A program made the position numbers and the translations under genes. A DNA stretch of 53,663 nucleotides from an uncultured Bacteroidota bacterium (lineage in GTDB: Bacteria > Bacteroidota > Bacteroidia > Flavobacteriales > Schleiferiaceae): positions 1 through 53,663 of the forward strand of contig CAJXNI010000018.1 in NCBI GenBank assembly GCA_913057235.1. Reading direction: 5' to 3'. Shown here piece after piece: positions 1 to 53,663 of the stretch. Each line of letters begins with the position of its first letter. Position 1 is the stretch's first letter. The notes under the pieces were generated by a model. The model searched no databases. It was not told the origin of the DNA and saw nothing but the letters and a program-made list of their open reading frames with translations.

Positions 1-79
1 GCTGAATTACCCAATCAACAGGTCCCGGGTCTCCGTAAACTACGCCCGGGAACAGGTTAATTATTGGTGGCATCCTTAA
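1..79 (+). CDS. Possible C-terminal end of an upstream gene (partial)
   Basis: One plus-strand frame is open from the window edge to a TAA at 77-79 and reads as a polar tail containing PINRSRVS and ending NYWWHP. It would precede three same-strand polysaccharide genes, which favours this frame. The assignment is weak, because a minus-strand frame starting at 73 (or GTG at 109) and another plus frame ending at 60 are also open over this short stretch. No family can be named from about 25 codons. Confidence 0.3.
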   Translation, partial: LNYPINRSRVSVNYAREQVNYWWHP

Positions 80-184
80 ATCAATCAAAGGCACCTTTGG
101 TCTGTGCACTAAAATCTAACATCCAGCCCCCAACCACCACCCACGTCCTTAAAATTGGTTTTCTTTGAAACGCAGAATAAAGCT

Positions 185-835
185 ATGATGGCAGCCCCTT
201 ACATTGTAATTGGAATGCACCGCAGCGGCACCTCCCTTCTATCCAGGGTGCTGGAAAAATCGGGCATTTTCATGGGCGTGGTCAAAGACCACAATTTTGA
301 AGCCATGCATTTTTTGAGCTTGAACCAACAAACCCTTTGGGCCGCAGGAGCCGATTGGCACAAGCCGGTGGTTCCAGATAAAATCTACTGGAAAACCCTT
401 CCCGCCCAGGTGCTTTACCACGAACATTTTAGGGTACAATACCGCTTAAGCCGCTACAAACTCTGGTGGCAAAAGCCTGCCTGGGGTTGGAAAGATCCCC
501 GCAACACCTTTACCCTCAATATGTGGTTAGACCTTTTTCCTCAGGCCAAGGTTCTACACATGGTTCGTAACCAAGATGAGGTAGTAAAAAGCCTTCAAAA
601 ACGGAACACGCTTAAAGCGGAAGTTTTTCAAACCGAATTGGAAGACACCGCCTTCTGCCAGAAATTATGGCAACAGTACCTAGAGCAAGGAAGAAGTTAT
701 GCGCACACACTGGGAGAGCGCTACTGTGAGGTAAACTACCAGCAAATTTGCGGATTGGCGCCTGAAGCCTTGGAAAAATTAGAGCATTTTTGCCAACGTA
801 AAATGACGGCCGCCTTAAAATCAATTGTAGCTTGA
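185..835 (+). CDS. Sulfotransferase family protein
   Basis: This probably transfers a sulfuryl group from PAPS to a sugar or other polymer being built by the neighbouring glycosyltransferases. The PAPS-binding P-loop is GMHRSGTS at residues 10-17, and a second nucleotide-binding stretch, HMVRNQDEV, lies around R128. The protein is 216 aa, short but within the family range. I start it at ATG 185 (a second ATG is at 188), because the longer open frame begins with a TTG and non-conserved residues. Its stop overlaps the TTG start of the next gene (TTGA), so the two are probably translationally coupled. The acceptor substrate cannot be read from sequence. Confidence 0.8.
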   Translation: MMAAPYIVIGMHRSGTSLLSRVLEKSGIFMGVVKDHNFEAMHFLSLNQQTLWAAGADWHKPVVPDKIYWKTLPAQVLYHEHFRVQYRLSRYKLWWQKPAWGWKDPRNTFTLNMWLDLFPQAKVLHMVRNQDEVVKSLQKRNTLKAEVFQTELEDTAFCQKLWQQYLEQGRSYAHTLGERYCEVNYQQICGLAPEALEKLEHFCQRKMTAALKSIVA

Positions 836-1863
836 ATCCTCTGGTTTCCATTATTGTACCCAATTACAACCACAAAGCTTACCTACCCAAGCGGCTACAA
901 AGCATTAAAGACCAAACCTTTAAAGACTACGAGTTACTTTTACTAGATGATGCCAGCACCGATGGCAGCGCTGCCTATTTAAAAAAATTTCAAGCTGAAA
1001 ATCCGCATAGCCGCTTTATACCCAATGGTAAAAACAGTGGCAGTCCTTTTAAGCAGTGGAATAAAGGCGTAGCAGAGGCAAAAGGCCAATATGTTTGGAT
1101 TGCCGAGAGCGATGATTATGCGGAACCCAACTTGTTGGAGGAGCTGGTGACGCTGCTGCAAAAGCACCCAACGGTGGGTATTGCTTACGGGCAATCGTAT
1201 CTGGTGAATGAAAAAGATGAGATTTTAAACAGCTATGCCGAAAACCTTCAATTCATTTACCAGACCAATACCTGGGAGAGTGACTTTGTGGAGCATGGCC
1301 CGGAGGCCTGCCGCAAGTGGTTACTCAAACACAATCCCATTCCCAATGCCAGTGGCATACTCATCCGCAAAGAAGCCTATGAAAAAGTAGGAGGCGCCCA
1401 AACCAACATGAATCTCAATGGCGACTGGTTTTTATACGCCCGAATATTATGCGAATATGACCTGGGCTTTACCGCCGAGCATCTCAATTACTTTAGAGTG
1501 CACACCCAAACCCAAAGGGCCAAGGCGCGCAAAAATGCCTGGGTTTACACCGAGTTAATTACCATAAACGAATACCTGAAAACCAAGGTACCCAATAGCA
1601 AAAGGGAGGCCGAAGAGGCCATTAGTGAGGTAGGTAATTGGTGGATTGGCAATTTGCCCTACCATAGCCTTACGGCCGAAAATTGGAAATTAGACCGTTG
1701 GCTGTACCGCTATTTTAATCAGTACAAAAACAATTTGCCCTGGCGCATTTTTCTCACTTTTATCATTAGCTACACCCGTGATTTTTTGGTTTTTGTAAAG
1801 CTCCTTAAACCTTTAAAGCGCCTGCGCAGTTGGCTCTTCCCCGGTAAATATTGGGATAAATGA
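832..1863 (+). CDS. Family 2 glycosyltransferase
   Basis: This GT-A fold glycosyltransferase likely adds a sugar from an NDP-sugar during surface polysaccharide synthesis in the cytoplasm. The N-terminus has the family pattern VSIIVPNYNHKAYL followed by LLLLDDASTDGS, and the metal-binding acidic motif is ESDD at residues 92-95. At 343 aa it has a C-terminal region of about 120 aa that is basic and aromatic and may sit on the membrane. The start is TTG at 832, inside the stop of the sulfotransferase gene; no upstream ATG fits and the conserved N-terminus begins at residue 4. Its own stop overlaps the next start by four bases (ATGA). Donor and acceptor are unknown. Confidence 0.88.
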   Translation: MNPLVSIIVPNYNHKAYLPKRLQSIKDQTFKDYELLLLDDASTDGSAAYLKKFQAENPHSRFIPNGKNSGSPFKQWNKGVAEAKGQYVWIAESDDYAEPNLLEELVTLLQKHPTVGIAYGQSYLVNEKDEILNSYAENLQFIYQTNTWESDFVEHGPEACRKWLLKHNPIPNASGILIRKEAYEKVGGAQTNMNLNGDWFLYARILCEYDLGFTAEHLNYFRVHTQTQRAKARKNAWVYTELITINEYLKTKVPNSKREAEEAISEVGNWWIGNLPYHSLTAENWKLDRWLYRYFNQYKNNLPWRIFLTFIISYTRDFLVFVKLLKPLKRLRSWLFPGKYWDK

Positions 1864-2729
1864 AGCCCGTTTTTTCAGTCATCATTCCGGTTTTTAATGC
1901 TGCCGAAACTTTAGCGGAAGCCTTAGAATCAGTAGCTAACCAAAGTTTTAGTGACTTTGAGATAGTGGTAGTGAATGACGGCAGTACGGATGAAAGTGTC
2001 CAAATACTTGAATCATTTGCCAAAAACCATCCGGCCCTGACCGTTAATTTGGTGGAACAAGCTAACCAAGGATTGGGTGCTGCGCGCAATGCCGGGGTAG
2101 ATCAGTCCCGCGGTGAGTATTGCGCCTTTTTAGATGCCGATGATCTTTGGCAGCCGCAAAAGCTGGAAAGCTGCTACCAATATTTAAAATCGAGCCCAGC
2201 GTGTAAAGCCCTTTACCATGGGGTGGTGGCTTTTACAGCCGATGGAGAACGCAAGCGTAACGCTTATCCCGTGCAAGGTACCCGCCAGCTCCTTCAAAAA
2301 GGGAACCCGCTGGTACCCTCGGCCGTGGTACTCAAGCATGCTTTGATTCAGCGATTACGTTTTACCGAAGATCCGCTGTACCTGGGAGCCGAAGATTTGC
2401 ACCTCTGGCTAAGACTTTTGCATCAAGAAGTACAGCTGCATTTTTGGCCGGAATATCTGACCTACTACCGAGCGGAAGGTGGCATGAGTACGGAATTGGA
2501 AAAACACCTACTTCATGTTTTTGCCGTTCTGGATCACTTTTACCAAAAAGGGTATTTTAAATTAAGTCATCTGGAAATGGCCAAGCGCAGAAAATACTAT
2601 GAAGCGGGGCGGCTATCGCAAAAGCAAGGTCAGCACTTTAAAGCCGAACGTTACTACGCAGCGGCAGATTCCAAATCCATGAAAATTTTAGGGCTTCGGT
2701 TTCTAAACCTCCTGGGCTTCAAGGTGTAG
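1860..2729 (+). CDS. Family 2 glycosyltransferase
   Basis: This is a second GT-A type glycosyltransferase, 289 aa. It begins with FSVIIPVFNAAETL, continues with VVVNDGSTDES, and has the metal-binding motif LDADD at residues 91-95. ATG 1860 overlaps the preceding stop as ATGA, so translation is likely coupled. It is the last gene of this polysaccharide run, since an 80-bp gap with a separate promoter-like site follows. The two glycosyltransferases share only the family core, so they probably make different linkages rather than being a recent duplication. Which sugar each transfers cannot be told. Confidence 0.88.
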   Translation: MKPVFSVIIPVFNAAETLAEALESVANQSFSDFEIVVVNDGSTDESVQILESFAKNHPALTVNLVEQANQGLGAARNAGVDQSRGEYCAFLDADDLWQPQKLESCYQYLKSSPACKALYHGVVAFTADGERKRNAYPVQGTRQLLQKGNPLVPSAVVLKHALIQRLRFTEDPLYLGAEDLHLWLRLLHQEVQLHFWPEYLTYYRAEGGMSTELEKHLLHVFAVLDHFYQKGYFKLSHLEMAKRRKYYEAGRLSQKQGQHFKAERYYAAADSKSMKILGLRFLNLLGFKV

Positions 2730-2742
2730 CACCCTGACATCT

Positions 2743-2750
2743 TAAATTTG
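2743..2750 (+). promoter_or_regulatory. Candidate -7 element for the OlsF-like gene
   Basis: TAAATTTG matches the Bacteroidota -7 consensus TAnnTTTG and lies 61 bp before the ATG at 2812. No good TTG or TTTG element is found 17-21 bp upstream, so this is a weak call based on one box. Confidence 0.35.
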
Positions 2751-2811
2751 CCGCAAGGTTAAGATAATTTTTCGGTAACATTCCAGCCTGGGCAATACCT
2801 AACTTGCAGCC

Positions 2812-4539
2812 ATGAATTTGGTGGAGCAAAACGAGCTGGCCCGTCTCATTCATTTAGACAAGGTGGGCTTACAGGCCTTGGCCAGACCCATTATGAAAAT
2901 CTTAAAACTGCATGATGTTAATCAGGTGTACCAAAGCCTGGAAGAACTGCAGGGGCCAGCTTTTATTGATGCGTTGCTTGAGGAGTATGAAGTAAATTTT
3001 GAATACTACGCAGCTGAGCTCAAAAACATCCCTAAAACGGGGCCCTTCATTACTGTTTCTAACCACCCCTTAGGCGGCATAGACGGGCTGCTTTTGCTCA
3101 AACTACTAAACACCGTACGCCCTGATTTTAAGGTAATGGCCAACTTTTTACTGCAAAAAGTGGAACCCATTAAAGACTACGTAATGCCGGTGAACCCTTT
3201 TGAGACTAAAAATGTGAAAAGCTCCTACGGAGGCATTAAAGAGGCCATGCGGCATGTGCAAGCGGGCCATGGCCTGGGCATTTTTCCGGCTGGTGAGGTA
3301 AGTACTTATCAATTTGAAGAAAAACGCATTACCGATAAAGCCTGGGAAGATGGCGCCATTAAACTGATTGAAAAACTGGGGGTGCCGGTAGTTCCCATTT
3401 ACTTTAAAGCGCGCAACAGTGCTTTTTTTTACCTGCTTTCTATTCTGCACCCGGGCTTGCGCACCGCCAAGCTCCCCTCTGAATTAAGACAGCAAAAAAA
3501 TAAGGCTGTGAAAATTAGAATTGGCCGCCCTATTTACCCCAAAGAACTGGCCGGCTACAAAACCACTCCTCATCTAAAAGCATTCTTGCGGCAGCGTACC
3601 TACCTGCTCCGTGAAGCTCTGCCACCGGCCAAAAAACTCTTTAGCTTAAAAAGGCCGGTGCACCCATTGCCCTTTCAAGAAGCTGTTCCGGCAGAAAGGC
3701 TCAAGGCCGAAATTCAAGCTCTGCGCACAAAGGAACGCAGGCTCATAGAACAAAAGAGTTATGAAGTCTTTTGCGCCAGCAGTGAGGAAATTCCGCAGTT
3801 GCTTCTAGAGTTGGGCCGCTTGCGCGAGCTCACTTTTAGAGCCATTGGAGAAGGTACCAACCGTGCCCTGGATTTAGATGATTTTGATTTTCATTACCGT
3901 CACCTATTATTATGGGACAAAGAAACCGAACAGTTAGCAGGCGCCTACCGCCTGGGCATTGGCCCGGAAATTTATGAGCGTTTTGGCATAAACGGTTTTT
4001 ACGTAAGCACCTTATTTAAAATAAAAAAAGGAGGACGTTTGCTTTTGCAACAAGGCCTGGAAATGGGCCGAGCCTTTGTAGTGCCTGAACATCAACAAAA
4101 ACCATTGCCACTTTTTTTGCTTTGGCAAGGTATAGAGGCCGTTTTAGCTGCCCATCCTAACCTAAAATACATTTGCGGTTGCGCCAGCATTTCCAATGTC
4201 TTTTCAAAATTTAGCCAATCGCTCATGGTAGAGTTTTTTCTTAAAAACCACGGAGATGCCAACTTAACGCAATTTATAAAGCCCCGTAAAGCCTTTAAGC
4301 CCAAGCTTAAAAGCAAGTATCAGCACCAAATTCTTAATAGCACCAAAAGTGACCTGACCCAGTTTGACCGCATCATAGAAAACCTGGAGCCTGGTAATTT
4401 ACGTGTGCCAGTACTCATTAAAAAATACCTGAAACTCAATGCCCGCTTTGTCTGCTTTAACGTAGACCCTCTGTTTAATAATTCATTAGACGGTTTTATG
4501 TACATAGCCGTGCAAGACCTAGAAGCTAGGAATAACTGA
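2812..4539 (+). CDS. olsF: OlsF-like bifunctional acyltransferase (PlsC + hemolysin-type GNAT)
   Basis: The likely product makes ornithine lipid, a phosphorus-free membrane lipid, by two acylations at the inner membrane. The N-terminal half is a PlsC-type O-acyltransferase: the HX4D motif is NHPLGGID with H85 and D90, and the FPxGE motif is FPAGEVS at about 158-164. After a linker at about 275-310, the C-terminal part resembles the hemolysin-like acetyltransferase domain of OlsB, with a conserved ELTFRAIGEGTN stretch and a following YRHLLLWD. A single 575-aa chain with both activities matches the known OlsF enzymes, described in Serratia and Flavobacterium johnsoniae. Domain order and length fit, but substrate identity is inferred. 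A related two-domain acyltransferase making another aminolipid is the main alternative. Confidence 0.75.
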   Translation: MNLVEQNELARLIHLDKVGLQALARPIMKILKLHDVNQVYQSLEELQGPAFIDALLEEYEVNFEYYAAELKNIPKTGPFITVSNHPLGGIDGLLLLKLLNTVRPDFKVMANFLLQKVEPIKDYVMPVNPFETKNVKSSYGGIKEAMRHVQAGHGLGIFPAGEVSTYQFEEKRITDKAWEDGAIKLIEKLGVPVVPIYFKARNSAFFYLLSILHPGLRTAKLPSELRQQKNKAVKIRIGRPIYPKELAGYKTTPHLKAFLRQRTYLLREALPPAKKLFSLKRPVHPLPFQEAVPAERLKAEIQALRTKERRLIEQKSYEVFCASSEEIPQLLLELGRLRELTFRAIGEGTNRALDLDDFDFHYRHLLLWDKETEQLAGAYRLGIGPEIYERFGINGFYVSTLFKIKKGGRLLLQQGLEMGRAFVVPEHQQKPLPLFLLWQGIEAVLAAHPNLKYICGCASISNVFSKFSQSLMVEFFLKNHGDANLTQFIKPRKAFKPKLKSKYQHQILNSTKSDLTQFDRIIENLEPGNLRVPVLIKKYLKLNARFVCFNVDPLFNNSLDGFMYIAVQDLEARNN

Positions 4540-4587
4540 AAACAAATCTTAATTTAGAGTGCTAATCTGCTAGCATAAAGATGCTTC

Positions 4588-6423
4588 ATGTCTACTGGAA
4601 AAAATGGACTAAACCCTTCTACTGATCTTGTAGCTCTACTTCAGTTAAAGTCACTTTTTTACCTAAAAACTGATTTAGAGGGAAATTACACCTTTGTTAA
4701 TGACGCTTATGCCGAAGCCATGGGCATGGACAGAGAGGCTGCTCTGGGCACCAGTAGCATCAATCATGTAGCCGAGGAGTCTCGCCCTGCCATTATAAAA
4801 GCGATGGAAACGTTATTTGCTAAGCCCACCGAGAGTGTATTCGTTGACTTGGTGAAGCCCTATAAAAATGGGATTAAAGGAGTAAGCACATGGGAGTTTA
4901 AGGGGCTATTTACAGAAGAAGCATTAAGGCGCAGCCAATAGCGGTTAAGCAATATCACCTACTCTACGGGAGCGGTTTTTGAACTTCACAACAACTTTAA
5001 TAAAAGTGTGAGCTTCTTTGAACATATTAGTGACAGATACAAAGATCTGAACCTATCTCTACCAGCTGACCTTTTTAGAAGCAATGCCCGGCTCTTCTTC
5101 AATAACATTCACAACAATGATGCTCCTATGGTTTTAGGGAGCTATGGTTATGCGCTCAAAACCAAAAAAATTGGCAAAGCATTTTTTGAATGAGTCGCGC
5201 AGATGGCAGCCAGTGCTGGTTGCAATTAGATGCTAAGCCAGTGCTGTTAAAAGATCACCTACTGGCTTTTTACGGCACCCTAAGAGATATAACCGAACAA
5301 AAAGAAAGTGAGTACGAGCTGGCTAAACTGGCCCAGGTAAGCACCAATATTTCAGACGTGGTGTACATCACCAACACCCAGGCAGAAACCCAGTGGATTA
5401 ATGAGTCTATTACGCGCATGTTCGGTTACCGAAGCAAAGAACTATTGCAACAAAGCCCTACGTATTTATTAAGCGGACCTGAAACAGAGCAAGCCGAAAT
5501 AGACAGACTCATAGAGGCATGCCGCCTGCAGCGCAAAAAGTCAGGCATACTACGGCTTTACCATAAAGATGGTAAAGGGGTATGGGTAGAATAACTGGCA
5601 AAACCTATTTGGAATTCTGAAGGGGAGTTTAGCTATAACATGATACGGTTTAAGAGATATTACCCAAACCGTAGAAAAAGAGACTGAATTAAACTCTATA
5701 GTTGACGTAACCACTGAGCAAAACAAGCGCCTGCAGAATTTCACCTACATCATTTCGCATAACATTCGTTCCCATAGCGCTAACCTCAACGGACTTTTGG
5801 GCCTCTTAGAACAAGACACTCCCGTTACTGAACAGCAGGAAATTCTAGAGGCTCTGCGCAAAGTAGGAAGCAACCTGGAAGCTACCATTCGCCATTTGAG
5901 CGAGGTGATCACCATTGATAAATCCCTTAATAAAAATAAGCGCCCCTTACTTCTAAATGCCGAAGTGCAAAAGGTTTTGGAATTGGTGGAGCACGAGATA
6001 CGCCTCTGCAGGGCCACCATTACCTGCGATTTCTCAGATCGCGCAAAGCTTTTGGCTGTGCCAGCTTACCTGGAAAGCATTATTCAAAATTTAGTCACCA
6101 ATGCCTTGCGCTACCGGCACCCCCTTAGAGCACCTGAGATTACCATTGGTCATATTGAAAAAGAAAACCACGATTTGCTCTATGTAAAAGATAATGGCTT
6201 GGGGATTGATCTGAAGCGCCACGGTGATAAGCTTTTTAAAATGTACCAAACCTTTCACGGCCATGAAGAATCCCGTGGCCTTGAGTTATATTTGCTGAAA
6301 AGTCAGATTGAAGCCATGGACGGCTCCGTTTGGGTAGAAAGTGAACCTAAAAAAGGCAGCACTTTTTACGTGAAATTCAGAAAGAAACAGCACATTGAAA
6401 ACTCCGCCTCAGGAATGGTATGA
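4588..6423 (+). pseudogene. Decayed PAS-PAS-PAS sensor histidine kinase
   Basis: Read as one gene this would be a cytoplasmic kinase of about 610 aa with three PAS domains, a dimerisation/phosphoacceptor domain (SHNIRSHSANL, His codon at 5758-5760) and an HATPase domain (N-box NLVTNALRY, G1 DNGLGID). It is broken four ways. There is an in-frame TAG at 4939, in a spot where kinases usually read SQERL. One base is lost at about 5188-5192. There is an in-frame TAA at 5592. One base is gained near 5641-5653, which restores the first frame. The G2 box also reads RGLELYL, with GAG at 6283 where Gly is expected. Homology continues across every break, so these are lesions in one gene and not several small genes. 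Neighbours on both sides are intact, which argues against poor sequence quality. Confidence 0.85.
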
Positions 6424-6592
6424 TAAGCCTTGGTTACTAGCACTACTTACGCTTGCCTTTCCACTTATAGCTCTTATTGGGCTTTGGTTAACTAAAACCC
6501 TCCCCAGTAAATACAAAATAGTTTTGGCCTTGGCTGCCACCATGAATTTCTTAGGTCAAATGGCCATTATTTTTAAATACTTATTTGGCTAA
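6395..6592 (+). CDS. Small two-helix membrane protein
   Basis: This 65-aa frame starts at TTG 6395, inside the end of the broken kinase gene, and ends just before the convergent deacylase gene. It reads as a short polar start (EWYDKPW), a hydrophobic helix at about residues 13-33, the basic turn KTLPSKYK, and a second helix at about 40-62. This is a coherent membrane-protein pattern, similar in style to small Bacteroidota membrane proteins with a KPW...LP.KYK layout. I cannot assign a function. The TTG start and the overlap with a pseudogene keep confidence moderate. Confidence 0.5.
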   Translation: MKTPPQEWYDKPWLLALLTLAFPLIALIGLWLTKTLPSKYKIVLALAATMNFLGQMAIIFKYLFG

Positions 6593-6595
6593 GCC

Positions 6596-7498
6596 TTAAA
6601 ACCAAATTTTTTGGGCCAAACGAAAGGTATTGGCGTGGGCGTCTACAATGTCGGCCAGGCGCTGAGAATAGCCACCGCCCATATTAATGGCCACGGGCAA
6701 GTTGTTTTTATGCAGGGTTTTCAAGACTAGCTCATCTCTTTGGCGGCACCCGTAGATACTCATCCCTAAGCGCCCTAATTTATCAGTGGCCAATACGTCT
6801 ACCCCGCTTTGGTAGAAAGCAAAATCCGGTTGCACTTCATCCAGGAGTCTGGGTAATTTTTCACTCAGAATCTTCAAGTAAGTAGTGTCATCGCAGCCAT
6901 CGGGTAACGCAATATCTAAATCTGATTTTTCTTTTTTAAGCGGATAATTTTTAGCACCATGCATGGAGAAAGTAAAAACTCGCGGTTCATTTTCCATGAT
7001 TTTGGCCGTGCCGTTGCCCTGATGTACGTCTAAATCTACCACCAATATTTTTTGGGCCAGGTTTTGGTCAAGCAGCCAATGGCTGGCAATGGCAATGTCA
7101 TTCAGTAAGCAAAAGCCTTCACCCCTATCCGCGTAAGCGTGATGCGTGCCCCCGGCAATATTAATAGAGACTCCAAATTCCAAAGCATAGCGGCAGTTGT
7201 CTATGGTGCCTTGGTTAATGGTTATTTCCCTTTCTACCAGTTTTTGCGTGAGCGGAAAGCCCGTTCTGCGCTCTTCAGCGCGGCTTAGTTTCAGGTCTTT
7301 TAGTTTTTGCCAGTACCCGGCTGTATGGGTGCGCAAAACCTGCGCCTCGCTAAGTTGGCCCGGCTCAAAAAAATTGGCCTGTGTGCAAGTACCCTCATAC
7401 AAAAGCTGCTCTGGCAACAGGCTGTACTTAGCCATTGGAAAACGATGGCCTGGCGGTAAAGAGTGATGGTAAATAGGCGTGTAAGCTATTTTAAGCAT
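6596..7498 (-). CDS. Histone deacetylase family (AcuC/HDAC-like) deacylase
   Basis: This is a zinc-dependent amide hydrolase of the HDAC/acetoin-utilisation superfamily, which may remove acetyl groups from a protein, polyamine or small molecule in the cytoplasm. The expected residues are present: the paired active-site histidines in GGTHHAYAD, the metal ligands in DLDVHQGNGT, the second Asp ligand region DKLGRLGMS, and the catalytic-tyrosine loop INMGGGYS near the C-terminus. The length (300 aa) is normal for bacterial members. It begins at an ATG preceded by pheT in the same direction, 31 bp away, and may be cotranscribed with it. The substrate is not evident from context. Confidence 0.88.
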   Translation of the reverse strand: MLKIAYTPIYHHSLPPGHRFPMAKYSLLPEQLLYEGTCTQANFFEPGQLSEAQVLRTHTAGYWQKLKDLKLSRAEERRTGFPLTQKLVEREITINQGTIDNCRYALEFGVSINIAGGTHHAYADRGEGFCLLNDIAIASHWLLDQNLAQKILVVDLDVHQGNGTAKIMENEPRVFTFSMHGAKNYPLKKEKSDLDIALPDGCDDTTYLKILSEKLPRLLDEVQPDFAFYQSGVDVLATDKLGRLGMSIYGCRQRDELVLKTLHKNNLPVAINMGGGYSQRLADIVDAHANTFRLAQKIWF

Positions 7499-7529
7499 GC
7501 CACCTATAACCTTGAACTACCTAAAATGA

Positions 7530-9953
7530 TTAACGCAACTCAGCGGAAAAATTCTTTTGGAAACTCTTAAGGATGCGTTCCATGGCCGCATCTACGGCTG
7601 CATCTTTTAAAGTTGCCTGCTGATCTTGCAAAATAAAGCTCAGGGCGTAGGACTTTTTGCCTTCTGGCAGATTTTTGCCTTCGTACACATCAAAGAGATT
7701 CACCGCTTTCAGTAGCTTTTTCTCGGCTTTTAAGGCCGCCTTTTCCAAATCGGCATAGGCTACAGTTTTATCCAGCAAAAGGGCCAAATCTCTACGGACT
7801 TGCGGATATTTAGGTAAATCTTGCATAACAAGGCGCTGCTTTTGCCCCCACTTAACCAAGGCATCCCAATCTAAACTGGCGTAATACACCGCTTGGTCTA
7901 AATCAAAGTCTTTAAGTAGGTCTTGGCTAACCCGGCCCAGACTACCAACTTTTTTCTTGAACACATATAAATCCAGACCCTCCTCAAAGTAAGCTGTTTC
8001 AGTGGCTTGCTCTTCCACCTGATTTAAACCTAAGGTAGCCAGCAGGCGAATAACCTCTCCTTTCAGCGTAAAGAAATTAGACTTTTGGGTAGCTTGCTGC
8101 CAGTTCTCCAAATTTTGGTTTCCACTGATCCAAAGGCCCAGGTAATTCCCTTCTTTAAACTTGGTTTCCGTTTTATGATAGTGGCGGCCAAACTCGTAAA
8201 AACGCAGGTTGGGATTTTGTCTTTTGGTGTTGTAAGCCACCGCTTCCAGTCCGCCAAAAAGTAAATCCTGCCGCATTACGGCCAAATCCTGGCTTAAAGG
8301 ATTTACCATGGCAATGGAGGCATCGGCTGAAAAGCCATGGGCCTGGTAGTAACTGGCTTTGGTAAGCGAGTTGTTAATCATTTCCAGAAATCCCCGGCCG
8401 CTCAAGGTTTTGCTGAGCTTAGCGCGATACTGCGCTTCGCCCCGCTTTTCTTGTTGGGCCACAGAAATCTGCATTTTAGAACAGGTTTCAATGGCATTAA
8501 AACCGTAAATGCGCAGTACCTCCTCAATCACATCGGCCTCGCGGGTAACGTCATGCCGGTAAGCCGGAATCTCCAGATGCAGCTTGCCACCATTTTCGGC
8601 TAGAATTTTAATATCCAGCCAGTGCAAAATATTGTACACTTCTTCTTGCGGAATTTCCTGACCGATGAACTCGTTCATATGCTGCAGGCTAAGGCTCACC
8701 TCCTGATTTTCAATCTTTACAGGATGCTCATCCGCAATTTCGCTGGCCACTTTAGCTTCAGCACATTCAGTTAATAAAAGGGCGGCCCGTTTTAAAGCGT
8801 ACAGGGTCATTTCGGGGTCTACCCCGCGCTCATAGCGGAAAGAGCTATCGGTACTCAAGGTATGGTACTTGGCCGATTTACGCACCTTAACGGGATTAAA
8901 ATGAGCGGCTTCTAAGAACACCGTAGTGGTTTCAGGGCTTACGCCAGAATCCAAACCTCCGTACACTCCCGCCAGTACCAAGCCTTTCTGGGCATCGCAA
9001 ATCATCAAATCTTCGGCACTCAGGGTACGTTCTTTCTCGTCTAAGGTGGTGAAGGCAGTACCTTCAGGCAGGTATTTTACGTGAATTTCCTGACCTTGAA
9101 TTTTTTGCGCGTCAAAAGCATGCAGCGGATGGCCGGTCTCTAACATCACGTAATTGGTTACATCTACCACGTTGTTAATGGGGCTTAGGCCTACTGCCCG
9201 CAAACGGTTCTGCAACCAATCGGGCGAAGGCCCAACCTGAACATTACTTAAAGATACTCCGGCATAGCGGTAGCAAGCCTCAGGCTCGTGAATGGTCACT
9301 TTTACCGGTAAGCTCACCTCTTGGGTGTTAAAGCTCAACACCGAGGGTAAACTCAACTCTACGCTGCTATGCCCAAAACGCAGCATGGCTGCCCTTAAAT
9401 CGCGGGCCACTCCGTAGTGACTAATCGCATCGGTGCGGTTGGGCGTTAGGCCTATTTCAAAAACATAATCGTTTTCAATGTTAAAATATTCTGCTGCCGG
9501 CTTACCCACCGGAGCCTCAGGGTCCAGCACCATAATGCCGTCATGGCTGCTGCCCAGGTTCAACTCGTCTTCTGCGCAAATCATGCCGTGTGAGGGCTCA
9601 CCGCGTAATTTACTTTTCTTGATTTTTAGCGGTTTATCCTCTATGTACAAGGTAGTACCCGGGGTGGCTACCAATACTTTTTGACCCGCTGCAACATTGG
9701 GCGCTCCACATACAATGGGTAATGGCTCTTCCGCACCTACATTAACGGTGGTGGTTTTTAGCTTATCCGCATTGGGGTGTTTCTCACAACTCAGCACTTC
9801 GCCAATTACTACACCTTTGAGGCCACCTTTTAGGGTCTCAATTTCTTCCAGACCTTCTACCTCCAAACCGGTGTTGGTGAGTAATTCACTTACTTCGGCC
9901 GGAGCCAAATCAAAATTGAGGTACTGCTTGAGCCAGTTGTATGAGATTTTCAT
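7530..9953 (-). CDS. pheT: Phenylalanine--tRNA ligase beta subunit
   Basis: This is the beta chain of the alpha2beta2 enzyme that charges tRNA-Phe. At 807 aa it has the full domain order: an N-terminal MKISYNWLKQYL start, a tRNA-binding EMAP-like domain at about 40-150 (EKHPNADKL), the B3/B4 editing region, B5, a catalytic-like core, and the C-terminal ferredoxin-like anticodon-binding domain (FDVYEGKNLPEGKKS). The alpha subunit gene pheS is not adjacent, as is common in Bacteroidota. A textbook phylum-type promoter lies directly upstream, leaving a leader of roughly 13 nt. Confidence 0.97.
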   Translation of the reverse strand: MKISYNWLKQYLNFDLAPAEVSELLTNTGLEVEGLEEIETLKGGLKGVVIGEVLSCEKHPNADKLKTTTVNVGAEEPLPIVCGAPNVAAGQKVLVATPGTTLYIEDKPLKIKKSKLRGEPSHGMICAEDELNLGSSHDGIMVLDPEAPVGKPAAEYFNIENDYVFEIGLTPNRTDAISHYGVARDLRAAMLRFGHSSVELSLPSVLSFNTQEVSLPVKVTIHEPEACYRYAGVSLSNVQVGPSPDWLQNRLRAVGLSPINNVVDVTNYVMLETGHPLHAFDAQKIQGQEIHVKYLPEGTAFTTLDEKERTLSAEDLMICDAQKGLVLAGVYGGLDSGVSPETTTVFLEAAHFNPVKVRKSAKYHTLSTDSSFRYERGVDPEMTLYALKRAALLLTECAEAKVASEIADEHPVKIENQEVSLSLQHMNEFIGQEIPQEEVYNILHWLDIKILAENGGKLHLEIPAYRHDVTREADVIEEVLRIYGFNAIETCSKMQISVAQQEKRGEAQYRAKLSKTLSGRGFLEMINNSLTKASYYQAHGFSADASIAMVNPLSQDLAVMRQDLLFGGLEAVAYNTKRQNPNLRFYEFGRHYHKTETKFKEGNYLGLWISGNQNLENWQQATQKSNFFTLKGEVIRLLATLGLNQVEEQATETAYFEEGLDLYVFKKKVGSLGRVSQDLLKDFDLDQAVYYASLDWDALVKWGQKQRLVMQDLPKYPQVRRDLALLLDKTVAYADLEKAALKAEKKLLKAVNLFDVYEGKNLPEGKKSYALSFILQDQQATLKDAAVDAAMERILKSFQKNFSAELR

Positions 9954-9973
9954 GCGCGTATTTTACAGGGGCG

Positions 9974-10004
9974 CAAAGGTAAAGTTTTGGCCTGCTCCGT
10001 CAAG
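9974..10004 (-). promoter_or_regulatory. Promoter of pheT
   Basis: Read on the minus strand, TTG at 10003-10001 is followed by exactly 19 bp and then TACCTTTG at 9981-9974. This matches both parts of the Bacteroidota primary sigma-factor consensus. The predicted transcription start is near 9967, a short distance before the ATG at 9953. Confidence 0.72.
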
Positions 10005-10041
10005 GGCCTGGTTTAAGGTATTTTGGAAGCTTAGAATGAAA

Positions 10042-10578
10042 CTACTTTTTGCTCAAGTTGATCTGGTAGTTTTTCTTGTACTGCTCAAAGGGTTGTTTTT
10101 TATGTGCATCGGTAGCCAGGTAGGTAATGATTTGCTCAAAAGCTTCCGGCCCCTGGTAGCCGGGAACAGGCTGAATTAAGTTTAATTCCTCATCTAAATA
10201 CACAATGGTAGGATAACTCATACGCCCGTTCATTAAGGTGGCGGGCAACATATGATAGCCTCTGCGACCTTGAGATACAAAGCCGTATTTTTTTCCTCTA
10301 AAGGTGATGGAGTCTTTCTCTTCGCCATCCAGTTTAACTGCATAAAAGTGCTCGTTTACATATTGGGCCAGCCCGGCATTTTGAAAAGTACTTTTATCCA
10401 TGCGTTTGCACCAGCCACACCAATCGGTGTAAACATCAATGATGACTTTACGCGGTTCTTTTTCCACGGCCGCTTCTGCTTCTTCAATGGTCATCCAATT
10501 AATGGTTTCCGCCTTTTCGCTTTGCGCGATGCTTGATTGCAAAAACAGCGAAAAAACCAAAAGACCATACCATTTCAT
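10042..10578 (-). CDS. Secreted thioredoxin-fold protein
   Basis: A signal peptide (MKWYGLLVFSLFLQSSIAQ) directs this 178-aa protein to the periplasm. The redox motif WCGWC sits in YTDWCGWCKRMD at about residues 51-62, and the cis-proline region is SYPTIVYLD at about 122-130. This is the thioredoxin-like family, distantly DUF255-like, that reduces or isomerises disulfides in envelope proteins. The C-terminal 40 residues are Lys/Gln/Tyr-rich. It has its own promoter and lies upstream of pheT in the same direction with an 88-bp gap holding the pheT promoter, so the two are separate units. Confidence 0.85.
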   Translation of the reverse strand: MKWYGLLVFSLFLQSSIAQSEKAETINWMTIEEAEAAVEKEPRKVIIDVYTDWCGWCKRMDKSTFQNAGLAQYVNEHFYAVKLDGEEKDSITFRGKKYGFVSQGRRGYHMLPATLMNGRMSYPTIVYLDEELNLIQPVPGYQGPEAFEQIITYLATDAHKKQPFEQYKKNYQINLSKK

Positions 10579-10599
10579 ACTCTATAATTTTAGGAGATT

Positions 10600-10631
10600 C
10601 AAAGTTAAAGCTTCAGCGTGAGTTGTACCAA
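10600..10631 (-). promoter_or_regulatory. Promoter of the thioredoxin-fold gene
   Basis: On the minus strand TAACTTTG at 10607-10600 matches the -7 consensus TAnnTTTG. A TTG at 10631-10629 lies 21 bp upstream, slightly long but acceptable. The -33 part overlaps a small hairpin (AGTTG-GTA-CAACT) just beyond the preceding gene's stop. Confidence 0.55.
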
Positions 10632-10633
10632 CT

Positions 10634-11506
10634 CTAGTCTAAGAAGTAACTGTAGCCCAGGCTAAAGCCTGCCAGATTGCGGGTGCTTTTCAGAAATTGC
10701 GTTCGCTTGGGGTTTAGGGTTCTGAATTGTTGATGCAGTTCTAAAAATATTTGGGAATGGGGAGTAAAAGCATGTTGGTAACGCAATGTGAGGTTGTAGT
10801 CTTGCACCACATTTCCTGTAGCGTTAAACAAGTCATTTATGTTTCTTTTTTCATCCCAAACTCCTTGGGAATACAGAAAACCAAGCTGCACAAAATTTTT
10901 GGCATTGAAATCATAACTAAGCGTAAGGCCAGACCGCAAGCCTTGGTGACTTAAAACAGGGCCCAATGCAACAGTTCCATCGTCTTGCATAAATGTCTCA
11001 CGCACCTCTCCAAATCTGCGGTAGTAGGTTAATCGAGGAAAGAGACTAAGCTTCTCATTTACTTTGATGCCAGCCGTGTAGCCTACTCTAAATTCATAGG
11101 TGGTAGAAAAGGGTTGGGCAATTAAGCCAATACGACTATCATCAGTTACAGGCGTGGTTAGGCCCACCCTGAGCAAACTGGAATTGAAGATACCACTGTT
11201 GTTGTGAATTTGGTAGGCGGCATTCAAGCTGATGTTTTCAAATAGGGAGGGCCCCACGGCATTATTACTAATAGGCGCTTGAAAGGCAAAGCTAAATTTC
11301 TCCTTAATGGCCCAGGTGCCACCAAAATTAAAGGTCCAATGATCAGGCGCGTAGTCTATAAAATCTATTCCCCCGCTTACATTGAGCTGGGTGTACAAAA
11401 GTGTGGGATCAGAAGCTTTAATGCGTGGTTCAGTGGGTTGATTTTGGGCCCAAAGGCTGCTGGTGAAAATGGCGCTAAGGAGCAATAGACGGAATGCTTT
11501 GTACAT
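10634..11506 (-). CDS. Outer-membrane beta-barrel protein, transporter-like
   Basis: The signal peptide ends near SLWAQ. The mature part is a series of alternating hydrophobic/polar strands with aromatic ends (for example SFAFQAPIS, TLSYDFNAKNF, LTLRYQHAF), and the chain closes with GYSYFLD, an aromatic-rich last strand typical of outer-membrane barrels. The 290-aa length suggests about 12-14 strands. It resembles the broad meta-pathway/transporter-like barrel group, but no ligand can be proposed. It sits between a POT transporter and a periplasmic thioredoxin, both on the same strand, with no clear operon link. Confidence 0.6.
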   Translation of the reverse strand: MYKAFRLLLLSAIFTSSLWAQNQPTEPRIKASDPTLLYTQLNVSGGIDFIDYAPDHWTFNFGGTWAIKEKFSFAFQAPISNNAVGPSLFENISLNAAYQIHNNSGIFNSSLLRVGLTTPVTDDSRIGLIAQPFSTTYEFRVGYTAGIKVNEKLSLFPRLTYYRRFGEVRETFMQDDGTVALGPVLSHQGLRSGLTLSYDFNAKNFVQLGFLYSQGVWDEKRNINDLFNATGNVVQDYNLTLRYQHAFTPHSQIFLELHQQFRTLNPKRTQFLKSTRNLAGFSLGYSYFLD

Positions 11507-11618
11507 GTTTAGGGATTTATTTTAAGCTAAAAGTAGACGAAAGAAGGATTGATCTGGTACAGCAGAGCCTAAAGATTTGTTAAGACTCAACGCAAAAGCT
11601 TAGCGTCTTTTAAAAAAG

Positions 11619-11641
11619 AAGGCCCGGAAAAACCGGGCCTT
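11619..11641 (-). terminator. Intrinsic terminator of the POT transporter gene
   Basis: The perfect 9-bp stem AAGGCCCGG / CCGGGCCTT has a 5-nt A loop. It is flanked by A- and T-rich runs on both sides, so it can stop transcription from either direction. It lies 24 bp beyond the transporter stop. Confidence 0.8.
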
Positions 11642-11664
11642 ATAAAAAAAGATATTAGATCCTC

Positions 11665-13473
11665 TTACTCTTTTCCATCCGCTACTTCAAAACCCTCTTG
11701 CTCTTCATAGGCCGTGCCTTCCTTCTCTTCTGCACCGTGAGTGAGTTTCTTCAATTTCTTGAGGAATACGATCAGAAGTAAACCAAAGGCCACGGTAAAG
11801 AGGGTCAGGTACATGAATGTTTTGTACTCCTGCTCACTTTGCTCTTCGTCAATTACAAAGCTCACCAAATAGTCTTTCCCGTCACCCATGTTTTCTATTT
11901 TCTGAGCGGCATCTTTATCTTTTTCAAAAAGCACCTTAGCATGATAGGGGTTGGATTGGGACGCATTTTGCGTTTGCAAATAGTCTTTCAATTCTTGTTG
12001 CTGTTCTGCGGGTAATTCAAACAAGTTCCCTACGCGGTCGCCACTGGCCATATCCTTGTAAACCAAACCACCTTCTTCCAGGAAAACTTCTGTTTTTAGG
12101 CTGAAATTTTTGTCCAAATTAATGGCGTAGTCGTAAAAGTCTTTGATTCCGCCTTCGGTTTTAATTTCAATGGTATCGCGCTCGGTATAATTAAAGACCT
12201 GTTCTTTAGAGGCCGTCATTTTACCAGCATAAGGCTCTAATTGGGAGGTTTCTCCTATGGATCCTGCCAACTTGTTGCCAAAACCTGTGGCGGCAAAATA
12301 AATACCCATCATAATGGATGCGTACTTAACGGGCGCCAACTTGGTGATGAAAGACAGCGAAACCGGAGAGGTGGAAAGCTCCCCTATGGTATGGAATAAA
12401 TAGGCTAAGAACACCCAAAACATGGCCGCTTTACCAAACGCTTCCGCGGAAGCTTCTTTACTGGCAAACATCATAAACACATAACCCAGACCCATGATTA
12501 TGGTACCTACCGCCATTTTAAAAAGTGAGGAGGCTTCCTTGCCCTTACGCTTGCGGTTGGCCCAAAAAGCCGCCACTATGGTACCAAAGATTATAATATA
12601 CCCCGCGTTAAGCGACTGAAATACCGCAGCCGGAATTTCTTCCAACCAATTTAAGCCCGTGGTGCGGTCTACCTTAGCATCTGTGTAAAGGTTCATTAGA
12701 CCGCCCGCCTGCTCAAAGGCACCCCAGAATACCACCACTATTAAGAAAGATAGTAGTAGTACAATTACACGATCCTTTTCAATTTTGGTTAAAGGCTTTT
12801 TAGCGATTTCAGGATCTACTCCAGAATCAGAAGAGCCAATGTGTTCCCCTACTCCTTTCAAATAGCGCTGACCACCCATGTAGACAATCTGCCCCAAAAG
12901 CATACCTATTCCGGCTAGACCGAAACCGTAATGCCAGCCGTAATAATAAGCCACCAGACCTACTGAAATACTGGATAGAAAAGCACCAATGTTAATACCG
13001 ATGTAGAATATGGTAAAACCGCTGTCTCTGCGAATATCACCCGGTTGATACAGACCACCTACCATAGTAGAAATATTAGGCTTAAGACCACCCACACCCA
13101 GAATAATGAGAATCAGTCCGGTGAAAAAGGCCCAATCTTGAGGAATGGCCATGGTACCGTGCCCTAAACAAAGGAGAATACCGCCTAAGAGAACTGTTTT
13201 TTTCTGACCTAAAAATTTATCGGCAATGTAGCCGCCCGGAATGGAAGCTACGTACACCAACATGGTGTACCAACCATAGAGCCAAAGGGCATCTTTATTA
13301 CTCCAACCCAAGCCAGGGTCTACTCCCGTAGCCGAAGCTGCTACATAAAGCGTTAAAATGCCACGCATTCCATAGTAGGAAAAGCGCTCCCACATTTCAG
13401 TGAAAAACAAAATGTAAAGACCTACCGGATGGCCGAAGAGTTCTGTACGTTTAATGGTCTGTTGGTTTGCCAT
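11665..13473 (-). CDS. Proton-dependent oligopeptide transporter (POT/PTR2 family)
   Basis: This inner-membrane major-facilitator protein imports di- and tripeptides with protons. The family signature is clear at the N-terminus: FTEMWERFSYYGMRG holds the ExxER proton/peptide motif at about residues 25-40, and GGYIADKFLGQKKT follows. At 602 aa it is longer than usual. Before the last helix (about 560-580) there is an insert of about 130-150 aa, roughly residues 420-555, rich in Glu, Lys and Gln. It is likely periplasmic. The C-terminal tail is acidic. Next to the dipeptidyl peptidase gene upstream on the same strand it forms a plausible peptide-use pair, separated by 62 bp. Confidence 0.93.
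   Translation of the reverse strand: MANQQTIKRTELFGHPVGLYILFFTEMWERFSYYGMRGILTLYVAASATGVDPGLGWSNKDALWLYGWYTMLVYVASIPGGYIADKFLGQKKTVLLGGILLCLGHGTMAIPQDWAFFTGLILIILGVGGLKPNISTMVGGLYQPGDIRRDSGFTIFYIGINIGAFLSSISVGLVAYYYGWHYGFGLAGIGMLLGQIVYMGGQRYLKGVGEHIGSSDSGVDPEIAKKPLTKIEKDRVIVLLLSFLIVVVFWGAFEQAGGLMNLYTDAKVDRTTGLNWLEEIPAAVFQSLNAGYIIIFGTIVAAFWANRKRKGKEASSLFKMAVGTIIMGLGYVFMMFASKEASAEAFGKAAMFWVFLAYLFHTIGELSTSPVSLSFITKLAPVKYASIMMGIYFAATGFGNKLAGSIGETSQLEPYAGKMTASKEQVFNYTERDTIEIKTEGGIKDFYDYAINLDKNFSLKTEVFLEEGGLVYKDMASGDRVGNLFELPAEQQQELKDYLQTQNASQSNPYHAKVLFEKDKDAAQKIENMGDGKDYLVSFVIDEEQSEQEYKTFMYLTLFTVAFGLLLIVFLKKLKKLTHGAEEKEGTAYEEQEGFEVADGKE
12440..12453. repeat. Dispersed palindrome, copy 1 (in POT gene)
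   Basis: GCTTCCGCGGAAGC is a perfect 14-bp palindrome inside the transporter gene, encoding ASAEA in the loop KEASAEAF between two membrane helices. Closely similar sequences occur in two other genes of the window, read in the same codon phase. Confidence 0.7.
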
Positions 13474-13535
13474 GTAGCTATGAGAATATGTTGATTTAAA
13501 ATTTTAAAGGCGGGAAAATATTAAATTTTACGCCA

Positions 13536-15719
13536 CTAGAGATTTTCTTCCAGGAAATCGGTCATTTTTTGGTACAAGTGCAGGCGTGTATTGCCTCCAC
13601 TTATGCCATGGGCCTTATCGGGATACAAGAATAAATCAAATTGCTTGTTGGCGTTTACCAAGGCGCTGATCATGCGCATGGTATTTTGCACGTGCACATT
13701 GTCATCTCCAGTACCATGTACCAACAAATAATTGCCTTCTAACTGATCCACAAAATTAATGGGCGAATTTTGATCGTAGCCCTCTGCGTTTTCCTGTGGG
13801 GTGCGCATGTAACGCTCGGTGTAAATGTTATCGTAAAAACGCCAGTTGGTTACCGGGGCCACCGCAATGGCCGTTTTAAACACCTCATTGCCTTTAAAGA
13901 GCGCTAAGCTGCTCATGTAGCCTCCGTAGCTCCAACCCCAAATACCGATTCGGCTGCTGTCTATGAAATTCATGTTACCCAGGTATTTGGCGGCCTCTAT
14001 CTGGTCTTGCGTTTCATACTTACCCAATTGCTGATAGGTTTTGGTTCTGAAATCACGGCCGCGTGCACCGGTACCACGGTTATCAACGCTTACCACCACA
14101 TAGCCCTTGGCTGCCAATACCTGATACCACATGCCATTGAAAGCATCGTACCGATCTTCCACCGTTTGCGATCCGGGGCCACCGTATACAAACATTAACA
14201 GTGGGTATTCTTTCTGGGGATTAAAATTGGTGGGCTTAATCATCCAGCCGTTTAGGTTGGTTCCTTCTGAGGTGGTAAAACTGAAAAACTCTTTATCTGA
14301 AAGCTCGTAGCCTTCCAAACGTCCTTTTACGCGATCATTGGTAACCATTTTGCGTACCAATTCGCCTTGGTTGTTGCGTAAGCTCTGCTGAGTGGGGGTG
14401 GCTGCGTTGGAGAAGCGATTAATGAAGTAGGTAAATCCATCGCTGAAATCTGCGCTATTCCAGCCTTTCTTGGGGCTTAATTTTTTCTTGTCCTTTCCTT
14501 TTAGGCTTATGCTGTAAACCGCTCTGCGCAGCGGACTCTCTTCAGCGGCTTGGTAGTAAAGCGTTTTGGAGTCTTCATCAATGCCGTAAAATTCGGTTAC
14601 TTCCCATTTACCGCTGGTGATTTGGCGCTTCACTTCACCATCGTCATCTATGTGGTAAATGTGGTTGAAACCGTCTGTTTCGCTGGTCCAAATAAAGGAG
14701 CCGTCTTCCAAAAAGCGTAGGTTGTCATGAATCTCCAGGTAGGCCTCGGCCGTTTCTTCGTACAGCTTTTCTACTTCCAGTTCTTCGTCTTCGATTTCTA
14801 CTTCCCACAGGGTTAATTTATTCTGCAAACGGTTCATGCTAAAAACCACCAGCTCATCATCTTCCTGGGTCCACTTGATTCTGGGGATGTACTCGTAACT
14901 CTCCGGTATTTGCACTTCCCAGTCTTTATTGTTTTGCACGTCATAAATGTGAATGCTCACCTTAGAATTGACCTCACCCGCTTTAGGATATTTAAAAACT
15001 TGTTGTTGCGGATACAACTCTTGGCCGTATACGTCCATTGAAAATTTGGGTACCTCGCGCTCATCAAATTGATAGTAGGCAATGTAGTTGCCTTCAGGCG
15101 ACCAATGAAAACCTTTGTGAAAACTAAACTCTTCTTCGTACACCCAATCTACCGCTCCGGCAATGTAGGCGTCCTCCTCACCGGTGCCAAAACTTACCGT
15201 TTGGTTGTTATTGTCTAAATCCTGAATGTGCATACGGTTTTCAAACACGTAGGCCACTTTGTTTTCGGTAGGCGAAAAATCAGCCAGACGCTGCTTACCG
15301 TCTGTTAGGAGAGAATCTAGGCTTTGGGTCTTTAAATTATAAATATAAAAGTAGCTTTGGCTAGAGTGGCGGTAAATTCCTTCGGTCTCTGAACCTAAAA
15401 GTACCCGTTCTTCATTGGGGCCAAATTGGTATTTGTCAAACATCAATTGCTTGCCGGTGGCCGCTTGTATGGCTTTGGCCGAAGTAAGTGTGCTCACTAA
15501 TTCGCCCGTTTTATAGCTAAATTTTTGCAGGGCCGGGCCTTCACTGGTGCGGCTTAAAGCGGTAAAATGCTCTCCGTCATTCATAGACCTGATACCCCCT
15601 GTGGTAGGGGCATAAAAGGCATAGCGCTGCCAAACATCTTCAACGGTAACCTGTTTTTTTTGTGCCGTGGCCGGAAGGGCTAAAATTGAAATGATTGAAA
15701 ACAAGAAAATTCTACGCAT
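13536..15719 (-). CDS. Dipeptidyl peptidase IV, S9 family serine peptidase
   Basis: This secreted or periplasmic peptidase releases N-terminal dipeptides, typically X-Pro or X-Ala. The signal peptide is MRRIFLFSIISILALPATA. An eight-bladed propeller precedes the alpha/beta-hydrolase domain. The paired glutamates that bind the peptide N-terminus are in VDWVYEEEFSF at about 195. The catalytic triad is S597 in GWSYGGY, D672 in GTGDDNVH and H704 in DKAHGI. At 727 aa it matches Bacteroidota DPP IV. Downstream lies the POT dipeptide importer, which fits a route in which released dipeptides are taken up. A 50-bp divergent region separates it from the FAD dehydrogenase gene. Confidence 0.95.
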   Translation of the reverse strand: MRRIFLFSIISILALPATAQKKQVTVEDVWQRYAFYAPTTGGIRSMNDGEHFTALSRTSEGPALQKFSYKTGELVSTLTSAKAIQAATGKQLMFDKYQFGPNEERVLLGSETEGIYRHSSQSYFYIYNLKTQSLDSLLTDGKQRLADFSPTENKVAYVFENRMHIQDLDNNNQTVSFGTGEEDAYIAGAVDWVYEEEFSFHKGFHWSPEGNYIAYYQFDEREVPKFSMDVYGQELYPQQQVFKYPKAGEVNSKVSIHIYDVQNNKDWEVQIPESYEYIPRIKWTQEDDELVVFSMNRLQNKLTLWEVEIEDEELEVEKLYEETAEAYLEIHDNLRFLEDGSFIWTSETDGFNHIYHIDDDGEVKRQITSGKWEVTEFYGIDEDSKTLYYQAAEESPLRRAVYSISLKGKDKKKLSPKKGWNSADFSDGFTYFINRFSNAATPTQQSLRNNQGELVRKMVTNDRVKGRLEGYELSDKEFFSFTTSEGTNLNGWMIKPTNFNPQKEYPLLMFVYGGPGSQTVEDRYDAFNGMWYQVLAAKGYVVVSVDNRGTGARGRDFRTKTYQQLGKYETQDQIEAAKYLGNMNFIDSSRIGIWGWSYGGYMSSLALFKGNEVFKTAIAVAPVTNWRFYDNIYTERYMRTPQENAEGYDQNSPINFVDQLEGNYLLVHGTGDDNVHVQNTMRMISALVNANKQFDLFLYPDKAHGISGGNTRLHLYQKMTDFLEENL

Positions 15720-15769
15720 ATTTCATTTTTATTTGAAGGCGCCAAAATAGAATATTTTAAGCAGAGCTT

Positions 15770-17173
15770 ATGAATTACAACCGGGTTGATGAAAATGCCA
15801 TTAAAACCTTTCAAAGCACCGTGGGGGCTGATTTCGTATTGCTGGGAGCAGAGGCTCTGGAAAAATACAGCCATGATGAAACCGAAGACCTCAGCTTTTT
15901 GCCAGAGGTGGTGGTTCGGCCTAAAACAGCTCTGGAAATTTCCGCCATCTTGAGGTATTGTCATCAGCACCACATTCCCGTAACCGCCAGTGGTGCACGC
16001 ACCGGCCTCAGTGGTGGCGCCCTACCGGTGAAAGGTGGGGTCAACCTATCCACCGAAAGGTTAAACCAAATACTTGAAATAGACGAGCGTAACCTCCAAG
16101 CCACGGTTGAACCGGGGGTTATCAATCAGGTGTTTCATGAGGCTTGCAAAGAAAAGGGCCTCTTTTACCCGCCCGATCCGAGCAGCTGGGGCAGTAGTTT
16201 TTTAGGCGGTAATTTGGCCCTGAATGCCGGTGGTCCTAAAGCGGTAAAGTACGGAGTAACCAACGCCTATGCCTTGGATTTAGAAGTGGTTTTGGCCAGC
16301 GGAGAAATTATTAACACCGGTGCCCGCGTGCTTAAAAACAGTACCGGTTACAACCTCACCCAATTGATGATTGGCAGTGAGGGCACCTTGGGGGTAATCA
16401 CTAAAGCCACTTTCAAACTCTTACCCTACCCCAAACACAACCGGCTAATGCTTATTCCTTTCGCTTCCGCGGAAAAGGCTTGCGAAGCAGTATCCGCTAT
16501 TTTTCAGGCGGGTATTACGCCCAGCGGTATGGAATTTATGGAACGTGACGCCATTGACTGGACCTTAAAATATGTACCCGAAGTACAGCTACCGGTGGGG
16601 CCCGAGGTGCAAGCGCACCTGCTGGTAGAAGTGGATGGCAATTACCCCGAAATTCTGATGCAGGAGTGCATGGCTATTGCCGAAATTGTGGAAGGCTTTG
16701 ACAGTGGTGAAGTGCTTTTTGCCGAAAGCGAAAAAGAAAAGGAATCCCTTTGGAAGTTGAGACGCAGAGTAGGTGAAGCGGTGAAATCGCATTCTATTTA
16801 CAAAGAGGAAGACACGGTGGTACCGCGGGCCGAGTTGGCTAAACTGCTAAAAGGCGTGAAGGAAATTGGCCAAAAATTCGGATTTCAATCGGTGTGCTAC
16901 GGCCACGCAGGAGACGGCAATTTGCATGTGAACATTGTAAAGGCTGGCATGAGCGACCACGACTGGCAGCATGAATTGCACAAGGGCATCCGCGAAATTT
17001 TTGAACTGGTGAAAAGCTTAGGCGGGACCATCAGCGGGGAGCATGGTATTGGTTTAGTGCAAAAAGATTACCTGGATGTAGTTTTCACGCAACGGGAAAT
17101 GGAATTGCAACGAGAGCTAAAAAAAGTCTTTGATCCGCACGGAATTTTAAATCCGGGCAAGGTTTTTGGATAG
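15770..17173 (+). CDS. FAD-linked D-lactate/glycolate dehydrogenase (GlcD-like)
   Basis: This flavoprotein oxidises a D-2-hydroxy acid (D-lactate, glycolate or similar) to the 2-oxo acid and passes electrons to the respiratory chain. The N-terminal FAD domain shows VVVRPKTALEIS, GARTGLSGGALP and the NAGGPKAVKYG stretch. The C-terminal FAD-oxidase C domain carries CYGHAGDGNLHVNI and ends SGEHGIGLVQKDYL...HGILNPGKVFG, all family hallmarks. The length of 467 aa fits single-subunit members, and no FeS partner gene is adjacent. Part of the FAD-oxidase region carries the palindromic repeat that encodes ASAE. The exact substrate is undecided. Confidence 0.9.
   Translation: MNYNRVDENAIKTFQSTVGADFVLLGAEALEKYSHDETEDLSFLPEVVVRPKTALEISAILRYCHQHHIPVTASGARTGLSGGALPVKGGVNLSTERLNQILEIDERNLQATVEPGVINQVFHEACKEKGLFYPPDPSSWGSSFLGGNLALNAGGPKAVKYGVTNAYALDLEVVLASGEIINTGARVLKNSTGYNLTQLMIGSEGTLGVITKATFKLLPYPKHNRLMLIPFASAEKACEAVSAIFQAGITPSGMEFMERDAIDWTLKYVPEVQLPVGPEVQAHLLVEVDGNYPEILMQECMAIAEIVEGFDSGEVLFAESEKEKESLWKLRRRVGEAVKSHSIYKEEDTVVPRAELAKLLKGVKEIGQKFGFQSVCYGHAGDGNLHVNIVKAGMSDHDWQHELHKGIREIFELVKSLGGTISGEHGIGLVQKDYLDVVFTQREMELQRELKKVFDPHGILNPGKVFG
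16465..16474. repeat. Dispersed palindrome, copy 2 (in FAD dehydrogenase gene)
   Basis: TTCCGCGGAA is the shared palindromic core. Flanking bases extend it on the left (TTTCGC) but it is eroded on the right (AAAGG). It encodes FASAEK in the dehydrogenase, in the same codon phase as the other two copies. Confidence 0.6.
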
Positions 17174-17393
17174 AGATGTGATGGGAGTCTATCTGAAAAT
17201 ATGGTTTTGTACCGCTTCTCACCCAGTAGGGGAAAGGGCTTAAGACTAAACAGCCAGCATAGCATCCAAAGACCGGCAATGAATTACCTCCCGTCTACCC
17301 CCCTTCAAAAAGGAGAGGCGCAGCGGAGTGGTTCAGCTGATTTACAAAAACCAGGAATCCGAAAAACTAACCCCAACAACTAACTCATCCTTC

Positions 17394-17418
17394 CATGCTT
17401 CAACTATCGCTTAGCATG
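17394..17418. repeat. Short inverted repeat in spacer
   Basis: CATGCT at 17394-17399 pairs with AGCATG at 17413-17418 across 13 nt. It resembles the CATGCTgaa...ttCAGCATG type of intergenic repeat that I recall in Bacteroidota genomes; that link is from memory and unverified. Confidence 0.45.
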
Positions 17419-17432
17419 ACAAAAGAAAGCAA

Positions 17433-17481
17433 GCTATGGTCTGTTGACTGCGGTCTATGGACTATGAACTATAGACTATAA
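17433..17481 (+). repeat. Degenerate 7-bp tandem repeat, seven units
   Basis: Seven consecutive heptamers can be laid end to end: GCTATGG, TCTGTTG, ACTGCGG, TCTATGG, ACTATGA, ACTATAG, ACTATAA. Every unit has C at position 2 and T at position 3; positions 4-7 are mostly A/G and T. The last four units agree best (WCTATRR). Confidence 0.75.
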
Positions 17482-17518
17482 ACCAGGTACCACGACTTGC
17501 TGTCTGCCCTCTCAAATC

Positions 17519-18754
17519 TTAAGTTCCCAAAATCTTTTGCACCACTTTCTTAATGGTGAGACCCTGCACCAAAATGCTAAACACCACCAGAGTGTAGGTA
17601 AGGCTTAGGATGAGTTCGCGGCCCATCTCTGCGGGTAAAGACAGTGCCAGGGCAATGGAAATCCCTCCGCGTAAGCCGCCCCAGGTAAGCAAGGTAGCAG
17701 TTCCCGGTAAAAACTCCAGCCGGTTTTTAAACAGCCATACCGGGGGCCATACGGCCAGGTAGCGCGCTAGTATAGTGAGCGGTATTAAAGCTATCCCCGC
17801 CAGGAGCCAATCGGTGTGGTATTCTACCAACAGCAGTTCCAGGCCTATTAAAACAAAAAGGATGGCGTTGAGAAACAGGTCTACCAGCTCCCAAAACTTA
17901 TCGATGTACAGTTCGGTCTGCTCCCCCATAGCTTCTTCCCGGGCCCGGTTACCAATGAGCAGACCGGCCACCACCACCGCCAAAGGAGCCGAAAAGTGAA
18001 ACTGATAAGCCAGCACGTGGGTAGCCATAACCAGTGCCAGGGTAAGCAGCACTTCTACTTCATAGTTTTGCACCGATCTCATAAGGCGATAGGTGATGTA
18101 TCCGGTGACTAAACCAAGTAAGAGTCCCCCGCCTACTTCCACCGCAAAAAGCTGGGCTACATCCCAAGCGCCCATACTGCCCGGATTAGAGGCTACACTC
18201 AGCAAAACCAAAAAAACTACCACAGCCACGCCATCATTAAAAAGACTTTCACCGGCAATTTTTATTTCCAGTTTTTTAGGCACTTTGGCCTCTTTTAAGA
18301 TTCCTAAAACGGCAATGGGATCAGTAGGGGAAATGAGTATGCCAAAAAGCAGCAAATAAATAAAGTCTAACTCCAAGCCAAAAAGGCCTAAAACCCACTG
18401 CGCGGCAAATGCCACCAAAACCGTGCTGACGAGTACACCTACACTAGCCAAGGCCACTATGGGCGCCAGATAGCGCTTTAACCGTTCATAATTGGTGTGC
18501 AAGGCTCCGGCAAAGAGCAAGAAACTAAGCATGATATCCAGTATTAACTCACGCAGGTCAATGGCGCCAATAAACGCTTTTGCGCTGGCCAATACCCCAG
18601 AGAAAATGAAGTCAACTAAGAACACTCCCAAACTACCCACCAGGGCTATCGCCATAAGGCCAATGGTGGCGGGTAGCTTTAAGAAACGGTAATTGATGTA
18701 ACCAAAAGCTGCGGCTAAAGTGGTAAGAATGGCAAGGGTAGTAAAAATGTACAT
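17519..18754 (-). CDS. Na+(K+)/H+ antiporter, CPA1/NhaP type
   Basis: This inner-membrane exchanger helps hold internal pH and low sodium, useful in a marine setting. The 411-aa chain has about 12 hydrophobic helices. The SPTDPIAVLG motif and the ion-binding Asn-Asp pair in GESLFNDGVAVVVF mark the CPA1 group. A conserved basic stretch occurs near the C-terminus in TWGGLRGGISIALALSLP. There is no cytoplasmic TrkA-C or nucleotide-binding tail, so it is the short form. It is transcribed towards the repeat-rich spacer and appears to be a single-gene unit. Confidence 0.92.
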   Translation of the reverse strand: MYIFTTLAILTTLAAAFGYINYRFLKLPATIGLMAIALVGSLGVFLVDFIFSGVLASAKAFIGAIDLRELILDIMLSFLLFAGALHTNYERLKRYLAPIVALASVGVLVSTVLVAFAAQWVLGLFGLELDFIYLLLFGILISPTDPIAVLGILKEAKVPKKLEIKIAGESLFNDGVAVVVFLVLLSVASNPGSMGAWDVAQLFAVEVGGGLLLGLVTGYITYRLMRSVQNYEVEVLLTLALVMATHVLAYQFHFSAPLAVVVAGLLIGNRAREEAMGEQTELYIDKFWELVDLFLNAILFVLIGLELLLVEYHTDWLLAGIALIPLTILARYLAVWPPVWLFKNRLEFLPGTATLLTWGGLRGGISIALALSLPAEMGRELILSLTYTLVVFSILVQGLTIKKVVQKILGT

Positions 18755-18957
18755 GGGGCTGGTTTCAACTATTTTACGATACTAAGGTGAGGCCCTTTTA
18801 AGGCCCAGCTAAAATAATTCGATTAAGTGCTGTGTAAACCTAAAACTAATTGAAAAATGCCATTGGCAAGTTTTTAAAACCTTCTCTTGACTAACTACCT
18901 ATCTTTAAGAATATTAAAAGCAGGAAAACCAGCCCTTTTCAACAAAACTCTGAAATC

Positions 18958-20859
18958 ATGCTTAAAAAAATACTCCTGACCATCAGCCTCCTTGTGGGTG
19001 TAAACCAAGCCCAGGCCGGCCATATCCTGGGTGGCGCAATCTACTGGGAAAATGTGGCCCAAGATACTTTTGTGTTTACAGTAGAAATAGTTCGTGATTG
19101 CCAAGGTGGCCCTTTACCAAGCACTACCACCATTAGTGGTCCAAATGGATCTTTTACAGCAAACTTTGTGGCTGATATTCAAATTAACCAAAATTGTGCA
19201 GATCCTTGTTTTCCTGTTCGCATTTACAAAACAACACCAGTTGCGCTAAGCGGCACCATTCCAGCCAGCGGTTGGGAGTTTGCCTATAGTTTCTGTTGTA
19301 CCAACAGTAGTTTTACCAACATAACTACAGGCAGCGGGATTTACCTGGCTGCAACAATGTTTCCAGATACTGCGGGCGGAGTACCTCAGTATTCGGCTGA
19401 AGTAACATCGCCCGGTAGATTGGATTTAGCTGTTCCAGGAAATCAAACATCTTATGTGGGAACTGCTATCGGTCCCCATGCCGACTCCGCCATTACCGCA
19501 CTGGTTCCTATGAGAGCTTCAGCAAGCACCACCGTTTCCTATAAAGCGGGCTACAGCTTTAATGCCCCACTGCCTGATGCTTCCGAAAATCCAGCCAATG
19601 GACCCAATATTTTAAATTCTCAAAGTAGTGTGTTAAGTACCTCCATTCAGAGCATTCCTGCTACCGAAAATAGATTTTACGTGGCATTGGAACACCTGTT
19701 TTACAAACATGGGGCACTCTATGGTAAAGTGACACGATTTATTGACGTATCTCTCTATACCCCAAACACACCTCCGGGCACACTAAGCACCACATTAAAC
19801 ATTAACGCCCAGAGCATTGCCAACCCCACACAAGGCGTGCAACGCGATACAGTCCTGTTAGGCGACACCCTAATCTATTTTTTTAACGCCTCTTTGCCCA
19901 ATGACTCCATCTACTTTGAGATTAGCAGCAACCTGCAAGACTCCAATCGCATTAATGCATTGGGTTGGAACAATTTCAACTTTTTGGAAGTAACTAACTT
20001 CAATCCCGGTCAGGCCGAACCAAGCTACGCTCAGTCTCTTTATCAACTGCGTTTCTTACCGGCCGCTGATAACCTTAACCAAGCCTTAAACCGTGTAGAC
20101 GTAAAAATTTCTTCCAACCCCTGCACCAATGGGCAATCACTAAATATTCCACTGGAAATTTACGTAGCGAATAACAGTCTAAACACCCAGCTCGGCAATA
20201 TGGGAGCTGATACACTGGAATTGTGCAACCCTGCCATAGATACCATCCGCACCAGCGCCATGGCCAATAGTTTTAATTGGGTACCCGCCAACCATGTTTC
20301 CAATGCAGGGGCTAACCAGGTGCTTTATACCCACAACCAAGCCGCTTGGCTGTACTTGCAAAATGCCAATACCCAGGCTTTAGCCGATTCTCTTTACGTG
20401 ATACCCAGAGTAGGCCATTTCAGCTTGAAACGAATAGGGAATGCCTTGCGGGTAGAAGATTCTATTGGGGTTGACAGCATAGTTTGGAAGCTTAATGGCA
20501 GCACTTTTGTGCTTAATAGGGTGCAATTGAATCTTACTACACCAGGCGCCTATCATGCGGTAGGCTATACGCGTAACTGTGTTTTTTACAGTGATACCCT
20601 AATGGTAACCGCGCAATCATTCTCGATTGCAGAAAATGAATGGGCCTCATTCGCCATTTACCCCAACCCAGCGTCAGCAGAACTCACTGTAAGCTTTGAA
20701 GAAAATGGAAGAACAGCCTTTTCCATTTATAACTCACAAGGGCAAGTAATTTTAAAAAAATCGCTTTACAGCGGCCAGCGGATGAGCCTTCAATCGCTTA
20801 AACCCGGTTTTTACATAATTAAAAGCTCATTAGGAAGCAGACCGTTTATTAAAAAATAA
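18958..20859 (+). CDS. Secreted protein with T9SS type A sorting domain
   Basis: A 633-aa exported protein. A signal peptide ends near NQAQA. The mature N-terminus, GHILGGAIYWENV followed by VEIVRDCQGG, belongs to a Bacteroidota family that often starts with H.xGG...YRDC. A Cys-rich first domain includes GWEFAYSFCC and PLPDASENPANGP. The C-terminal 75 residues form a T9SS sorting domain: IYPNPASAELTV, IYNSQGQVIL and LKPGFYIIKS, with basic end residues. It should cross the outer membrane through the type IX system and be attached to or released from the surface. The next gene is a clear paralogue. Function is unknown; adhesion or a matrix role is possible. Confidence 0.85.
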   Translation: MLKKILLTISLLVGVNQAQAGHILGGAIYWENVAQDTFVFTVEIVRDCQGGPLPSTTTISGPNGSFTANFVADIQINQNCADPCFPVRIYKTTPVALSGTIPASGWEFAYSFCCTNSSFTNITTGSGIYLAATMFPDTAGGVPQYSAEVTSPGRLDLAVPGNQTSYVGTAIGPHADSAITALVPMRASASTTVSYKAGYSFNAPLPDASENPANGPNILNSQSSVLSTSIQSIPATENRFYVALEHLFYKHGALYGKVTRFIDVSLYTPNTPPGTLSTTLNINAQSIANPTQGVQRDTVLLGDTLIYFFNASLPNDSIYFEISSNLQDSNRINALGWNNFNFLEVTNFNPGQAEPSYAQSLYQLRFLPAADNLNQALNRVDVKISSNPCTNGQSLNIPLEIYVANNSLNTQLGNMGADTLELCNPAIDTIRTSAMANSFNWVPANHVSNAGANQVLYTHNQAAWLYLQNANTQALADSLYVIPRVGHFSLKRIGNALRVEDSIGVDSIVWKLNGSTFVLNRVQLNLTTPGAYHAVGYTRNCVFYSDTLMVTAQSFSIAENEWASFAIYPNPASAELTVSFEENGRTAFSIYNSQGQVILKKSLYSGQRMSLQSLKPGFYIIKSSLGSRPFIKK

Positions 20860-20919
20860 AGCTGAATGCAATTAAAACCTTTAGCCACTAATTAAGAATG
20901 CGCTTACACTCATTGGTGG

Positions 20920-20950
20920 TTTGTTTCCAGGCATCACTGTTCTAGTTTAG
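20920..20950 (+). promoter_or_regulatory. Candidate promoter of the second T9SS cargo gene
   Basis: TTTG at 20920-20923, a 19-bp spacer and TAGTTTAG at 20943-20950 match the phylum consensus with one mismatch in the -7 box. The ATG follows 18 bp later, giving a leader of about 12 nt. Confidence 0.45.
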
Positions 20951-20968
20951 TAGAACCAAAAAAAGGAT

Positions 20969-23404
20969 ATGCGCTCAATTTTACGTTTTATTGCTTTAGC
21001 AACTTTCACCCTCAGCACCTTCAGCGTGGAGGCTAGTCATTTAATAGGTGGTAATTTGGCTTGGTACTCTACATCACAGCCCAACGCCTATCGATTTGAG
21101 TTAACGCTTTACAGAGACTGTAGGGGGGGGATTAGTTTACCTACCACCAGCCAAAACATCACTGGGCCTTTTGGAAACATTGTTTTATTTTACAACGCAG
21201 GACGTTCTGGGGCTGTTAGTACCAACAGATGCTTCACTAGCCCATGCAACAATTTAGCAGGCGTTGAGAAATATGTGTACATCTCAAATCCTATAACTCT
21301 TAACCAGGGCATACCCCCTACTGGCTGGGAGTTTTCTTACAGCGCGTGTTGCTATCCTACCTCCAAAAATACAAGTGCTTCTGGTATGTACTTCAGCACC
21401 ATCATGTATCCTAATGCGCAAGGCGGTTTACCCGATGTGAGCACGGTGAATGACGCCCTCTCCCTTTTAATGTTGGATGGATATGGATCCAAAAGCTTCA
21501 ATCTTCAGCCCCAATATCTGGGTAATGCTGATTCGGTGCAAACCGTTTTATCCTCTCCTTTAACCGGAGCCAACACGTCCGTAGTTTTCAACTCAGGTTA
21601 CAATGCGCTTCACCCACTACCCGACTCTTCAGAGTCTCCTTTAAACGGTCCTTTTCTGTATAACCCCAAAACGGGCGTGGGCTCGGTAAGCATAAATGAT
21701 TCCAACAATCTGGGCGGTTTTTATCTCATGAGTGTAGACCATCTTTATTTTAAGGACGGTGTACTGGTAGCAAAAATTAATAAACCTATACCTGTTTTAA
21801 TGGGAAACACTTTTCAGGCTACTCCTGCTCCCACGGTAAGTGTCACTGACGGCAACCAAGCCATTCCTTACCAATATGGAATGGCACCGCCCGTATTTAC
21901 CTTAACTACCGGAGACTCACTAAATTTAAATTTTATGGCCATTGATGTAGGAGACTCTTTACGCATGCGTATCTCTAGTGTTTTGCTTGATACTGCACGC
22001 CCAGGCGCAAGAGGTTGGGGTTTTTACAATAATTTGCAGGTGAATTATCTCAACGCCAATAACAGTCCCTTGGTAAATAATCTTGGCATTACCCAAGTGC
22101 AATTAAAGGCAGGCAAAGGCAATGAAGCAGAAGGTAGCGCCCTTATCACTTTTGAAGTAGAGGATTTTAATTGCCCTAATAACCCCATTTGTTACCCCGT
22201 AATGGTTCAGTTTAAACCCTCTGTGGCCATTCAAAAATTTAACCGCCAAGACACCATCCCGCTTTGCAGCGGAAACGACAGTCTATTTGCCAAAGCTTTT
22301 AATAATGGGGCCTATTGGAGCCCAGGAAATTTAGTTGCAGACTCTAGCGCCTCGCGTACCGTTTTTACTGGAACTACTTCTACCTGGTTGTACTTAAATG
22401 ACACTGTGGATCCCAGTCACAAAGACTCCGTATACATTCAAGTAGTGCCCGGAAGCGTAAGCATAGGTGGCAACAATGGCAACCTGGTTTTATATGATTC
22501 AGTAGGGCTTACCCAGTATCAATGGCGCCTTAACGGCATTCCTTACCAAGTAAATACCCCCACCCTCTTTAACCCGGTATACGGTGTTTACGATTTAACC
22601 GGAACCAATGGTGTGTGTTACTATGAAACCGATACCGTAGTGGTGAATGCGGGCAATGGTTTTGCCATTGCACCGCCCAGCGGTGCTAATTCCGTTTTGC
22701 CAGAACGCCAGCAACTGGACAGTACCTATGGTTTTCAGTTTGCGGTGATGAACGGCAACCTGGTTACTGAGCAATTCAGCTTGAATTCCGTTCAGGTGTA
22801 TGGAATCAGCAGCACCGCCAATAAAAATTCTTTTAGCACCATTACGCTTAAGGTTTTTGATGCTACCCAAACGGAGATTTACGGCACTCAATTAGTGCTA
22901 GACCCTAATAGTCCATCGGTAGATTTTAACCCCAGCCTGACTTTAGATGAAGGTCAGGATTATTACGTAACCGTTAGCGGTGATACCAACGCGTATTATT
23001 CCTTTTATCAAAGCCAAAGCACTCCCTACACAGTAGGTAGCTTTATGCAGCCAGGGGGGCAATTGGAAGTGAAAGCCGTGCTAAAAGGCCCCTCCACAAC
23101 GGGTGCTCCCAGCCAGGCTTCAGATAAGCACCCGGCCTTAACGCTAAGCCTCAGCAGCACCATTGGCCTGGCTGAAAGAACTACTGCTCAATTCAGCTTG
23201 TATCCAAACCCCGCCAGTGATCAATTAAATCTTCGCTATGAAAGCTCTGATGAGCTGCAGTTTGAGATTTACGCTTTAAGCGGACAGCTGCTGATAGAGA
23301 CAACCCTTTCTCCCGAAAGGAAATACATTGACATCAGTCAGCTGAGCCCTGGCACCTATTTTATTAAAAGTAAATTAGGGCAGCAAAAATTTGTGAAGCA
23401 GTAA
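20969..23404 (+). CDS. Secreted protein with T9SS type A sorting domain (paralogue)
   Basis: At 811 aa this is a longer paralogue of the preceding gene. It shares SHLIGGNLAWYS then LYRDCRGG, GWEFSYSACC, a GMYFSTIMYPNAQGG stretch (compare GIYLAATMFPDTAGG) and PLPDSSESPLNGP. The extra length includes a domain of about 120 aa before the C-terminus, roughly 570-700, that reads as a beta-sandwich. The sorting domain is LYPNPASDQLNLRY ... LSPGTYFIKSKLGQQKFVKQ. A run of eight G bases at 21123-21130 codes the RGG of YRDCRGG. The likely fate is export by T9SS to the cell surface. No enzymatic motif is visible. Confidence 0.85.
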   Translation: MRSILRFIALATFTLSTFSVEASHLIGGNLAWYSTSQPNAYRFELTLYRDCRGGISLPTTSQNITGPFGNIVLFYNAGRSGAVSTNRCFTSPCNNLAGVEKYVYISNPITLNQGIPPTGWEFSYSACCYPTSKNTSASGMYFSTIMYPNAQGGLPDVSTVNDALSLLMLDGYGSKSFNLQPQYLGNADSVQTVLSSPLTGANTSVVFNSGYNALHPLPDSSESPLNGPFLYNPKTGVGSVSINDSNNLGGFYLMSVDHLYFKDGVLVAKINKPIPVLMGNTFQATPAPTVSVTDGNQAIPYQYGMAPPVFTLTTGDSLNLNFMAIDVGDSLRMRISSVLLDTARPGARGWGFYNNLQVNYLNANNSPLVNNLGITQVQLKAGKGNEAEGSALITFEVEDFNCPNNPICYPVMVQFKPSVAIQKFNRQDTIPLCSGNDSLFAKAFNNGAYWSPGNLVADSSASRTVFTGTTSTWLYLNDTVDPSHKDSVYIQVVPGSVSIGGNNGNLVLYDSVGLTQYQWRLNGIPYQVNTPTLFNPVYGVYDLTGTNGVCYYETDTVVVNAGNGFAIAPPSGANSVLPERQQLDSTYGFQFAVMNGNLVTEQFSLNSVQVYGISSTANKNSFSTITLKVFDATQTEIYGTQLVLDPNSPSVDFNPSLTLDEGQDYYVTVSGDTNAYYSFYQSQSTPYTVGSFMQPGGQLEVKAVLKGPSTTGAPSQASDKHPALTLSLSSTIGLAERTTAQFSLYPNPASDQLNLRYESSDELQFEIYALSGQLLIETTLSPERKYIDISQLSPGTYFIKSKLGQQKFVKQ

Positions 23405-23411
23405 GAGATTC

Positions 23412-24608
23412 TTACTTCAATGTATCAAAGGCTTGCCGTATAATCGTACAAGCCTTTTTTATTTCGCTGTAGCTGATGTTTAAAGGAGGCGCAATTCTGA
23501 AGCTATTGGGGTTACTCAAAAACCAAAAACAAATTACCTGATGATCTAAGCAGTATTCCACAATCTGCTGCACCTCATTAGCTGTGGCAAACTCAAAGGC
23601 AAAAAACAAGCCTTTACGCCTGATCTCTTTTACTTTGGGGTGCTGCAGCGCTTCTTCAAAAAGCTGCCCTTTTTTCTCAACCTCAGGTAAAAGTGCTTCT
23701 TCCTCAATAACTTCCAAACCCGCTACCGCAGCCGCGCAGCTTAAGGCATTACCCCCAAAAGAGGTGATGTGCCCCAACATAGGACTATCGGTGAAAACCT
23801 CCATTTTTTCACGGGAAGCTATGAAAGCGCCAATGGGTAAACCCGCGCCCAGGGCCTTAGCTGTGCATAAAATATCTGGGGTTACATTGTAGTGCATAAA
23901 AGCATACCATTGCCCCGTGCGACCAATGCCACTTTGAATTTCGTCAAATATTAATTGCGCCCCGGTTTCATGGCACCTTTGGCGTAAGGCCCGCAAAAAC
24001 TCCGGTGTGCCAATGCGTATGCCAGCATCCCCTTGAATGGGCTCTACCAACACAGCCGCTGTTCTAGTGGTAATGGCCTCAAGTTGCTCAACCTGATTAA
24101 AATCCAGGAATTTCACGTTGGGCAACAGCGGTCTGAAGGCCCTCTTTTTAGTTTCGTTACCACTCACCGATAAAGCTCCGTGGGTGCTGCCGTGGTAGGC
24201 ACCCCTAAAGGCAATAATTTCGCTGCGTTCCGTGTAACGCTTTGCCAGTTTCAAGGCCCCTTCAATACTCTCTGCACCACTGTTGGTGAAGTAGCAACAG
24301 TTCAATGAGTGGGGTAAAATTTGCGTGAGTTTTTGCGCTAAAGCATTGGGCGCGCTCTGGGCGTATTCTCCGTACACCATTACGTGTAGGTGCTTATCGG
24401 CTTGAGCCTTAATGGCGGCCACAATTTTAGGGTGGCTATGGCCTAAATTACTAACGCCTACGCCTGAGATAAGGTCCATGTATTGCTTACCATCGGTAGT
24501 ATGGAGGTAAAGACCTTTAGCATATTCTACTTCCAAACCAAGGGGAAATGGCGTGGTAGGAGCCAGCAGTTTTTTAAAGGTTTCTATGCCATTACGCTCC
24601 GCTTCCAT
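23412..24608 (-). CDS. PLP-dependent class III aminotransferase
   Basis: This 398-aa fold-type I enzyme moves an amino group between an omega-amino donor and a keto acid; it is annotated broadly as aspartate aminotransferase family and is close to acetylornithine/ornithine aminotransferases. The cofactor features are GAESIEGALKLAKRYT, AYHGSTHG, FDEIQSGIGRTG and the PLP-binding lysine K251 in CTAKALGAGLPIG. No other arginine or ornithine pathway genes are near, so the substrate is open. The start lies 4 bp from the stop of the upstream VTT-domain gene, so the two are almost certainly cotranscribed. Confidence 0.85.
   Translation of the reverse strand: MEAERNGIETFKKLLAPTTPFPLGLEVEYAKGLYLHTTDGKQYMDLISGVGVSNLGHSHPKIVAAIKAQADKHLHVMVYGEYAQSAPNALAQKLTQILPHSLNCCYFTNSGAESIEGALKLAKRYTERSEIIAFRGAYHGSTHGALSVSGNETKKRAFRPLLPNVKFLDFNQVEQLEAITTRTAAVLVEPIQGDAGIRIGTPEFLRALRQRCHETGAQLIFDEIQSGIGRTGQWYAFMHYNVTPDILCTAKALGAGLPIGAFIASREKMEVFTDSPMLGHITSFGGNALSCAAAVAGLEVIEEEALLPEVEKKGQLFEEALQHPKVKEIRRKGLFFAFEFATANEVQQIVEYCLDHQVICFWFLSNPNSFRIAPPLNISYSEIKKACTIIRQAFDTLK
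23427..23460 (+). terminator. Terminator for the T9SS gene, inside the convergent gene's 3' end
   Basis: AAAGGCTTG (23427-23435) pairs with CAAGCCTTT (23449-23457) around a 13-nt loop, followed by a T run. It lies within the last codons of the opposing aminotransferase gene, whose stop is only 8 bp from the T9SS stop. A smaller hairpin, GTAAGA-GAT-TCTTAC, sits on the stop region at 23401-23415. Confidence 0.6.
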
Positions 24609-24612
24609 GGTG

Positions 24613-25254
24613 CTAATTTAAAAGCTTAAAGAACACCAGGGCGTAAATTCCGTAGCGTGCAATACGCGTAAGAGCAGCCAGGAAAAAGTACTTCTTACCC
24701 ATCCCCAACATTCCTGCTATGAGACTCACGGGTGCAAAAGGAATAGGCGTAATGGCCGCCACGCTCACAAAGAGCCACCCAAACTTTAAAAAGTTTTGCC
24801 AAAGTTTTTGGTATTTGCGCAGCATAAAAGCCTGCACTTTTTTACTACGGCCAATAAGGCGACCTTCAAAGAAAGAAATAACCCCACCGGCATAACTTAA
24901 AAGTGCTAAAAAGGTGGTAGTCACCACTGGGTTGGGCTCATGCGCGCCCCAAGCTATAAATACATCTATAGGTAAAAGCCCTAAAAAGCTTTCGCTGAAA
25001 AAAAACAGACCCAGCACCTGCCAATAGCTAAAGTGCTGAAAAAGAGTAGCAAGACCCTCTTGAATATCAAAAACGTAAGTATTGAAGACCCATACCAAAG
25101 CACCCAAAATAATAAGGGCCAGAGCAAGTTTTAAAAGGCCGTTGCCTAAAAAACGGTAATGCCCCTTGCGCTTGTAGTATTGATGTAAAACTTTGCCTTT
25201 TTGCCGAGTTGTGCGTTTAATGAGGCCAGAGTTTGATTGTAAAATAGAGTTCAA
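24613..25254 (-). CDS. VTT/DedA-type membrane protein (YqaA-like)
   Basis: This inner-membrane protein of 213 aa resembles the DedA/VTT superfamily, whose members act in lipid translocation and envelope stability. Features are a Lys/Arg-rich N-terminus, a first helix at about 44-64, the reentrant-type ESFLGLLPIDVFI region, and AAITPIPFAPVSLIAGMLGM, which contains the proline-rich motif. No ATG is available upstream; the frame starts at TTG 25254, the first usable codon after an in-frame stop. It precedes the aminotransferase in the same transcript by 4 bp, though the functional link is unclear. Confidence 0.8.
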   Translation of the reverse strand: MNSILQSNSGLIKRTTRQKGKVLHQYYKRKGHYRFLGNGLLKLALALIILGALVWVFNTYVFDIQEGLATLFQHFSYWQVLGLFFFSESFLGLLPIDVFIAWGAHEPNPVVTTTFLALLSYAGGVISFFEGRLIGRSKKVQAFMLRKYQKLWQNFLKFGWLFVSVAAITPIPFAPVSLIAGMLGMGKKYFFLAALTRIARYGIYALVFFKLLN

Positions 25255-25362
25255 TGTTTACAAAATTCTGCTGCAAATTTAATGCCTCTAAGAACGTGTG
25301 CAGCCCTAAATAGGTTCTATTTATTTTCAAGGGTTTTATACTTTTAGCCCAAAAGCAAAAGC

Positions 25363-27285
25363 ATGGCAAAAACAGGGGAGGGTTCTACCATACATAGCTA
25401 CATTTTTATTCTTTTTATAGTGGTTTTGCCGCTGCTAAAAATAGATAGCCTATTGGATCAGGCCTTGTTTCCACGATTTGCCTGGGTTGGCCTAAGCATC
25501 CTAACCTTGGGAGCCATGGCCTACCAGAAAATAAAGCTATCCCATTGGCCTTTAGGAATCAGTATGGCACTGGGTGGTTTTATACTAATCCAGATTTTAA
25601 GCGTTCCTGCTGCGGTAAATTCGCCTGAGAGCTACGCCAGCCTTGCACGTTACAGCCTAATGGCCGCCTTCTTTTTCACGCTGCTTGGATTGCTTAAATC
25701 CCAAACGCTAAAAGCGGAAGCAATTCTAAAGGCAGTGGTTTTAAGTACTGGAATTGTAAGCATCCTTACTGCTTTTCAGTTGCTCCAAAGTCTAAGCAAT
25801 GGAGTCTTTTTTGAGGACATTTACAGCATCACCGGCCCTTTTACTCATAAAAACCTGCTTACCTCAGGTCTTATGCTGGGGTTGCCTTTTACCTTGGCGG
25901 GATGGGCCATTTTACCAAGTGCATGGCGTAAAGCCGCTCTGGCCGTGGCCATTTTAAGCGTAATTGAAATTTTTGTTTTGCGCACCCGCGGGGTTTGGCT
26001 GGGGGTTTTTGGCGCGGCTCTGGCTACCGGCCTTCTATTCCTCTTGTTTAAAAAGAAACAAGAAAAACTTCCGCTGGCCTTAATCGGTGGCATTACCGCC
26101 CTGGCCGTAGTTATTCTCTTGGGGCTTTTTGCCTCATCCAATATAAAAGCGGGAATAACCAGCAGCAGCAATGTAGACAAGCGTTTAACCTACTGGCAAA
26201 ATAGTTGGGAAATGATTCAGGACCACCCTACCCTGGGCGTAGGGGCGGGAAACTGGAAACTGTACTTTCCTAAATACGGCCTGAGCGAAGTGGATAACAG
26301 TACCATGCAGGGCATCACCCACATTCAAAGACCGCATAATGATTTTCTTTGGGTATGGGCCGAAAGCGGTCCGCTGGGGCTACTCTTCTTTTTAGGCTTG
26401 TTTATTTTGCCCATTCTGCAAGTGGTGAAAAACCTAAAACTAGCGCAAACCGCTCAGGAACGCAGCCTCAATTATTTCGCTTTTATGACGGTGGTGGCCT
26501 ACGGCATTTTTTCATTCAGTGACTTTCCGCTGGAACGGGCGCCCCACACCGTGCTGTTTTTTACGGCTTTAGCGGTGATTTTTAGTAGCGCTTCCGCGGA
26601 AGCGAAAACCTTTAAAGCCCCGTTTTTGCCAGCTGCTTTAGGAGTTTTAACCTTAGCTGCGCTTTGGGTGTGTGGACTGCGCTGGCAGGGTGAAAAAAAT
26701 ACGGTAGCCGTGTTGGAGGCCAATGCCCAACAAAATGCCCAGGCCATTATTCCGGCTGCTGAAGAAGCCCTCAACCCTATGTACAACTTAGACCCTTACG
26801 CCAACCCCATTCACTACTACAGTGCCCTTGGATACCAATTTTCCAATCAGCCCCAGCAAGCCCTGCAACATGCTTTATGGGCTAAAGAAGATGCCCCCTA
26901 CAATATTTTGGTTTACAATGCGCTGGCCAACGCACATAATCGTTTGGGTCAAAAACAAGAGGCCTTGCAGTATTTAGATTCTGCCCTGGCCATTTCTCCT
27001 AAGTACAAAATGGCCATTCTTTTAAAGGCCAATATTTTAATGGAGCAAAACCGTTTTGCCGATGCCTTGGATGCCCTGAACTTTTACCCTAGCCGCAGTA
27101 ATGAAGAGCGCTACTTGAGAGCCTTGGCCACTGCTTTGCGCGGAACCTTAAAGACCTATCCTCAGCATGGCCGCTTTAAGCCCATGATGGAATACTTGCA
27201 AAAACAACCCAGGCTAGAGCAGCCTATGGATTACATACGGGCCTACCGGGCAGAGCTTTCCCGCAGGCGGGGTACTCAGCTTTAA
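25363..27285 (+). CDS. O-antigen ligase/polymerase-like protein with TPR tail
   Basis: This 640-aa inner-membrane protein has about 12 hydrophobic helices across residues 12-440, then a soluble C-terminal part with tetratricopeptide repeats at about 480-590 (NPIHYYSALGYQ, LVYNALANAHNRLG, AILLKANILME). The large periplasmic loop carries GVGAGNWK and the family motif HNDFLWVWAESGPLG, which defines the O-antigen ligase (WaaL/Wzy_C) superfamily. It likely polymerises or ligates lipid-linked glycans, or glycosylates exported proteins. Its stop shares TTAA with the stop of the opposing aspartate kinase gene. The palindromic repeat encodes SSASAEAK between two helices. Confidence 0.85.
   Translation: MAKTGEGSTIHSYIFILFIVVLPLLKIDSLLDQALFPRFAWVGLSILTLGAMAYQKIKLSHWPLGISMALGGFILIQILSVPAAVNSPESYASLARYSLMAAFFFTLLGLLKSQTLKAEAILKAVVLSTGIVSILTAFQLLQSLSNGVFFEDIYSITGPFTHKNLLTSGLMLGLPFTLAGWAILPSAWRKAALAVAILSVIEIFVLRTRGVWLGVFGAALATGLLFLLFKKKQEKLPLALIGGITALAVVILLGLFASSNIKAGITSSSNVDKRLTYWQNSWEMIQDHPTLGVGAGNWKLYFPKYGLSEVDNSTMQGITHIQRPHNDFLWVWAESGPLGLLFFLGLFILPILQVVKNLKLAQTAQERSLNYFAFMTVVAYGIFSFSDFPLERAPHTVLFFTALAVIFSSASAEAKTFKAPFLPAALGVLTLAALWVCGLRWQGEKNTVAVLEANAQQNAQAIIPAAEEALNPMYNLDPYANPIHYYSALGYQFSNQPQQALQHALWAKEDAPYNILVYNALANAHNRLGQKQEALQYLDSALAISPKYKMAILLKANILMEQNRFADALDALNFYPSRSNEERYLRALATALRGTLKTYPQHGRFKPMMEYLQKQPRLEQPMDYIRAYRAELSRRRGTQL
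26589..26604. repeat. Dispersed palindrome, copy 3 (in O-antigen ligase-like gene)
   Basis: CGCTTCCGCGGAAGCG is a perfect 16-bp palindrome and the best-preserved of the three copies. It is read as SASAEA, between membrane helices. Confidence 0.75.
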
Positions 27286-28535
27286 CGCACCACCACCTGG
27301 TAGGTCTCGCGGCTCACTTGTTCTAAAAGTACTTCGCCCGCTTCTTGCACTCTTTTCTTGGCCTGGGCATTGTAATGCCTTACTGAGTACAACTGCACGC
27401 CCTCGTTATAGGTGGTGTCAAACTCTTGCTGCAGTGCCTCAATCAGTCTGGGTACAATTACAGGGTCATTGTTAATGCAAAAAGAAGTACTTACGGCCGT
27501 GTTTTGAGACAGGTTTACCCGCACCCCATACTGGTGAAATATTTTGTAGACCTTGCTCAGGTGGTCTTCCACAATAAAAGCCAAATCGCGGGTAGATATG
27601 GTTACCAGGGTTTGCTCGTCTTTACGAATGAAACAGGGAATTTTTGGATTCAAATCGGCTCCTTCTTTGATAATGGAGCCCTCTTCGGCAGGATTTAAAA
27701 AGGACTTTACGCGCAAAGGAATTTTCTTCTCCCGTAAGGGCTGAATGGTTTTGGGGTGAATCACCGAGGCCCCGTAGTAGGCCAGCTCAATGGCTTCGCG
27801 GTAGCTGATCTCCCACAACAGCTCCGTTTGCGTAAATACCTTAGGATCACCGTTTAAAACTCCAGGCACATCTTTCCAAATCACCACTTCTTGAGCTTCT
27901 AAAATGTAGCCTAGAACCGAAGCCGTGTAGTCAGAGCCTTCGCGCCCCAGCGTGGTAGGGTTAAAATCATCATCTGAACCAATGAAGCCCTGAATGACAT
28001 ACCGATTACCAGCCTGGATGGTGTCCTTCACCAATCTTGTTGTAAAAGGCCAGTCTACCCGGGCAAAGCGGTAATTTTGGTCGGTGCGGATGAGCCTGCG
28101 GGCATCTAACCATTTGTTCTGATAATCGGTGCTATTGAGGTAGCTGCTCACGATTTTAGTACTGAGCAACTCGCCAAAGCTTACAATCTGATCGTACACC
28201 TGGTTGTACTGACCCGGCAGAGGACTTTGGCTAATAATCTCCAGTTGGGTGAATAAAATCTCCACGTCATTGTGTACGCGATGCTCATCGGGTGAGAACA
28301 GTTCATCTACTATGCGAAAATGCGCCTCGCGAAGCTCCTTAATCTGGGACCTTACTAAATCTTTGTTTTTAGTAATAAGGCTCTGCACCAATTTTTCCAA
28401 GGCATTGGTGGTTTTCCCCATAGCCGAAACCACTATTAAAATCTCCTCACCGGGGAAGTGGTTAAGCACCGAGGCTACCCGCTTAACGCTGGCCGCGTCT
28501 TTAATGGAAGCTCCACCAAACTTGAAAATTTTCAT
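27282..28535 (-). CDS. lysC: Aspartate kinase
   Basis: This enzyme phosphorylates aspartate, the first step towards lysine, threonine, methionine and diaminopimelate for peptidoglycan. The 417-aa monofunctional form begins KIFKFGGASIKDA, the kinase nucleotide motif, and has the GREGSDYTAS and WKDVPGVLNGDP motifs. The C-terminal part, from about 300, contains the ACT-type regulatory region (LVTISTRDLAFI) that usually binds lysine or threonine. No homoserine dehydrogenase fusion is present. A phylum-type -7 box lies just upstream. lysA, acting later in the same pathway, is in this window but 10 kb away. Confidence 0.93.
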   Translation of the reverse strand: MKIFKFGGASIKDAASVKRVASVLNHFPGEEILIVVSAMGKTTNALEKLVQSLITKNKDLVRSQIKELREAHFRIVDELFSPDEHRVHNDVEILFTQLEIISQSPLPGQYNQVYDQIVSFGELLSTKIVSSYLNSTDYQNKWLDARRLIRTDQNYRFARVDWPFTTRLVKDTIQAGNRYVIQGFIGSDDDFNPTTLGREGSDYTASVLGYILEAQEVVIWKDVPGVLNGDPKVFTQTELLWEISYREAIELAYYGASVIHPKTIQPLREKKIPLRVKSFLNPAEEGSIIKEGADLNPKIPCFIRKDEQTLVTISTRDLAFIVEDHLSKVYKIFHQYGVRVNLSQNTAVSTSFCINNDPVIVPRLIEALQQEFDTTYNEGVQLYSVRHYNAQAKKRVQEAGEVLLEQVSRETYQVVVR

Positions 28536-28556
28536 ACGTTCATCTTAAGAGCGCCA

Positions 28557-28564
28557 CAAATTTA
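28557..28564 (-). promoter_or_regulatory. Candidate -7 element for aspartate kinase
   Basis: The minus strand reads TAAATTTG, a full match to TAnnTTTG, about 22 bp from the ATG. A TTG lies about 15 bp upstream, which is shorter than the usual 17-19, so the -33 part is uncertain. Confidence 0.45.
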
Positions 28565-28611
28565 AAAATACTCCAACGCCAAGGGGTTCTCAGGCGCCAA
28601 GCTGAGGGCGT

Positions 28612-31600
28612 TTAGGGCAAATAAATTTTTTGCTGCTTTATGCCCTGCGCGTTCTTTTGCATAAGCACATAAATGCCGGGAGCGCAGGGTGGGAGCTTCC
28701 AGCGCTTAAAGCCCTGAGCCAAAAATGGTTTGGTCTCAAAAATGAAGCGCCCTTGCATGTCCATTACAAATAGCTGGGTAGTCCCTCTTACCTTAGCGGG
28801 AAACTCAGCCCACAGCTCGCCATCGCGCAGGTACACGTAATCTAAAGCGTTACCTCCAGGCTGGGGTGCTTTGGTGAGTCGCAGGTTGTACCTACGGTAC
28901 TGACTGCTATCGGCCTTGAGCCTTAGCCTCAAATCTTCTTTTGGAGGCATTGGATACAGCAAACCAGTTGTACGGTCTTCTAATTTCAATTGCAAGGTAT
29001 CGGGTAATTGTAAGGTATCCAGGGTAAACGTAAAAACGCTATCGCGGTGCGGAGCAATTGACAGTGGAATAGCCAAACCGGCCTGTGGAGTTGGAAAGTG
29101 CGCCACCGCCATAAGCTGAAGCGTATCTTGGTAGTTCTTCAGGGCTGACCATTGCGCAATTTTACCAGCCGGATTTACAAAGCGTGATAAATCGTCTGAA
29201 ACCTTGCTCAACCGGCCCCGCTCATTAAAATGTACGTACAATTTTTGTTGCCCTCTATCACTTTGCAGGCGTACCACCGCAAAGTAATCTGCGCGTTTTT
29301 TAAATACCGGACTTTTAGTAATGGTGCGATCTGCTTCGGTAAAATCATACACTCCAGCAGCAGTGTTAGCGCCTGCGTTTAACTTCACAAAAAAGGACTG
29401 ACCAGGGGCAATGGCGGTGGGATTACCCACAGTCTGAGCAGTGGTACTTCTCAATTCATAGGTTTCACTAATGGGGTCCCAGATTTGAGCCCCGGTTTGA
29501 TAGTTGGCCGGAAGACTGGCAAATAAAACATCTAAATCCAAGCTGCTGGAATAAGGGTTGGGAATTAAATTCCAGCCCACGGCATCCGAACCCGTTGTAT
29601 GGCTGCTGGTTCCCAGGCCCAAGGTAGGGCCACTAACCGCCCCGTGGTTGGCTATACCTTTAAAGCGCAGTTTTATGGGTAGCTTACCATCGCCATTAAT
29701 TCCACGGCCGGGTTTCACAAAAATATCGGAAACAAAAAAAAACAAGGCGGTTTGGTCCAAGCTTTGGGTGCCATCCACCACCGCCTGGTACTCCGCTACG
29801 GTACCGCCCGGCTGCCAAGTGTAGAGATTGCAGTCACTGCCCTTATCAGCGTAATTGAGAATAATATCGGTGCCTAAGTCTGCCACAGTTAGCCCAGCAA
29901 CCGGACTGGAAATAATATGCCAGCCCGGTTCTTTAATGATTTGCTCGTAGACCACGGGTGCCCCCGGATTGCCTAGAGATTGACTGTAGCCTAAAACCGT
30001 ATCGGCTTCAAAATAAACGCTGTCACTTAAAGCAGGGCTGGTTTGAAAATCTACCGTGGCGCCAGGTCTTAAAGTAAGGCTATACGCCTCTACATTACTA
30101 TTCAAAATCAGGCTCTGACCCGAATCTACCACCAATTCTATTTGCACGTAATCTGTGGCGTTGGGGGTGCCAAAACTCCAGCTGCTGCCATTGTAGACAT
30201 TCAGCCCGCAGCTGTTAGTGAAAAGGTTATTGTTGGTTACCCGATCACGAGCCGGGTTGGTACTCACATTAAAATTGGGGTAGCCTATGGCCCCAAATTC
30301 AGTGGCACTTAGGAAAGGGGGTTTTTCGGCATAAGCCAAACTGGTTTCTAGGGTACCGGTACTACTCTGCCAAGAATTGAATTGGATTTGGTGGCCGGTA
30401 GATGACCCAACAACAATATTCCTGGCTTCATTGCTTAGGAAGTTTTGGTTGTCTGAATCGGCATTAGTAATATCAATGTCATTTGAGCTATTAGTAACGT
30501 AATTCCTCAAAAAAGTATTGAAAGGACCTGACTTACCTAAGGAGTTATCAATTTTAATCCAGTTGCAAACATTGCCTTCAAATAAGTTTAGATAACTGTA
30601 ATCACCGTGCACGAAAATATCCTCTACGTTGGTAGTGCTAAAAAATCCTCCGAACTCAGTTTTATAGGTATCATAAGAGTAGTTGTAGGCAAACACATTG
30701 CCATTAGCGCCTTTGTAGGTGACCATAGAGTGTCTAAGACGCCTGAATATGGAGTTTTCAATGCGGCATTCACTGGTAGCATAGAGCAGGCGAACCCCGT
30801 AAGCGAGACCTCCTTCAAAATTGAAAGCATCCTCAAAATAGCAACTGGTAACTAATAAATTTGCTGAAAATCTAGCATCAACATGCGAACCATTGCAATT
30901 AGTGCTGCGAATTCCTTTGAGCCAAGAATTGGCTGCATACTCAAATCTAAATTTTGAAAAATTAATTGGAGTTCCCGCTATTTGATCAGAACGATTAACG
31001 GTGAAGCACTCAAAGCCTACATGCTGGGTAAGGGCATTTAATCTCCTGTACTCTGGGTCATCAATAGCCTCATAATCTAAACTCACTGCTGACGCCAATA
31101 TAATATCATTGCCGTTTACAGAGCTTACCAACGAAACTTGACCCGTCCTACCATTTACATCACCATTAGTTCTTAAGTCATCATCAATCTGCCTTAATAT
31201 GATGTACTCACCTGCGGCAGTTTGAGCAGCATCAGATACTGTAATTAACGTGTCTCCAAAACTTACGGGTGAAATGTCCCTAAATCCTCCTCCGGCTGTT
31301 GAAGAACCTACAATATTAAAACAACTACTAGCAGCACCTCCCAAGTCAAAATTAAAGGTGGTTACATCGGCTCCCAGGCCTTTGATCACAACTTCTGAAG
31401 GTACGTTAATACTGCTGTTAAAGAGGTAGGTACCGGCCGGAAATTGAATGACGGTGGGCTGAGTTAAGTTGTCTAAGGTAGTTTGCAAAGAAGCACTCAC
31501 ATCAGTGGCACCGGTGTTATCGCCCGCAAAGGTGATGGTATCGGTGTAAACCGGTGGCGGCACCCGAATACCCGCCTTGGTCCAGTCGGTTGAGCGTGAG

Positions 31601-31704
31601 GAAGGCAGGGTTTGTGCTTCTACCGAAAACTGTAGAAACATCAAAAAAGCCCCGAGAAAGAAGAAAAAGTTGCGTTTGTAACAGCCCTGTGTGAAACCAA
31701 TCAT
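28612..31704 (-). CDS. Large secreted protein with right-handed beta-helix and C-terminal sorting-like domain
   Basis: A 1030-aa exported protein with a signal peptide ending near FSVEA. Residues about 55-430 look like a pectate-lyase-type parallel beta-helix: a GDNTGATDVSASLQTTLD start, FPAGTYLF, VVIKGLGAD, then many short repeats with Asn-rich turns (ENSIFRRLRHS, NVFAYNYSYDT, LNLFEGNVC). This fold binds or cuts acidic polysaccharides or acts as a structural rod. The middle part is beta-rich and unassigned. The C-terminal 80 residues (YLRDGELWAEF, LFVMDMQGRFIFETKPF, PGIYVLMQ, ending KIYLP) resemble a T9SS sorting domain but lack the usual YPNP opening. The -7-like TAATTTTG at 31717-31710 is so close that the transcript could be nearly leaderless. 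Confidence 0.75.
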   Translation of the reverse strand: MIGFTQGCYKRNFFFFLGAFLMFLQFSVEAQTLPSSRSTDWTKAGIRVPPPVYTDTITFAGDNTGATDVSASLQTTLDNLTQPTVIQFPAGTYLFNSSINVPSEVVIKGLGADVTTFNFDLGGAASSCFNIVGSSTAGGGFRDISPVSFGDTLITVSDAAQTAAGEYIILRQIDDDLRTNGDVNGRTGQVSLVSSVNGNDIILASAVSLDYEAIDDPEYRRLNALTQHVGFECFTVNRSDQIAGTPINFSKFRFEYAANSWLKGIRSTNCNGSHVDARFSANLLVTSCYFEDAFNFEGGLAYGVRLLYATSECRIENSIFRRLRHSMVTYKGANGNVFAYNYSYDTYKTEFGGFFSTTNVEDIFVHGDYSYLNLFEGNVCNWIKIDNSLGKSGPFNTFLRNYVTNSSNDIDITNADSDNQNFLSNEARNIVVGSSTGHQIQFNSWQSSTGTLETSLAYAEKPPFLSATEFGAIGYPNFNVSTNPARDRVTNNNLFTNSCGLNVYNGSSWSFGTPNATDYVQIELVVDSGQSLILNSNVEAYSLTLRPGATVDFQTSPALSDSVYFEADTVLGYSQSLGNPGAPVVYEQIIKEPGWHIISSPVAGLTVADLGTDIILNYADKGSDCNLYTWQPGGTVAEYQAVVDGTQSLDQTALFFFVSDIFVKPGRGINGDGKLPIKLRFKGIANHGAVSGPTLGLGTSSHTTGSDAVGWNLIPNPYSSSLDLDVLFASLPANYQTGAQIWDPISETYELRSTTAQTVGNPTAIAPGQSFFVKLNAGANTAAGVYDFTEADRTITKSPVFKKRADYFAVVRLQSDRGQQKLYVHFNERGRLSKVSDDLSRFVNPAGKIAQWSALKNYQDTLQLMAVAHFPTPQAGLAIPLSIAPHRDSVFTFTLDTLQLPDTLQLKLEDRTTGLLYPMPPKEDLRLRLKADSSQYRRYNLRLTKAPQPGGNALDYVYLRDGELWAEFPAKVRGTTQLFVMDMQGRFIFETKPFLAQGFKRWKLPPCAPGIYVLMQKNAQGIKQQKIYLP

Positions 31705-31809
31705 ACGGGCAAAATTACAATTAAAAGATAGCTCTCCCTGCTACGGTCTGCTCAAATTGAGCCAGTTAGATCATTTAATTACTATTTTTCTAGAAATATT
31801 ACCAAGACT

Positions 31810-32103
31810 TTATTTTTTCACCCAGGCCGCATCACTTACGGCACAAATACCACCAGACTCTAAGACCATTTGCCGGATAGATTCTTGAAGCTGATCAAAC
31901 TCTGAGGCACTGCCATACCAAATAATGAGGCTGTTGGTGAAGGCATCGGTTAGGCCAAGTCCATCTTGAGTTCCGCGATTTCCTTTTCCTCTCACTTTTT
32001 CAATGACCGTATAGCCTTCTACCTTAGCTTTTTCTAGAAGGGCAATCATTTTCTCAGTTTTAGGGTGCGGAACCACAATTTCCACGCGTTTTAGAAAATC
32101 CAT
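31810..32103 (-). CDS. sbtB: PII-like protein, SbtB type
   Basis: This 97-aa signal protein of the PII superfamily likely binds adenine nucleotides and docks on the SbtA transporter encoded just upstream. The N-terminal strand RVEIVVPHPKTEKMI, the short T-loop region EKVRGKGNRGTQDG, and the second half ending ESGGICAVSDAAWV fit a ferredoxin-like PII trimer. It ends soon after the last core strand. The C-terminal Cys-containing R-loop (a CGPxGC-type motif) of cyanobacterial SbtB is absent. The start lies 3 bp beyond the sbtA stop. In cyanobacteria SbtB responds to cAMP and adenylates and controls SbtA; the same role is inferred here. Confidence 0.82.
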   Translation of the reverse strand: MDFLKRVEIVVPHPKTEKMIALLEKAKVEGYTVIEKVRGKGNRGTQDGLGLTDAFTNSLIIWYGSASEFDQLQESIRQMVLESGGICAVSDAAWVKK

Positions 32104-32106
32104 AGC

Positions 32107-33072
32107 TTAATAAAGTTGCTGTAAAATACTATAGTACATAGGGATGCCAATGATAATGTTTAAAGGGAAAGTAATACCTAATGACATGGGCACATAAATA
32201 CCAGGATTGGCCTGCGGTACGGCTATACGCATAGCAGCTGGCACCGCAATGTAGCTGGCACTGGCCGCTAAAATGGTTAGTAAGAAGGCATTACCAAAAC
32301 TTACGCCTGCCCAAGCACAAATAAGCATGCAAACACCAGCATTCAGAAGCGGAACCCCTATGCCAAAAAGGGTGAAAAACAAGCCGTGGCTTTTAAGGCC
32401 AGAGATACGCTTACCAGCTAAAAGGCCCATATCCAGCATAAAAAGACTGAGAATACCTTTAAAGAGGTTTTCACTAAAAGGGGCTACCCCGGCATACTGC
32501 TTATCAGAAATTACCAAGCCAATAATTAAACTTAGTAAGATTACAAACACAGATCCATTGGTAAAGGCCTCGTGTAAAACACTTTTGAGGTTTTTCTTGC
32601 CTTTGCCTTTTTCTTGCGCATGGCCTGTAAGAATAACCCCCACGATAATGGCTGGTGACTCCATAATGGCCAAGGCGGCAATCATGTGCCCGCCAAAATC
32701 AATGCCCGCCTCTTGCAAGAATGAAACGGCTGTTACAAAAGTTACCGCGCTCACGGAGCCATAGGTGGCAGCAATGGCACCTGCGTTGTATACATCGGTT
32801 TTGCGTTTTAAAATGTAGAAGGTGTAAAAAGGCACCACCACGGCAAATGCTACAGCCAAGCCCAGGGGAACGATCATTTCGGCCAGATCATCACCATGAG
32901 AGAGTTCTACCCCCCCTTTTAAACCGATGGAAAAAAGCAGAAAGAGTGATAAAAACTTGGCTACATCCCGCGGTATTTCCAAATCGGAGCGCACCGCAAC
33001 CGCCAAAAGCCCGCCCAAAAAGAAGAGGATGGGCGGGCTTAGGAGGTTTTCTATGATTAATTGAAAATTCAT
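32107..33072 (-). CDS. sbtA: Sodium-dependent bicarbonate transporter, SbtA family
   Basis: This 321-aa inner-membrane protein of the SBT1 (DUF897) family takes up bicarbonate with sodium. The two-fold layout of about 10 helices is visible. An early conserved stretch is SLFLLFSIGLKGGVEL, followed by YGSVSAVTFVTAVSFL with ALAIMESPAIIVGV, and a second half with AASASYIAVPAAMR and a GITFPLNIIIGIP end. These are hallmark residues of cyanobacterial SbtA. The next gene encodes the matching PII-like regulator. The gene starts 9 bp after the isocitrate dehydrogenase stop, so transport is cotranscribed with a CO2-releasing TCA enzyme. Whether the ion is bicarbonate in this organism is inferred. Confidence 0.87.
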   Translation of the reverse strand: MNFQLIIENLLSPPILFFLGGLLAVAVRSDLEIPRDVAKFLSLFLLFSIGLKGGVELSHGDDLAEMIVPLGLAVAFAVVVPFYTFYILKRKTDVYNAGAIAATYGSVSAVTFVTAVSFLQEAGIDFGGHMIAALAIMESPAIIVGVILTGHAQEKGKGKKNLKSVLHEAFTNGSVFVILLSLIIGLVISDKQYAGVAPFSENLFKGILSLFMLDMGLLAGKRISGLKSHGLFFTLFGIGVPLLNAGVCMLICAWAGVSFGNAFLLTILAASASYIAVPAAMRIAVPQANPGIYVPMSLGITFPLNIIIGIPMYYSILQQLY

Positions 33073-33081
33073 GCGGGTAGC

Positions 33082-34548
33082 TTACTCTCCCTGACCTAGT
33101 GAAAAGCCAAGCTCCCCATCAAAGTAGTAGAGGTTTTCGGTCTTCACCACATCTACTCCAGACTCTAAGAGCTTGCTCATTAAAGCAGGAATAGCGCCTT
33201 TTTCTACCGGCTTCATTTGCTTTACATCTTTTGGGTTGTCTTTGTGCACAAAGCGACAACGCCAGTGGTCCGTACAGAAGGTTTCGGGTAAACCATCAGG
33301 GTACACCTTAACGCCCCGGTTGGTAATCATTTTCAGCTTTAAATCGGGGCCGGCTAGTGCCGAAAGCTTCTCGCCTAATCCATCAGCTGAAATCTCGGGA
33401 TCGTCAATAAACAAATCGGAACCCATGAGTACTTTTTCTGCTTTGGGGCGGGTGTATTCTTCTACCTCAATAGGGCGAAAACGATCTACGTTCATTTCTA
33501 CCGGTGCAAACTGATTAGGGCGTTGACCCAAACGCTCAATAATGGCATCGGCAAAAGCCTTGGTGCCAACTTTTTGTTTGCTGGTAGCTTGGTTGTAAAT
33601 ATCTGCGGTATGAATACCTTCTTCAATGGTTTTACGCCAGGCGTTGGAAATTTTTTCAGCTGCCTTTAACTGACCCAAGTGCTCTAACATTAAAATGGCA
33701 CCTGAAAGCAAGCCGCTGGGGTTGGCCATATCCTTGCCGGAAATATCGGGCGCAGAACCATGCACGGCCTCAAACATGGCAAAGCCCTTACCGATGTTTG
33801 AAGAACCCCCTAAACCAACCGATCCAGTAATTTGAGCGGCAATGTCAGAAATAATGTCACCGTAAAGGTTTAGGGTCACCACCACGTCAAACATCTCGGG
33901 GTGATCGGCTAATAAAGCCGCGCCTATGTCAATAATGCGCAACTCTGATTCAATTTCAGGATACTCTGCGGCAATTTCACGGAACACTTCACTGTAAAGG
34001 CCATCGGTAATTTTCATGATATTATCCTTAACCATGCAGGTTACCTTTTTACGGCCGTACACCTTGGCGTACTCAAAAGCATAACGGATAATTTTTCGGG
34101 TTCCCGGGATGCTCACTAGCTTCAAGCATTGGTACACATCCGTAGTTTGGCGGTGCTCAATTCCGGCATACAAATCCTCTTCGTTTTCACGCACAATAAC
34201 CGTATCCATCATGGGGTGCTTAGACTCAATGAAAGGCGCGTGGCTTTTGCAAGGACGCACGTTGGCAAAAAGACCTAAAGATTTGCGAATGGTTACATTC
34301 AAACTTTTGTAGCCTCCGCCCTGAGGGGTGGTGATGGGTGCTTTCAAGAAAATCTTGTTCTTGCGCAAGGTATCCCAGCTCTCTGGGGTAATACCAGCCG
34401 TGTTACCACTGAGGTACACTTTTTCACCTATGTCAATGTAATCGTATTCCAGCTCGGCTCCGGCCGCTTCTAAAATACGCAGGGTGGCGTCCATAATTTC
34501 AGGACCAATGCCATCTCCTTTGGCAACAGTAATTCTAGTCTTGCTCAT
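33082..34548 (-). CDS. icd: Isocitrate dehydrogenase, Thermus-type long form
   Basis: This enzyme oxidises isocitrate to 2-oxoglutarate and CO2 with NAD(P). The 488-aa chain begins ITVAKGDGIGPEIMDA and has the substrate motif at GGYKSLNVTIRKSLGLFANVR's phosphate-binding Ser/Asn/Arg residues, the metal-binding aspartates near VTLNLYGDIISDIA, and the cofactor loop HGSAPDISGKDMANPSG. After about residue 340 there is an extra domain of about 140 aa, as in the Thermus thermophilus enzyme of similar length. The start overlaps the stop of the tetR gene as ATGA, indicating coupled translation. Context suggests regulation by that TetR protein. Confidence 0.93.
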   Translation of the reverse strand: MSKTRITVAKGDGIGPEIMDATLRILEAAGAELEYDYIDIGEKVYLSGNTAGITPESWDTLRKNKIFLKAPITTPQGGGYKSLNVTIRKSLGLFANVRPCKSHAPFIESKHPMMDTVIVRENEEDLYAGIEHRQTTDVYQCLKLVSIPGTRKIIRYAFEYAKVYGRKKVTCMVKDNIMKITDGLYSEVFREIAAEYPEIESELRIIDIGAALLADHPEMFDVVVTLNLYGDIISDIAAQITGSVGLGGSSNIGKGFAMFEAVHGSAPDISGKDMANPSGLLSGAILMLEHLGQLKAAEKISNAWRKTIEEGIHTADIYNQATSKQKVGTKAFADAIIERLGQRPNQFAPVEMNVDRFRPIEVEEYTRPKAEKVLMGSDLFIDDPEISADGLGEKLSALAGPDLKLKMITNRGVKVYPDGLPETFCTDHWRCRFVHKDNPKDVKQMKPVEKGAIPALMSKLLESGVDVVKTENLYYFDGELGFSLGQGE

Positions 34549-35234
34549 TTTTGGCTTTTTAGATTAAGAGAATTGCTTATTAGGGTTATTAAAAAATCTT
34601 TGATGGCCACCTTGTCTTGCCCAGCTTTAAAATCGGTGAGGGCGGGCAGGTGGTTTTTATAAAACTCTAAAGAGTGTGACATTTCAATGATGGTGGTAGC
34701 TAAGGCCAGTGGATATTTTTCCTGGGGCTGTACATTTTGAATGAGTTGCCCCAGATGGTGGGCCAAATTCTTGTAAGGAGCAAAAAGCTTCTTGGCATTA
34801 TCATCATCTACTTGCGTACTTAAATAGGCCTTGGAACCCTCTGCTACCACTAAGCTGCGCAGGTCTTCTTTAGACACCACGCCAGGGTCTGCCGCTACGG
34901 TAGGAATATCACAAATAATACCCACTGCCTTTAAAAGCTTATCTTCTGGCGTGTCAATAATGGCGGTGAAAACTTTGATCTGCTGCTCCAGCCACACCCA
35001 GTACAATTGAAAGTAATACTGCAACAAGCGGTGCTTGTTCTTAAAATATTTGTAGACCGTGGCTTCGGTGGTTTGGGCTTCAACCGCCAGCTTTTTGGCC
35101 GTTAAGCCTTCATAGCCCAACTCCAAAAATAAGGGTACCCCTTTTTGCAAAATAGCCTGCCCTAAATCAGAACTCAAAGGGTCTTTTAGATACAAGCCAC
35201 TGTTTAAAGTAAAAGCATACTTGCTTTGCGACAT
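34545..35234 (-). CDS. TetR/AcrR family transcriptional regulator
   Basis: This 229-aa DNA-binding protein is first in a four-gene operon. The N-terminal helix-turn-helix is typical: GQAILQKGVPLFLELGYEGL then AEATTEATVYKYFKNKH-type recognition-helix residues (TTEATVYKYFKNKHRL at about 54-69). The C-terminal ligand and dimer domain (about 75-225) is all-helical and not assigned to a named subfamily. It likely represses its own operon, since an inverted repeat overlaps the promoter just upstream. The ligand is unknown, but a TCA intermediate, acyl-CoA or CO2-linked signal would make sense given the downstream genes. Confidence 0.88.
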   Translation of the reverse strand: MSQSKYAFTLNSGLYLKDPLSSDLGQAILQKGVPLFLELGYEGLTAKKLAVEAQTTEATVYKYFKNKHRLLQYYFQLYWVWLEQQIKVFTAIIDTPEDKLLKAVGIICDIPTVAADPGVVSKEDLRSLVVAEGSKAYLSTQVDDDNAKKLFAPYKNLAHHLGQLIQNVQPQEKYPLALATTIIEMSHSLEFYKNHLPALTDFKAGQDKVAIKDFLITLISNSLNLKSQK

Positions 35235-35254
35235 ACTTTCTTTAGGTATAGCAT

Positions 35255-35274
35255 TACTTTACTCGGCAAAAGTA
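35255..35274. promoter_or_regulatory. Candidate TetR operator
   Basis: TACTTT and AAAGTA form a perfect 6-bp inverted repeat with an 8-nt spacer, 20 bp in all. It covers the -7 box and the expected transcription start of the operon. Position and size suit an autoregulatory TetR site, but no binding data exist. Confidence 0.45.
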
Positions 35275-35297
35275 TTTTTATTTTTTGAAAAAGCAAG
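35267..35297 (-). promoter_or_regulatory. Promoter of the tetR-icd-sbtA-sbtB operon
   Basis: On the minus strand CTTG at 35297-35294, a 19-bp A/T-rich spacer and TACTTTTG at 35274-35267 match the Bacteroidota consensus fully. The expected start site is near 35262, leaving a leader of about 27 nt. Confidence 0.72.
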
Positions 35298-35389
35298 TTT
35301 TTTCTTGAACACCCTAATCAAGGTTCCAATAGGATGTTAAAATTTTTTAAGAAGACCCGCTTAGCGCGATGATTGTTACGAGGCGCTCC

Positions 35390-36622
35390 CTACCCTGCTT
35401 CTGCCGCAGCCTGCCCGGCCAAGAAGCCACTGGTCCAGGCGTGCTGAAAGTTGAAGCCTCCGGTTACTCCATCAACATTAAGCACCTCCCCGGCCAGGAA
35501 AAGCCCCGGCCATTTTTTACTTTCAAAAGTCTTAAGATTTACCTCGCTAAGGTCTACCCCACCGCAGGTCACAAACTCTTCTTTAAAGGTGGTTTTGCCA
35601 TTTACGCTGTAAGGGCAGCGTACTAAGTTTTCAATTAGGCGATTGCGTTGCTTCTTACTTAAATCGGCATAGCGCAGAGCTAAGGGTATACCTGCCTTTT
35701 CGCACAGGCGCTGCCATAGCCTTTGGGGCAGGCCGAACTGACCCTTGCTACTCACCTGCTTTTTGGCCTCTCCTTGCTGAATGTCTATCAGCTGGGCCCG
35801 TACCGTTTCTTCATCTTTACCCAGCCAATTAATGAGAATGGGGAACTGGTAGCTGCGCTCAAAAAAATCAATGGCCTGCCAGGCCGAGAGCTTGATGACG
35901 GCTGGAGCCGAAAAACCCCAATGCGTTATCAGCAAGGGGCCACTTTGCCGCCAAGCAGTGCCCGGCACTTGGACAGTAGCCTGCGGCACCGAAAGACCTT
36001 GCAAATCCTTTACGTCTGAATCCGGTACGTTAAACGTGAACAGTGAGGGAATAGGCCTTTGTACCTTCAAGTCCAAATCTTGCAACCAGTGGTACGCTTT
36101 CTCTTTTGAATTTCCTCCGGTACAAATAATAACCTTGTGGAAGAAATGGGCCGTTTGGTCTCCTTTGATTTGCAATTGAAAACCGCCCTTTGCTTCTGGG
36201 GTAATTCTTTGCACTTCCGTGCGAAGCTTTACTTGCACTCCACCCTCTTGAGCGGCTTTAGCCAGGGTATCAATAATGGTTTGAGAGCTGTCAGTAGTTG
36301 GGAACATGCGTCCATCAGCCTCGGTTTTTAGGGCTACCCCTTTGTTTTTAAACCACGCAATAGTCTCTGAAACACTAAACTGGCTGAAAGCTGCTTTCAG
36401 CTTTGTACCGCCTCTGGGATAGTTTTTAACCAGCTGGCTAGGGTACTCACAAGCGTGCGTAACATTACAACGGCCGCCTCCGCTGATTTTCACCTTGCTT
36501 AAAACTTTAGCTGACTTCTCAAAAATGGTAACTTGAGCCCCACGAGTAGCCGCCTCAATAGCCGAAAAGTAACCGGCCGCCCCTCCGCCAATCACTGCTA
36601 TTTTCACATTCTTATCCGGCAT
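35390..36622 (-). CDS. FAD-dependent oxidoreductase, HI0933/BaiN-like family
   Basis: This 410-aa cytoplasmic flavoprotein begins with the dinucleotide-binding motif KIAVIGGGAAGYFSAIEA followed by the family signature KISGGGRCNVTHA. It ends with the FAD-contact stretch AGEVLNVDGVTGGFNFQHAW, which is characteristic of the HI0933 group. These enzymes are mostly unassigned; some reduce unsaturated bile-acid-like substrates. It is the third gene of a run after lysA and a GNAT gene, 21 bp beyond the GNAT stop, so it is likely cotranscribed. The physiological substrate is unknown. Confidence 0.87.
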   Translation of the reverse strand: MPDKNVKIAVIGGGAAGYFSAIEAATRGAQVTIFEKSAKVLSKVKISGGGRCNVTHACEYPSQLVKNYPRGGTKLKAAFSQFSVSETIAWFKNKGVALKTEADGRMFPTTDSSQTIIDTLAKAAQEGGVQVKLRTEVQRITPEAKGGFQLQIKGDQTAHFFHKVIICTGGNSKEKAYHWLQDLDLKVQRPIPSLFTFNVPDSDVKDLQGLSVPQATVQVPGTAWRQSGPLLITHWGFSAPAVIKLSAWQAIDFFERSYQFPILINWLGKDEETVRAQLIDIQQGEAKKQVSSKGQFGLPQRLWQRLCEKAGIPLALRYADLSKKQRNRLIENLVRCPYSVNGKTTFKEEFVTCGGVDLSEVNLKTFESKKWPGLFLAGEVLNVDGVTGGFNFQHAWTSGFLAGQAAAEAG

Positions 36623-36643
36623 GCACCCTAGAATTAACTGCGG

Positions 36644-37105
36644 CTACTGGAGCCTCAGCCTCCACTTGCAGTTCCACCACTCCTTCTCCACTTTTGCGCC
36701 TAAATTCTCATAAAATTGAACGGCACCCTCGTTCCAGTCCAGCACCTGCCAATCTAAACGGATAGCACCAGCTTTGCGGGCCTCATCGGCTGTAGCCTTA
36801 ATTAGGGCCAAACCAATTCCCAAACCTCTAAAGGCTGGTTTTACGTATAAATCTTCCAGGTAATAGCAGCGTCCCTTCCAAGTTGAGTAGCGCGGATAGT
36901 AAAGGCTCATGCCGATCACTTCCTCATCGGCCACAGCCACCAAAAACTGAAAACTGCCGTGCCGGTGCCAGTCTTGTTCCAATTGCTGGACGTTGTTCTC
37001 CACTTCCTCGGGGGCCTTCTCAAACTCGGCCAAATCTTGAATAAGCTGCATCACGGCCGGTAGATCTTCTTTACGGCCTAAGCGAATGGTGTAGTTGGGT
37101 TTCAT
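36644..37105 (-). CDS. GNAT family N-acetyltransferase
   Basis: This 153-aa enzyme moves an acetyl group from acetyl-CoA to an amine. The acetyl-CoA binding motif is VKPAFRGLGIGLAL, preceded by the strand YYLEDLYV, and the C-terminal DWNEGAVQFYENLGA is typical of diamine/polyamine-like members. An in-frame extension upstream exists, but I start at ATG 37105 because it overlaps the lysA stop as ATGA and the extra 45 residues, read through lysA, are low-complexity and unlike the family. Coupling to lysA suggests a lysine, diaminopimelate or polyamine-related substrate, but that is inference. Confidence 0.88.
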   Translation of the reverse strand: MKPNYTIRLGRKEDLPAVMQLIQDLAEFEKAPEEVENNVQQLEQDWHRHGSFQFLVAVADEEVIGMSLYYPRYSTWKGRCYYLEDLYVKPAFRGLGIGLALIKATADEARKAGAIRLDWQVLDWNEGAVQFYENLGAKVEKEWWNCKWRLRLQ

Positions 37106-38334
37106 AGCTTTATTTCCAACTGGTTGCGGGTAATGTCTTCCAGTGTTTCGCGTTTGGTAATTAAGTGCGCTTTTCCTTTGTGCACCAAAACCTCGGCCGG
37201 CCGGTAACGGCTGTTGTAGTTGTTGCTCATGGTGTAGCAATAGGCTCCGGCATTTTTAAAGGCCAAAATATCGCCTTCGCGGATTTCGGAAAGCTGGCGG
37301 TCATTGGCAAAGGTGTCGGTTTCACAAATGTAGCCTACCACGCTGTACACGCGCTTACGGCCTGCCGGGTTGCTGATGTTTACGATTTCATGGTGCGCAT
37401 CATAGAGCATGGGTCTAATGAGGTGATTCATGCCCGTGTCTACCTGAGCAAAAACCGTAGCGGTGGTTTGCTTAAGACCGTTTACCTTGCATAAAAAGTA
37501 GCCGGCCTCACTCACCAAAAACTTGCCGGGTTCAAACTCAATTTTCAGCTCACGTCCGTAGTCTTGGCAGAATTGCTTAAAAAGCGCACTCATTTTTTCG
37601 CCTAGTTCCTCTACGTTGGTTTCAATGTCATTGGGCTGATAGGCTACTTTAAAACCACTGCCAAAATCTATATACTGCAAAGCGTCAAACTTGTGCGCCA
37701 CTTCCAGTAAAAGTTCGGCCCCGGTTAAAAAGGTATCTACATCTAAAATATCACTACCAGTGTGCATGTGCACGCCTTCTACGTGAATGTTTAAGCTCTT
37801 CACTAAACGCTCTAAATGCCGCACCTGGTGTATGCTTATGCCAAATTTAGAGTCTATATGCCCCACCGAAATTTTGGCATTTCCACCAGCCATTATATGG
37901 GGATTCATGCGCACACACACCGGATAACTGCCGCCATAAATGGAGCCAAATTGTTCCAGAATGCTCAGGTTATCAATATTCACTCGCACCCCCAATTCTA
38001 CCGCCTTTTTGATTTCGTCAATAGAAACTCCGTTGGGGGTGTACATAATATCTTCTGGCTTAAAACCAGCCTTTAGTCCTAACTGTACTTCCTGAATAGA
38101 AACGGTATCTAATCCGCTACCTAGTTGCTGGAAAAACCTTAGCACATTTAAGTTGGTAAGGGCCTTGCACGCATAATTAATCTTGAGCTTGGTTCCCTTG
38201 AACGCCTTTTGCAAGCGTTTATACTGTGCTTCCATTTTAGCGGTTTCGTACACATACAGGGGGGTGCCAAATTCATTGGCAATTGCTTCCAAGCTTAGCC
38301 CATCAATTTTAAGGGCGTTTTCTGTTAATTGCAT
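37102..38334 (-). CDS. lysA: Diaminopimelate decarboxylase
   Basis: This PLP enzyme converts meso-diaminopimelate to lysine, the last step of the pathway. The 410-aa fold-type III protein has the PLP lysine K57 in NYACKALTN, the VHMHTGSDI motif, the glycine-rich phosphate region DFGSGFKV and the active-site ICETDTFA near residue 335. Aspartate kinase for the same pathway lies about 9 kb away. The gene heads a run of three (lysA, GNAT, flavoprotein) with overlapping or close junctions and a phylum-type -7 box upstream. Confidence 0.95.
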   Translation of the reverse strand: MQLTENALKIDGLSLEAIANEFGTPLYVYETAKMEAQYKRLQKAFKGTKLKINYACKALTNLNVLRFFQQLGSGLDTVSIQEVQLGLKAGFKPEDIMYTPNGVSIDEIKKAVELGVRVNIDNLSILEQFGSIYGGSYPVCVRMNPHIMAGGNAKISVGHIDSKFGISIHQVRHLERLVKSLNIHVEGVHMHTGSDILDVDTFLTGAELLLEVAHKFDALQYIDFGSGFKVAYQPNDIETNVEELGEKMSALFKQFCQDYGRELKIEFEPGKFLVSEAGYFLCKVNGLKQTTATVFAQVDTGMNHLIRPMLYDAHHEIVNISNPAGRKRVYSVVGYICETDTFANDRQLSEIREGDILAFKNAGAYCYTMSNNYNSRYRPAEVLVHKGKAHLITKRETLEDITRNQLEIKL

Positions 38335-38355
38335 GCTTTAATTTTAAATTGCGCA

Positions 38356-38363
38356 CAAATTTA
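38356..38363 (-). promoter_or_regulatory. Candidate -7 element for lysA
   Basis: TAAATTTG on the minus strand is a full TAnnTTTG match, with a short expected leader. The -33 region instead contains a small CTTTC-GGGC-GAAAG hairpin at 38372-38385, so the upstream element is unclear. Confidence 0.42.
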
Positions 38364-38403
38364 ATCAAACCCTTTCGGGCGAAAGCCTTAAAAAAACAAG
38401 CTA

Positions 38404-38883
38404 TTGGAGAAGGTATTTGAAGAGCACAAAAGATTGACCAAATGGTGGATTTGGCTACCTGTACTGGGTATTCTGTTTTTTTTCATTTACGTTTTTCTAC
38501 AGCAGGTTTTTTTAGGTAAGACGGTGGGTGAGCACCCCATGAGCAATACCGCACTGGGTTGGACCCTGGCTCTGGTTGTGGCGGTGGTCATCACTTTGAT
38601 GGTGCTTCAGCTGGGAATAAAAGTAAACAGCCGAGGCATTTTTGTGAATTTTAGCCTTTTTGGGAAACACCAGTTTTTATGGACCGACATTAAAAACGTT
38701 CGTTTGGTTAACGTAGGTTTTGTGGGCTATGGTTACCGGATAAGTAAAAATCACGGAACCGTTTTTAACCTGGGCGGAAAAAAAGGCTTGGAGATAAACC
38801 TTAAAGCCGGTAAGCGCTTTACGCTGGTGATTGAAAACGAAGCTGAATTGCGGCAAACCCTGAAAGCACTTAAAAAACTTTAG
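38404..38883 (+). CDS. Membrane protein with PH-like domain
   Basis: A 159-aa protein with two hydrophobic helices at about 14-34 and 49-69, then a soluble beta-rich region of about 85 aa (GIKVNSRGIFVNFSLFG, FLWTDIKNVRLVNV, GLEINLKAGKRFTLVI) ending in a short helix. This layout is common among uncharacterised bacterial proteins with a PH-like fold. It starts at TTG 38404, since no ATG is upstream in frame. It lies in a divergent position from lysA, just before fbp, with a strong terminator after it. The function is unknown. Confidence 0.68.
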   Translation: MEKVFEEHKRLTKWWIWLPVLGILFFFIYVFLQQVFLGKTVGEHPMSNTALGWTLALVVAVVITLMVLQLGIKVNSRGIFVNFSLFGKHQFLWTDIKNVRLVNVGFVGYGYRISKNHGTVFNLGGKKGLEINLKAGKRFTLVIENEAELRQTLKALKKL

Positions 38884-38892
38884 AATTAATCC

Positions 38893-38916
38893 AGCGGCCA
38901 AATGGGCCGCTTTTTT
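38893..38916 (+). terminator. Intrinsic terminator
   Basis: AGCGGCC (38893-38899) pairs perfectly with GGCCGCT (38905-38911) around the loop AAATG, followed by six T residues. It ends the transcript of the PH-like membrane protein before fbp. Confidence 0.82.
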
Positions 38917-38960
38917 ATAGCAATGCCCTAATTTTAACCCTCTAATCTACTCTACTTGTG

Positions 38961-39974
38961 ATGCAAAGACACACTACTTTAGGCGAATTTATTATTGAAA
39001 ACCAAAAAGACTTTCCTTATGCCAAGGGAGAGTTAAGTGCTCTGCTCAGCTCCATACGTTTGGCTGGGAAGATGGTGAACCAAGAAATTAATAAAGCAGG
39101 CCTGGCCAATATATTGGGCTCCAGTGGTGATGAAAATGTACAAGGTGAGCAGCAGCAAAAATTAGACTTACTGGCTAATGATATGTTTATTAGCACCTTG
39201 CGTAACCGAGGCGAAATTTGCGGGCTGGGCTCTGAAGAAATGGAAGACTTTGTGGAGTTTAATGATGAAATTCACAAAGAATCAAAGTACGTGGTGCTGA
39301 TTGACCCGCTGGACGGCAGTTCTAATATTGATGTAAACGTATCAGTCGGTACCATTTTTAGTATTTACCGCAGAGTAAGTGAGCCAGGTACCCCAGTTCA
39401 ACTGGAAGACTTTTTGCAACCTGGAAACAAACAGGTGGCGGCCGGCTATTTGGTGTACGGCACTTCTACCATGCTGGTTTACACCACCGGAAATGGTGTA
39501 AACGCATTTACCTACGACCCGGGTATAGGTTCCTTCTTTTTAAGTCATCCTAAAATGACGGTGAAACCCCAGGGTAAAATCTACAGCATAAATGAAGGGA
39601 ACTACGTACATATGCCTGAGGGTGTGAAACAATACATTAAGTGGTGTCAAGAGCTAGACCCTGCCACCAACCGCCCTTTAACCAGCCGCTACATTGGCTC
39701 TTTAGTGGCCGATTTCCACCGTAATTTACTCAAAGGCGGTATTTACATTTACCCCCGTGGTACCAAGGCCCCCAACGGCAAACTGCGCCTTTTGTACGAG
39801 TGTAATCCCATGGCATTTTTAATTGAGCAGGCAGGCGGTAAAGCTTCAGACGGCTTCACGCGCATTTTAGATATTGACCCTACAGAGCTGCACCAAAGAG
39901 TGCCTTTCTTTTGCGGTAGCCGCGAAATGGTTGACAAAGCCGAGGAGTTTATGGAGCGGTTTAAAGACGAGTAG
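38961..39974 (+). CDS. fbp: Fructose-1,6-bisphosphatase class 1
   Basis: This gluconeogenic enzyme hydrolyses fructose-1,6-bisphosphate to fructose-6-phosphate. The 337-aa protein contains the metal-binding [18 protein letters not shown] motif, the upstream acidic [10 protein letters not shown] and the substrate-binding tail [20 protein letters not shown] at 38958 directly precedes the ATG; I use the ATG. It has a strong terminator upstream and a short 14-bp gap to the convergent recX, so it is a single-gene unit. Confidence 0.95.
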
Positions 39975-39988
39975 CTGCTTACAAGGTC

Positions 39989-40474
39989 CTAATCTGGGTA
40001 AAGGTTTGTCAGTTCGTCCCAAACCAAATCACTTTCAAAACCACGACTGATGGCATAGGCCGCCACCCTACCTTTTTTTTGAAAGCTATTCCCCACCTTA
40101 AGACTGCGCCATTTTTTAACTAAAATAGCACTGAGGGTTTGTTGGTAGTCTTGCGCATCAATTTGGGCAAAGGCTTTTTTAAGTAGGTAAGGACTAATTT
40201 TATGCCGGTAAAGACCTTGGCTTATTTTTAATCGTCCCCATTTTTTTTGCTCAAACTTACCCCGTACGTAAGCACATGCAAAGCGTTCTTCATTCAAGAA
40301 ATTCCCTTCAATTAATTCGGCAATTAGCTGCTCTACCTCCGGTGGGGTTAGTCCATACTGGTAAAGTTTATCGCGCACTTCCACTTGACTCCTTTCGCGG
40401 TAAGCACAGTAATACTCAATTTTACCACGGGCTTGCGAGGGGGTAAGTTTAGGCGATGAAGTACTATCTGGCAT
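39989..40474 (-). CDS. recX: Regulatory protein RecX
   Basis: RecX binds RecA filaments and limits recombination. The 161-aa all-helical protein has the repeated three-helix pattern: YYCAYRERSQVEVRDKLYQYG, a second unit with LIEGNFLNEERFACAYVRGKFEQKKWGRLKI, and a third with KWRSLKVGNSFQKKGRVAAYAISRGF. The motif FLNEERFA and the KWG stretch are characteristic. It is the last gene in a run from serS, 5 bp after the DUF4286 gene. Confidence 0.9.
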   Translation of the reverse strand: MPDSTSSPKLTPSQARGKIEYYCAYRERSQVEVRDKLYQYGLTPPEVEQLIAELIEGNFLNEERFACAYVRGKFEQKKWGRLKISQGLYRHKISPYLLKKAFAQIDAQDYQQTLSAILVKKWRSLKVGNSFQKKGRVAAYAISRGFESDLVWDELTNLYPD

Positions 40475-40479
40475 GGGTT

Positions 40480-40788
40480 TTAATGCTCATGCTCTTCCCT
40501 TAAAATGGTGCGGAAGGCCACAAACTTATCTTTAAACTTTTCGGTGTGCTCTTTTTGAAGCTTAGGTGCATACACCTCTTGATACAAGCGCAAAGTTTCC
40601 AGGTCTTTTACCGTGTACTGGATAGAGTAGGTTATGCCTTGCTGCTCATCTACCATTACCTGAAATATTTTGCTGCCTTTAAAAAGCTTGGTGCTCATCA
40701 CATCCGGAATGTGGGTTTCTTTCATCCACTGCAACCAGTTTAGGTGCACGTCTTCTTCAATATTTACGGTAACATTGTAAATGTACAT
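40480..40788 (-). CDS. DUF4286 family protein
   Basis: A 102-aa small soluble protein starting MYIYNVTVNIEEDVHLNWLQWMKETHIPDVM, a recognisable opening of DUF4286, a family found mainly in Bacteroidota and predicted to be a dimeric alpha-beta barrel. No catalytic residues are known. It sits 7 bp after the TPR gene and 5 bp before recX in the same direction, so it belongs to that operon. Confidence 0.88.
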   Translation of the reverse strand: MYIYNVTVNIEEDVHLNWLQWMKETHIPDVMSTKLFKGSKIFQVMVDEQQGITYSIQYTVKDLETLRLYQEVYAPKLQKEHTEKFKDKFVAFRTILREEHEH

Positions 40789-40795
40789 GGTCGGT

Positions 40796-42628
40796 CTAAT
40801 TTAGGGTGTCTCCTCGTAATTTTCGGTAGGTTTTACGCGCCTCTGAGGCGTAAAAGCTATCTACAAACTCAGTGAATAATTGCTGATACAGTTCCATGGC
40901 CCGCTCTTTATTACCGTACACCTTTAAGTGTAGGGCGGCCAGGCGGTTAAGCGCATCATCGGCTAAAATATCGTCTCGGTGCTGCTCTAAAATTGTTTGC
41001 CAGGCTTGCTCCGCAGCCGAAAAGTTTTGTTTTTGATACAAAATGTCGCCTTGCAATAAAAGGGTCTCATCTAAAATGGGGTGATCCGGGAAACCGATGA
41101 GCATGCGTTCTAAAATAAACAGCGCTGAATCTTCCTGGCCTTGGTAGTGGTATAAATCTGCCTTGGCATAGGCCTCCATGGCCGCGGTGTTAGTGTCCAG
41201 AGCCATGTTATCACCAATTAAAAGCGCATAACGCATGGCATCATTAGCAATGGTTTTTGAAGTGCTTTGCTTTAATACGTCAAAAATACTTTGGGCCCAA
41301 TCAAAATCACCTACAAAGTAGGCAGCCCGCGCGCGCTTAAATTTGGCTTCTTGCCCCAGGGTAGATTGTTCCAGATCTTTTTCTGCCTTTTTGTAGAAAA
41401 TAATTGCGTCCCAGCGGTTGCCGCGGTACAGCAGCAAATCAGCTAATTGAATTTGACTTTGGGCTATTGCTTCTTTAGGCAAATAACCTTTGGTAAAAAG
41501 GCCTCGCAGTAGTTGTTCTGCGGTATCTGCTTTGCCCAATCGGTACGCGTAAATCTCTGCCAAACTTTGGGTAAGTGGGGCTAACTCATTGGTGCCTAAA
41601 AAAGCTTGCCGAGCGCTTTCATACGCCTGGGCTAAGTCTTGCCATTCCTTCTTTTGGGTAGTGGTATCGGCCTCCAAAATTTGACGCTTGGCGCTCAAGA
41701 ATCCTAGGGTAGCCTCTCCTTTAAGCAGACCCTCCCGGTCTTTATCCAATACGTAATCATAAATACGTTGTGCCAGGCGGTAGTCTTCATTCTTGGCAGC
41801 TATCCGCGCTAAGCGCAGAATTTCACTCATAGAAACTTTATTGCGGCTGTACAAAGCCCTTAACTGGGTGAAGGCCCCGCTAAAATTTTCCTGTTCTACA
41901 AAAAGGTGAATCAACAATTCATTGAGCACGGGGGGGCCTCCGGCTTGTATTTTTTGCACCAATAGTTCCTGCAAGTAGGTTATGTTTTCATCATCACCTT
42001 GATTGTTTAAAGCGCGGGTAAGTAAGATTTTAACCGTATTTAAATAGCTACCTGAGCGCTCAAGCAAGGCCACGTACATGGTGTACATCTTTTGAATATC
42101 ACCTAGCTCACCGTACAACAGCGCTTTCTGATAGTCAAAATTCATGCGATTGTTTTGCTCCTCTGCCTTGAGGTACACTTCCAGTGCCTGCTTAGGAAAG
42201 CCCCGGTCACTAAATTGCTTTCCGTACATGTAGGCCAAAGAGGGATTTTGACGGATTCGCTCCAAAATAGTCTCCATTAGTTCCTCTACCTCGTCAGTTT
42301 CTTGCTGCTGCTGATAGAGAAAAATCAGATCTACCTCATGAATATGGCGTTGGTTTGGGCGTTTTTTCGCCCAGCGTTCGGCCAGGCGTTCGGCTGCTTT
42401 AAAATCATTTAGGGCTAAATAACAATCTAGGGCAAGCTGGTAAGCGGGCTGCGAACGATAAGCATCCAAAAGATCATCTACCTGATCAAGGGCTTTTTCA
42501 TACTCTTCCTGAGCAAAGTACTGCTGAGCCAAAGCCATGGCATTTGTTTCGGTAGGCTGCGTATAGGCCGGAACAGCCAGCAGAAGTGCTAAACAGAAAC
42601 TAGCGATACAAACTATGCTTTTAGCCAT
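40796..42628 (-). CDS. Secreted tetratricopeptide-repeat protein
   Basis: A 610-aa protein with a signal peptide ending near LLAVPAYTQ and helical TPR units along nearly its full length. For example AMALAQQYFAQEEYEKALDQ near the start and ILAEAEQAWQTIL-like units near the C-terminus (SAAEQAWQTILEQHRDD, LAALHLKVYGNKERAMELY). Such proteins scaffold envelope complexes in the periplasm. It lies between a lipoprotein gene and DUF4286 in the serS-recX run. No direct partner can be named. Confidence 0.87.
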   Translation of the reverse strand: MAKSIVCIASFCLALLLAVPAYTQPTETNAMALAQQYFAQEEYEKALDQVDDLLDAYRSQPAYQLALDCYLALNDFKAAERLAERWAKKRPNQRHIHEVDLIFLYQQQQETDEVEELMETILERIRQNPSLAYMYGKQFSDRGFPKQALEVYLKAEEQNNRMNFDYQKALLYGELGDIQKMYTMYVALLERSGSYLNTVKILLTRALNNQGDDENITYLQELLVQKIQAGGPPVLNELLIHLFVEQENFSGAFTQLRALYSRNKVSMSEILRLARIAAKNEDYRLAQRIYDYVLDKDREGLLKGEATLGFLSAKRQILEADTTTQKKEWQDLAQAYESARQAFLGTNELAPLTQSLAEIYAYRLGKADTAEQLLRGLFTKGYLPKEAIAQSQIQLADLLLYRGNRWDAIIFYKKAEKDLEQSTLGQEAKFKRARAAYFVGDFDWAQSIFDVLKQSTSKTIANDAMRYALLIGDNMALDTNTAAMEAYAKADLYHYQGQEDSALFILERMLIGFPDHPILDETLLLQGDILYQKQNFSAAEQAWQTILEQHRDDILADDALNRLAALHLKVYGNKERAMELYQQLFTEFVDSFYASEARKTYRKLRGDTLN

Positions 42629-42668
42629 TTAGAGTATTTAAAATGCAGGCCACTCTCAAAGCGGAAGC

Positions 42669-43223
42669 CTAGCGCTTTTTACTTTGTATTTGTTGAGCCA
42701 TGTTCTCAAAGTGCACTCGGGTTGTATCCCACAGGCCCTGTGCAACCACTACCCCGGGCTGTCTTTTGTTAAACTTCAAATGTACTTCGGCCAAGGCCTG
42801 GGCTTCATCTTCCAGATAATCTGCTATTTGGGCTGAATCCAGTTTCCCGTCTACCACACTATTCCGTAAAGTTTCAAGCTGCTTAGTGCTTAACGCGAGC
42901 TTTTCTTTAATAGCGTCTTTATCTCTTAAAAACTTGTTGTACGAAGAATAGATTAGCTCCAACCGGTTTACTTCCTGCACCCAGAAACGTTTATCGGCTG
43001 AATCTGGATTGGCCTGAGCAATGGTTTTGTAAAGATCTTCTACCACCGGGAGGTCTTTTGCCAAAAGTGAATCGTTCACTTGATCCATAGCTTTGTACAA
43101 AGAGTCTGACACATACAAGAGCGTGTCAATTTGATTTACCTGCGCTTGCTGAGTTTGGCTTAAAGGACTTTCACAGGCCCAAGAGAGAGCTACTATGGAT
43201 AAAAAAAAGATAATTCTTTGCAT
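42669..43223 (-). CDS. Putative lipoprotein, coiled-coil-rich
   Basis: The 184-aa product starts at ATG 43223 with MQRIIFFLSIVALSWAC, a lipoprotein signal peptide with the lipobox LSWAC (Cys at residue 17). The upstream frame extends seven residues further but would overlap serS, so this ATG is preferred; it lies 1 bp beyond the serS stop. The mature chain is helical and charged, with heptad-like spacing at about 35-170 (DTLLYVSDSLYKAMDQVNDS, LALSTKQLETLRNSV). Function unknown; membrane-anchored periplasmic location inferred. Confidence 0.8.
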   Translation of the reverse strand: MQRIIFFLSIVALSWACESPLSQTQQAQVNQIDTLLYVSDSLYKAMDQVNDSLLAKDLPVVEDLYKTIAQANPDSADKRFWVQEVNRLELIYSSYNKFLRDKDAIKEKLALSTKQLETLRNSVVDGKLDSAQIADYLEDEAQALAEVHLKFNKRQPGVVVAQGLWDTTRVHFENMAQQIQSKKR

Positions 43224-43224
43224 A

Positions 43225-44499
43225 CTATTTTTCAATTTTATCAAATCCGGTATACGCCTGTAAAGCCTGGGGTATGGCTACCCCATCTTCGGTTTGATGA
43301 TTTTCTAGTAAAGCGGCTACAATGCGAGGCAGCGCCAAAGCAGAGCCGTTTAAGCTATGCAATAGCTCTGTTTTCCGCTCTTGATTTCTGAAACGAATTT
43401 TCATGCGGTTGGTTTGGAACGTTTCAAAGTTAGAAACAGAGCTTACTTCCAACCAGCGTTTTTGGGCCGCGCTCCACACTTCAAAATCATAGGTAATGGC
43501 CGAGGTAAAGCCCGTGTCTCCTCCGCATAAGCGCAAAATGCGGTACGGCAAATCTAATTTTTGTAAGATTTTCTCTACATGAACCACCATTCCGTCTAGC
43601 ATTTCATAGCTATCTTCTGGCTTGGTGAGGGCCACTACTTCTACCTTATCAAACTGGTGCAAACGATTTAAACCCCGTACATCCTTGCCATAACTTCCCG
43701 CTTCTCTTCTAAAACAAGGCGTATAGGCCGTGCATTTAATCGGCAGTTGATCGCCTTCTAATATTTCATCTCTAAAAATATTGGTAATGGGCACCTCAGC
43801 GGTGGGTATGGCGTAAAGTCCGTCTTTTTCAATGTGGTACATCTGTCCTTCCTTATCGGGAAGTTGCCCGGTACCGTAAGCCGAAGCTTCATTTACAAAG
43901 TGAGGAGGAATAAATTCCTGAAAACCGGCTTTTTGGTTTTCATCTAAAAAGAAGTTGATAAGTGCTCTTTGCAATCGGGCGCCTTTACCTTGGTACACGG
44001 GGAAACCAGCCCCCGTAATTTTTACCCCTAAATCAAATTTGATCAGGTTTAGATCTTCGGCAATTTCCCAGTGCGGGCGCGCTTTATCGTCTAAGCTAGG
44101 TATAGCACCTACCTGTTTTACCTCTTCGTTATCGGCCTCAGATTTACCCGCCTTTACCAAGGGGTTGGGCACGTTGGGCAAGCTTAACAGCAGATTTTCC
44201 AGCGCATGCATTTTTTGCTCCATTTCTTGCTGCAAATCTTTGCTGCGCACTTTTAAGCTTACGGTTTTCTCCTTAAGCTTAAGGGCCTCTTCTTTTCGCC
44301 CTTGCTTAAAGAGTTCGCCAATCTCTTTACTAATTTTATTGCTTTGCGCCAGAGTGCTGTCCAAGTCGGTTTGCGCCTGCCTGCGCTGCTCATCCAAGGT
44401 TAAAATATCGTCAATAGTCTGTTGCGCATCCAGTCCGCGTTTGGCCAATCCATCAATGGCCTTTTCTCGGTTTTCACGGAGGTAATTTATCTGAAGCAT
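43225..44499 (-). CDS. serS: Serine--tRNA ligase
   Basis: This class II synthetase charges tRNA-Ser and tRNA-Sec type tRNAs with serine. The 424-aa protein has the N-terminal antiparallel coiled coil at about 28-110 that grips the long variable arm, motif 2 in PCFRREAGSYGKDVRGLNRLHQF's Arg/Glu pair, and motif 3 near the end (ALALPRIVAALLENHQT). It heads a five-gene run on the minus strand. A near-consensus -7 box (TACCTTCG, 44527-44520) with a CTG 19 bp above it lies upstream. Confidence 0.95.
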   Translation of the reverse strand: MLQINYLRENREKAIDGLAKRGLDAQQTIDDILTLDEQRRQAQTDLDSTLAQSNKISKEIGELFKQGRKEEALKLKEKTVSLKVRSKDLQQEMEQKMHALENLLLSLPNVPNPLVKAGKSEADNEEVKQVGAIPSLDDKARPHWEIAEDLNLIKFDLGVKITGAGFPVYQGKGARLQRALINFFLDENQKAGFQEFIPPHFVNEASAYGTGQLPDKEGQMYHIEKDGLYAIPTAEVPITNIFRDEILEGDQLPIKCTAYTPCFRREAGSYGKDVRGLNRLHQFDKVEVVALTKPEDSYEMLDGMVVHVEKILQKLDLPYRILRLCGGDTGFTSAITYDFEVWSAAQKRWLEVSSVSNFETFQTNRMKIRFRNQERKTELLHSLNGSALALPRIVAALLENHQTEDGVAIPQALQAYTGFDKIEK

Positions 44500-44613
44500 A
44501 GATGTGTTCTTTGGGGCTACGAAGGTAGCAATTAGCGTGGCTTTTGCAGGTTTTACCCTGAGGATCTAAAGCGGTCCTTTTGTGTGTGAACAGCACCTGT
44601 TGTAAACAGGAAA

Positions 44614-44640
44614 AGCCCACCACTAAAAAAGTGCTGGGCT
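44614..44640 (-). terminator. Intrinsic terminator of rplU-rpmA
   Basis: On the minus strand AGCCCA (44640-44635) plus CACT pairs with AGTG plus TGGGCT (44619-44614) around a T-rich loop, with one central mismatch, and is followed by TTTT. It lies 22 bp beyond the rpmA stop, so it ends the ribosomal-protein transcript. Confidence 0.68.
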
Positions 44641-44661
44641 CTTGAATGAAAAGTCTAAATT

Positions 44662-44928
44662 TTAGGCTTCTTGCTCAGCCGGTTTTACAGAAACAAATGA
44701 CTTGTTGCCTTTGCGTCTTTGAAAAACCACGGTTCCATCCGCTGTAGCGTATAAAGTATGGTCTTTACCGATTCCAACATTTTCACCAGGGTTGTGCTTG
44801 GTTCCCCGCTGACGAACGATAATGTTACCGGCAATGGCCTGCTGGCCTCCAAATATTTTCACGCCTAAGCGTTTACTTTCTGATTCTCTTCCGTTCTTAG
44901 AACTACCTACACCTTTTTTGTGAGCCAT
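44662..44928 (-). CDS. rpmA: 50S ribosomal protein L27
   Basis: This 88-aa protein of the large subunit starts [22 protein letters not shown], followed by the conserved [16 protein letters not shown]27 contacts the peptidyl-transferase centre. It lies 12 bp after the rplU stop, the usual rplU-rpmA pairing. No N-terminal extension requiring processing (as in Firmicutes) is present. Confidence 0.97.
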
Positions 44929-44940
44929 GTCTTATCGGAT

Positions 44941-45489
44941 TTATGATTTCTTATCTTCTTTTTTAGCAGCCGTTTCTTTTTTAGCAGCCGTTTCTTTTTT
45001 AGCAGCCGTTTCTTTTTTAGCAGCCGTTTCTTTTTTAGCAGCCGTTTTCTTTTTAGCAGTCTTAGGAGCGGCTTTTTTAGTTTCGGCTTTTACTGCTTTT
45101 TTAGGGGCTGCTTTTTTAGGCGCTTCTTCTTTGGCCGCTTTGTCCTCCGCTTTTTTGGCTGCCGACTTTTTAGCTGCACCTTTGCCTACACCTGTTATTT
45201 CTAAAAGCGTGATGTACTGGCGGTGACCATTTAATTTTTGGTAACCTTTTCTGCGCTTTTTCTTGAACACCATTACCTTATCAGCCTTTAGGTGCTCTAC
45301 AATTTTAGCATCTACTTTGATGCCGCTTATAACCGGGGCGCCAACTTCTACCTTACCATCATTGTCGGTTAGTAAAACTTTGTCAAAAGAAACTTTTGAA
45401 CCCTCTTTACCTTCCAAACGATTTACGTAAAGCTTTTGGTCTTTGCGTACTTTGTACTGATGCCCTGCTATCTCTACAATCGCGTACAT
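44941..45489 (-). CDS. rplU: 50S ribosomal protein L21 with repetitive C-terminal tail
   Basis: Residues 1-100 are an ordinary L21 core ([38 protein letters not shown]), the normal length of the whole protein being about 100-105 aa. Here the protein is 182 aa: an added tail of about 80 residues is made of Lys, Ala and Glu, ending in five TAAKKE-type hexapeptide repeats coded by an 18-bp DNA repeat. The tail resembles histone H1-like or lysine-rich nucleic-acid-binding tails and may reach off the ribosome surface. It is translated in frame and followed by rpmA, so it is not a frameshift artefact. Two promoter-like boxes are upstream. Confidence 0.95.
44965..45054. repeat. 18-bp tandem repeat in the L21 tail
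   Basis: Five near-identical 18-bp units begin at 44965, 44983, 45001, 45019 and 45037, each starting AGCAGCCG followed by a T-rich half. A diverged unit begins at 45055. Each unit codes a hexapeptide (TAAKKE type) on the minus strand. Confidence 0.9.
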
Positions 45490-45508
45490 AATTTTTTTTT
45501 TGGGGCTG

Positions 45509-45516
45509 CAAATGTA
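45509..45516 (-). promoter_or_regulatory. Candidate -7 element P2 of rplU
   Basis: TACATTTG on the minus strand fits TAnnTTTG and lies 20 bp upstream of the ATG. The upstream -33 element is not clear. Confidence 0.45.
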
Positions 45517-45608
45517 ATAATTAAAACCTTTTTACCGCCACCCTTCTGTTAATATATTGACACCACTTTATGAAGACTGTCCCGGGCTCATTCTTCTGAT
45601 AATGAAGG

Positions 45609-45616
45609 CAAAGGTA
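45609..45616 (-). promoter_or_regulatory. Candidate -7 element P1 of rplU
   Basis: TACCTTTG on the minus strand fits the consensus fully. It lies between the arms of an 8-bp inverted repeat, AATGAAGG (45601-45608) and CCTTCATT (45630-45637), which could be an operator or a transcript hairpin. The leader would be about 112 nt. Confidence 0.4.
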
Positions 45617-45654
45617 CTAATCTAAAAATCCTTCATTGCTTAACCCCCTGGTTC

Positions 45655-45682
45655 GCCATCGGCTTTAAGCCTGATGGCTTTT
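45655..45682 (+). terminator. Terminator-like hairpin in divergent region
   Basis: GCCATC-GGCT / AGCC-GATGGC (loop TTA, one bulged T) is a strong stem followed by four T residues on the plus strand. It lies upstream of the M16 gene, with no annotated plus-strand gene before it, so what it would end is unclear. Confidence 0.5.
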
Positions 45683-45726
45683 AGCGTAGGCCAGTGATTT
45701 ATTTAGGTGTATGCGCCTTTATTTTT

Positions 45727-45734
45727 TACTTTTG
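45727..45734 (+). promoter_or_regulatory. Candidate -7 element for the M16 peptidase pair
   Basis: TACTTTTG is a full -7 match. The -33 part (TTTAG near 45703) is only partial. The leader to the ATG at 45782 would be about 40 nt. Confidence 0.48.
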
Positions 45735-45781
45735 AGCGCTATTCTTGGATTTGTTATAACAATCAGAAATCTGTTTCACTT

Positions 45782-47098
45782 ATGAAAAAACTGTTCACGG
45801 GTCTCTTAATTACCGGAACCTTAGGTTGGAGCACCGCTCAAACCAACATTGAATTTGAAGAGCACACGCTTGATAATGGCTTGCATGTTATTTTGCATGA
45901 AGACCACAGCACTCCTATTGTTGCGGTTAGTGTTTTATACCACGTAGGTAGTAAAAATGAGGTAGAAGGCCGTACCGGTTTTGCCCACTTTTTTGAACAC
46001 CTGATGTTTGAAGGCTCACCTAATATTGAGCGTGGAGAGTACATGAAAATTGTTCAGGCTAACGGAGGTGCGCTTAACGCCAATACTTCGTTTGACCGTA
46101 CATTTTATTATGAAATTTTACCTTCTAACCAGTTAGAGTTAGGCCTTTGGCTGGAAAGTGAGCGTATGCTGCAAGCCACAGTTGATTCTACCGGAGTGGA
46201 AACACAGCGTGAAGTGGTGAAAGAAGAAAAACGCCTGCGTATTGACAACCAACCCTACGGATCATTCCAGGAAGAGATTTTTGCCAAGGCATTTCCGGGT
46301 AGCTACTATGAAATACCACCCATTGGCACCATGGCCGATTTAAATGCCGCTGAGTATTCTGACTTTGAGGATTTTTACGGAGTCTTTTATGTGCCTAACA
46401 ATGCTACACTTTCCATTGCAGGAGATATTGATCCTGATGAGACTTTGGAAATGATTCAAAAGTATTTTGGAGGTATTCCGGCTGGCACCAGAGAAATCCC
46501 CAGACCTACAGAAGAACCGCCTGCCTTAACCCAAGAGGTAGTAGATACAGTATACGATAACATTCAGTTACCAGGGGTATTTATTGGTTACCGCACCCCT
46601 GCTCAAGGAACCAAAGAAGCCTACGCACTGGACATGCTTTCTAATGTTTTATCAGATGGGCAAAGCTCTAGAATGTACAAGAAAATTGTAGATGAAGAAC
46701 AATTAGGCGTGGCCGTGGCGGCCTTCCCGTTCAGTTTTGAGATGGCCGGTTTGTTCATCAATTATGGCATTGTTACTCAGGGCGTAGAAGCTATCGCTCT
46801 TTCTGCTGCCATGGATGCTGAAATTGCAAAAGTGAGGGAAGAAAAAATTAGCGAGGACGAATATCAAAAAGTACTCAATCAACTTGAGAATGATTTTGTG
46901 TCTTCTAACGGTCGTATGGCCGGCATAGCAGAAAGCTTAGCCAACTACCACGTGTATTTTGGAGATGCAGACCTTATAAATACTGAAATTGAAAAGTATC
47001 GTGAAATTACGCCCGAATACCTGCAACAAATAGCGAAAAAATATTTGGTTCCCAGCAACCGTGTAGTATTGTATTACTTACCCAAAAGCGAATCTTAA
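45782..47098 (+). CDS. M16 family zinc peptidase, catalytic subunit
   Basis: A signal peptide (MKKLFTGLLITGTLGWSTAQ) sends this 438-aa protease to the periplasm. The inverted zinc motif HxxEH is HFFEH at residues 69-73, and the downstream glutamate ligand lies in the E144/E148-149 region, so it is a typical pitrilysin/processing-peptidase-like catalyst. An earlier in-frame ATG at 45707 is less likely because it would add 25 residues before a good signal peptide. The next gene, 15 bp later, encodes a second M16-like chain that lacks this motif. The two likely form a heterodimer with one active site. Confidence 0.92.
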   Translation: MKKLFTGLLITGTLGWSTAQTNIEFEEHTLDNGLHVILHEDHSTPIVAVSVLYHVGSKNEVEGRTGFAHFFEHLMFEGSPNIERGEYMKIVQANGGALNANTSFDRTFYYEILPSNQLELGLWLESERMLQATVDSTGVETQREVVKEEKRLRIDNQPYGSFQEEIFAKAFPGSYYEIPPIGTMADLNAAEYSDFEDFYGVFYVPNNATLSIAGDIDPDETLEMIQKYFGGIPAGTREIPRPTEEPPALTQEVVDTVYDNIQLPGVFIGYRTPAQGTKEAYALDMLSNVLSDGQSSRMYKKIVDEEQLGVAVAAFPFSFEMAGLFINYGIVTQGVEAIALSAAMDAEIAKVREEKISEDEYQKVLNQLENDFVSSNGRMAGIAESLANYHVYFGDADLINTEIEKYREITPEYLQQIAKKYLVPSNRVVLYYLPKSES

Positions 47099-47113
47099 AA
47101 CATAGCCCAAACA

Positions 47114-49186
47114 ATGAAAAAGATATTTTTAACCCTTTTAGCAGCCGTATTTGCCGCTAGCAGCTTTGCCCAGCTAGACCGAAGCGTGCGCCCTGAGGCC
47201 GCACCCGCAGAGCCTTTGGATTTTGGCAAGTACAAAGTGTATGAACTTGACAACGGCATTACCCTAGTGGTAGTAAGCAATGATAAATTGCCGAGAGTTA
47301 CCTTTCGCATGCTTGTAGACGTAGACCCTATTTTAGAGGGGGAAAAAGCGGGGTATGTTTCCATGGCCGGTTCACTCTTGCGCCAAGGCACCAATAACCG
47401 TACAAAAGATGAACTTGATGAGGAGATTGACTTTATGGGCGCCAGCTTATTCACCGGATCTTCACTGGTTTACGCTAGCGGATTAAGTAAATACTCTGAG
47501 AAACTCATGGCTCTAATGGCCGATGTGGCTCTGAACCCCTCCTTCCCACAGGAAGAGTTTGACAAGCTCATGAAGCAGCAAAAGTCGGGTATTGAAAGTT
47601 CTAAAGATGACCCCGATGCACTTTCCAGCCGCCTTTTCAATGCTACCGTTTATGGCCAAAACCATCCTTATGGTGAATTACTAACGGAAGAGACCCTGGA
47701 TAACATTACGGTAGATGACTGCCGAAATTTCTACAACACCTACTGGGCGCCTAACCGCACCTACATTGCCGTGGTGGGCGACATAAAAGCCCGTAAGGCT
47801 AAGAAGCTGGTGAAAGAATACTTTGGAGACTGGGAGCGCAAAGAAGTGCCTACCCATAAATACCCGGCTCCCCCCCAGCCCACCGGTAAAATGGTGAATG
47901 TGATTAACCGTAGCAACTCTTCTCAAACGGTGCTTCGCCTGGGTAACACCATAGATTTGAAACCTGGTGATCCCGATATTGTAAAATTAGCTTTGGCCAA
48001 TCAAATCTTAGGAGGCGGTTCTTTGGGTCGTTTGTTCCAGAACATCCGCGAAGACAAAGGTTACACCTACGGTGCCTACTCAAGCTATGACGATGACCGA
48101 CTGATAGGCGAATTCAGCGCAAACGCCAGTGTACGCAACGAAGTAACCGATAGTGCCATTACCGAGTTTCTCTACGAGTTTAACCGCTTGCGCGATGAGC
48201 CCGTTAGTGAAGAAGACTTGAGGGCGGCTAAAAACTACATTGCCGGTTCTTTCGGTCGCTCTTTAGAAAGCCCGCAAACCCTGGCCTCTTTTGCCTTGAA
48301 TATTCTTCGCTACAACTTACCAGAAGATTACTACGAAAATTACCTCAACCGCATGGATGCGCTTACCGCTGAAGAGGTGCAGGCCGCAGCTCAGAAATAC
48401 ATGAAAACAGATGCCATGATTATTACCGCGGTAGGTAAAGGCTCTGAAATTGGCGATAAGCTGGAAGCTTTCGGTCCGGTGCAATACTATAACTTCCAGG
48501 GGGAAGAGGTGGAAGCGCCTTCTATGCCTGTACCTGAAGGAGTTACGGCCCAAAGCGTAATTGCTGATTACATCAAAGCCATTGGCGGTGAAGAAAAGCT
48601 GGCCAAGGTAAAAGACATCACCATGAAAATGAGTGCTGAAATTGCCGGTATGCCTCCTAGCATGGAGGCCTCTGCTACCATTATGCGAAAGCGCCCTAAT
48701 TTATTCTTCAATGAGTTAAGCCTTTCCGGTATGGGCGTTCTGCAAAAGCAAGTGTATAACGGTAAAACCGGAAAAGTAAGCAGTATGCAAGGTGAGCAAA
48801 CCTTAGAAGGCGAAGAGCTGGAGCAACTAAAAGCAGCCGGAGAATTTTTTGTAGAAAGAAAGTACGAAGAGCTGGGCTATACCTTAGAATTGGAAGGCAT
48901 GGAAATGCTAGACGGTGAGAAGGCCTACGTATTAAAAGTAACCAGTCCTGGTGATGATGTAAGCACTCAGTACTACTCGGCTGAGACCGGTCTCAAGTTG
49001 AGGGAGGCTTCAACCATAGAAACCCCACAAGGTGAAGTTACTACCGCCCAGGTTTATAGCAACTATGAGGAAAAAGAGGGGGTAAAATTCCCCATGCAAA
49101 TGAAGGTTGAAGGTCCGCAAAAATTAACCATGACCGTGCAGGAAATTAAAGTGAACTCAGGGTTGAAAACTTCTGATTTCAAATAA
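47114..49186 (+). CDS. M16-like non-catalytic subunit with C-terminal lipoprotein-like domain
   Basis: The 690-aa protein has a signal peptide ending near ASSFAQ, then two M16-type domains. Where the partner has HFFEH this chain reads SLLRQG (in MAGSLLRQGTNNRT), so it cannot bind zinc. It keeps the substrate-contacting Arg/Tyr region NIREDKGYTYGAYS. This split of roles is known for processing peptidases and bacterial M16 pairs. From about residue 480 there is an extra domain of about 210 aa (VIADYIKAIGGEEKLAKVKD, then antiparallel strands such as FFNELSLSGMGVL, YTLELEGMEML) resembling LolA-like or outer-membrane-lipoprotein-carrier folds. Coupling by close spacing supports a complex with the upstream peptidase. 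Confidence 0.9.
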   Translation: MKKIFLTLLAAVFAASSFAQLDRSVRPEAAPAEPLDFGKYKVYELDNGITLVVVSNDKLPRVTFRMLVDVDPILEGEKAGYVSMAGSLLRQGTNNRTKDELDEEIDFMGASLFTGSSLVYASGLSKYSEKLMALMADVALNPSFPQEEFDKLMKQQKSGIESSKDDPDALSSRLFNATVYGQNHPYGELLTEETLDNITVDDCRNFYNTYWAPNRTYIAVVGDIKARKAKKLVKEYFGDWERKEVPTHKYPAPPQPTGKMVNVINRSNSSQTVLRLGNTIDLKPGDPDIVKLALANQILGGGSLGRLFQNIREDKGYTYGAYSSYDDDRLIGEFSANASVRNEVTDSAITEFLYEFNRLRDEPVSEEDLRAAKNYIAGSFGRSLESPQTLASFALNILRYNLPEDYYENYLNRMDALTAEEVQAAAQKYMKTDAMIITAVGKGSEIGDKLEAFGPVQYYNFQGEEVEAPSMPVPEGVTAQSVIADYIKAIGGEEKLAKVKDITMKMSAEIAGMPPSMEASATIMRKRPNLFFNELSLSGMGVLQKQVYNGKTGKVSSMQGEQTLEGEELEQLKAAGEFFVERKYEELGYTLELEGMEMLDGEKAYVLKVTSPGDDVSTQYYSAETGLKLREASTIETPQGEVTTAQVYSNYEEKEGVKFPMQMKVEGPQKLTMTVQEIKVNSGLKTSDFK

Positions 49187-49208
49187 TAAATTATCCTCCC
49201 TATTAAAG

Positions 49209-49239
49209 AGCCAGATTCTCTCAAGAATCTGGCTTTTTT
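49209..49239 (+). terminator. Intrinsic terminator after the M16 pair
   Basis: A 10-bp perfect stem, AGCCAGATTC / GAATCTGGCT, with a 6-nt loop is followed by a T run. It lies 22 bp beyond the stop of the second M16 gene. Confidence 0.88.
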
Positions 49240-49299
49240 GTTTTGTAAGCGGGCCCTCCTTATCCAATTCTGTTTTATATTCGATGTAAAATATACAGC

Positions 49300-50391
49300 A
49301 TGCTTAAAAGACTATTTGCTTTACTTTTTTGTACCACCACTCTATATGCGCAAGAAGATAGCAGCGCTACCGATGATTTTGACTTTTCAGAATTTGAGTT
49401 GGCCGCTCCTCCCGCCAAAGCCTTTTGTAATAATAAAGTTTTAGGGCAATCTCCTACCTCCTTAATTGGTGCCAATTACATGTATCAAGGCCCACACTCC
49501 TTTACAGCGGGCAATTATAATGCTGATGATTTTGAGGGGAATATTGCAGAAACCAACAACATAGAAGCCACCCATGCCTTCACCCTGATTGGTAATTTTC
49601 CCTTAATAAGCCGCAATAATATTCTTATCAATTTAAATGTAATATATGATGAGCAGCACTATCAGTTTTCTGATAGTGAGACTTCCCACCCTTTAACCCA
49701 AAGCCTACAAGACAATCCCTTGCGCAGCGCAAGCACCCTGCTTACCATTTTTAAGCCCCTCAATGAAAAAAGATTTCTATTGGGCCAAGCCGGCCTAAGC
49801 CTTAATGGCGATTATAACTTCCGTGATTTTAGCCAATCCGCTAACACCTTACGCTACTCCTCAGCCTTGCTGTATGGCTTTAAACCTAGCGATCGCTTGA
49901 TGTATGCCTTTGGCCTTTCTAGAACGTACTTAGGGGGTGCCTTAAATTATGTACCCATTGTGTATTATTACCACACCTTTAAAAACCAAAAATGGGGCAT
50001 TGAAGCCTTGCTGCCTGCACGCGCCATGTTACGCTATCGCTTTAACAGTCAAAGCTTACTGGGCTTGGGTTTTAAGGTTACTGGGAACACCTACCACCTA
50101 AATAATCTTAGAGCTAATGCGGGCGATGCCTTCAATCAACCCGCCTTGGCTAATAGCGACAACTTTGAATTACGCAGATCTGAAATTAGAGCTGGCCTGC
50201 GCTTTAATCGGGCTATTACCGGTTTCTTTTGGCTAACAGCCGAAGCGGGCTATCGTATTAATTACAGCTATGATGTAGATCAGGGAGGGGATTTCCTGAG
50301 ATTTTGGGGCAATGAAGAAAGCTACTTTATGGAAAACGAGCTTGGCAACCCTGCATACTTTCTTTTAGGTATTAGTTATGTAAGCCCATAA
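49300..50391 (+). CDS. Outer-membrane barrel protein, DUF6268-like
   Basis: The 363-aa product has a signal peptide ending near TLYAQ, a short acidic stretch (DSSATDDFDFSEFEL), and a long run of alternating strands with aromatic ends: HAFTLIGNFPLI, NILINLNVIYDEQ, LMYAFGLSRTYLGGAL, RAMLRYRFNSQSLLGLGFKV. It closes LLGISYVSP. This matches outer-membrane beta-barrels of the DUF6268 type, which have no assigned function. It is transcribed alone after a strong terminator. Confidence 0.7.
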   Translation: MLKRLFALLFCTTTLYAQEDSSATDDFDFSEFELAAPPAKAFCNNKVLGQSPTSLIGANYMYQGPHSFTAGNYNADDFEGNIAETNNIEATHAFTLIGNFPLISRNNILINLNVIYDEQHYQFSDSETSHPLTQSLQDNPLRSASTLLTIFKPLNEKRFLLGQAGLSLNGDYNFRDFSQSANTLRYSSALLYGFKPSDRLMYAFGLSRTYLGGALNYVPIVYYYHTFKNQKWGIEALLPARAMLRYRFNSQSLLGLGFKVTGNTYHLNNLRANAGDAFNQPALANSDNFELRRSEIRAGLRFNRAITGFFWLTAEAGYRINYSYDVDQGGDFLRFWGNEESYFMENELGNPAYFLLGISYVSP

Positions 50392-50434
50392 GTTTGTGCT
50401 ACTGGCCCAGCGGCAGTCAAAACTACCAATAGAT

Positions 50435-50460
50435 TAGAGCCTACCGTTGGCTTCTATTTT
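50435..50460 (+). terminator. Possible terminator
   Basis: TAGAGCC (50435-50441) pairs with GGCTTCTA (50449-50456) with one bulged base, followed by four T residues. It lies 44 bp beyond the DUF6268-like gene's stop and is weaker than the others. Confidence 0.42.
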
Positions 50461-50495
50461 AGAAACAAAGAAATAACCTTTCTCTTTCTAACACC

Positions 50496-51098
50496 TCAGG
50501 GATAGGTAGCAGCAAAATAACCTTGAGATATCTCCATTACAGTTCTTTCACCCCGGGGAGCACGATTCAAAAAAACCATATCAAATCTGCCGGTAATCCA
50601 TACAGGCCTCTTGGTTTCACCGTGAGACGTATTGTTCATAATTAAATTTTCGGAAAAATCGGTAATGACTATTTCGCCAGAGACCGATTGATAGCGATAA
50701 TACTGACTGGAGTAAAGATTATTGCTATCTAGCTTCTGACCCTCTTCATCTTGAAACGAAGCAAATACCTTCCCAGGAGTGACTGAATAAACTCCCGGCT
50801 TGGAAATACTGTCTATATAAAATTCAAAAACATCTCCTGTTAAGCAATCAACTGCTGTTAGCTGAAAGGTGAGTGGATCGCTGAGACTATTATAGTCTAT
50901 AGAAGTCGTCAACGGCTGACAGAAAGGAAAATTAGGAGCCCCTGAAGCTTCCCACGGCTCTCCGTCTATAAGACAATAAAATTCTTCCCTTTCTGGAGCA
51001 AAAGCATCTTCTTCTGAATTGCTGCAGCTTGTAAAGGATAAAAAAACAAAGAAACCCAGTGCCCTGTGGGCAATGCTATTTAAGTTTAGCTTTTTAAT
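50496..51098 (-). CDS. Putative lipoprotein with a non-standard start codon
   Basis: The frame reads KKLNLNSIAHRALGFFVFLSFTSC, a good lipoprotein signal peptide with lipobox FTSC, then a 175-aa mature part with a CLIDGEPWEASGAPNF stretch. The late pattern GEIVITDF ... ISQGYFAATYP resembles calycin-like lipoproteins of Bacteroidota such as DUF6252. However, no ATG, GTG or TTG precedes the signal peptide after the in-frame stop; candidates are ATT 51098 or CTG 51104. A TTG start at 50912 would remove the signal peptide and the first 60 residues. Either a rare start is used, or a start was lost by mutation. Function unknown. Confidence 0.6.
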   Translation of the reverse strand: MKKLNLNSIAHRALGFFVFLSFTSCSNSEEDAFAPEREEFYCLIDGEPWEASGAPNFPFCQPLTTSIDYNSLSDPLTFQLTAVDCLTGDVFEFYIDSISKPGVYSVTPGKVFASFQDEEGQKLDSNNLYSSQYYRYQSVSGEIVITDFSENLIMNNTSHGETKRPVWITGRFDMVFLNRAPRGERTVMEISQGYFAATYP

Positions 51099-51167
51099 TG
51101 GCAGAGTAGTTTAGGCATTCCCTTTGATTTAGTAAAATGCGGTTAAATAAGCTCTAAGATCTACGTT

Positions 51168-51620
51168 CTACTTCTTCTTTTTAACCAAGCGAGTCCAAAC
51201 ATCTGTGCGGCCGAAAACCGCTGTTCCCACAAAACCACGCACCTCAATTTTATTTTCTTCTTTCAGCTCAATTTTGCAATTGTAGGTAGTTCCATTTTTA
51301 GGATCGTAAATGGTTCCGTCTTTCCAAATTTTCTCCTCCTCATCGTACACAAAGTCTTTTAAAATACGGTAACCCTTTAAGGGAGTACTGCGTAAAGACT
51401 CATCAGGGTTATTCTCATCTACTCGTGGGTTACCGTCTTCATCATTAGGCTCCTTCAGCCAAACAATTCGGCCGTAAAACTTACTTCCTATTTTTTCAAT
51501 CTTTATATAACTGCGGCCATCACTAGGTTGCCAAACACCCACAAGTTTATCGGCTTCATCTTGAGCCGGGCTAAGATTAAAAAAGAAAACACTTACTAAA
51601 AGGGCTAATGTGTATTTCAT
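51168..51620 (-). CDS. DUF2147 domain-containing secreted protein
   Basis: The 150-aa protein has a signal peptide ending near LSPAQ and then KLVGVWQPSDGRSYIKI, GSKFYGRIVWLKEPN, DGTIYDPKNGTTYNCKI and GFVGTAVFGRTDVWTR, which match DUF2147 (a lipocalin-like fold in the periplasm). It is 11 bp after a lipoprotein gene on the same strand and is likely cotranscribed. DUF2147 has no firmly assigned role. Confidence 0.9.
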   Translation of the reverse strand: MKYTLALLVSVFFFNLSPAQDEADKLVGVWQPSDGRSYIKIEKIGSKFYGRIVWLKEPNDEDGNPRVDENNPDESLRSTPLKGYRILKDFVYDEEEKIWKDGTIYDPKNGTTYNCKIELKEENKIEVRGFVGTAVFGRTDVWTRLVKKKK

Positions 51621-51631
51621 AATATATCTAT

Positions 51632-52123
51632 TTATTCCTGGTAGTTAATCACTAAATTTAATTCGGCTGGCACTATCATTTCGCCCATGTAATCTTCGCT
51701 AAGATTGAGATCTAAAACCCAGGTGGTTCCCTCATCTTTTAAGTAAGGCAAGAGATCCATCTCATTGGCCAGATTTAAACTGAAGGCATTGCCTTCAGGC
51801 AAAGGGCTAAGGGTTCCTATAGTGGTCATTTCCTCTTGGTCGCTTACAATTTGTAACAAAAGACTTTCCGTAATTTGCTTTTGTTCTGCATCTAGTTCAA
51901 TTATGGCTTCGAGCACGCCCACTGAGACTAATTTTTCAGCTTCAATATTTAGTCCTTCCGCCAAACTAATGGCTGAGGTGTTGGCCTGCATAGAAAGGGT
52001 ATTGGCTCCACTAAAAAGCATTTCACCCGTGAGCTCTAAAGAAAGAGTCTGCTCGGCACTACTCATTTCTGCGCATCCTGCCAAAGTAAAAAGAGCTAAA
52101 ACCAGCGCCCATAACTTTTTCAT
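51632..52123 (-). CDS. Putative lipoprotein
   Basis: The 163-aa product has a lipoprotein signal peptide, MKKLWALVLALFTLAGC (Cys 17), and a beta-rich mature part with alternating polar strands (LSLELTGEMLFSGANTLSM, WVLDLNLSEDYMGEMIV). The composition is acidic. I do not recognise a family. It is followed within 11 bp by the DUF2147 gene, so the two are likely cotranscribed envelope proteins. Confidence 0.75.
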   Translation of the reverse strand: MKKLWALVLALFTLAGCAEMSSAEQTLSLELTGEMLFSGANTLSMQANTSAISLAEGLNIEAEKLVSVGVLEAIIELDAEQKQITESLLLQIVSDQEEMTTIGTLSPLPEGNAFSLNLANEMDLLPYLKDEGTTWVLDLNLSEDYMGEMIVPAELNLVINYQE

Positions 52124-52164
52124 AAACCTAAAATTTTGCGTCTAAAATAAGAACCACAAATTAA

Positions 52165-53097
52165 TTATGACCTACTCTTGGTTTTCTTTAATTTTTCTTG
52201 AATTCGGCTCGCGGGGCTACCTCTTAAGTTGATGAGATAAACTCCCGCTAAAATTGCCAGCATCCCAAAAACACCCCACAGGCCAATGGCTTCACCGTCT
52301 ACCCAGCCCCAAAAAAGCGCTACCACCGGTATGGCATAGGTAACGCTTGCTGCAAACAGTGAGCCGGCTCCTTTTATGAGCATATTAAAAATAATGATGG
52401 CCAGGCTACTGCCTACTATGCCTAAAATTAAAATGTAGACCAAATTTAAGCCGGCCTCTGGGCCGCTTTGCATGGCCTTAACAAAGTTGGTGGAAAAAAG
52501 ACCTGCCAGGGCAAAGGGCCCCACCGCAGTTAGGCTAAAGAGGGTAATGGGTACGGAACTTAAATTTACCAGGCGGGTATTGATTACATTTATACTAATG
52601 GCATAGCATACCGTGGCCGCCATGGGTATTAAGCCGTATTGCAAACGCTGAGCATTAAAATTCAAATCGGGTAGTAAGAGCCAAAGAGCACCTAAAAAAC
52701 CTAGAATAATGCCCAGCACACTCAGCCATTTTACCCTAACCTGAAAAGCAATAAGGCCAATAATGAGGGTAAAAAGGGGCACCATGGAGTTGAGCACCCC
52801 TACCAATGAGCTATCTAAATACTTTATGGCTAGAGGAAAAAGCATGTAGGGAATTCCGTTACCAAATAGGCCCACCGCCAGAAGGGCCTTCCAGTTTTTA
52901 AAGTTGATCTGCTTGAAATGCTTGAAGGCAATAATAGAGGTGAAAATCCAGGCGCTGCTAATGCGAATTAAGCCAATTTGGGTGTAGCTAAAGGTGCTCA
53001 GCCCTTTTTTCATGAGTATAAAGGAGCTCCCCCAGGTTAGGGCCAAAAGGCTGAAAAGTATCCAAGCCCATAGCGGGCTAAGTTTGGAGTTTGTCAT
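52165..53097 (-). CDS. EamA/DMT family transporter
   Basis: This 310-aa inner-membrane protein has about 10 helices in two EamA repeats: the first from ALTWGSSFILMKKGL and the second from LIPMAATVCYAISINVINT. It belongs to the drug/metabolite transporter superfamily, most of whose members export amino acids or metabolites. The C-terminus is strongly basic (KLKKTKSRS). The upstream lead and a separate divergent gene suggest its own promoter. Substrate unknown. Confidence 0.92.
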   Translation of the reverse strand: MTNSKLSPLWAWILFSLLALTWGSSFILMKKGLSTFSYTQIGLIRISSAWIFTSIIAFKHFKQINFKNWKALLAVGLFGNGIPYMLFPLAIKYLDSSLVGVLNSMVPLFTLIIGLIAFQVRVKWLSVLGIILGFLGALWLLLPDLNFNAQRLQYGLIPMAATVCYAISINVINTRLVNLSSVPITLFSLTAVGPFALAGLFSTNFVKAMQSGPEAGLNLVYILILGIVGSSLAIIIFNMLIKGAGSLFAASVTYAIPVVALFWGWVDGEAIGLWGVFGMLAILAGVYLINLRGSPASRIQEKLKKTKSRS

Positions 53098-53176
53098 AAA
53101 TACATTTGCCTTGGCTACAAAGCAGAAGGCTTAAAAATGTTCGGGAGGAGAATAAGCAATAAATCCTGCAGCCCTG

Positions 53177-53184
53177 TATCTTTG
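53177..53184 (+). promoter_or_regulatory. Candidate -7 element of the terminal gene
   Basis: TATCTTTG matches the -7 consensus and lies 17 bp before the ATG. No clear -33 element is seen 17-21 bp above it. Confidence 0.38.
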
Positions 53185-53200
53185 TCTTCTAGTGAGCGGT

Positions 53201-53663
53201 ATGGCAAAAATATGGAAAAGCCTTTGGGCCCTTAGCATAAGCCTAATTTTTATAGCGCCTTTTGGCAGCCTTTTTTGGCAGTATCAAACTCAGCTATACG
53301 CCCATAAAAAAAGCATAAAAAAAGCGTTACTTAGATCTACACCCAAAGATGATTTAATTGAATTCAGGTGGTCTAAGCCAGAAGCTGAAAGCCTTGACTG
53401 GAAAGAACAGGACGAGTTTGAATACCAAGGTGAGATGTATGATGTGGTAGAAAAAGAAGAAAGAAAAGACAGCCTTATTCTTTGGTGCTATTGGGATTAT
53501 GCCGAAACACAACTTCACCAGAAATTTAAAAATCTATTGGCAAAAAATCCCTACCGGCCTAAGCCTGAAAATAAAAACGTAAACCTCCTCCTAAAATCGC
53601 TTCAAGCCATAGGGCCATCGCCAATGGCGCCTATAGGTAAGTTTTCGAATCACCTTAGTCCTA
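53201..53663 (+). CDS. Membrane-anchored hypothetical protein (partial, runs off the window)
   Basis: From ATG 53201 the frame is open for 154 codons to the window edge. Residues 1-27 form a basic start and a hydrophobic anchor (WALSISLIFIAPFGSLFW). A charged soluble part follows with DLIEFRWSKPEAESLDW, EFEYQGEMYDVVE and LILWCYWDYAETQLH. The pattern is familiar from small Bacteroidota proteins that precede metal or TonB-receptor genes, but that is from memory and the downstream gene is outside the window. Confidence 0.7.
   Translation, partial: MAKIWKSLWALSISLIFIAPFGSLFWQYQTQLYAHKKSIKKALLRSTPKDDLIEFRWSKPEAESLDWKEQDEFEYQGEMYDVVEKEERKDSLILWCYWDYAETQLHQKFKNLLAKNPYRPKPENKNVNLLLKSLQAIGPSPMAPIGKFSNHLSP

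Follow-up and report, generated by a model that had tools for sequence, protein, structure and literature searches.

How does a core protein of the ribosome come to carry a long, repeat-bearing and strongly basic tail, and what might such a tail do? The question is raised by a gene for ribosomal protein bL21 in a stretch of 53,663 nucleotides from an uncultured Bacteroidota bacterium, the whole of which is referred to here as the window. The reading favoured in this article, at a probability of roughly 0.6, is that the protein bears a translated, disordered and basic surface tail which makes non-specific contacts with nucleic acids, is optional, and drifts in length by repeat slippage.

The bL21 Gene and Its Core

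The features of the locus are as follows, all on the minus strand.

44941..45489, minus strand: rplU, ribosomal protein bL21, an open reading frame with an ATG start, 182 amino acids, stop codon at 44941-44943
45187..45489, minus strand: conserved L21 core, residues 1-101, PF00829 positions 1-99 of 99, predicted beta fold, best structural match 7jil_R
44944..45186, minus strand: Lys/Ala/Glu-rich C-terminal tail, residues 102-182, predicted to be disordered
44956..45059, minus strand: 18-bp tandem array, 5.8 copies, protein unit TAAKKE, with five identical copies at 44956-45045
45093..45132, minus strand: second, weaker 15-bp array found by TRF, 2.7 copies, in the proximal tail
44662..44928, minus strand: rpmA, ribosomal protein L27, starting 12 bases past the rplU stop codon

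Residues 1-101 of the reading frame are a complete, ordinary bL21, as the original prediction had held. They match the PF00829 profile at 1.4e-35 (121.9 bits, cut-off 27), and the protein scores 94 bits on TIGR00061 (cut-off 43.7, 6.1e-27); these full-length profile matches, the rplU-rpmA gene order with L27 directly downstream, and the single L21 match in a search of the window's genome together assign the protein to bL21.

Elsewhere in the window, two adjoining open reading frames lie on the plus strand at 45707-47098 and 47114-49186, the first with an HFFEH motif; they resemble M16-type zinc peptidases. A further plus-strand frame at 44927-45226 was rejected as a gene, being an antisense reading of the repeat (SFLAAV repeats) with no gene signs.

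Composition and Repeat Array of the Tail

The tail consists of 81 residues with fractions of 0.37 lysine, 0.31 alanine and 0.14 aspartate plus glutamate, giving a net charge of +19. At 0.37 lysine over 81 residues it is a lysine-rich low-complexity region by the threshold of at least 30% lysine given in the L21 passages of PMC6821194, applied here to the lysine content of the tail. Within it, TRF delimits an 18-bp unit of 5.8 copies with 97% matches at 44956-45059, of which five are the same at every base and give five TAAKKE units in the protein, or 30 tail residues. The array occupies 104 of the 243 tail bases (43%), the remainder being other sequence, so the proposal that the tail is built from an 18-bp repeat is right about a real array but accounts for under half of the tail.

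The array is more than a product of chance. Its repeat score of 78 compares with a maximum of 26 in 500 codon shuffles of the tail, and with a maximum of 61 in 500 shuffles that kept the protein and re-dealt its own synonymous codons; because the second maximum is also exceeded, the identity of the DNA goes beyond what the repeated protein demands, as expected of recent copying. Four kinds of alanine codon occur in tail residues 1-49, and only GCT in the last 32. The nearest relative (G001, genus g2; L121) shares 85% core identity and carries a 98-residue tail of different sequence, whose best repeat score is 16 against 78 in the window. The five identical copies would represent the latest expansion in the window's own lineage.

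Other accounts of the array and of its composition were rejected. A shared repeat element is contradicted by a 90-base array query that matches one genome site only, in rplU; a strict AKKxAAKK codon pattern, blind to other Lys/Ala designs, likewise has a single genome match, also in rplU. A donor gene of histone H1 type was rejected because HC2 matched nothing in the window's genome at E up to 1. The tail's weak Pfam hit to Spore_coat_CotO (E 0.028; 14.9 bits, cut-off 35) and several weak NCBIfam matches of the whole protein, below cut-off, were taken as reflecting composition. Frameshifting in the A-runs was also set aside: of the two other frames, one is open across the array and one has a stop in every copy.

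Distribution among Relatives

An L21 match was obtained in 84 of 88 genomes of the window's family, including all 56 of good quality, and all 84 genes, the window's among them, were analysed. Tails were extracted by alignment, which found L21 in 200 of 200 loci, 23 of which were missed by pattern-based extraction. In wider searches, no L21 match was returned for genomes G372 (100% complete) and G122 (92% complete), and genome G135 has two L21 matches.

Within the family, 65 of the 84 genes have a tail of at least 15 residues and the other 19 have at most 4; two loci, both tailed, are interrupted by a contig end. Genera are uniform in the presence or absence of the tail, with the exception of g14, in which both states occur. 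Genus g6, the closest neighbour of the window and g2 in a tree of the L21 core and L27, is tailless in seven of seven members, and this tree demands at least five changes between tail and no tail. As only 12 of its 79 branches are well supported (L27 is missing in 3 of 84), gains are not separable from losses.

Beyond the family, a phylum-wide set was formed from the 27 best-scoring new loci of 196 genomes with an L21 match, out of 198 searched. Among these 27, tails occur in all six loci of the same order and are absent from 20 of the 21 loci from other orders, the exception being L211. Records titled Bacteroidales provide further L21 tails from beyond the order, and twelve of twelve hand-chosen order members with small genomes (family f15, 0.3-0.6 Mb) have no more than 9 residues past the core. 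In a mixed, non-random sample of 202 distinct L21 proteins, 70 extend by at most 6 residues past the core, 108 have a longer tail with no recognised domain, and 13 and 11 carry, by sequence pattern, a helix-hairpin-helix or Rho_N, respectively. The median composition of 107 distinct bare tails of at least 15 residues is 0.31 lysine and 0.34 alanine. On these comparisons of sequences, the L21 tail is evolutionarily optional, with many lineages lacking it.

Changes in Tail Length between Close Species

Tail lengths were compared in 418 same-genus pairs, not independent of one another, in which both tails are complete and at least 15 residues long. At a core DNA identity of at least 0.98, lengths differ in 7 of 12 pairs, six of these by a multiple of five residues; between 0.95 and 0.98 they differ in 24 of 34 pairs (5 by a multiple of five), and between 0.90 and 0.95 in 67 of 82 (14 by a multiple of five). 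Multiples of five dominate only in the first class, so five-residue steps stand out in the closest pairs alone.

The clearest example is genus g18, where the cores of L083 and L088 are identical (303 of 303 bases) and the tails are 60 and 70 residues long, while L080, whose core is identical to each of them at 301 of 303 bases, has a tail of 50. The flanks of the three loci are 91-96% identical, and the residues gained come as complete pentapeptides (PAAKK, AAPKK and VAPKK), which supports the idea of slippage between species; slippage would then be the mechanism of length change. Comparing tail lengths across related genomes, as had been suggested, therefore shows that they differ, even beside identical cores. 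What had been envisaged, however, was variation between strains in a tail lengthened by hexapeptides, whereas the unit of change in the closest pairs of species is 15 bp, a pentapeptide.

Domains Attached to the Lys/Ala Stretch

In some relatives the stretch does not end the protein. Among the 65 tailed family members, Rho_N follows the Lys/Ala stretch in seven and HHH_5 in one; of 36 additional order loci, 11 have HHH_5 and 3 have Rho_N, in a set that contains seven loci picked for long frames, all seven with a helix-hairpin-helix by eye, and five tailless loci. Of ten chosen representatives, four have Rho_N (L013, L036, L053 and L094; 32-46.5 bits, cut-off 24.9) and five have HHH_5 (L048, L055, L056, L102 and L115; 28.7-36 bits, cut-off 27), while L104, the relative closest to the window, completes the ten without either domain. 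All three designs, with a bare tail, Rho_N or a helix-hairpin-helix, are found within genus g3, distributed over its three species. The fusion also extends beyond the order, given that L211 (G444; same phylum, other family) encodes an L21 of 256 residues whose repeats are of KAEAPKAAAP type and whose C-terminal end, with IEGIGP, resembles a helix-hairpin-helix. For one fused protein, L127, the predicted model has a low mean pLDDT of 61, and a fold search with it returned L21 chains only, among the matches listed.

As far as these domain matches indicate, the Lys/Ala stretch serves in some relatives as a linker to Rho_N or a helix-hairpin-helix. Both families bind nucleic acid, and the attachment of nucleic-acid-binding folds to the stretch is the strongest indirect argument that the stretch acts on nucleic acid. 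Matches to the histone H1-like HC2 profile (PF07382) occur in 22 of the 65 tailed family members (best 2.6e-7) and 2 of the 36 order loci, and may reflect composition alone. The window's protein itself has no HC2 match at E up to 1 and neither Rho_N nor HHH_5 at E up to 0.001, where PF00829 was the only match.

Predicted Structure and Probable Role of the Tail

An AlphaFold2 model based on 40 sequences gives a pLDDT of about 90 or above for most of the core, with 67-68 at residues 71-90, and of about 44-60 for the tail, which has no secondary structure and is predicted to be disordered. A stable helix in the tail was considered and set aside, AlphaFold2 predicting none, although this prediction is weak, the model drawing on 40 sequences and the tail being of low complexity.

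In the favoured reading, the bL21 tail would be a strongly basic, disordered C-terminal extension exposed on the outside of the large subunit, where it would most probably work as an electrostatic arm in non-specific contact with DNA or with RNA, whether rRNA or mRNA close to the ribosome. Selection would hold its amino-acid make-up, and its length would drift as short in-frame repeats slip or recombine unequally. The linker position of the stretch in relatives may point to a nucleic-acid-directed role, and contact of the tail with nucleic acid, which the original prediction had drawn from the charge pattern as contact with RNA or the nucleoid, is plausible from the sequences; disorder in the cell, position at the surface, slippage as the mechanism and such contact are the parts of the reading that we infer. 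Against it stand the tailless 19 of 84 family members, the 12 of 12 chosen small-genome relatives and the 20 of 21 loci of other orders, together with the window's own tail, which lacks both a fused domain and a match to HC2. The five-residue steps, prominent in the closest pairs alone, also lower its probability slightly and raise that of the neutral-passenger and cleavage alternatives discussed below.

Selective Constraint and Alternative Explanations

The same scattered distribution leads to the strongest alternative, namely that the tail is a nearly neutral passenger, a repeat-prone stretch that may once have joined the core to a C-terminal domain since lost, and that it is tolerated as a soluble addition to the exposed end of a protein that is non-essential in E. 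coli, as stated in the L21 passages of PMC6821194. Tails of at most 4 residues in 19 of 84 family members and at most 9 in the small-genome set, the three designs of genus g3 and the five or more changes on the tree are all as a passenger would have it. Constraint on the residues argues the other way. Over 13 disjoint equal-length pairs drawn from 55 candidates, pN/pS is 0.28 in the tails (bootstrap 0.13-0.37) and 0.12 in the cores (0.09-0.15), in a set of which two pairs are probably misaligned within repeats, as judged by eye; a hand-picked set of 11 pairs gives 0.13 for both. Copy homogenisation can lower pN/pS in repeats, which, like the two doubtful pairs, limits the strength of the result. 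Because of the tail value of 0.28 over the 13 pairs, the tail is very likely read as protein with its residues under constraint, and the medians of 0.31 lysine and 0.34 alanine over the 107 distinct bare tails also suggest constraint. A passenger is, on balance, possible but somewhat unlikely.

A bolder version of the electrostatic arm would make bL21 of Flavobacteriales an arm by which ribosomes dock onto DNA or nascent mRNA. The Lys/Ala stretch would then be a basic tether, its reach and charge tuned by repeat copy number, with a swappable tip (nothing, Rho_N or a helix-hairpin-helix), and the window would hold the bare-tether version. This extension is unlikely.

It is very unlikely that the A-rich repeat works at the mRNA level, as a cis element that adjusts how rpmA, 12 bases downstream, is translated, with the peptide as a by-product. 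The array does lie close to the rpmA start, but codons change more than residues in close relatives, a folded domain stands between the Lys/Ala stretch and the stop codon in some of them, and tailless relatives exist.

Equally improbable is that the tail is made and then cleaved, so that mature ribosomes keep the core only. The evidence in its favour is structural: the best match of the protein, chain R of the Flavobacterium johnsoniae 70S ribosome (7jil_R), has 104 residues in the structure and 147 in the sequence, meaning that the F. johnsoniae L21 tail is absent from the ribosome model. The reading of these columns was checked on spinach bL21c (5h1s_T; 147 residues in the structure, 201 in the sequence), for which PMC5071890, presumably the source of 5h1s given the matching length, lists residues 56-256 (201) and 91-234 as modelled in the part that describes this protein. 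Disorder predicts missing density equally well, however, and recognised domains placed after the stretch in some relatives speak against removal. For the favoured surface arm, the missing tail of 7jil is no sign of stable contact.

An assembly or frame artefact, to which repeats are prone through mis-assembly, is extremely unlikely, given that the array spans a mere 104 bp, keeps the reading frame and lies well away from either end of the 53.7-kb window, and that tails of like make-up recur across many family genomes.

Implications

The case shows that the conserved core of a central ribosomal protein can be joined to an arm that is driven by repeats and changes fast. The most informative part lies outside the window, in the change of length beside identical cores and in tips that are swapped between nothing, Rho_N and a helix-hairpin-helix; the swap of these designs in close relatives makes a role of the arm testable in laboratory Flavobacterium. 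Binding of mRNA or DNA by the arm, if it occurs, would bear on the placement of ribosomes and their coupling to transcription in the group, in which ribosomes do not recognise Shine-Dalgarno sequences, as PMC9976891 reports.

Comparison with Known Systems

Open-access word searches, whose recall is poor (PMC6821194 was missed), found no paper on L21 with a helix-hairpin-helix and none on L21 with lysine and "C-terminal extension"; titles and the starts of abstracts gave none on L21 repeats in Bacteroidetes, and the phrase "Rho N-terminal domain" was not found among the matches listed in a search of the Rho_N literature. The passages on L21 in PMC9976891, PMC10931766 and PMC11764897 do not mention a tail.

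The PRK12278 models of L21 (NF008916 and NF008915) resemble the window's protein in joining an L21 core to a long C-terminal part. The protein falls below both cut-offs (91.5 bits against 193 and 82 against 281) and has no helix-hairpin-helix; the relative L102, which bears one, scores 136.5 bits. Chloroplast bL21c likewise has a long L21 extension and, in the account of it in PMC5071890, is located on the subunit surface with its extensions on the solvent side and partly modelled; it differs in having extensions at both ends and of other sequence, presumably of independent origin. F. johnsoniae bL21 (7jil chain R) shares with the window the core and a Lys/Ala-rich tail, but has 147 residues against 182 and no TAAKKE repeat in its aligned residues 1-145.

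Low-complexity regions of bacterial ribosomal proteins have been surveyed in PMC6821194, whose relevant passages place the vast majority of them at the C-terminus, where they are expected on the ribosome surface, and report more than 30% lysine in 34 of 45 such regions in L21. The window's C-terminal tail, at 0.37 lysine, shares this property, and since lysine-rich L21 regions are already in print, the kind of tail is known. The L21 passages of that paper contain neither length change by repeat units nor fused domains, both of which were found here in relatives. The window's tail is a disordered basic bL21 tail of this known kind with a recent 18-bp expansion, and the additions to what was known are the distribution over the family, the change of length between close species and the three designs in one genus.

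The best working analogue is AlgP of Pseudomonas aeruginosa, whose histone H1-like tail of KPAA repeats changes in repeat number among clinical isolates and whose KPAA peptides bind DNA in vitro, as reported in the parts of PMC9239181 that deal with the repeats. AlgP is non-ribosomal, has a different unit and is no homologue of L21, but it combines, in a disordered, Lys/Ala-rich and repetitive C-terminus like that of the window, a variable repeat number with reported DNA contact.
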